In this document: one piece after another, positions 1 through 34,902 of the stretch
How positions within the stretch are numbered: position 1 is the stretch's first letter
Layout of the letters: the number at the start of each line of letters is the position of its first letter
Origin: an archaeon
Lineage (GTDB): Archaea; Asgardarchaeota; Heimdallarchaeia; Heimdallarchaeales; JAJRWK01
Assembly: GCA_024276795.1 (NCBI GenBank)
Contig: JAJRWK010000008.1
Span: forward strand, 1-34,902
DNA length: 34,902 bases
Reading direction: 5' to 3'
Made by a program: the position numbers and the translations under genes
Notes under the pieces: model-generated
What the model was told of the DNA's origin: nothing
Seen by the model: the letters and a program-made list of their open reading frames with translations, nothing else
Databases searched by the model: none

Positions 1-330
1 ACCAGAAAGGCGTGGACCAGAAAGGCGTGGACCAGAAAGGCGTGCTCCAGAAAGGCGTGGACCAGAAAGGCGTGCTCCAGAAAGGCGTGGACCAGAAAGG
101 CGTGCTCCAGAAAGGCGTGGACCAGAAAGGCGTGCTCCAGAAGGGTGTAGACCAGAAAGGCGTGCTCCAGAAAGGCGTAGACCAGAAAGGCGTGCTCCAG
201 AAGGGTGTAGACCAGAAAGGCGTGCTCCAGAAAGGCGTAGACCAGAAAGGCGTGCTCCAGAAAGGCGTAGACCAGAAAGGCGTGCTCCAGAAAGGCGTAG
301 ACCAGAACGGAGTGGTCCAGAATGGAGCCG
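1..330. repeat. Tandem repeat, 15-bp unit arranged mostly as a 30-bp dimer (accagaaaggcgtgctccagaaaggcgtRg), about 22 units of 15 bp, continuing off the left edge
   Basis: Direct inspection; uninterrupted head-to-tail units with a few shared variants (aagggtgtag, aaaggcgtag); the last units at 301-330 are diverged. Confidence 0.97.
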
Positions 331-544
331 TCGAAAAGCTAGCGGCCGAAAAACCACCCGCCCTCATGTCGTTTAGTTTGAAGGATTGATCCTTAAGACC
401 ATTTAGTATTGAAAACATCCCAGGAGCAAGTAATGACGGTTCGGCTGTTGTAGAAGAGGATAGGGTTAGGTTAGGGGCAAAGCCGAAACTAACTACCAGA
501 AAAAAAATACCAACTATTGACAAATGTTTACCATTGATTTTCAT
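1..544 (-). CDS. Secreted protein: N-terminal signal peptide then tandem (S/T)TPFW pentapeptide repeats; C-terminus truncated at window start
   Basis: Manual reverse-strand translation from ATG at 544: MKINGKHLSIVGIFFLVVSFGFAPNLTLSSSTTAEPSLLAPGMFSILNGLKDQSFKLNDMRAGGFSAASFSTAPFWTTPFWSTPFWSTPFW..., open to position 1. Probably missing from the ORF track because no stop lies inside the window. Repeat variants are synonymous in this frame (TCC/TCT, ACG/ACA/ACT, CCT/CCC/CCG/CCA). Confidence 0.8.
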   Translation of the reverse strand, partial: MKINGKHLSIVGIFFLVVSFGFAPNLTLSSSTTAEPSLLAPGMFSILNGLKDQSFKLNDMRAGGFSAASFSTAPFWTTPFWSTPFWSTPFWSTPFWSTPFWSTPFWSTPFWSTPFWSTPFWSTPFWSTPFWSTPFWSTPFWSTPFWSTPFWSTPFWSTPFWSTPFWSTPFWSTPFWSTPFW

Positions 545-556
545 TTACTTGCCCTC

Positions 557-572
557 GTCAGTTTGGACTGAC
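557..572. promoter_or_regulatory. Perfect inverted repeat GTCAGT-TTGG-ACTGAC upstream of the TPFW-repeat gene
   Basis: Exact 6-bp arms with 4-nt spacer, lying between a TATA-like stretch (571-583, tattatat on the minus strand) and the ATG at 544. Confidence 0.45.
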
Positions 573-873
573 AATATAATATCGGCTCTTGATTTAATTT
601 ATCAGTTCTAGGGGACAATTCCAGTGAAAAATACTTTTAAATCTCAAGACCATGTGGTTAAAAGGCTTTTGGGAAAATGATTCCTACATACTCCGAGTGT
701 ATAAACACGACAACGGATTATATGCAAAATTGGATAGTAGGGACGCCCAGATACTTGTCCCATACAAGCATGACAAGAAAAAGGGTTAAGTTTAAGTCAT
801 TTTTGCATAAATTCCTTATGAAATCAAAAATATTAGCCATAGTTTCAGAACGGGAACGGGAGGACAGGGTCTC

Positions 874-3042
874 TTATTGTTCGGGTGGGGTTCCAAATAC
901 TTGGGAAATGAGAATATCGAGTTCCTGCCAGGCTATGTCATCGTTTGAAAGGAAAACATCTGCGTTGAAGTATTCTACGACTCCCATTTCAAAAAACTCT
1001 TGTGAGATTTTTCGGAATTTTTTGCGGATTGCATAAGTCTCTTTGTCCGCAATGAGAACCATGATGGCGCGGGGACCCAGTCTTTCGAGGAGAAGGACTT
1101 GGTTTTCTTGTTCAATTCGTTTGATTGATCCTTCACCGAAAAGTTCTTTCGAGAATCCGGAAACGGCTGCGAGGAATCCTCCAATGAGGACTTCATCGAC
1201 CGTGTTTTTCTCATTAAAATGATATGAGTATAGGATGTATCCTTCCGTGTTGAGAAGAAGAAGCATAGTTGGGAGGACGTCTGATTCAGCAATTTTTTCT
1301 CCCAAGGAAGTTTGTTGAAACTGTAGGCTGTGGAGAAGGCGTAGAGCTTCCATAGCGAAGAAGATGGAGAGATATTCGTCGGTAATCCATACTTTCAGAA
1401 TGCTTTTTTCCATTTGATATTCTTCAGAGTTTTTGTTTTCAGGAGAGAAAAAGTTCATTCTTTGCTCGAATCTTTCGATTTCGGAGTGGTGAATGCTTTC
1501 TTCGTGCTCGATATCGTATCGTTTTGCTAGTTCGTATTGCATCATGGCTTCGGAGTAGTTGTCTATTCCCAAGTAGAGATAGCCTATCATGAGATTGAAA
1601 AGAGCTTGGTAATAGGGATTGTCGATGGTGGCCACGAGAGGCTTGAGGTCTAGAAGTATTTCGATTGTTTGATGTAGCACGTTAGGGTTTTGGTCAAGAA
1701 GGTAGCGCTTGATCAGTACTTCTAGAAGAAGGTTTGTTAGTTCAAGGCTGGAGTCATAGTGACCAGATTGGTCTGCTTGAGAGAGACCTTTCAGGAGAAT
1801 GCTCATGCTTCGTTTGAGATCGCCTTCAGACATCGCCATTGTCGCTTCAGCGGTGAGGTACCAAAGGGCATTATAGCTATTTTCTTTGAATGCTTGATCT
1901 AGTGATTTATCTTGGGAAATACCGGCTGCCTCTCGAAGCTTTTCCAAGTAAAAGGTTGCTTTGTCCGGCTGGTCTAGTTTGGAGTAAAGGTAGACAAAGA
2001 GGGAGAGTATTGCGGAGTCACCAATATTGGTTTTTTCGGCGATATTTTCAGCCATCTTCACGTATTCAAGGGCTTTTTCGGTGTTTTTTTCATCAACATA
2101 GACTTTGCTTAGTGAGAGAATATTTCCTAGAGCCATAGGATAATTTTGTAGCTCTGTTAAGGCTCGTACCACGTTTTCTAGTACTTTTGATCCTTCTGTT
2201 CTTCTGCCTTGGAGTATGAGAGCATTGCCGAGGTTAGCACCAGTTATGGAGTAGCCTCTCAAGTCTCGAACTTTGTTGAAATCGTCTAAGGCTTGCCGGA
2301 GCTTTTCTTCTCCCGTTATCATTTTTTGGCGAATGAAGTAAGATATCCCTGCAAGGTTGTAGTAGTAGCCTCTTATCCATGGGTCCTCAACAGCTTCGAC
2401 CCAATTTGCGAAACTATCGATAAGTTCTATGAGATCGGGAATTTTTCCCTCGTAGAGATTCTTTAAAGCGCTTATTAGGTAGGAATAAGAATGTAGAATT
2501 GTGAGTAATGGTTTGGGTAATTGTTTTTGAATAAAATACTTTGATAAGTAAGTTTCAAGAGTTTGGGCTACTTGTGTTACTTCTTCAAACTTTCGAAGAT
2601 AAGTTAGAGTTAGGCCTTTTGTGAACATGGCTTCATAATAGAGAAGGGTTTCGATTGGGCCAGGGGATCGTTCAATATCTAGTTTTTCGAGGGTTTTGTT
2701 GCAATAGTTTAGAGCGGTTTCATACTGGCCTTGGAACATTAATATTCTCCCAATAAAGGGAAGTAATTCGTGTTTTTCCTCGTATTCTTCTAGGATTTCA
2801 TCATAAAAGCACGAATTAACCGAAATTCGGCCAAGCATGAAGTACCAATAGGGAGATGGTTTTGTGAATAGACGAATAGTATCCTTTATGGCGTTGAGGA
2901 GCTTAATGTAGGGGTTGAGGGTTGCTGAAAGTGTTGAGTAGCTGTGCTTGAAACTCACAATCTCGTTTTCTGGAATGAGTTCTAAGAGGAGAAGATATTC
3001 TTGAGGGATTTCGTCTTGTTTTTGAATTGTCAATCTTGTCAC
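874..3042 (-). CDS. TPR-repeat protein with C-terminal longin/roadblock-like domain
   Basis: 722-aa ORF; helical TPR-like repeats (ALEYVKMAENIAEK..., ATFYLEKLREAAG...) followed by an alpha/beta segment MLLLLNTEGYILYSYHF...DEVLIGGFLAAVSGFSKELFGEGSIKRIEQENQVLLLERLGPRAIMVLIADKETYAIRKKFRKISQEF resembling small-GTPase-regulator (longin/roadblock-like) folds. Confidence 0.75.
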   Translation of the reverse strand: MTRLTIQKQDEIPQEYLLLLELIPENEIVSFKHSYSTLSATLNPYIKLLNAIKDTIRLFTKPSPYWYFMLGRISVNSCFYDEILEEYEEKHELLPFIGRILMFQGQYETALNYCNKTLEKLDIERSPGPIETLLYYEAMFTKGLTLTYLRKFEEVTQVAQTLETYLSKYFIQKQLPKPLLTILHSYSYLISALKNLYEGKIPDLIELIDSFANWVEAVEDPWIRGYYYNLAGISYFIRQKMITGEEKLRQALDDFNKVRDLRGYSITGANLGNALILQGRRTEGSKVLENVVRALTELQNYPMALGNILSLSKVYVDEKNTEKALEYVKMAENIAEKTNIGDSAILSLFVYLYSKLDQPDKATFYLEKLREAAGISQDKSLDQAFKENSYNALWYLTAEATMAMSEGDLKRSMSILLKGLSQADQSGHYDSSLELTNLLLEVLIKRYLLDQNPNVLHQTIEILLDLKPLVATIDNPYYQALFNLMIGYLYLGIDNYSEAMMQYELAKRYDIEHEESIHHSEIERFEQRMNFFSPENKNSEEYQMEKSILKVWITDEYLSIFFAMEALRLLHSLQFQQTSLGEKIAESDVLPTMLLLLNTEGYILYSYHFNEKNTVDEVLIGGFLAAVSGFSKELFGEGSIKRIEQENQVLLLERLGPRAIMVLIADKETYAIRKKFRKISQEFFEMGVVEYFNADVFLSNDDIAWQELDILISQVFGTPPEQ

Positions 3043-3287
3043 CCAACTATTTTAGGAAATGAAAGACAAGCAAATATTCGAATTTAGTATAATAATGATT
3101 GTAGTAAATGCTCTCGGTATTTCCATGTGCCTTATATAAGCAGTTATTCATGTTTAATCAACCGAGGGGTGAGATTTTTTCCTTTTGAACGGTTATTTTC
3201 GCATTCATGATCGATGATCTTGGCAAGTGATCCGTAGTCATTCTTGCATATCGGAGAGATTTTGAACCATTACAAGAAAAGAAACTT

Positions 3288-4220
3288 GTGTCTGACTTGC
3301 AACCGTCTAGCACTCGCAAGTTTCTTAGCTACTATTTTCGGGGATTAACACCTATTCTCCTGTTATGGCTAGGAGTAATCCTGATGTATTTGGTGTGGGA
3401 CGAGGACTCAATTTATTTCGTGAGTGAGCCGACAGGTCGTGAAGGAGGCCAATATGATTTGCCTCTAATTGTTTCGGTTTTGGTGGGAGTGATTATTGTT
3501 AGTGGATTATTGGTGTATATGATAATTAGGTTGAAAGCAATTGCTACTAGAATACTCTACGGAACGGTCATCTGGATTTCCGGATTATTACTCATCGTAG
3601 ATGTGTTAGGCCTGTCGTTGAAAGAGTCGAGTATTGATAGCTTGAGGGGACAATTTGTTGCGTCGAGTGGATTGTTAATTATTGTTGGATTGACAATTGC
3701 TTGCTACGCTTACATGAAGGGGTCGATGACTTTGTGGTTGAGAAATAGTATTATTATCCTGGCGTCCATTTCGCTTGGTCGTTTAGTGTCTTTACTATTC
3801 CAAACTGAGAGCGTCTTATTCTTGGGAATTGGTCTTGCCATTTTCGATTATTGGTCTGTTTTCCACGGCCCGCTTCGAAGGATCCTTGGTAAACCGAAGA
3901 AATCGTCTCACCAAACGACGAAGACCTATTCCAAATCAGAGTTTGCTCTTCTCGTACAGAAGATGAATAAAAAGGGATTCCCCGTTGTGATAATGGGGCA
4001 AGGAGCGGTAATTGGGATAGGTGATCTTGTATTTTTTGCCTTGTACATGTTTGAAGCGATCACTCAGTGGGGAATAGGAGTTAGCTTATTGACGTTGTTC
4101 TTAATAGGACTCGGGCACCTCTTGACTCTACGCATTCTGAATCATATCAGTCCATTGCCGGGATTACCTATTCCAGTAATCTTAGTCAGTGCGTATTTTG
4201 CCTTGCTAGTGTTTTTGTAA
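3288..4220 (+). CDS. Archaeal presenilin/signal-peptide-peptidase-like GxGD intramembrane aspartyl protease
   Basis: Multi-TM 310-aa protein with FD motif (LAIFDYWSVFHGPLRRI), GIGD motif (AVIGIGDLVFFALYMF, 4014-4025) and a C-terminal PAL-like motif (PLPGLPIPV). Confidence 0.8.
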   Translation: MSDLQPSSTRKFLSYYFRGLTPILLLWLGVILMYLVWDEDSIYFVSEPTGREGGQYDLPLIVSVLVGVIIVSGLLVYMIIRLKAIATRILYGTVIWISGLLLIVDVLGLSLKESSIDSLRGQFVASSGLLIIVGLTIACYAYMKGSMTLWLRNSIIILASISLGRLVSLLFQTESVLFLGIGLAIFDYWSVFHGPLRRILGKPKKSSHQTTKTYSKSEFALLVQKMNKKGFPVVIMGQGAVIGIGDLVFFALYMFEAITQWGIGVSLLTLFLIGLGHLLTLRILNHISPLPGLPIPVILVSAYFALLVFL

Positions 4221-5264
4221 TGTGTAGCCCATGGATTTGCTAATTTCTTGCTTGAATTTCGGCTGAACAATTAACTCTTCTACCTTTGTTTCTAGATATT
4301 TGAGTAATTCGTCTATGCCTTTTCTTGTCGCAGTACTTATCCAGAGCGCATCACTGAATTGTTCTTCAAGCTTCTTTAATTGTTCTGGGGGGGTGATATC
4401 AACTTTGCTGATGACAATCTTTATTTCAGTGCCTTCAAAGAATTGATTTATTTCGTGAAGGAGGTCGAGTTGATCTTCCAAGGGTAGACTCGAGTACTCA
4501 GAGGGATCAATAAGGAAAAGGATTATGTCCGACACTCTGCGCAACGCAATAAGAGCTTGTTTTTCAATTTTATTTCTTTTTTCCATGGGACGGTCTAATA
4601 GCCCAGGAGTATCCACGAATTGTGTTTTGATGAAACCGAAATCTCGGTGCCCGAATACTAGGTCTCTCGTAGTGAAAGGATAGGCACCTATTTCTGGTTT
4701 TCCTGAAGAAACTATTCTTACCAAGCTTGATTTCCCGGCGTTTGGAGCACCACCAATGACCACACAAGGCCACCGAGGGTCAAAATCAGGAATGCGTTTC
4801 ATCTGCATTCGCACCTTGCTCAATAATTTCAAGTCTGGTTTTATCTGTTCCATAACCGAGGAAATTCTCCCAAATGCTTCTTTTCTAATTGCTTCAAGAG
4901 CTCTTGGGTGTTCTGCAAGCTGAAGCTTTAGATTAATCTGTTCTTCTATTCTTTCAAGAGCGCCAATAGTCCCTTGTACTTTTCCTAGGGCTAGGCGGGT
5001 CTTGTCTACACCCACAAGGAGCTCTAAGAGATCTTTGTAGAAAGGATCAATTTGTTCAATCGTGGGGAACTCTTTAACGATCTTGTTGATTCTGCTTCGG
5101 AGCACATTGACAGCAGTGCTGACTCGTCCTTGTTCGTGAATTCTATAGCGCTTTAGACTTGGCATTTGGCCTTTTGGTCTCTTTGTTGCCATAGCTCTAG
5201 AGAAGGCCTGGTCTAGAAGTTTTTGTGGGGTGGGGACTCGACTAACTTTTCTAAATGGGTTCAT
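4206..5264 (-). CDS. NOG1-like GTPase
   Basis: G1 GAPNAGKSS, G3 DTPG, G4 SKVD, and a NOG1-like N-terminal helical region (MNPFRKVSRVPTPQKLLDQAFSRAM). Confidence 0.9.
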   Translation of the reverse strand: MNPFRKVSRVPTPQKLLDQAFSRAMATKRPKGQMPSLKRYRIHEQGRVSTAVNVLRSRINKIVKEFPTIEQIDPFYKDLLELLVGVDKTRLALGKVQGTIGALERIEEQINLKLQLAEHPRALEAIRKEAFGRISSVMEQIKPDLKLLSKVRMQMKRIPDFDPRWPCVVIGGAPNAGKSSLVRIVSSGKPEIGAYPFTTRDLVFGHRDFGFIKTQFVDTPGLLDRPMEKRNKIEKQALIALRRVSDIILFLIDPSEYSSLPLEDQLDLLHEINQFFEGTEIKIVISKVDITPPEQLKKLEEQFSDALWISTATRKGIDELLKYLETKVEELIVQPKFKQEISKSMGYTLQKH

Positions 5265-5266
5265 AT

Positions 5267-5374
5267 TTAAAGCTTCTTTGCAAGATTTTTAGCTTGTTCC
5301 ATTGTTGCATTAACTGGCCTTTCTCGAAAAGCATGGAAAAACTTGCATTTAATTCGATGCGTTGGCAGAATCAT
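5267..5374 (-). CDS. Possible small ORF (35 aa) between the 146-aa gene and the NOG1-like gene
   Basis: MILPTHRIKCKFFHAFRERPVNATMEQAKNLAKKL*, stop 2 nt before the NOG1 ATG; fills the only gap in a tightly packed cluster. No clear SD. Confidence 0.25.
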   Translation of the reverse strand: MILPTHRIKCKFFHAFRERPVNATMEQAKNLAKKL

Positions 5375-5789
5375 CTAATGGTTGTTTTTGGAGCATTTTT
5401 GCTCGGTCTTTCAGAAAAGTGGCGATTAGACGGTGAAGTATTTGAACAAATGCGGGTGAGTCTTCAGCTAGATTGATGGAACTTAATGTGAGTTTCCCTG
5501 TTCTCCCACTAATGACTTCAGCTAGAGCGTGCGCTAGAGGAAACTGAATTCCTTGACCAATGGGAGATGCAAAAGGTATGGGGCCCCCTTGCTCGGGAGT
5601 TACTATGGCTAGTGAGCCTACAAATGGCTTATCGTGATATGCGAATGCGAGTATCCAATTCTGGAATTCTTGGATGTGCAGAGTAATGACATATTGTTCA
5701 CTTAGTTGAATTGACTTTGTCCAAGACAGGGGAGGGTTGCCATCTTCAATTTTGTGATCGGGGAAATTGCGAGGATCGCTTTCCATCAT
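5349..5789 (-). CDS. Small alpha/beta protein; possible proteasome-assembly-chaperone (PAC3/PAC4)-like fold
   Basis: 146-aa ORF overlapping the end of the epimerase gene; pattern of strands then GSLAIVTPE...PIGQG...LAHALAEVISGRTGKLTLSSINLAEDSPAFVQILHRLIATFL. Family assignment is tentative. Confidence 0.7.
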   Translation of the reverse strand: MMESDPRNFPDHKIEDGNPPLSWTKSIQLSEQYVITLHIQEFQNWILAFAYHDKPFVGSLAIVTPEQGGPIPFASPIGQGIQFPLAHALAEVISGRTGKLTLSSINLAEDSPAFVQILHRLIATFLKDRAKMLQKQPLDDSANASN

Positions 5790-6772
5790 GTTTCCCTTCC
5801 ATTTGTTTCGGTGGTTCTAAGATAATCAACATAAAGTTTAATTCCTTCTTCTATTGAGATTTTAGGCTTCCATCCCATTGAATTGATTTTAGAGGTACCA
5901 AGCTTTATTTTCTTGACGTCCCCAGGCCAGCCCCTTTCTCCTCCGGTGTAGAGGAATTCCACGTCTTTGAGATTTAGAGCCTTAACCATGAGGCGTGCAA
6001 TTTCGTCCACTGTAACGGTAACGGGGTTCGAGATATTGAAAGCTTCAAAGTGGCCTTGTTTTAGTGCTCTCGAGGCAACATCCATGGCTTCTATGAGGTC
6101 TGAAATGTAGAGATATGTTTTTTCTTGTTTTCCGTTTCCAAGAATCTCTAACTGATGAGGATTTGACTTTAGCTTGTGAAAGAAATCATACATCACTCCG
6201 TGAGTGCTTCTTGGACCATAAATATTCCCAAATCTAAGTGAAATTGTCCCAAGGTCATAGAGATGAGCAAAACTGGATAGATACATTTCTGCAGCAGCTT
6301 TCGCCGCGCCGTAGTTATTAATTGGTCGCAGAGAGGTTTGCTCATCAGCAATTAGATCGCCTCTCTCCCCATACATCGTACCGCCAGAAGCAGCGAATAT
6401 CATGAACGGGACGTCTTGTGCACGCATTGCGTCAAGAATGCGAATGGTACCTTCAACATTGATAGAAAAATCATAATAAGGCCGTTTCACACTTACAGGG
6501 ACACTGGGTTGAGCCGCGAAGTGATAAACTGCATGGATTCCTTCAAACTCTTTGTCGTTAGGTTGGATTGTCCGAATATCCTTTCGGAGAAAAGTTACTT
6601 TTCCCTTGTCAATGTGTGTTTGCAATATTTTTTGAGAGGTGCCTGCAGATAAATTGTCAATAACTATGACATGATCTGCTTCTCTTTCTACCAAGTAGTC
6701 GACGACATAGGAGCCAATGAATCCACATCCACCCGTTACCAAGAAGGCTTGGCCCTCGAAATCTATACTCAT
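5786..6772 (-). CDS. NAD-dependent epimerase/dehydratase (extended SDR, UDP-glucose 4-epimerase-like)
   Basis: GGCGFIGSYVVDYL Rossmann motif, DNLSAG, YHFAAQPSV, YGAAKAAAE catalytic YxxxK, RFGNIYGPR. Confidence 0.92.
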   Translation of the reverse strand: MSIDFEGQAFLVTGGCGFIGSYVVDYLVEREADHVIVIDNLSAGTSQKILQTHIDKGKVTFLRKDIRTIQPNDKEFEGIHAVYHFAAQPSVPVSVKRPYYDFSINVEGTIRILDAMRAQDVPFMIFAASGGTMYGERGDLIADEQTSLRPINNYGAAKAAAEMYLSSFAHLYDLGTISLRFGNIYGPRSTHGVMYDFFHKLKSNPHQLEILGNGKQEKTYLYISDLIEAMDVASRALKQGHFEAFNISNPVTVTVDEIARLMVKALNLKDVEFLYTGGERGWPGDVKKIKLGTSKINSMGWKPKISIEEGIKLYVDYLRTTETNGRET

Positions 6773-6878
6773 AACGACTTCGTCTCATCTGAACAAGTAA
6801 ATAAAAGAATTGAAAGGGTCTTGAAAAAACACTGAATGGAATTAATAGGAAGAAGAAAGAGAAGAGAATTCAGAACAG

Positions 6879-7157
6879 TTATTTTAGGGGGATTTCGACT
6901 TCAGGATCTTTTATGAGTTCCCACAAGAAGCCGCCCTTTGCAATTTTCTTCTTGACAAACCCTTTTCTTTCCAAGCGTCTCCCTGCCGCTATAACGTGTC
7001 CTCCGCTAGCGCAGCCTTCGCAGAGCTTAGGATATTTGCTGGTCAATTCAAGGATTTCTTCGGTTTTTAGTCCGCTGTTTTCGCGAAGAATCGCGATGAG
7101 GCAAAGCTCTTCTCGAGTGAATTCCATGGGTATATCCCTTACCATCCTATATTTCAA
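6879..7157 (-). CDS. Small winged-helix-like protein
   Basis: 92-aa ORF, FTREELCLIAILRENSGLKTEEILELTSKYPKLCEGCASGGHVIAAGRRLERKGFVKKK; wHTH-like pattern with CEGC. Confidence 0.6.
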   Translation of the reverse strand: MKYRMVRDIPMEFTREELCLIAILRENSGLKTEEILELTSKYPKLCEGCASGGHVIAAGRRLERKGFVKKKIAKGGFLWELIKDPEVEIPLK

Positions 7158-7163
7158 ATTATT

Positions 7164-8609
7164 TCACAGTTTGTTATAATCGAGATAAGTGAAGTTAATG
7201 ACTGAGTTTTCGCCCGAAGATAGTTTTTTCTTAACGGTTTCAGCGACTTGTCTAAGTTTTTCCACCATAATGAGGGAAACCCTATTATCGTCGATCCATA
7301 GGTCAAGAGCATCGGGCTCAGCAATCCATAGATCTTCAGAAGTCTTGTGTACTTCAATTCCTAGCCAGTGAGCTTGGAGCTTCCCTCGATAGGAGTAATC
7401 GATTGGAGCGGTAACTTTTACTCTTCTGTAAACGATTGAGTTCCCCGGTGAAAGGAATGTTTCGTCTATGATGAGAGATCCAATCCCTGTTCTCGTGATG
7501 ACTTTGTATCCACTTTTTACACCGTAGTCATTTAGCTCTTCACTTTCGCGAAGGGAAACTTCTCTCTCGGTTTCGAAAAGATCTCCAGCGGAGGTAATAT
7601 GCCCAAGGCCGAAGGTTTCAACGTTGTAGTCTGGTGTTTTCAGAAATGCACGCAGGTAGTGTTGTTGTACGTAGGCTTCCTCGAAAAGTGTTGCTCGCAG
7701 AGCATCTGAAAGGGTTTCGAGAGGAACCAGATCAAGAAGACGATTGAGAACTGAGACTGTAAAGTTCGTGTTTCTTGAATAGCTCTTGAGAACGTAGTAA
7801 TCAGGAAAGGTTGGTGATAGCGATGCTCGGATTTCTTCTAGTCTCTTCTTAGATAAGTAGGACAGTGATAGGTGAACAACGTGTTGCCCGGAGTAAATAA
7901 GGCCGGGTCTACCAATCCTATCTGCTTCTCTTTCAATTTTTTCCCAGATCTCGACTAGTTTTTCGGCTTCTGCTTCAAGGTCGTCTATGCTGGCTTCAAG
8001 AGCGGAGGTCCGAAGGATTACCCCGAATCCGTAGGGCTTGATCCTTTTTCCAATTTCGTGGAGACGTTCTCTGTCTTCGCCCTTGATCTTTCTTGAGACT
8101 CGAACGAAATCTTATCCTTTTTCGAGAACAATATATTCACCAGAAAGATGGATAGTTTCTGAGACTAGGGGTAGTTTTTCTTCTTCTGTAGTCAATTCCT
8201 TGACTTGCACAATAATTTCGTCTCCTCGCTCGAGGCCCGAGGTAAAGATAATGCCATCTCTATTGTTTCCCAGAGAAACGATGGCGAGTTTTTTCCTCGG
8301 GTTCACGTGTTTTACTCTTGCATTGAAGATGGCTTCAGCTTGTAATCCGTGCCTTTGAACAAAAACATCTTCCAGTTGTTCTTGTAGCAAAGTGACGATT
8401 TTCTTAGCGGCGAGAGCGTCACCTTTCAATATTATTCCAGAATGATCTTCGAGATCTGCTATTTGGACATCAAAACTAGCGATTTTGTTTTCTACTCCCA
8501 ACAATTTGATTTGTTCTTGATCCGGCGTAACCAATTCAAAATCTGAATGATCGAGGATGAGTTTCGCTAGTGCAACTCCGTAGATACTTTCAACTCTAAA
8601 AGAAGGCAT
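7164..8609 (-). CDS. FAU-1-like ribonuclease (RNase E/G-type domain + DUF402-like C-terminus), interrupted by in-frame TAA at 8112-8114
   Basis: First part is ORF 8112..8609; the same frame continues after TAA as DFVRVSRKIKGEDRERLHEIGKRIKPYGFGVILRTSALEASIDDLEAEAEKLVEIW... to a C-terminal ...GVKSGYKVITRTGIGSLIIDETFLSPGNSIVYRRVKVTAPIDYSYRGKLQAHWLGIEVHKTSEDLWIAEPDALDLWIDDNRVSLIMVEKL... ending TGA at 7164-7166. Frame checked line by line by manual reverse complement. Confidence 0.8.
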
Positions 8610-8700
8610 AGTTTTTCCTCAACTCCATACCCGCCTTTCCGATACAAATTTTTAAGGCATTCGTTGACAAAGTAATTCTGAGAAACGTCCCCCTTGTCGA

Positions 8701-11136
8701 TTGTTGATGGAAATGAAGGACTACGTTAAACATCCACTTATCAAGCCTAATGCAATCGAGGCACGAATCTATCAACAAGTTCTCTTTGCAGCCGCTGTGG
8801 AGAAGAACGTTCTCGTGATTCTACCCACAGGGTTAGGCAAGACTGTGCTGTTCGTAATGCTAGCGGCTCACTCATTGCAGTCTCACCCAGACAAAAAGGT
8901 TATCATCACTGCTCCCACTAAGCCCCTCGTCGAGCAACATGCAAATACTTTGAAAAGCATGCTAACAATCGAGGAGGATGAAATTCTAACCTTGGATGGC
9001 TCGATTTCCCCTATGAAGAGACAAGAGCTCTACACCCAAGCAAAAATCATTAGTGCCACGCCTCAGGTTCTGAGAAACGACGTCATTGACGGCAAACTAG
9101 ACCTTAGCCAAGTCTCATTGATGTGTTTTGATGAGGCCCATAGGGCAGTCGGCGACTACGCATACCCCATTCTTGCTAAAGAATTCCGAAAGAAAAATCC
9201 GGCGGGCAGAATACTGGCTATCACAGCGTCGCCAGGCTCAGAAGAAAACATGAGAGAAGTTGTGGAGAATCTTTACATTGAACAAGTTGAACATCGAGAC
9301 GAAAGATCTCCAGATGTGCGACCTTATGTTCAAACAATTGAGGAAGAAATCGTCAAGGTCGAGTTACCAACAGAATTCAAGCAACTAAGGGATATTTTAC
9401 GTTCCCTCCTCAAGAAACAGCTAGTAGCGTTGAAGGATGTAGGGGTCATTAGATCAGAAGTTGTCGACAATAACAAAAGGAATGACTTGTTAAAGGCTCA
9501 AAAACTAATCGTAAGGCTTAAGGACGAGGGCAATCTTGAAGCAAAGGACTATTTTGCGGCTTTAGGAGCCAGCGCTAATGCAATTAGAATTTCGCATGCT
9601 CTAGAATTACTTGAGACTCAAGGAATTCCATCCTTGTATGAATACTTGAAGTCTATGAGAAAGGAAGCAAGCAAACAGAATGCCAAAAGAAGCTTAGTGG
9701 GTCTTATCAATGCACCCGAGATGCGAAAAGTGTTTCACCTTGTCGAGGTTTTACATGAGGAAAAGCTCATCCATCCTAAATTCCCGAAACTATTAGGAAT
9801 TGTTGAAGAGCAATTGAAGAATACTCCAAGCTCGAAAATTTTAGTGTTCGCACATTTTCGCAATACTGCAAAAAATCTAGCTGATGAGCTTAACAAACTT
9901 ACAAATGTTTCTGCAACCTGGTTTGTTGGTCAAGCCTCTAAGGGAAAGGATCGAGGACTTTCACAAAAAGATCAAATAAGAATACTCGAAAACTTCAGAG
10001 AGGGTCTGTACAACGTTCTCGTGGCGACATCTGTAGCGGAGGAAGGACTAGACATTAGTCAAGTAGATCTAGTGGTGTTTTACGACATTGTTCCAAGCGC
10101 TACACGAGCGATCCAACGCAGAGGGAGAACAGGGAGAAAAAGAAAGGGAAGAGTTGTCTTACTCGTGGCTAAGGGAACAAGAGATGAGGGGTATTTTTGG
10201 GCGGCAAAAAGAAAAGAACGCGAGATGAAATCTTCAGCAAGAGAACTTGCAGAATCGATTGATCCCCGCCAAAAGTCTATCTTAGAGTTTGCGGAAGACT
10301 CATCTCCAACAGGCGAGAAAAAAACAAAGCTTTCACCAACCGCAAAAGCAAATGCTGAAGAAAATAAAAAACCAGCTTCGTTATTGGATTTTGACGAAAC
10401 TTCAGATGATACGACCACTTTTGAAAATGAAGACGAAACAACTGGAGAAACCAAGACCACTAACATTGAAATCTGGGTAGATCCGCAAGAAAAAGCAAGT
10501 AGTCTTATCAACGCACTTATGGATTTTGACATTGAAATCCATGTGATGAGAGGAGGGGGAATTGCTGGGAGTCCCGCAGATTATGTTGTGAGTGACAGAA
10601 TTGGGATTCAACGAAAATCAGTAGTGGACTTCGTAACGACCCTACGAAAACCGGGGAGGGAGAATCTATTTACGATCCTTAAGGAGCTCAAGAATCATTA
10701 CCCAAAGCCAGTACTAATTATTGAGGGTGAGGATCTATACGGCCAAGGTACTCACCCTGCAGCAATTCGTGGTGCAATTGCCGCAATTGTCATCGATTTA
10801 GGAATTGCCGTTATTCAGACCCGAAATACGGAAGACACAGCGAAGTATATTTTCACCCTGGCAAGAAGAGAGCAGTTGGAAAATCGTCGCCCAGTTCGAC
10901 TGAGTAAAGTCGATCGAACAGTTACTCGCGATGAGGTTTTGGTTTCCATGTTATCCCAAATTCCCGGGGTAGAAGTCACTCTTGCCAGAAGAGTTCTGCA
11001 GAAGTTCCCATCACTTGGTGAGCTCATCAAAGCAGAGGAGGGAGATTTGCAATCAATCAAAGGGATAGGCCCGCGAATAGCTAGCGAGATAGTACGACAC
11101 CTTCACCACCGATATAGGCGAGGAAAACACCAGTAG
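8701..11136 (+). CDS. hef: Hef/FANCM-type SF2 helicase with C-terminal XPF-like nuclease and HhH domains
   Basis: Walker A LPTGLGKT, CFDEAH, QRRGRTGR motif VI, XPF-type region (YVVSDRIGIQRKSVVDF...LYGQGTHPAAIRGAIAAIVIDLGIAVIQTRNTEDTAKYIFTLARREQ), C-terminal HhH pair (IPGVEVTLARRVL, IKGIGPRIASEI). Start may be ATG at 8707. Confidence 0.95.
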   Translation: MLMEMKDYVKHPLIKPNAIEARIYQQVLFAAAVEKNVLVILPTGLGKTVLFVMLAAHSLQSHPDKKVIITAPTKPLVEQHANTLKSMLTIEEDEILTLDGSISPMKRQELYTQAKIISATPQVLRNDVIDGKLDLSQVSLMCFDEAHRAVGDYAYPILAKEFRKKNPAGRILAITASPGSEENMREVVENLYIEQVEHRDERSPDVRPYVQTIEEEIVKVELPTEFKQLRDILRSLLKKQLVALKDVGVIRSEVVDNNKRNDLLKAQKLIVRLKDEGNLEAKDYFAALGASANAIRISHALELLETQGIPSLYEYLKSMRKEASKQNAKRSLVGLINAPEMRKVFHLVEVLHEEKLIHPKFPKLLGIVEEQLKNTPSSKILVFAHFRNTAKNLADELNKLTNVSATWFVGQASKGKDRGLSQKDQIRILENFREGLYNVLVATSVAEEGLDISQVDLVVFYDIVPSATRAIQRRGRTGRKRKGRVVLLVAKGTRDEGYFWAAKRKEREMKSSARELAESIDPRQKSILEFAEDSSPTGEKKTKLSPTAKANAEENKKPASLLDFDETSDDTTTFENEDETTGETKTTNIEIWVDPQEKASSLINALMDFDIEIHVMRGGGIAGSPADYVVSDRIGIQRKSVVDFVTTLRKPGRENLFTILKELKNHYPKPVLIIEGEDLYGQGTHPAAIRGAIAAIVIDLGIAVIQTRNTEDTAKYIFTLARREQLENRRPVRLSKVDRTVTRDEVLVSMLSQIPGVEVTLARRVLQKFPSLGELIKAEEGDLQSIKGIGPRIASEIVRHLHHRYRRGKHQ

Positions 11137-11164
11137 AAATTGCTAATCGCTCGTAATCGTTTTA

Positions 11165-11311
11165 TTATTCAGAACTTAAGAGAAGCTTTTTTTCTGAATG
11201 GTAGTTGCAGAAAGGACAAATCCCCCAAACCCGACCGTTGATTCTGTCAATGATGAGCTTTAACTCTTCGTTACAGTTCGGGCATTTAGGGTTACCCTCT
11301 TGTGAATTCAT
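11165..11311 (-). CDS. 48-aa zinc-ribbon protein (not in ORF track)
   Basis: Manual translation: MNSQEGNPKCPNCNEELKLIIDRINGRVWGICPFCNYHSEKKLLLSSE*; two CxxC knuckles (CPNC, CPFC). Confidence 0.65.
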   Translation of the reverse strand: MNSQEGNPKCPNCNEELKLIIDRINGRVWGICPFCNYHSEKKLLLSSE

Positions 11312-11398
11312 TACTTATTAATGGGCTTTTTTGGATAATAAGGTTTTGTTTAAAATAATGAAATGAATTAACAAGTAAAGTAAGAATTTGGTTAATCT

Positions 11399-11842
11399 TT
11401 AGACTCTAGAAGTGTGGCCTGCTAATTCAATCAACGTGAGGAGTTGCTCAAGCACATCGAGCAATTGACTTAGCATCCCTAAATCTGACTCTGTTTCTAT
11501 CCTGTCAAGGACAAAATCCAGCTTTTCATATAATATTCTCTGAACTCTCGGCTGAACTGAAAGCTCCCCAATAGGTTTTTGTTTTTTACCCGTGGTTCTC
11601 TTGGCAGGAGAGGGCTTAAGAGAGAGCTTATCCTTTCGGTTCTGCTCCTTGCCTGATTGGATTTCTTCCAGTTCTTCCTTGGAAACCAACTTAACGGGAC
11701 GGTTGCATACAACACAAATAGTGTCGCCTTCTTTCGTCTGGTAGATTGGGCTTGAGCAAATAGGACAAGCAAGGGAGAGCATTTTTCCTCCTTTCAGAAG
11801 AATGTCTGCCGCCCTTTTCTCGGGACTCTGAGATTTACTCAT
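11399..11842 (-). CDS. UPF0148 / Sjogren's syndrome-scleroderma autoantigen 1 (p27)-like zinc-ribbon protein
   Basis: AADILLKGGKMLSLACPICSSPIYQTKEGDTICVVCNRPVKLV matches the Auto_anti-p27 zinc-ribbon pattern. Confidence 0.8.
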   Translation of the reverse strand: MSKSQSPEKRAADILLKGGKMLSLACPICSSPIYQTKEGDTICVVCNRPVKLVSKEELEEIQSGKEQNRKDKLSLKPSPAKRTTGKKQKPIGELSVQPRVQRILYEKLDFVLDRIETESDLGMLSQLLDVLEQLLTLIELAGHTSRV

Positions 11843-12027
11843 TAAGCTGTAATCTATCTTCGACTTCTAAAGAATTCTCCTTTGGGATCATTATTGTAGC
11901 TCTTTCCTTCTGTCTTGAATCTTAGTTCCTTAGCGTATTTCCAATTGTAATCATTTCAATCACTCCTCAGTCTCAGTTTTGCTCATAAAACTCGAAGAAT
12001 TATTATGTAATCGGGAGAAATGAGTAC

Positions 12028-13917
12028 TTGCAGATGCCGCTAACCCTTCTGAACGTAGATTTAGATGTACCTCAAGAACGAATTTCTGATGAAATATGGG
12101 ATCACCTGGAAGATGTAAAAGGATTTCTGCAAAGGCTTAGTGGAGAGAATCTTCCTGACTCAAGAAAAGTAGTGTTACGTAACAAGTTAAAGGAGTTGCA
12201 AAATCTATTATCAATTTACCTAGAAGCTCCTCGAATTCCTTCAAGAGAAAAACATGAATTCCTTATGAAGCTTCATCCCGATTTAATTGGACTCGCAAAC
12301 ATGCTTCTAGGAAACGATACTCGAGCGGACCGCCTACTTTTGACTTGCATTGATTTGGTGCTACATCATTTGTGTTCTACTGCAGCGTCGAGTCCTCGGG
12401 AGATGGTTATTGGAGTGTCAAATGTATTGGCACAAGTATTGATGATGAAGGAAGATGAAGATACCATTCCAGAAATTGAACCGGGCCTATCCGTTAGCCA
12501 GTACTATGACCAGTTTCAAGAAGTTTACAATTATTTGATCACTCATGCGGGATTATTTACTTCCGCAGTAACAGGATTGCCGGGAATTTCGATTAGCGCC
12601 TTGGGTAGTTGGGCCAGCAAAGCTCTCTCAGGACTTGCAAAAGTTCAACGATTCATTGATGATTCGTTTGATCCGATTATGTTCTATGCTTATAACGTGG
12701 AACAACATCCGGATAATCCATTTGACACAATTGCAGATGTGCTTAATTTTCAGCTTTTTATGAATGAATTTCTTTCAACGCTTGCTTCTCGCGCTGATGT
12801 TTTGAGCGGGTTAGAACTGCCTAAGGAGATCTCTCCGACAGAGGAAAAAGTTACATTTCAATCAACGACTCAGATCACTTCTCTTTTATGCGACCAGATT
12901 CACAAGAATTCTGAACGAGCAGCAATAATCGTGAGTCGATTGACCAACGCGTATCAGAATGGTCAAATCAATAAGAATGATAACCCCCGCGAGGATCCAG
13001 TGATTCAAAGGATACTCCTTATTGCTGACACTTGGAGGCTTGTTGCGGATTTTGGAAAAATAATGGCGAAATATTTTGAGACCGCAGAACATTGCCAAGA
13101 GCAAGGAATTGAGTTGAACCTAGAAACACTGCAGATTGATCAAGGGCTTTATCTTAAACAAGTAAACACCGATTTGGAAGAGGAGTACCTTTCTTTAGCC
13201 ACTCAATCGACACTTGAGCACAATCTTTTGAAATTCGTTCTTCTTCTTCACAAAAATCTAGAAAAGCTCAAGCGTAGATATTCGTTAGATGAGGAAGAGT
13301 TTTACCAGACAACCGCGTTTTACCATTTTAGAGAATTTTTCAAATTTCTGGTAATGGGTGTAGCATTTCATGACTTGATTTTTGCCAAAAGTGTTTGGTT
13401 ACCATGGCTACTTGAAGAGTACCATGAAGTGTTTTCAAACAAAGCAATCCCTTGGAATCCAAGAAACGTTCTACTATTTGGAGTGTTTGAAGCCTTTTGG
13501 GGCATGTTGCATGATGTATCTAAGATTGTTCATCAGTCAATTTCTTTTTTAGATCAAGTTTCTCCGTATTTCGAGTTTGAGGCTCATCACATGACTGCGA
13601 TCAGAATTATTACGAAGCTTTGTTCAATTTATCTTGAACATGGAGAATTTCTTGAACACGTTAAAGAAATAGAGACCATGACTCAGAGAATAATAGAGGA
13701 ATATTCTATTCAGGAGAACAGTGTGCTTCATGAAAGAATTGCTCTATACGTAGGCATGTTGGAAATAATGAAAGAAACAGGTATTTTTTTGAGGCGACAG
13801 CGAGAACGTGAGGTTCCGTTTGATCCGTTTTCTTGGATAAAAATGCCGAAGGATAGCAGTGTAAATGTCCCTTACATTCCGTTGAATACTGCTCTTGATA
13901 ACTTGGTTTTCGGTTAA
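12028..13917 (+). CDS. Large mainly helical protein of unknown function
   Basis: 629-aa ORF flanked by minus-strand genes on both sides; no recognised motif. Start possibly ATG at 12034. Confidence 0.75.
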   Translation: MQMPLTLLNVDLDVPQERISDEIWDHLEDVKGFLQRLSGENLPDSRKVVLRNKLKELQNLLSIYLEAPRIPSREKHEFLMKLHPDLIGLANMLLGNDTRADRLLLTCIDLVLHHLCSTAASSPREMVIGVSNVLAQVLMMKEDEDTIPEIEPGLSVSQYYDQFQEVYNYLITHAGLFTSAVTGLPGISISALGSWASKALSGLAKVQRFIDDSFDPIMFYAYNVEQHPDNPFDTIADVLNFQLFMNEFLSTLASRADVLSGLELPKEISPTEEKVTFQSTTQITSLLCDQIHKNSERAAIIVSRLTNAYQNGQINKNDNPREDPVIQRILLIADTWRLVADFGKIMAKYFETAEHCQEQGIELNLETLQIDQGLYLKQVNTDLEEEYLSLATQSTLEHNLLKFVLLLHKNLEKLKRRYSLDEEEFYQTTAFYHFREFFKFLVMGVAFHDLIFAKSVWLPWLLEEYHEVFSNKAIPWNPRNVLLFGVFEAFWGMLHDVSKIVHQSISFLDQVSPYFEFEAHHMTAIRIITKLCSIYLEHGEFLEHVKEIETMTQRIIEEYSIQENSVLHERIALYVGMLEIMKETGIFLRRQREREVPFDPFSWIKMPKDSSVNVPYIPLNTALDNLVFG

Positions 13918-14013
13918 GTAAAAACGAAATCAGAAAAGTGAGTTTTGTGTAGATGAGAAAAAGAAAAAGCGTGAAAAGTAAAAATGAGGGGTATTCTTAT
14001 CTTTTTGGGCACC

Positions 14014-17000
14014 CTAGAGTCTCGAACCGCCTCTTAACGGGGCGACTAGCTGTCCAAACTGTGTAATCAAAGATTCATCTGTTGTGATAACGGCGTATGG
14101 AGCAGGTGTGTCGAGGGGTGTACCAATTAGGAATTGTTCAGCGTCTCGCTCGGCAATGAGAATGTTGGCTCTTTGTGAAGAGAATTTTCGAATGTCCACG
14201 TTGGCAGGAATTGAACGTAGTTTTGCCAGTATTTTTTCATCGCTTGCATCGTGTTCTTGAGGATCCGTGATTATTATGATATGGTGTTTGTCCTTTAACT
14301 GGTCAAGCACATCTTCCCTCATCCAGTAGATTCTGGAAGAGACTATTGTAACTGATCGCTTGGGAGTAGCGAGCATTGCATTCATGGTAGAGGTTAGTGC
14401 ATCCTTTCCGGCTTCGATGTATGACCGTTCGATGGCTTTGGGATCGATTTCTCTCAATCCTTTACTGATTTTATCAAGAACTTCTAATGCGCTGGCTGTT
14501 TGTTGTAGGGCTTGATTGATTGATTCTGGAATACTATTAATGACCGTGGTAAGTTCTTCAGCAGACTGTTGTGCTTGGCCAGCGATCGATTCTTTGTACT
14601 CCGCAAGCAAAGTTTGGATGGCTTCCACATATTGTTGCATTAACTTGTCTTGCTCTTTCTTGTCTTCTTCTGTTTGTGTTTGGAGTATGGAGGAGATTTC
14701 GTTGTTGGCATTGCTGAAAGCAGTCTGAATAGAGCTGGACTGGGCTTTTAGGCCAGCTTCTAGGCCTGTTTTTGCTTTTTGGGCTTCGACTGAAACCTTG
14801 TCAATAGTTTCTCTAACGCCAGTATCAAGTGCGTCAAGCTCAGCCTTGACTTTTGTGTCGAACCCGAATACGGCATCCTCAAGAGATTTATTCGCAGAGG
14901 AAATTACTCGTTCTTTTTCTTTGCCCATCGTTTCTGTTACTCGAGTGGTTTCTTGTTCCAGAGCTTGTTTTGCTTTTTCTTGTTCTTTCTTAAGTGAGGT
15001 TTGGGAAGCCTCTATTGTTTTTTCAGACTCTGCTTTTAGACTATCGAGGTGGGACACGAGTTGGTCTCTAGTGGCCGAAACTTGATTGCGCACTTCATTT
15101 TCAAGAGCTTCAGCAGCTTGTGTGAGATTAGCATCAGTTTCTTGGATCTTTTCTTCGATACCCTTGGTTGTTGAGTTGATCTCATCAACAATTACTGTAA
15201 GGGGTTTCTGAGCGAGCGACACTTTTTCTTTTGCATCTTCGGTTGTTTTTGCAAATTTCTCGTCAATGGTTGATACGAGTTCCTCAGAGTTTTTGAGCGA
15301 ATTGTCTAGTTTTACTCCAATTTCTTTGTCAAGCTTGGCCTTCGTACCATCTAGAAGTTTAACGGTACTTCCGATGGCTTTTCCGATTTCAGTAGTAGTG
15401 GTCTTAACGGTCTTTTCTTGCTCTGCCTTTGCGGCGGCAAGGTGTTCATGAAGTGAGGTTGAGACATCATTAGAGGCGTTATCTAGGTTTTCCATAAAGG
15501 ACCCCACAGCGTTTCTAATGTCTTCGCTTGCTTTCTTTGATGCAGTAGTTAATTGAGAAACTCCTTCCGCGACAGTTTCTTCAAGCTGCTTTGTCTGATT
15601 ACCCAAGGCTTCTCTTGCGTTGTTGTTGCTCTGTTCCAGCATTTCTAGACCTTTTTGATGGGCAGTTTCAAAGGCTTGCTGGGCAGTTTCGACCAATGCT
15701 TCTGCGGCGCTTTTTATCGCAACTTCTGCAGCGGTTTGAGTTCCCTTTACAGAAGTTTTTGCACTGTTGGCGAGATCCGAGACATCCTTCACGTAAGTTG
15801 TTTCCATTTCTCGAGCAGCGCTCTTGGTCTGCTCGATTAGTTCTGCCAAGTCGTTTTGAATTTCAGAGATGAGGGCCTTTACTTGTGTTTCAAATTCGGT
15901 GGTTGCTTCAGTCAAGAGGTTCTTTTCAGTTTCAGGGTCAATGGATAGCGCTGCGGTTCTTGCGTTGGTGATAATAGTTTCAAGAGGTGTGGAGAAGTAG
16001 TTCTGTAATTGGGTGGAGATCGAATCGATTAGCCGTGCTTTCTCTGTCTCGAATTCACTAGCAAAGGTTTGAGAGGATTCCGATATTCCTTGGTGGGCTG
16101 TTTGCTTGGAATCTTGAGTTATTTTAATGAGTTTCGCGATTTCCTCGGAAAGCCTTTCTCTCAAGTCATCAAATTCTTCAGTGAAAAGTCGGGTAGCCCT
16201 ATTGAGAGCTTCGTCCTTTGCGTTTTCAGAATCTACAATAGCTGGTTCCAGAAATGCGTCCAAGTCATGTTTTACTTTAGCTAATTCTGACTTAAGTGAC
16301 GTAAGTCTAGCCAACTGTTCTTCGGCTTCTTTCTTGGGTCCAAAGACCTTCTTGGTATTTTGCTCAACTCTTGCTACTAAATCCTGAAGGGCTAGGTCTG
16401 CGCGTTGGAGAGTTGAGTTATACTGTTGTTTGATGGAGTTAAGTCTGCGAATGTGTTCTTCAAAGAGTGTTTCAATGATATCTGGCAGTTCGTATCTGAA
16501 CCGATTAGTTTTTTCGAGGAATGTATCGAGAAATTCTTCGACGATGCGTTCTTGTCTTTCAGTTAGGCGGTCGAATTCTCGTTCTATGCGATCTGTGATA
16601 TGCTTCACTGAAGTATTGATACCGTCTTCGTAGGCGGAAGAGAGTTCATTGATTCTTTGAGTCAAGAGCCTGACGAAATTCTTCTTGGCGGTTTCCGCTT
16701 CTCCGAGCAAGAGCTGGATTTCGGCTTCGATGTCACTGAGAATCTTTTGTTGTTGTGATTGAGCGTTACTGATCGCTACTGAGAATTTCTCAAGAGAAGA
16801 TTGCGATCTAGTTTTTAACATTTCACTGATTGCATTAGCGGTGTCTTCAAGGTTTTTGGTCGCGTGAGTAGTCTTTTCCTTTAGAGAAGAGATTGTCTCT
16901 TCGAACTGGGCTTCCAAGCTCTGGATAGTTTGGGCTAATTCATCACTGAGTTCTTGATTCTTATTTGCAATGTTCCTCTTACTTGTTTCTAAGATTCTTT

Positions 17001-18441
17001 GCAGGTCGGAGTGAAGATCCTCGATGAATTTTGATAGTGCATTTTGACTTTGCTCGACGTGTTTTTGCATGAAATCAATGAGGAATTGTTTGAGGTCTTC
17101 AACGCTTGAGGTCAAGGTTCTTGAGAAGTCACTTATTTTGGAGCTGAGAGTATCACTAAACTCTTGTGTCATTGTTTTGACAGAAGCGAACTCTGTTGAG
17201 AGAGATTCATTTAGGGTCGCTTCAAGAGTATCGAGTTGGTTTTTCATAGAAGTGAGGTAGTTGTTTAGGGTTTTCTCCAAGCCGTTCTTAGTCTTGGTGA
17301 GTGATTTACTAACCTCTGTCGCGGTTTTCCCAAGGGTGTCGATCGCAACTTCTTTTGTTGTATTTACTTGAACTGAAAAACCGTTGTGTAACTCGCCAAG
17401 TGCTTCAGAATATTGTTTGTGAAGACCGTCAAGGATGTCTTTTAGACTTTGAATTATTTGGTCTGAGGCCTTAGCAACGGCTTCATGCAAGCTTTGTTGT
17501 CGTTCTTCCAACCATTCATGGAAGAGTTTTATGGAGGATAAAACTGCCTGTGAATGATTCTCAAAAGTGGCTTTCGTTTCTGAGGCCAAAGAGGTTCCCA
17601 ATCCATTGGCTGTTTCTACCAGAGTTTTCTGACGGGTTTCATATGATTGTAACAATTCGCTCACAGTATTTTCGAAGAGTTGGACATCCGAAGCCAGCGT
17701 GGCGAGGCAGAGTTTTTTTTCTTCTTCTACAGCATTTACTGCCATTGCTTCGAGGTCACCCATTAAGGTGGTGATTGTTTCTTGAGCATTGGCAAGGTTA
17801 TCTCTCAACTGTGAGGAGAATGCTTGATAATGATCCAAAGCAGCTTTTCGCTGAGTTTTTGAGACTTCAAGCACGTCTTCCGAACTAGAGTCAATTGTTG
17901 AAATAAGTTCATCGACTTGGCTTTCGAGTAAGTTCAGAAGGGACTCGGTATTTGTTTTTATAATCGCCGCAATTTTCTCGATGGATTGCGTTTGCCATGA
18001 GGAAAGAGCTTGTATTCTTTCACTTTTCTTGGCAGTAATTTCTTCCAAGTGCTGGTTTGAAGTGGCTTCTGCTTGGGTTATCAAAGAAGAAGTTTTTTCA
18101 TGTAATGTCTGAGAAGCATGTTCCCATTCAGCAACAATTTTTTCTTGAATTGCTTTCAAATCCCGATTTAATTTAGCCGCAATGTCTGCAGATACCACTA
18201 TTTTTGGGCTTAGAGCGATGTATATGTTGGCTTGTTCGCTCTTTCCGCTGATTTTCTTCACATACCCCTTTTGGGTTAATTGCTCGAGAGCTTGCTGAAT
18301 TTCTTCCAATGGTTTGTTAATATATAATTGAACTTGGCCCACGGTTCGGTATCCAAACGCTGCCAAAGCTTCATAGACTTCTGCCTCGATAGGGGATAGC
18401 CCCGTTCCCTCGAGCTCAGTTTTTAATCCTGTCATTTTCAC
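14014..18441 (-). CDS. Giant TrmB-like protein: N-terminal winged helix, >1000-aa coiled coil, C-terminal TrmB/PLD-like sensor-type domain
   Basis: 1475 aa; N-term LSPIEAEVYEALAAFGYRTVGQVQLYINKPLEEIQQALEQLTQKGYVKKISG (TrmB wHTH); long E/K/Q/A/S-rich heptad-like middle; C-term KRSVTIVSSRIYWMREDVLDQLKDKHHIIIITDPQEH...ILIAERDAEQFLIGTPLDTPAPYAVITTDESLITQF. Confidence 0.88.
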   Translation of the reverse strand: MKMTGLKTELEGTGLSPIEAEVYEALAAFGYRTVGQVQLYINKPLEEIQQALEQLTQKGYVKKISGKSEQANIYIALSPKIVVSADIAAKLNRDLKAIQEKIVAEWEHASQTLHEKTSSLITQAEATSNQHLEEITAKKSERIQALSSWQTQSIEKIAAIIKTNTESLLNLLESQVDELISTIDSSSEDVLEVSKTQRKAALDHYQAFSSQLRDNLANAQETITTLMGDLEAMAVNAVEEEKKLCLATLASDVQLFENTVSELLQSYETRQKTLVETANGLGTSLASETKATFENHSQAVLSSIKLFHEWLEERQQSLHEAVAKASDQIIQSLKDILDGLHKQYSEALGELHNGFSVQVNTTKEVAIDTLGKTATEVSKSLTKTKNGLEKTLNNYLTSMKNQLDTLEATLNESLSTEFASVKTMTQEFSDTLSSKISDFSRTLTSSVEDLKQFLIDFMQKHVEQSQNALSKFIEDLHSDLQRILETSKRNIANKNQELSDELAQTIQSLEAQFEETISSLKEKTTHATKNLEDTANAISEMLKTRSQSSLEKFSVAISNAQSQQQKILSDIEAEIQLLLGEAETAKKNFVRLLTQRINELSSAYEDGINTSVKHITDRIEREFDRLTERQERIVEEFLDTFLEKTNRFRYELPDIIETLFEEHIRRLNSIKQQYNSTLQRADLALQDLVARVEQNTKKVFGPKKEAEEQLARLTSLKSELAKVKHDLDAFLEPAIVDSENAKDEALNRATRLFTEEFDDLRERLSEEIAKLIKITQDSKQTAHQGISESSQTFASEFETEKARLIDSISTQLQNYFSTPLETIITNARTAALSIDPETEKNLLTEATTEFETQVKALISEIQNDLAELIEQTKSAAREMETTYVKDVSDLANSAKTSVKGTQTAAEVAIKSAAEALVETAQQAFETAHQKGLEMLEQSNNNAREALGNQTKQLEETVAEGVSQLTTASKKASEDIRNAVGSFMENLDNASNDVSTSLHEHLAAAKAEQEKTVKTTTTEIGKAIGSTVKLLDGTKAKLDKEIGVKLDNSLKNSEELVSTIDEKFAKTTEDAKEKVSLAQKPLTVIVDEINSTTKGIEEKIQETDANLTQAAEALENEVRNQVSATRDQLVSHLDSLKAESEKTIEASQTSLKKEQEKAKQALEQETTRVTETMGKEKERVISSANKSLEDAVFGFDTKVKAELDALDTGVRETIDKVSVEAQKAKTGLEAGLKAQSSSIQTAFSNANNEISSILQTQTEEDKKEQDKLMQQYVEAIQTLLAEYKESIAGQAQQSAEELTTVINSIPESINQALQQTASALEVLDKISKGLREIDPKAIERSYIEAGKDALTSTMNAMLATPKRSVTIVSSRIYWMREDVLDQLKDKHHIIIITDPQEHDASDEKILAKLRSIPANVDIRKFSSQRANILIAERDAEQFLIGTPLDTPAPYAVITTDESLITQFGQLVAPLRGGSRL

Positions 18442-18449
18442 TTCCTCCT

Positions 18450-19841
18450 CTATAGTTTCTTTTTGGCTTCTTCTAATTCTTTTCTAGCTGCAGCAATGGA
18501 TTTACTGATCTCTTTTTCTTTGGCTTCAAGTGTTTCATTAACTGTTTTCTTCAGAGACCCGATCTTTCCAGTGATGCTGACCTCCCCGTTCTTTAGATCA
18601 CGTGTTAAGCTTTGATACTGAGAATTAATAGCAGTAATTGATTCCCTAGCATTTGAATCGATCTGTGCTCTGATCTCTGCGAGTTGGGCTTCAATTTTTT
18701 CTTGGATCTCTTTGTTTTGTGTGGCGTTGAGCTTCTTGATATCTTCAAGAAGTTTTCTGACTTTGTCCGTTAGGTCGTCTCGTATTAGCCCCTGCTGGGT
18801 GATAATGGTCTCCTTTACTTCATCTAGGGATTGGAAGGCTTTCAGCCTGGTTTCTCTGATTTCTTCGTCGTATTTTTCCTTCAGTTGGGTAATCGAGGTC
18901 TTAAATGTGGTAGCGTCTCTGGTGAGAGCGGAATATATTTCATCTGTGTGTTGTGCACTCTTTTCGCGAAGAACTTTGATTAGCCGGTCTGCTTCTTGTT
19001 CGTAAGCCTCAGCGACATGTTTGATAGCGTCAAGCATGTTACCTTCGTATTCAACCAAAATGTCTTGTGTTCGATTAACCTCTTCTAGGAAGTATTGGTC
19101 AATTCCTTCATTAATTCTCATTAAGTTCTCACGTAACTGGTTGAGAGTGTCTTCAACGATTTCTTGTAGCTGAGCTTTCATCCTTGTGATACCATCAAAC
19201 ACTTGACCGATCTGACTGGTCACCCGCTCACGGAATTCTTGTTGAAGATTGGAGAGGGTTTCTGTGAGTACTTCTTCCTTGATTTTCAAGATCTGCCTTA
19301 ATTCCTGTTCCATAGTTGTGGTTAGAGTCTGAAGGTGATTTCGGACTGAATCTGGAAATTCTGAACTGGTCTGTACCATCTGAGACTCGATATCAGTTGT
19401 TCTCTCTGCATGGCCACTGATAGTCGTGTCAATTAGTTCTCGGATCTCAGTGACTCTTTCTACTAGGTCTTTTTCTTGCCCATCAGAAAGCTTTGTTGCA
19501 AAAGACTGAAAAGCAGTGATGTGCTGAGTTACGGCGTCTAAAAGATCGCTAGAATACGAGAGAGTAAGTTTCTCGATGGTTTGGGCGGTCTGGGCACTCT
19601 CACTTTCAATTACTCCCTTTTGGCTTTCAATGTTATTTTCAATTTCGTTCTTGAAGTTGTCGACTCCAAGCTTTGAGACCTGAAATGTGCTGTTGACCTC
19701 GCTCACCGTTTTTTTCGTAGTGTCTTCAATGGTTGAGCGAAGATCCTTGAGCAAGTTACTCAAGTTTTCCAACGCAGCAATAGCGTTATCTAGATTTTTT
19801 GTGGATTCCAATAGACGTGAATTTTCTTCATTTTTGCTCAT
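18450..19841 (-). CDS. Coiled-coil protein
   Basis: 463 aa, charged heptad-like sequence throughout; 8 nt upstream of the TrmB-like gene; start overlaps the upstream ATPase stop by 4 nt. Confidence 0.87.
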   Translation of the reverse strand: MSKNEENSRLLESTKNLDNAIAALENLSNLLKDLRSTIEDTTKKTVSEVNSTFQVSKLGVDNFKNEIENNIESQKGVIESESAQTAQTIEKLTLSYSSDLLDAVTQHITAFQSFATKLSDGQEKDLVERVTEIRELIDTTISGHAERTTDIESQMVQTSSEFPDSVRNHLQTLTTTMEQELRQILKIKEEVLTETLSNLQQEFRERVTSQIGQVFDGITRMKAQLQEIVEDTLNQLRENLMRINEGIDQYFLEEVNRTQDILVEYEGNMLDAIKHVAEAYEQEADRLIKVLREKSAQHTDEIYSALTRDATTFKTSITQLKEKYDEEIRETRLKAFQSLDEVKETIITQQGLIRDDLTDKVRKLLEDIKKLNATQNKEIQEKIEAQLAEIRAQIDSNARESITAINSQYQSLTRDLKNGEVSITGKIGSLKKTVNETLEAKEKEISKSIAAARKELEEAKKKL

Positions 19842-21526
19842 ACGGACATTTCCCCTTGTGCAATTTTCTTTTCGAGAATAGAGAAGAAGCTTTCATGAGG
19901 AGCATAATCTTTGAGGACTTTCTTTGCTTCAGAGCAGAATTGTTCTGCTCGGCGGGTTTCTTCAGCTTTTGCCATGCATTCAATGCTCTTTAGGTAGAGG
20001 TATCTCTTCATGAAATGTTGTTTTTCATCTAGGCTTTGAGCAATTCTGCGATATCTTGTCCCAGCTTCTCGATAATTGGCTTGAGACCGCCATTTGACGT
20101 TCAATTTGCCAAACATTTCTCCTGCGGTCTCAAAGAGCTTAGCTCCAAAATAGTCTTGCTTTTCTTTTGCAAGAGCACGGCCTATTGTCTCAGCTAGCTC
20201 AGCAACTTTTTCAATGTCGCCCCCACGAGAAAGAGCCGTTTGAGCTAGGAACATGACATCTAGTCCCGATTGAAAATAGCCTTTTTGCACGAGTTGCTGA
20301 GACAACTGTCCTAATTGGCTACCAATTTCAAGAGCAAGCATGTGATCGTGAATCAGAGTTAGTAGTGATTTTAGGCGATTTAGGTTGTGTTCTGAAGGTT
20401 TGAGAGAGTTAGTAACCTCTTCTTGAAGTCTTCTCATCGAGAACTGAATATCTGTGAAAATGTCAGATGGTCTGTATACAAGGCTAAACAGATCGAAGAT
20501 TCCAAGGCTACGAAATGCGACAGACTCTTCATCCCATTCAATGAATCCTTTTTCTTCCAGAGCTTTGAGGCCTTTTTGATAGCTCTCTTCTGAATAATGT
20601 TGGGATGTGAAATAGTTCTTTTCTAAGAGGCTAAGCTTTTCAAGAACAGCTTGTTCTTCTCTGCTAAAACCGAACAATTCGTTTAAGTTGTCTCGAGTAA
20701 TTACATCGAAATGTAGCCCTTTATTTTTGAGCGCCCATCGAAGCAACAAATCTAATGGAGTGCGATGGCTAGTTTTGAGAATTTCCTCTCTTTCCTGTTT
20801 TACTAATCCGGATCTTCTTCTTAGGAAAAGTTCTGCATTGGAATACTCGAAGACATCAGTCCGAACATGGAGGAAGTTTGTTGAATCCCACTCTGGCTGA
20901 TCTTTGAGATAAGATAGGGATTCTTCGTCAACGGTTATGACAAAATAGATAGGGATTTTCTCCTTCTCAAGTTTTGTACTGATTGAGAAGAACAACCTAA
21001 GTGTATCAGGCATGTTGGCGTGGTAAAATCGTTCGCCGTTGTCTGAAATCAACATTAGCTTGATTCGTTTTTCACTAAGTTTCTCACCCATTCGGACGAT
21101 TTCGTGCATAAATGTGGCAGTCAAACGTTCTATTTGTCCGATAGTTAATCGCTCACTAGAAAAAGGAGGGAGGAGCTTTACTGGAGTTCCCCTTGCTCGT
21201 TCCAGAAAAGTCCTCCAATTTAATTTCAACTCGTCTAGGGAAATTTTAATGTTATTGAAAACCTCATGAAATTTCCGTGGTGATATGGGGATTTTAAATT
21301 CTAGTGTGTTGATCCTTTCAAACTGTGCAATTGCATGAAATTTCCTTGCTAGGGAGGTTCTCCCTGATCCTCCTCTACCACTGATTATTACTAGATGAGG
21401 GGTTGGCTGCCCCGCAATGATTTCTCTAGCATATTGTTGAAATGCTTCGATTGCTTTCTCTTGACCTACAAAATCGTCAGGGTTTACGGGAATTAAAAGC
21501 TCGTCTAACCGAATTGTCATTGACAC
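19838..21526 (-). CDS. P-loop (AAA+/STAND/Orc-Cdc6-like) ATPase with helical C-terminal region
   Basis: FVGQEKAIEAFQQYA...HLVIISGRGGSGRTSLARKF Walker A; LMLISDNGE Walker-B-like; helical TPR-like C-terminus. Confidence 0.82.
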   Translation of the reverse strand: MSMTIRLDELLIPVNPDDFVGQEKAIEAFQQYAREIIAGQPTPHLVIISGRGGSGRTSLARKFHAIAQFERINTLEFKIPISPRKFHEVFNNIKISLDELKLNWRTFLERARGTPVKLLPPFSSERLTIGQIERLTATFMHEIVRMGEKLSEKRIKLMLISDNGERFYHANMPDTLRLFFSISTKLEKEKIPIYFVITVDEESLSYLKDQPEWDSTNFLHVRTDVFEYSNAELFLRRRSGLVKQEREEILKTSHRTPLDLLLRWALKNKGLHFDVITRDNLNELFGFSREEQAVLEKLSLLEKNYFTSQHYSEESYQKGLKALEEKGFIEWDEESVAFRSLGIFDLFSLVYRPSDIFTDIQFSMRRLQEEVTNSLKPSEHNLNRLKSLLTLIHDHMLALEIGSQLGQLSQQLVQKGYFQSGLDVMFLAQTALSRGGDIEKVAELAETIGRALAKEKQDYFGAKLFETAGEMFGKLNVKWRSQANYREAGTRYRRIAQSLDEKQHFMKRYLYLKSIECMAKAEETRRAEQFCSEAKKVLKDYAPHESFFSILEKKIAQGEMSV

Positions 21527-21770
21527 CCCTCGATATACTCTAAGAGAAAACTATTCCTATTGTAAAATAAGCTTTTTCAGAGAGACTTTAAAGGAAGTAA
21601 AATACGGAAATACAAATGATCCAATCAAGGAGGCTTGTTTTACAAGACCATTAATAGTGGAAAGGTTACGGGTAAAAAGATCACTGTAAAATAGTGGAAA
21701 ACACAGAAGTTCAGACTGAGAAACGTCTTATTCCATGTGGCTTCTTGAAGGGATACTTGATAAATCTTAT

Positions 21771-23999
21771 TCACAGCGGAGATTCTTGGAGCATGTTTGG
21801 CTCGAATTCATTAGTTTCTGCTAATACTAGTGGATAGTCTGGATCAAGTTTGAGCAGGGTGCGAATTGCTAATTCTCGGAGAGAGTAGTCCTCTTCTCTT
21901 TCTATTATTTTTGCCAGGCGTGGTGCAATTTGCTTGGTGCCAATTCTTTCAAACCCCCAATATGCGGCATATCTGATAATTCTCTGTTTTTCCTGCGCAA
22001 GTCTAAGGAGAGTATGAGGAAGTGGATAGTTGCCTAGAGAAATGGCAAGAGCCACTCCATAGAGCATTGTTGAGTCTTTTTTGTAGTGGTTGACTAGAGC
22101 TTTCATTTCTTCTTTTGTGTATGATCGAATAAGCCCTCTCCAAGCAAGAAGCAAAGATCGTGCATTAGAAGAATAGTTCGGGTCTGCATGGGCATTCCAT
22201 ATTTCAGGTAGCACTAAATCGGGATGTCTTAAAATGAAGCGAATAGCATTCCACCGATGAGGGGTCTCCAGAGTAAAACGTATTCTTTCTCGCAAGTTTT
22301 CTTGTGAACGTGGAATCAATAACCACAGAAAGATGGGAAATAAACCATACATTCTGTAATGAATTTCACCTGTCGAGCTCCAAATTGTGAAATTGACAAA
22401 CATTAATCCAAGTATGAAAGCAGACAGGATTTTGATTCTTTTCTGCCAATGTAGGTCAAACATGTCAAGACGATAATTGAAGTGAGCAAAGCTATAAGCA
22501 ACAAAAAACAGAAAGAAAGAAGGAATTACCAAGAGTCGAATGCCTAGATCGATCTTGGCAACGATAGATAATCCATAGAAATTTCGATATGTAGCTGTTA
22601 GAAAAGCGGCATATAAGAATCCGAGAGAGATAAGTAGACCAAATTTAAGGGGGGATGATAGAAAAGGAATAGGCTGAGTGAAAGCCCTAATATCCTCTTC
22701 TGGAAATGGATCTGTAACATATTCAACTACTTCTTTTTGCTGTGAGAGCATTAGAACTTCTGGCGATGGTTTTCCCATGAGCATTCGAAATATTAGACTA
22801 GCCGCGATCCCAGCGAGCAGCGCTGCAATAAGAAAGGCAAGCAATAATTGAAGCGCAGTCCTTGCTTGTCCAAAAACGTAGTAGAGAATGACATTGATTA
22901 CCACGACAGTAAGGGTAACCGCTAGAATCCCCATGAATTGTTCCTTAGTTGTCTTGACTATTTGAGCCAAGAGCTCTAGCATTTCTTTGGTAAAGATAAA
23001 TGGAATAAGAAAGGCAAGGAAGAGAAGGAATAATAGCCCAGTTTGGATGAGATTGTCAATTTTATCCACAACCGTGTAAGGTGGTGCTAGGGGATCATAG
23101 GTTCCAAGCGCTTGTGGAAGTAGCCTTATGACAACATCATGAAAGGCTTCTTCTCGGGGCAATACATGAATCAACAGGGTGAAGGCGATGGAGTAAATTA
23201 GCTTCTTAGTTATCCAGAAAACTATGCCTGCGAGTATTCCTGCAGAAAGGGAAATAATGAAGGAATAGATAAAGAATGGTCCCTGGGCTACTTGGAATAA
23301 CTCGAGCTCAAACATAAGAACCTGCATGAAGGCCGGAATTAGGATTGCAGGTCCCGCGCCAACATTCCATTTTCGAAGTTCCCCCCCAATCAGCCCTCGG
23401 AGGAGGTATTCCTCGGCGATGTAGAAAACTGCAAATGCTACAGCAAGTAAAGCGATTGACTGTTTATCTTGCCCTGCGCTGAAATTCGCTGCTGTTGTGA
23501 GAAAATCCAGAGTAGTTATTTGGAATGCACGTTCTGGTCGAACTACACTTCCGGGGCCTAAAAAGTATTGAAAAGAAAGCCGTGTCGCTGTCAATATGAG
23601 GATGTAAATAGAAAGGACGCTGAGAACCACTACTGTGCCTTTCTTCAGTGAGGTTCTTCCGGGCCCATATAGCGCGATTCCCGTGGATGAGCTTCTCATT
23701 TCAACGAGAATGATGCGAGAAATGCCAGTGATAAAAGCAATGATAGAAAATAGAGCCACGAGCCCGTCAATTGATGCTCGCGGTGGAAAAGGTCTTCCAA
23801 GTATCAGTTGATACAGAGTCGGACCTAAGAATCCACCGATGAGGTAACCAAGAATCCAACCGTTAAAGTATACGGAGTATAAATGACTGATTAGTATTTG
23901 TCCATGAAACGAAGTCATTTTGAATCTGGATGGTTCTCGAGGAATCATTACGACTTGGCCACTGAAAGGTACTTGAGTTATATCTTGAGGCTGACTCAT
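21771..23999 (-). CDS. Multi-TM CPBP(Abi)-like protein with C-terminal HEAT-like repeats
   Basis: FYIAEEYLLRGLIGGELRKW (EExxxR CPBP motif 1) within TM segments; C-terminal helical repeats IIRYAAYWGFERIGTKQIAPRLAKIIEREEDYSLRELAIRTLLKLDP. Confidence 0.75.
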   Translation of the reverse strand: MSQPQDITQVPFSGQVVMIPREPSRFKMTSFHGQILISHLYSVYFNGWILGYLIGGFLGPTLYQLILGRPFPPRASIDGLVALFSIIAFITGISRIILVEMRSSSTGIALYGPGRTSLKKGTVVVLSVLSIYILILTATRLSFQYFLGPGSVVRPERAFQITTLDFLTTAANFSAGQDKQSIALLAVAFAVFYIAEEYLLRGLIGGELRKWNVGAGPAILIPAFMQVLMFELELFQVAQGPFFIYSFIISLSAGILAGIVFWITKKLIYSIAFTLLIHVLPREEAFHDVVIRLLPQALGTYDPLAPPYTVVDKIDNLIQTGLLFLLFLAFLIPFIFTKEMLELLAQIVKTTKEQFMGILAVTLTVVVINVILYYVFGQARTALQLLLAFLIAALLAGIAASLIFRMLMGKPSPEVLMLSQQKEVVEYVTDPFPEEDIRAFTQPIPFLSSPLKFGLLISLGFLYAAFLTATYRNFYGLSIVAKIDLGIRLLVIPSFFLFFVAYSFAHFNYRLDMFDLHWQKRIKILSAFILGLMFVNFTIWSSTGEIHYRMYGLFPIFLWLLIPRSQENLRERIRFTLETPHRWNAIRFILRHPDLVLPEIWNAHADPNYSSNARSLLLAWRGLIRSYTKEEMKALVNHYKKDSTMLYGVALAISLGNYPLPHTLLRLAQEKQRIIRYAAYWGFERIGTKQIAPRLAKIIEREEDYSLRELAIRTLLKLDPDYPLVLAETNEFEPNMLQESPL

Positions 24000-25822
24000 A
24001 TTTCACTAGCTCCTAGCACAAGATCGGCTTCAGCATGTTCTCTTGTTTTTCTCAGTTTGAAGATCTTTGATAGACGTTTTGAAATTCTCCACGAGATGAA
24101 GACTGCAAGCAAAATAGCAGTCACGCGGACCCGAGGGTTAGTGCCTACTCTTATTGTAGCAAATGCTTGATTATTCTCTTCTGATGATTCTGAGACTTCA
24201 TTTAAAATGTCGATATTTACACGAACATTCACGTTATGTTGGCCATAACTTTCAAATCGTGAGATTAACAAGACTTTTTCTCCCAGTCCCTCCAGAAATT
24301 TTATTCTTGTTTCCAGTTTGAGCTTTCCATCGATGTAGATTTGAACTTGGAATGATCCGACGGGAAGGGTTCCGTTATTCTTGACGGTTACAAAAATCTT
24401 GAGCGAACTCAATTCTTCAGGATCAGCGGGTTTCGACGTAATCTGTGCCACAACTAGGTCTGCGAATCGATACCACGATGAGTTAAACCCTGTAACCGAG
24501 GAGTTAAACGAGACAGAGTTGAGGGGAAACAAAGAATATGCTAAGCTTGCTTGTGGAGGTACGTGAGTTGGACTTGCGGAGTATCCAACCCCAGAACTAG
24601 GCGTTCTCATGAGGGGGATTAAAGTCTGATTCAAAGACTCATCTGAAACAGATACAATCGCGGGCGTGGTTAGATTCAAGGGCTCAGAATATAAGAAATA
24701 GGAAGTATCTGTTGCGTATACGGGAAGAAAAGACGTCGGATATTCTCTTGCAAATAGTGCGAAGGTCCCGCCAAATTTTAGCTTTGGAAATGCAAAAAAT
24801 TCAGCTGCATTCATTTCTTCTAAAGCGGTGAGTTGCGTTGCGGCTCCAAAGATTTGACCCCCGAAAAAGGCTGTGGGCATCCAAGTTATTGTGAGGTCTT
24901 TCTCGCTAGTTATTTGAGTAATCAGACCGTGAACGGGATTTCGTGGAACAATGTAGTAGGAGGTTTTGTTGCTCATGGCTAGAGAAGTGGTAAACCCGTC
25001 CTCGTATTGGATTAATACTCTGTTTGTTGTGTTAGACCATAAGTGGAGAGAAGATATATCTTCTGCGTCGGTATTATTTGAAAAAGCCACGGGAACTCCT
25101 TGGAAATTCTTTCCCTTAAGAAAAGACGGTAGGAGAAGAGTAGCAACACTTCCTCTGGTTGAATTAATTGTTAGAGAAACAACGATTGAGGGGCGTGAAG
25201 TCTGAATCTCGTCTCCAATTTCTGCTTGAAAAGAGTAGGCAGATCTTGCATCTTGAACATTGTAGATTTGGGAAACCCGTTCAAGGCTACTGGGGATGAG
25301 GGAAATCTCATTGTTAGGAGAGAGGGAATATACTTGAATCAATGCATTAGGCAATGTATTCACAAAGCGATAGCCATACATTCTTGCAGGGAGCACCGAA
25401 TAACCAAACGACAAGTCTTCAGTTTGTGAGATGTTTTCGGAAGCAACTATTACTTGCAAAGGGGCAGAGGACAGGATGAGTGATCCGTTTTTTATGTTAG
25501 ATATTTGTTCAGGAGCAATTCTCAAGGTTTTCCCAGGGTCAAGGTTCAGAATAGATGTATTGTTTACCAAGAATTCTGTGAGAATCTGAGTTTGGAATCC
25601 GGATGTGATGTAAATAGAAGTAGGATATTCTTTTGTGAACACAAGTGGCAAGTAATAGTAGTAAACTTGGCTTCCGCCGCCACCACCCCCGCCGCCGCCA
25701 CCACTTGGAGGAGTGGGGTCTCCTTCGGCACTCTCTGAAGCAACAGCTACTAGAGAGAAATGAACAGTGAAAAGCCCTAGAAGAATCATGATCAGTAGCA
25801 GAAGAAGCATGATTCTTTTCAT
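23996..25822 (-). CDS. Secreted/membrane-anchored surface protein with poly-Gly linker, beta-rich region, CARDB-like domain and C-terminal TM
   Basis: Signal peptide MKRIMLLLLLIMILLGLF; GGGGGGGGGG; CARDB-like LSSLKIFVTVKNNGTLPVGSFQVQIYIDGKLKLETRIKFL...NVNVRVNIDILNEVSESSEENNQAFATI; TM near the C-terminus. Confidence 0.82.
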   Translation of the reverse strand: MKRIMLLLLLIMILLGLFTVHFSLVAVASESAEGDPTPPSGGGGGGGGGGSQVYYYYLPLVFTKEYPTSIYITSGFQTQILTEFLVNNTSILNLDPGKTLRIAPEQISNIKNGSLILSSAPLQVIVASENISQTEDLSFGYSVLPARMYGYRFVNTLPNALIQVYSLSPNNEISLIPSSLERVSQIYNVQDARSAYSFQAEIGDEIQTSRPSIVVSLTINSTRGSVATLLLPSFLKGKNFQGVPVAFSNNTDAEDISSLHLWSNTTNRVLIQYEDGFTTSLAMSNKTSYYIVPRNPVHGLITQITSEKDLTITWMPTAFFGGQIFGAATQLTALEEMNAAEFFAFPKLKFGGTFALFAREYPTSFLPVYATDTSYFLYSEPLNLTTPAIVSVSDESLNQTLIPLMRTPSSGVGYSASPTHVPPQASLAYSLFPLNSVSFNSSVTGFNSSWYRFADLVVAQITSKPADPEELSSLKIFVTVKNNGTLPVGSFQVQIYIDGKLKLETRIKFLEGLGEKVLLISRFESYGQHNVNVRVNIDILNEVSESSEENNQAFATIRVGTNPRVRVTAILLAVFISWRISKRLSKIFKLRKTREHAEADLVLGASEI

Positions 25823-26727
25823 CGCAATCCCTTTCCTCTTCGTTTTGCACTATAATATGTCAGTAGTATTTGATCAACGACGTCTTTGGTCGAGGCTTCA
25901 ACAACCCGTATTTTCAGTGACCGCAAGGTCTTGACGAACTTTCGCATATTTTCAATCTCTTGAATTAGTGCTTCATAATAGATCCCTCGGTCGATAGGGT
26001 CAGAAAGATCAATTACGACAGGTTCTTTCTGATTTGGATCAAAGATTTTTACTTTCCCCAGTCTTCCGGGGAAAACGTACTCGAGGGGATCGCTGATGTG
26101 GATAACGTGGATATCATGACCTCGGCTAGCAGCAGCCCTAAATCCCTTTATAGTTTCTTCAAAATTATCATGCAAATCAGTAATGACAATGATTATGCTT
26201 CTTCTCTTGAGTTTTCCAGCAACTTCTCTGACGGAAGAACCTAGCGTCGTTGTTCCGCTGGGAATGACGCCGATAGCTTTTGACAACGCCGAGTAAAGAT
26301 GTCTTCTTCCTCCCCTAGGTGGAAGAAACAAGTCAATATCTGAAGAGAAAAGCCCTATTCCATAAAAGTCCCTGCTACTAATTGTAGCCTGCCCAAGTGC
26401 GGCCGCAGCTAAGATAGCAGACCTAATTCTAGGAGATCCTTCACCCAACAACATGGATTGACTGGTATCGATTGCAACAAAGACATTCACGTTCCTTTCT
26501 ACTTCGTACTCTCTTACAATAAGAGTCCCTGGTCTTCTAGCAGTTGCTCTCCAATCCACCCTACGCAAGTCATCACCAGGAACGTATTCTCTCAGATCAG
26601 CGTATTCCGTTCCTGGTCCAAGAAAGACAGACCTTCGGTGACCTTGCAGAAAAGTGGTTACTTTGATTCGAGACTGGATGAAGAGATTGCGAAGTTTACG
26701 GCGTAATAGGGGTTCCAGCATTTTCAT
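25819..26727 (-). CDS. DUF58/vWA-like protein
   Basis: GTEYADLREYVPGDDLRRVDWRATARRPGTLIVREYEVERNVNVFVAIDTSQSM: classic DUF58 region with MIDAS-like DTSQSM. Confidence 0.93.
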   Translation of the reverse strand: MKMLEPLLRRKLRNLFIQSRIKVTTFLQGHRRSVFLGPGTEYADLREYVPGDDLRRVDWRATARRPGTLIVREYEVERNVNVFVAIDTSQSMLLGEGSPRIRSAILAAAALGQATISSRDFYGIGLFSSDIDLFLPPRGGRRHLYSALSKAIGVIPSGTTTLGSSVREVAGKLKRRSIIIVITDLHDNFEETIKGFRAAASRGHDIHVIHISDPLEYVFPGRLGKVKIFDPNQKEPVVIDLSDPIDRGIYYEALIQEIENMRKFVKTLRSLKIRVVEASTKDVVDQILLTYYSAKRRGKGLR

Positions 26728-26735
26728 CTCACTCT

Positions 26736-28361
26736 TTATTTGATCAGATCAAGGATCTTCTGCAACTCGATTTGGGCTTGACTTAATTCATCAGAACTGG
26801 GTGTGAAGACCGGATTCCAGAGAGCCGCATCAATAAGTAGAATGCTCTTGTCAACAGATGCGGTAGATGTTGCTGGGACTTTGTTCTTGATCCAGTCGAT
26901 CAATTCTTCGGGTGTGGGAATTAATTTTGCTTCTTTTTGCTGGGCAGCGTATTTGGAGATAATTGAGAGGTAAAGTTCTGCAACTGAGGGAAGTGAAGGA
27001 TTCTTAGCAATCAATCTCTGCTTGTCGATCAGCACTATCCGCAATCGTTCTATGTCTTCTATGGGGACAACAGCCGATTCTTCTGCGGTTTGTATTATCT
27101 TCTGGATTACTTGTTCTGCTTTCTTTTCCCTTTTAGAGTAGAAAAGTGAGACATAGAGGAAAACGGGAAGTAATGAGTAGAACAATTGAGGGTCTTCATC
27201 ATGAGCGGCAGCTGTCTGCTGAATAAACTTGGCCATGACATAATTCGAAAGAGGGAACAAGAGTAGCATTAGTGTGATAATGATTAACCATGCGAATCCT
27301 CCATTTTTGCCCGTATTGAAGACAAAGATCATGTCAGTAGCAAGGAAATAGGCAACCGAGAAACCTATTAGCCACTCCTCTCCCTCATTTGCGGCGAGGG
27401 CTCCTAAAGAACCGGCGACAGAGCCCAGAACAGGAATAAGGAGGAGAAGGAATTGCCAAGTGGGAAAGCCAAACAAAGCCCCGATAAGCATTGTGGTTAG
27501 CAAAACCCCTAAGCCACCAGTTCCAGCGCCCAGTGCAATGATTTGTAACATTTTTTCGCGGCGATTACCCCTAAGCCTTGAAGATGGATCGACTTGTGCT
27601 CTAAAACTAACATGATGCATAATCTTTGCGCCAGAGTACATCCCGGAGACAAATGTTATGACGATGAAAGAAGCTATGGCGATTGCTTGATGCAACTGAT
27701 CACTAGAGATCCCATATACCGAGATTAGTTTGGTAAGAATTTCACTATCTAAGCTCAGAGGTGAAAAATACACAACTGTGAGGACATATGAGAGCATGAA
27801 GGGAGAGTTTGTAGAACGGATTACATCAATAACTGTTGGCGTGTCGGAAGGAGACCAGATTGCATTTCTTGTAAAGTAAGGAAATCTCTGCTTGAGTTTG
27901 CTGACTCTAATAGTACGTTCGACTATTTCAGCAATGGTGTACACAATCCCTAATATCAAGCATATCACACCAACGTACCAGTTGGGATCGGCAGATCCAA
28001 ACAGAAGAATACTTGGGTCTATCAGTGCCCATGATGAGAAATCTTCCACGAATCTCTTAATCGGTGTTTGATATACTAAAGCAAATATTCCCAAGGCAAA
28101 ATAAGGAAGCCCAGGGAATATCGACGTCCAGGAATTGTGGGGTCGAAAAACAACGGCCGTACCTTTGATCGTTTCTCTAATGTGAACCCTAACTTGCGGA
28201 GGGTGAATACCTCTTCTGGCATAGATGTTTGCTCGTCGATTTCCTGGTTTGACCGTAGTTATTTTCATTCCAAAGAATTTCAAATAGGCTCTGACTTTAT
28301 CTACTACTCTTGAATAAGCATCTATTGGCTTTTTTTCTTGGCCTGTGGCTGCTACACTCAC
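26736..28361 (-). CDS. Multi-TM membrane protein
   Basis: 541 aa with several hydrophobic helices; overlaps upstream gene by 4 nt. Confidence 0.8.
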   Translation of the reverse strand: MSVAATGQEKKPIDAYSRVVDKVRAYLKFFGMKITTVKPGNRRANIYARRGIHPPQVRVHIRETIKGTAVVFRPHNSWTSIFPGLPYFALGIFALVYQTPIKRFVEDFSSWALIDPSILLFGSADPNWYVGVICLILGIVYTIAEIVERTIRVSKLKQRFPYFTRNAIWSPSDTPTVIDVIRSTNSPFMLSYVLTVVYFSPLSLDSEILTKLISVYGISSDQLHQAIAIASFIVITFVSGMYSGAKIMHHVSFRAQVDPSSRLRGNRREKMLQIIALGAGTGGLGVLLTTMLIGALFGFPTWQFLLLLIPVLGSVAGSLGALAANEGEEWLIGFSVAYFLATDMIFVFNTGKNGGFAWLIIITLMLLLFPLSNYVMAKFIQQTAAAHDEDPQLFYSLLPVFLYVSLFYSKREKKAEQVIQKIIQTAEESAVVPIEDIERLRIVLIDKQRLIAKNPSLPSVAELYLSIISKYAAQQKEAKLIPTPEELIDWIKNKVPATSTASVDKSILLIDAALWNPVFTPSSDELSQAQIELQKILDLIK

Positions 28362-29008
28362 TTTTGTTTCCTCCGCGTTTTGTTTATAACAAGATAAGCT
28401 CCTACGAAACCAAATTGCAATGTTACGATTCCTAATGGAACTAGAAATATCCTAAACCACAGCCAGAATGAAGTTCGGTCCGGGAACCCATAGAGCTGGA
28501 TCAAAGGCTTTAGTTCTTCTCTCAACACAATGATTGATCCTTCTTTAGGGAATTGAACCACGACTTGCTTTTGAGGAGACTGGTTTCCACCGATTTCCGT
28601 TGAGCCAATGATAGTAACATTCAGATGAAAACTGTCGATTGGAGGCGGGTCAAGAGTAATAGTTTCAGTGATAGATTGATTTATCGCATCAAGAGCCTTG
28701 TTCACAGTGGTTGCTTTCAAATCAATGGGTTGATTTCCTTGAATGACTTGAATACTGATAAGAGTGATGAAAATTCGGGCTGCTACGTCTAAAGGCATTT
28801 CGTGAGCAATTACTGTAACATTAATGTTCTGGGATTCTTGTTCGGGCCACTGCAATTCTCCTGTTACTTGAATTTCAAGTTTGAATCCTTCCTCGAAATC
28901 TTCGACATACGTTTGTGTGGTGGGGGCAGCAACTCCATTGGATAAACTAATGGTTGTGATAATGAGAATCTCAAGGATGAGTATAGAAAAGAATTTGCTT
29001 GATTTCAT
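28358..29008 (-). CDS. Secreted/membrane-anchored protein, signal peptide and C-terminal TM
   Basis: ORF track starts at 29035, but internal ATG at 29008 gives signal peptide MKSSKFFSILILEILIITTISLS and an ATGA overlap (29005-29008) with the upstream stop; C-term TM FLVPLGIVTLQFGFVGAYLVI. Confidence 0.75.
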   Translation of the reverse strand: MKSSKFFSILILEILIITTISLSNGVAAPTTQTYVEDFEEGFKLEIQVTGELQWPEQESQNINVTVIAHEMPLDVAARIFITLISIQVIQGNQPIDLKATTVNKALDAINQSITETITLDPPPIDSFHLNVTIIGSTEIGGNQSPQKQVVVQFPKEGSIIVLREELKPLIQLYGFPDRTSFWLWFRIFLVPLGIVTLQFGFVGAYLVINKTRRKQK

Positions 29009-31161
29009 GATTTTTGCCTCCGATATATTTTCCACAGTTCTTGAATCAGATCGTCGGTATCTTGGATGATTCTGGCGGCTTCATCTTCATCCATTGGTGT
29101 TCCTTTTGTGTGTTCAATGGTTTCAACGAGTGGTTGGAGCAAATTGTAGGTTTCTCGAATTCTCTCAATGTCCACGGCATAGCCAAGCTCAATGAGTTCT
29201 TGCAGAGCAGCATCGAGATCGAAGCGGTCTAAAGATTGATGACTTATGGTTGCAAGTAGGTGCTTCAACATGTCGCGGACACCTTTTACGGCTTGCCAAG
29301 CCTGTCGTTCTGGTTTTTTCTGGAGTTCGAGAAGAATCTGTATCTGAGGAGATTCCAATAGAAGCTCCTCCTCGGTTTTTTCTTGTTGCTCCTCAAGCAT
29401 TCGTTGGAAACGCTTTCTGAAAACCCAGTACGCTAGAATAAACGCTAGTATCGGTGTAATAATTGCCAAAAGCGCGATTAGAAGCAGTTGCTGAGCTGTT
29501 GATTGGATGAGCTCTTGCTGGTTAAGGGTTTCAACCTTAAATTGTTCAAATTCGACGTTCAAGTTTTCAATGGCATCTAGTACGTCTTCAAAGCTGAAGG
29601 TTACTTGTAATGTGAATGGATCATGAAAGGCGTCTATTTGACGGAGCTCATCCCTGAAAGTAATTCTCTTTCTTCCGTCTTCTCCTCGCTCGAATTTCAT
29701 GAGGTCTGATGGCGATGCAGAGTACACGATTGCTCCTTTTGGTAATACAACGGCGTAAGTTATGTCAGCAGGAAAATATGGGATATCATCAGGTTGTGCA
29801 TTGGGATTCGCGAATTCAAGCCAGAACCTATTAATGTAGATCAACATTCCACTGTTGTTGTAGACCTCATAGGGCTTAGTCATGCGATACATTATGTAAT
29901 CTCCAGGATTATGAACAACGAAACGATCGGAAAAGACCTCATAGTTGAGCTCAGCCCCCGAAGAATCATAGGGAGTGAAGGCTCTTACTTGAGAAGTGTT
30001 TGCCCAGATCACGATTCTTGACTGTGGAAGTGGTAAGGCCATCTGGATGGTTTCTTCGGAAAGGCCATCCTTGAATAATTCAACTACGCCTGCCCAAATG
30101 ATGCGGTCATCTTTTGGTTCTATTGTTTCTTGAGCCAATGTAGAGGTCATGAATAATTGAGAAGAAAGAATGAAGATACTAATCGCTAAGAATGTTGCAA
30201 TTTTTCGTTGCATTGTTCTTGTCTTTTCCACATCCTTAGCTGTTTTTCGAGGCAGTTGTCTGGCCTCTTCAAGCTTTGGTTTGAATTGCCGTTTCACAAT
30301 GAGATATGCAAGTAAAATTGCTAATAAGGCGGCGATAAGGCTGAAAATGGCTAAGAGGACGAGAGCAAGATTTTGAAGCTCAAGTCTTTGCTCTTGTTGT
30401 TGACGGATTTCTTGCTGTTTTCTGTTTTGGTACACAATCTCTGTGAACTGCAAATAAATGGGGTCAAATGCATAAGTGATGACTCCGACAAAGGGATCAT
30501 GCTTGCTATCCATAGCTCGGTGCCGATATTCCCATTTTAGTCCGTAACGATCCCCTTCCTTGAAGAGTTCTGCATCTGTTGGTCCGTAGCTAACAATTCC
30601 TGCTCCTTCTGGGAGCACGACCGTGTATTTGTAGTCAGTATATGCATAAATCGTCGTTCCATTCTCAGGATCAAAATTTAAGGGAAAGTTTACAGTTTGT
30701 GTCTGAAAGATGACAATGAACCCTGTGTCTCCGATTACGTCAGGATCGTAATAAGCTTCGATTTCATACATGAAGGTTTGACTACTAGGTGTTATGGTAA
30801 TCCGATCGGGATATATGGTGAATTCAACTCTTGAGGGGTCATCGGGAGCTTCGGGATCCCAAATACGGGGCTCACCGATAATGTCTGATGTGTTCAAATA
30901 GAATTCTATGGAAACGCCGGCTAGCAGAAACCAAGATACTAGTCCTCTAAGATACTGCTTTGGTCGTTCATTCCCAACTGCTCGCTCATACTTGGCATAT
31001 TCTTCAATGTAAACATCACTCGGAGTTGATCTGACGATTTCCTGGTCGAGACGGGGATTGGATTCCTCAAGCTGATTTGCCAGAAGCTCCACGCTGGCAG
31101 CAACACTAGTTGTGATCAACACTAGTGCTAGGATCAAGAAGAATTTTTGCATGAGCTTCAC
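29005..31161 (-). CDS. Surface/membrane protein with two tandem copies of an extracellular beta domain + TM
   Basis: 718 aa; signal peptide; repeated blocks KYTVVLPEGAGIVSYGPTDAELFKEGDRYG...DSKHDPFVGVITYAFD and TYAVVLPKGAIVYSASPSDLMKFERGEDGR...DAFHDPFTLQVTFSFE, each followed by a TM. Confidence 0.82.
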   Translation of the reverse strand: MKLMQKFFLILALVLITTSVAASVELLANQLEESNPRLDQEIVRSTPSDVYIEEYAKYERAVGNERPKQYLRGLVSWFLLAGVSIEFYLNTSDIIGEPRIWDPEAPDDPSRVEFTIYPDRITITPSSQTFMYEIEAYYDPDVIGDTGFIVIFQTQTVNFPLNFDPENGTTIYAYTDYKYTVVLPEGAGIVSYGPTDAELFKEGDRYGLKWEYRHRAMDSKHDPFVGVITYAFDPIYLQFTEIVYQNRKQQEIRQQQEQRLELQNLALVLLAIFSLIAALLAILLAYLIVKRQFKPKLEEARQLPRKTAKDVEKTRTMQRKIATFLAISIFILSSQLFMTSTLAQETIEPKDDRIIWAGVVELFKDGLSEETIQMALPLPQSRIVIWANTSQVRAFTPYDSSGAELNYEVFSDRFVVHNPGDYIMYRMTKPYEVYNNSGMLIYINRFWLEFANPNAQPDDIPYFPADITYAVVLPKGAIVYSASPSDLMKFERGEDGRKRITFRDELRQIDAFHDPFTLQVTFSFEDVLDAIENLNVEFEQFKVETLNQQELIQSTAQQLLLIALLAIITPILAFILAYWVFRKRFQRMLEEQQEKTEEELLLESPQIQILLELQKKPERQAWQAVKGVRDMLKHLLATISHQSLDRFDLDAALQELIELGYAVDIERIRETYNLLQPLVETIEHTKGTPMDEDEAARIIQDTDDLIQELWKIYRRQKS

Positions 31162-31277
31162 CTAGATCCAATCTGGGCACAGATAGATGTAAGTATTTTC
31201 ACACTGGAACCAATCATTAATGGAACCTCTTCTATGGACAATTTTTTGCCCGAAGTATCAATTTCCGAAACTTGCAT
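31158..31277 (-). CDS. Small ORF (39 aa) between moxR and the duplicated surface-protein gene
   Basis: MQVSEIDTSGKKLSIEEVPLMIGSSVKILTSICAQIGSR*; SD-like aggagag about 7 nt before ATG; stop overlaps the next GTG start (GTGA). Confidence 0.4.
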   Translation of the reverse strand: MQVSEIDTSGKKLSIEEVPLMIGSSVKILTSICAQIGSR

Positions 31278-31298
31278 TATTTTCTCTCCTAAAGTTCA

Positions 31299-32285
31299 TC
31301 AAGCTGGTTTTTCGAGAGCTGGTGGTTCAACGTATTTCAGGACTCGCTCAATGATAGTATCCGAATTAATACCTTCAAATTCCCATTCTGGCTTGATAAT
31401 GATTCGGTGGCGAAGAACCATTGGAGCAACTCTTTGAATGTCTCCTGGGCTAACATAGTCGCGTCCGCTCAACAATGCTCTTGCTTTCCCGGTGATCGCT
31501 AACCAGAGGCTAGCACGTGGAGATGCACCAATTTCAACTTCTTCGCTTTGACGAGTAGCGTTTACCAGTTTGACGATGTATTCCATGACTTCTTTCTCAA
31601 GCGTGACTCGCTCTCGGAGAACTTGTTGGACTTGAACGATTTCGCGTTTATCTAGAGAGGGGACAATTTGTTCCAACCTCGCATAGGCATCCTCCCCGGC
31701 AGTAAATCTTTCAACGATTTCTAATTCATCGTCGACTCGTGGGTATTCGACGAGTAATTTAAACACAAATCTGTCTAATTGGGCTTCGGGTAAGGGGTAA
31801 GTTCCTTCTTGTTCGACGGGATTTTGAGTGGCAATCACAAGAAAGGGTCTCTCTAGAGTATAGGTTTTTTCATCCATGCTTACTTGTCTTTCTTGCATGG
31901 CCTCAAGCATGGAAGCTTGTGTTTTCGGCGGTGCACGGTTTATTTCATCTGCAAGAAGGATGTTCGAAAAAATCGGCCCTCGCTTGAAATAAAATTCCCC
32001 CGTGCTGGGGTTATAAGCAGTGACGCCAGTAACGTCGCTAGGCATTAGGTCTGGAGTAAACTGAATACGACTAAAGTCACAACTAAGTGACTTTGCTAAT
32101 GCTCGAACGAGAAGCGTTTTTCCGACTCCGGGAACTCCTTCTAGGAGAACATGGCCATCGGCTAGTAAGCCGAGAAGCACTCCTTCTATGATGTCATCTT
32201 GACCTACAATAACTTTCTTTATCTCGGCAGTAGTTTTTTCTAATTTCTTAGCTATTGTTCCTATTGAAATCTCTTGTTTTGACAT
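31299..32285 (-). CDS. MoxR-family AAA+ ATPase
   Basis: GVPGVGKT Walker A, LLADEINRAPPKTQASMLEAMQERQVS, ATQNPVEQEGTYPLPEAQLDRF. Confidence 0.96.
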   Translation of the reverse strand: MSKQEISIGTIAKKLEKTTAEIKKVIVGQDDIIEGVLLGLLADGHVLLEGVPGVGKTLLVRALAKSLSCDFSRIQFTPDLMPSDVTGVTAYNPSTGEFYFKRGPIFSNILLADEINRAPPKTQASMLEAMQERQVSMDEKTYTLERPFLVIATQNPVEQEGTYPLPEAQLDRFVFKLLVEYPRVDDELEIVERFTAGEDAYARLEQIVPSLDKREIVQVQQVLRERVTLEKEVMEYIVKLVNATRQSEEVEIGASPRASLWLAITGKARALLSGRDYVSPGDIQRVAPMVLRHRIIIKPEWEFEGINSDTIIERVLKYVEPPALEKPA

Positions 32286-32333
32286 GTCTAATACCTCTTG
32301 TGTGATGATTGTTTAAGACTTATTCATTTTGAT

Positions 32334-33266
32334 TCAACTGATACCGGGAAGAAGTGATTGTCCTTGACTGCTTAGTCCGAAGAAAAGCACAACAAATGAC
32401 CCGATTCTAACCAGGCTACGAATTTTCGGATTGCTCATTGCCATCTCATTGCCAAATGTGAAAGGAGCAGGAATTGTCATCATAAAAGCAATAGCGGCCA
32501 ATACTTGACCTGAGATCCACAGCACACTTGTGGGACCAGAATTACGTCCCAAGAATAAGGAAATTAGCTCAGAATTTGGTGTTATGGCAAAGCCAAGATA
32601 CAGAAAAACAATGCTTGCGAAGAGTATCCCGAGACTGGTATGAGCGGCAATTTTGCCTTTCTGCAGAGGTGGAAGTCTTGTTTTCTTGAGACTAGCAATA
32701 TCAGGGAGATAGCCAAGAAAAATAGAGGTTCCCGCCAAAACACTTGCAAAAGAAGCCTTCTCAAAGGAGAATTCAGCAAAATAAGCGTTCGATCGAGTAA
32801 TAAACTTTAGAATTAGAAAAACAGTGATCGTGATCAAGAATGCTCCACGAAGGCTGTCGATTACTTGAGCCATGGATATCAAAGAATCGGTGAGTAGAAC
32901 ATATCTAAAGAGAAGGCCAAAAGATACAGCTATGCAATATTTTATTCCTGATAAAAGATCCTTTTTCACAAAAAAGGGAGGTAGAGGCTGTGTTGGCAGT
33001 ACTCTGGTCAGAATTCGTTGTTCATCCAATTCTGGTGAAGCAAAGCTTTGTTTGGATATAGGAGTGGGTGAAATTGGAGGAGTTGTTTGCGTTGTTGTAG
33101 GAATATTTTGAGCTGGAGGCAAACTCTCCGTCTGAGTTGAAGCTTCTTGTTGCGATTGAAAGGCCTGTTCTGAAGGTCCAGATCCTAGAGGTTTGCCGCA
33201 CGAAGGGCAGAAGCGAAATTCCTCTCGAAGTAATATCCCACAATTGGGACACCGGTTGTTTTCCAT
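32334..33266 (-). CDS. Zinc-ribbon multi-TM protein
   Basis: N-terminal RCPNCGILLREEFRFCPSCGKPLG, Pro/Gln/Thr-rich linker, then multiple TM helices. Confidence 0.82.
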   Translation of the reverse strand: MENNRCPNCGILLREEFRFCPSCGKPLGSGPSEQAFQSQQEASTQTESLPPAQNIPTTTQTTPPISPTPISKQSFASPELDEQRILTRVLPTQPLPPFFVKKDLLSGIKYCIAVSFGLLFRYVLLTDSLISMAQVIDSLRGAFLITITVFLILKFITRSNAYFAEFSFEKASFASVLAGTSIFLGYLPDIASLKKTRLPPLQKGKIAAHTSLGILFASIVFLYLGFAITPNSELISLFLGRNSGPTSVLWISGQVLAAIAFMMTIPAPFTFGNEMAMSNPKIRSLVRIGSFVVLFFGLSSQGQSLLPGIS

Positions 33267-33340
33267 GTCTATTCCTCGAATGAACTGAGATGTTAATTAG
33301 CATTCGCATTTCGCTGAGAATCAGACGAGGTTCCCATGTT

Positions 33341-33892
33341 CTATGGAATTTCATCGGGATCATAATCCAGATGGGGTAAGATCTTTGAGAGAGGAGCTCG
33401 CATTACATACATTTGTTTCTTAAGCCCGAGTTTCTCGTAAAATTCGATAGCAGAAGCGTTAGCCACATGGACATTTAGACTTATGCTATTTGCGAAGTGT
33501 TTCTTAGCCCAGTTTGCAAAATCACTAAGCAATAAACGCCCTATCCCTTTCGACCTAAATTCTTTTTGAACCGTGATATCTGAGATGTACGCCTGTTTAT
33601 CGGATTTGAACACAGGAGGGAGATAACGCATGTAGCCATAAAGGAAGGCAACGACGTATTCATTAATCACAACAACTCGCAAATAGTGATCAGGGGTGTC
33701 TCTAATTCGATATAGCATATTGAAGTAGAATTTCAGTGCTTGGTCATTGATTTGATAATAGTCAGATTCTGCGTTGACATGTTCTTTGAGAGTTTCGCGC
33801 CAGAGACTGACGATGTGGGGAAGGTCGTCGGGTTGAGCATCACGGATTATGGCGCCGGTGTGGCTCGTGGAGAAAGGCAGAGATTTGTCCAT
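33341..33892 (-). CDS. GNAT-family N-acetyltransferase
   Basis: IRDAQPDDLPHIVSLWRE...YISDITVQKEFRSKGIGRLLLSDFANWAKK...SISLNVHVANASAIEFYEKLGLKKQ. Confidence 0.93.
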   Translation of the reverse strand: MDKSLPFSTSHTGAIIRDAQPDDLPHIVSLWRETLKEHVNAESDYYQINDQALKFYFNMLYRIRDTPDHYLRVVVINEYVVAFLYGYMRYLPPVFKSDKQAYISDITVQKEFRSKGIGRLLLSDFANWAKKHFANSISLNVHVANASAIEFYEKLGLKKQMYVMRAPLSKILPHLDYDPDEIP

Positions 33893-33950
33893 TCAGTAAA
33901 CGCCTCGATGTATTGTTAGAAAAGAGGGGAGGGAGGTGACATTTCTGCTT

Positions 33951-34902
33951 TTAGGAGGAAGCGGTTTTGGCTGCTTTTATTGTGTATTTTCCTCTGGCAA
34001 TGAGATCGAGAACACTTGCTGTAATCCAAAACATGAAAAAGCCTGCAAGTAGCGCAAATAGAACACATACGAAGATAGCGTACCAGAAAACTTGGATCAC
34101 GTTGCCTTCATGTAGCTGTGGAGATCCCCAAGCAATGGCAATAGCAATAAAGAGGAACACAAAGCTGAACGTCAATACAGCGCCAACGACTCTTTTGAAG
34201 TATTTCTGACTTCGAGTGTTCAGTTTGTCTTCCCCAATAACAACCACACTGATCACATGATTTAGTTTCCGAATAAAACGAGTGATTCGATTCAACGCTT
34301 CTTCTGGTCGTTCCAGTACCCAATTTATGGAGCGGCTGAAAAGGCCAGCGATTTTCTGGAATACTTCCAATTCTAGCATTACCAAGAATAATAGGATTAT
34401 TACCATGGCAATAAACGCAAGAATTACCATTGCAACGTAGGGATTGTTGACTAAACTATTGAGAAAGTCGTATACGGCGGAGATAACGGACCAGATTCCC
34501 AGCACAATATATTTCAGAACAGTCCATATTCCTTTTATGACCCAGACAAAAGCGTCCCAAATTTTCCCAATTGCTTTGGTGAATTCGAATGACAGTATCT
34601 GTTCTAAGAGAGAATTAACTTGCAACAATGCAAAGATACTGATTGTTATTCCTAGTCCAATACCAGTGGTCAAGATAACAACGGGGATTGATTCGACGTA
34701 GATCTTTTCGTCCTCAGTGAGGGTTCGAGTATTATCGCTTGGCACTCTCAGGAACACAACGGATTTCTTGATCCAGTTTGCGAGTGAGATAACAGGGTAA
34801 AGGATTAGTTTAATGAAATACTTAATGAATCGCCAAAGGCTTAACATGATTGCACGCAAGTCTTCTTTGCTAAAACCATCACTTAGGTCAAACACTGGCT
34901 CT
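33951..34902 (-). CDS. Multi-TM membrane protein, N-terminus probably truncated by window end
   Basis: 314-aa ORF with several long hydrophobic helices; the frame stays open upstream of the GTG at 34895 to the edge. Confidence 0.7.
   Translation of the reverse strand, partial: EPVFDLSDGFSKEDLRAIMLSLWRFIKYFIKLILYPVISLANWIKKSVVFLRVPSDNTRTLTEDEKIYVESIPVVILTTGIGLGITISIFALLQVNSLLEQILSFEFTKAIGKIWDAFVWVIKGIWTVLKYIVLGIWSVISAVYDFLNSLVNNPYVAMVILAFIAMVIILLFLVMLELEVFQKIAGLFSRSINWVLERPEEALNRITRFIRKLNHVISVVVIGEDKLNTRSQKYFKRVVGAVLTFSFVFLFIAIAIAWGSPQLHEGNVIQVFWYAIFVCVLFALLAGFFMFWITASVLDLIARGKYTIKAAKTASS

Follow-up and report, generated by a model that had tools for sequence, protein, structure and literature searches.

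The window analysed here, a stretch of 34,902 nucleotides, is contig C290 in the 295-contig genome of an Asgard archaeon (G000). At its left edge lies the beginning of a minus-strand gene whose hydrophobic leader and Ser/Thr-rich linker run into a repeat cut by the contig end (Table 1). TRF detected one tandem array in the window, at 1-322 (period 15/30, score 553), and the minus frame is open for 181 codons from the ATG at 544 to base 2, where it runs off the contig. We place the array start at about base 334, which leaves 335-544 for leader and linker, a small correction to the extent given earlier. The leader LSIVGIFFLVVSFGF has a mean Kyte-Doolittle value of 2.5, and equivalent leaders are found in G001, G005, G006, G010, G012 and G057; by hydropathy and inspection, the window protein and these relatives carry an N-terminal signal peptide, as the initial annotation had claimed, and the protein is predicted to be Sec-type secreted. 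Over the 70 unique codons of leader and linker, comparison with the sister species G001 gives a dN of 0.12 and a dS of 0.42, and the GGFxATxF motif of the lead-in is also present in G005 and G057.

Table 1. Features of the array protease gene and its surroundings (window positions unless a locus is named).
Feature	Position	Strand	Basis or remark
TATA-like element TATTATATT, ~30 nt upstream of ATG	573..581	-	Sequence; putative
Shine-Dalgarno-like GAGG, 8 nt upstream of ATG	553..556	-	Sequence; putative
Start codon and signal peptide MKINGKHLSIVGIFFLVVSFGFAPNLTLS, approximate cleavage site	458..544	-	ORF from ATG 544, hydrophobic core
Ser/Thr-rich linker, GGF..A..F lead-in to array	335..457	-	
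Aromatic-dyad pentad array, 22 FW units ((S/T)TPFW), cut by contig end	2..334	-	
Antisense ORF (QKGVD/QKGVL), not a gene	12..389	+	GTG start within repeat; neither residues nor stop retained by sister species
TPR-repeat protein, neighbour and synteny marker	874..3042	-	Pfam TPR; orthologue adjoins array gene in G001, G057 and G006
3' part of array and subtilase	L033:4839-6095	-	Contig C198

The initial annotation had taken the minus strand as coding and the plus-strand ORF across the same repeat as an artefact, and both judgements hold. On the minus strand, the 22 FW dyads are separated by 21 spacings of exactly five residues each, and the units read STPFW (20) or TTPFW (1) despite codon variation. 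The Ser codons alternate between TCN and AGC, a switch of two base changes, with the residue unchanged; Thr is written ACG, ACA or ACT and Pro CCT, CCC or CCG, all synonymous on this strand. In the remaining five frames residues change, and stops arise in one antisense frame. The sister species shares the minus frame, with STPFW in 14 of its 15 units and third bases that differ from those of the window, and its plus-strand units are mostly QNGVD/QNGVL where the window has QKGVD/QKGVL. A control search with the array pattern read backwards gave no match. The plus-strand ORF is open in the window, but its GTG start lies inside the repeat, the sister genome keeps neither its residues nor its stop at 389, and the strand opposite codes for a conserved enzyme; that it is a real gene is scarcely credible, and on the comparative sequence evidence it is antisense noise. 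An early minus-strand stop beyond the contig edge, which the initial annotation had named as the outcome that would speak against its reading, did not appear: the frame goes on into a subtilase.

In the whole genome, the array was found only at two contig ends, those of C290 and C198. The C198 terminus carries 12 STPFW units in the matching orientation, which lead into a charged stretch of about 50 residues, followed by a full Peptidase_S8 domain (E 3.9e-51, 174.5 bits against a curated cut-off of 21.8). The catalytic domain begins at IPWGI, its motifs DTGID, GHGTHVAG and GTSMAAPH leave the Asp-His-Ser triad intact, and the protein stops directly after the domain. Both contigs break inside the repeat, as expected for short reads meeting a long array. 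We conclude that the window almost certainly contains the 5' half of a secreted subtilase (S8) gene and that the array, as read from these two contigs and the orthologues, is the N-terminal extension of this predicted protease, comprising at least ~30 pentads (here P-F-W-S-T); 34 dyads are visible on C290 and C198, of which overlap could double-count a few, and more may be missing. The stand-alone protein built from repeats that had been suggested earlier is rejected, since the C198 array leads into the subtilase. The assembly does not physically join C290 and C198, and the repeat gene of the window and the C198 subtilase might in principle be two distinct array proteins. This is very improbable: each of the two sister genomes has a single N-terminal and a single C-terminal half, three relatives carry the whole as one ORF, and the copy in G006 adjoins an orthologue of the TPR gene next to the array in the window. 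We accept the domain order because relatives carry these uninterrupted orthologues.

In G001 the gene shows the same two breaks as in the window genome and has the same neighbours, and G057 shows the N-terminal half only. Since the assemblies of G000, G001 and G057 all break within the array, a gene of this kind readily drops out or is assigned to the wrong strand. In G005, one 906-aa ORF runs from the signal peptide through FWST repeats spanning ~500 residues and a charged segment of helical appearance to the protease. G010 has array and subtilase in one frame of 926 aa, with PYWST and ten-residue units, and G006 has both intact in a 626-aa frame on a 669 kb contig, with PYWSV repeats and 26 dyads. 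The G008 protein, truncated at a contig start, has PFYSF repeats that lack Trp dyads, and that of G012 has (S/D)(Y/F)(F/W)MQ repeats. Arrays are thus documented in seven genomes and, as an N-terminal half, in one more. The TPR gene of the window has one match each in G000, G001 and G006; in G006 the orthologue and the intact array protease gene are ~1.1 kb apart, that of G057 adjoins the N-terminal half in opposite orientation, and G005 and G010 have their TPR match on a different contig from the array gene. A pattern search across the genomes sampled from the phylum placed FWST-type arrays in four members of this class, other matches being isolated or different, but this pattern is blind to the PYWSV, PFYSF and YFMQ flavours, for which the subtilase search is the better guide. 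What had been a fragment at a contig edge becomes a defined, testable family of secreted Asgard archaeal proteases with a long aromatic arm.

The enzyme itself is an ordinary subtilase; the arm is what is new. The orthologues match Peptidase_S8 with 165-190 bits, and proteolytic activity is predicted from the intact Asp-His-Ser motifs. In the catalytic-domain tree, the seven array-bearing subtilases form one clade with a support of 93/96, just below what the program itself requires of a firm branch. Its sister group consists of array-less subtilases of ~350 residues from the same genomes and from another family of the phylum. These paralogues run from signal peptide through a short linker to the catalytic domain, which suggests that the catalytic domain does not need the array. 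The nearest solved structure is Tk-subtilisin from Thermococcus kodakarensis (2zwo, E 2.2e-57), with which the catalytic domain, the triad motifs and the IPWGI mature start are shared. The phmmer alignment starts at the mature domain and leaves the Tk-subtilisin propeptide unmatched; the N-terminal position that the propeptide holds in Tk-subtilisin is occupied here by the aromatic pentad array. The five orthologues searched, like the window half, showed no I9 prodomain up to E 10, and no other recognised non-catalytic domain or C-terminal anchor was found in the array proteases. PADLOC also returned matches, which are to the generic subtilase domain and were set aside.

The orthologues offer several natural versions of one repeat rule, which makes the family useful for learning what such repeats do. 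Their repeats are lineage-specific, namely STPFW, FWST(A/I/V), PYWST, PYWSV, PFYSF and (S/D)YFMQ, and share a unit of the form [P/A/S]-aromatic-aromatic-[S/M]-[T/V/F/Q]. The conserved feature is therefore an aromatic dyad per five residues and not Trp, which is not required, as the PFYSF repeats of one orthologue and the YFMQ repeats of another show; the initial annotation had remarked on Trp every five residues as unusual. In G000, G001, G005, G006, G008 and G010, 90-100% of dyad spacings are multiples of five, with ten-residue steps where a pentad has lost its dyad; in G012 the share is 64%, partly since runs of three aromatics count twice there; such spacing could also stem from a history of 15-bp duplication. 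Unit number differs between species, from 26 to about 70, and units are alike within a gene and unlike between species, a pattern that we take as the signature of concerted evolution with selection acting on the protein. Unequal exchange would keep the units of one gene alike and so give each species its own flavour, while selection would preserve the five-residue register and the aromatics.

The fold of the array was approached by comparison and prediction. The SV2 luminal domain is a pentapeptide beta-helix, and pentapeptide repeat proteins are characterised by a right-handed quadrilateral beta-helix. This domain (PF23894) and the pentapeptide repeat proteins (PF00805) share with the array a five-residue period and a central aromatic. 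The G005 array scored 30.9 bits against LD_SV2 (cut-off 29), just over the line in one of six proteins, and PF00805 gave no match up to E 10 in any orthologue. Against the A(D/N)LXX-type consensus of at least eight contiguous units (PMC8145042), the array agrees only in its T at i-2 and its F at i, two positions out of the five, and carries Pro at i-1 and Trp at i+1, so it does not fit. Weak matches to BimA and Extensin look compositional. Searches of the PDB with the array sequence found nothing, and single-sequence AlphaFold2 models of the window protein and of the bare array gave the array a pLDDT of ~40-54, too low to inform on its fold.

Arrays with Trp every five residues attached to a subtilase also occur in Chloroflexota. 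In five S8 peptidases from this phylum (L352, L398, L440, L448 and L468), Trp pentad arrays follow the catalytic domain at the C-terminus, with the flavours YWDQT, YWDQA, WDTVS and WNNLT/WDNLA. These arrays have few units and are C-terminal, whereas the Asgard array is N-terminal, and the catalytic domains of the two Chloroflexota proteins included in our tree lie far from the Asgard array clade. The two kinds of array are probably convergent, which is the simpler reading because they are distant in the tree and stand at opposite ends of the protein. A scan of genome contigs for [FY]W pentads returned, among the matches listed, mostly short or apparently non-coding sequences and two Chloroflexota S8 peptidases; these matches are a lower bound and say little on absence elsewhere or on commonness. 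In viral sequences, the FW-pattern scan gave single three-unit matches only. A short SDPFW pentad array was also seen in an ORF at a contig edge of Kangiella (L387).

Our literature search found no description of these arrays. Overall, we consider a secreted subtilase that bears its aromatic-dyad array as a stalk or anchor to be the best explanation, and a reasonably probable one. The array is the only non-catalytic part of the protein besides the short charged segment. We lean, by a modest degree, toward a non-catalytic stalk or anchor as its role. The regularly spaced aromatic pairs would stack on each other or on components of the envelope or matrix, and the stacked array would tether the protease to the cell surface or retain it within the extracellular matrix. 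Such proteases hint at how these archaea may keep exoenzymes near the cell. A comparable arrangement is known from Staphylothermus marinus, whose STABLE protease is held on the tetrabrachion stalk (PMC5744192): there, too, an archaeal subtilase stands on the cell surface by means of a long repetitive stalk. The likeness is one of functional analogy only, because the STABLE stalk is a separate S-layer coiled coil, whereas the array belongs to the same chain as the protease and is not a coiled-coil repeat.

The main rival to a stalk or anchor is a cleaved pro-region that keeps the enzyme inactive or aids its folding in place of the I9 prodomain. The array does lie between signal peptide and catalytic domain, the prodomain site of secreted subtilisins, and I9 itself went undetected; the close array-less paralogues, with their short linker only, nevertheless indicate a lineage that seems not to need a prodomain, and prodomains are usually compact and do not show a spread like that seen here, from 26 to about 70 units across species. 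We consider this role unlikely. Somewhat less likely again is a module that binds a substrate or polymer. Carbohydrate-binding modules bind through rows of aromatic residues, and aromatic rows on the protease could likewise engage polysaccharide, humic or insoluble protein substrate. The aromatic pair, in which Trp swaps for Tyr or Phe while the pair stays, is the most conserved feature of the array, as binding would ask, but the array matched no binding module, and its YFMQ and PFYSF flavours do not resemble the binding surfaces that are known.

It is also conceivable that the array is a minisatellite, grown and homogenised largely by slippage and tolerated as a disordered spacer. The very similar DNA units within each genome and the low AlphaFold2 confidence for the array would agree with this, yet drift would not hold an aromatic dyad and a five-residue register over six flavours, nor would it retain Ser across TCN/AGC switches, and we regard such an origin as improbable. 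Going beyond a stalk or anchor, a more speculative and rather doubtful extension would make the array a new regular repeat that folds or self-assembles in a five-residue register, tolerates FW, YW, FY or YF, and displays the protease on the Asgard surface in a species-specific flavour, with a similar array having arisen independently in Chloroflexota, at the opposite end of their subtilases.

Several other genes on the two contigs deserve mention in their own right. The genome has 28 Ras-family GTPase matches, a content that points to an Asgard archaeon, and one of them adjoins the C198 half. Next to a Ras-like GTPase lies a gene for a 225-aa protein with no Pfam match (L033:4026-4703, plus strand), which is conserved alongside the protease in G001 (86%). 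The same locus holds a class II ribonucleotide reductase gene (L033:3-1523, minus strand) that is split by a LAGLIDADG-domain intein and cut by the contig end. In the window, three adjacent genes at 14014-21526 (minus strand) encode an ATPase with weak AAA/Orc-like similarity and two coiled coils, of 463 and 1475 aa, the larger with an N-terminal TrmB-type HTH and weak similarity to ZorA. At 23996-25822 (minus strand), a secreted CARDB protein has a run of ten glycines after its signal peptide, and its gene adjoins genes that by eye look DUF58- and MoxR-like.
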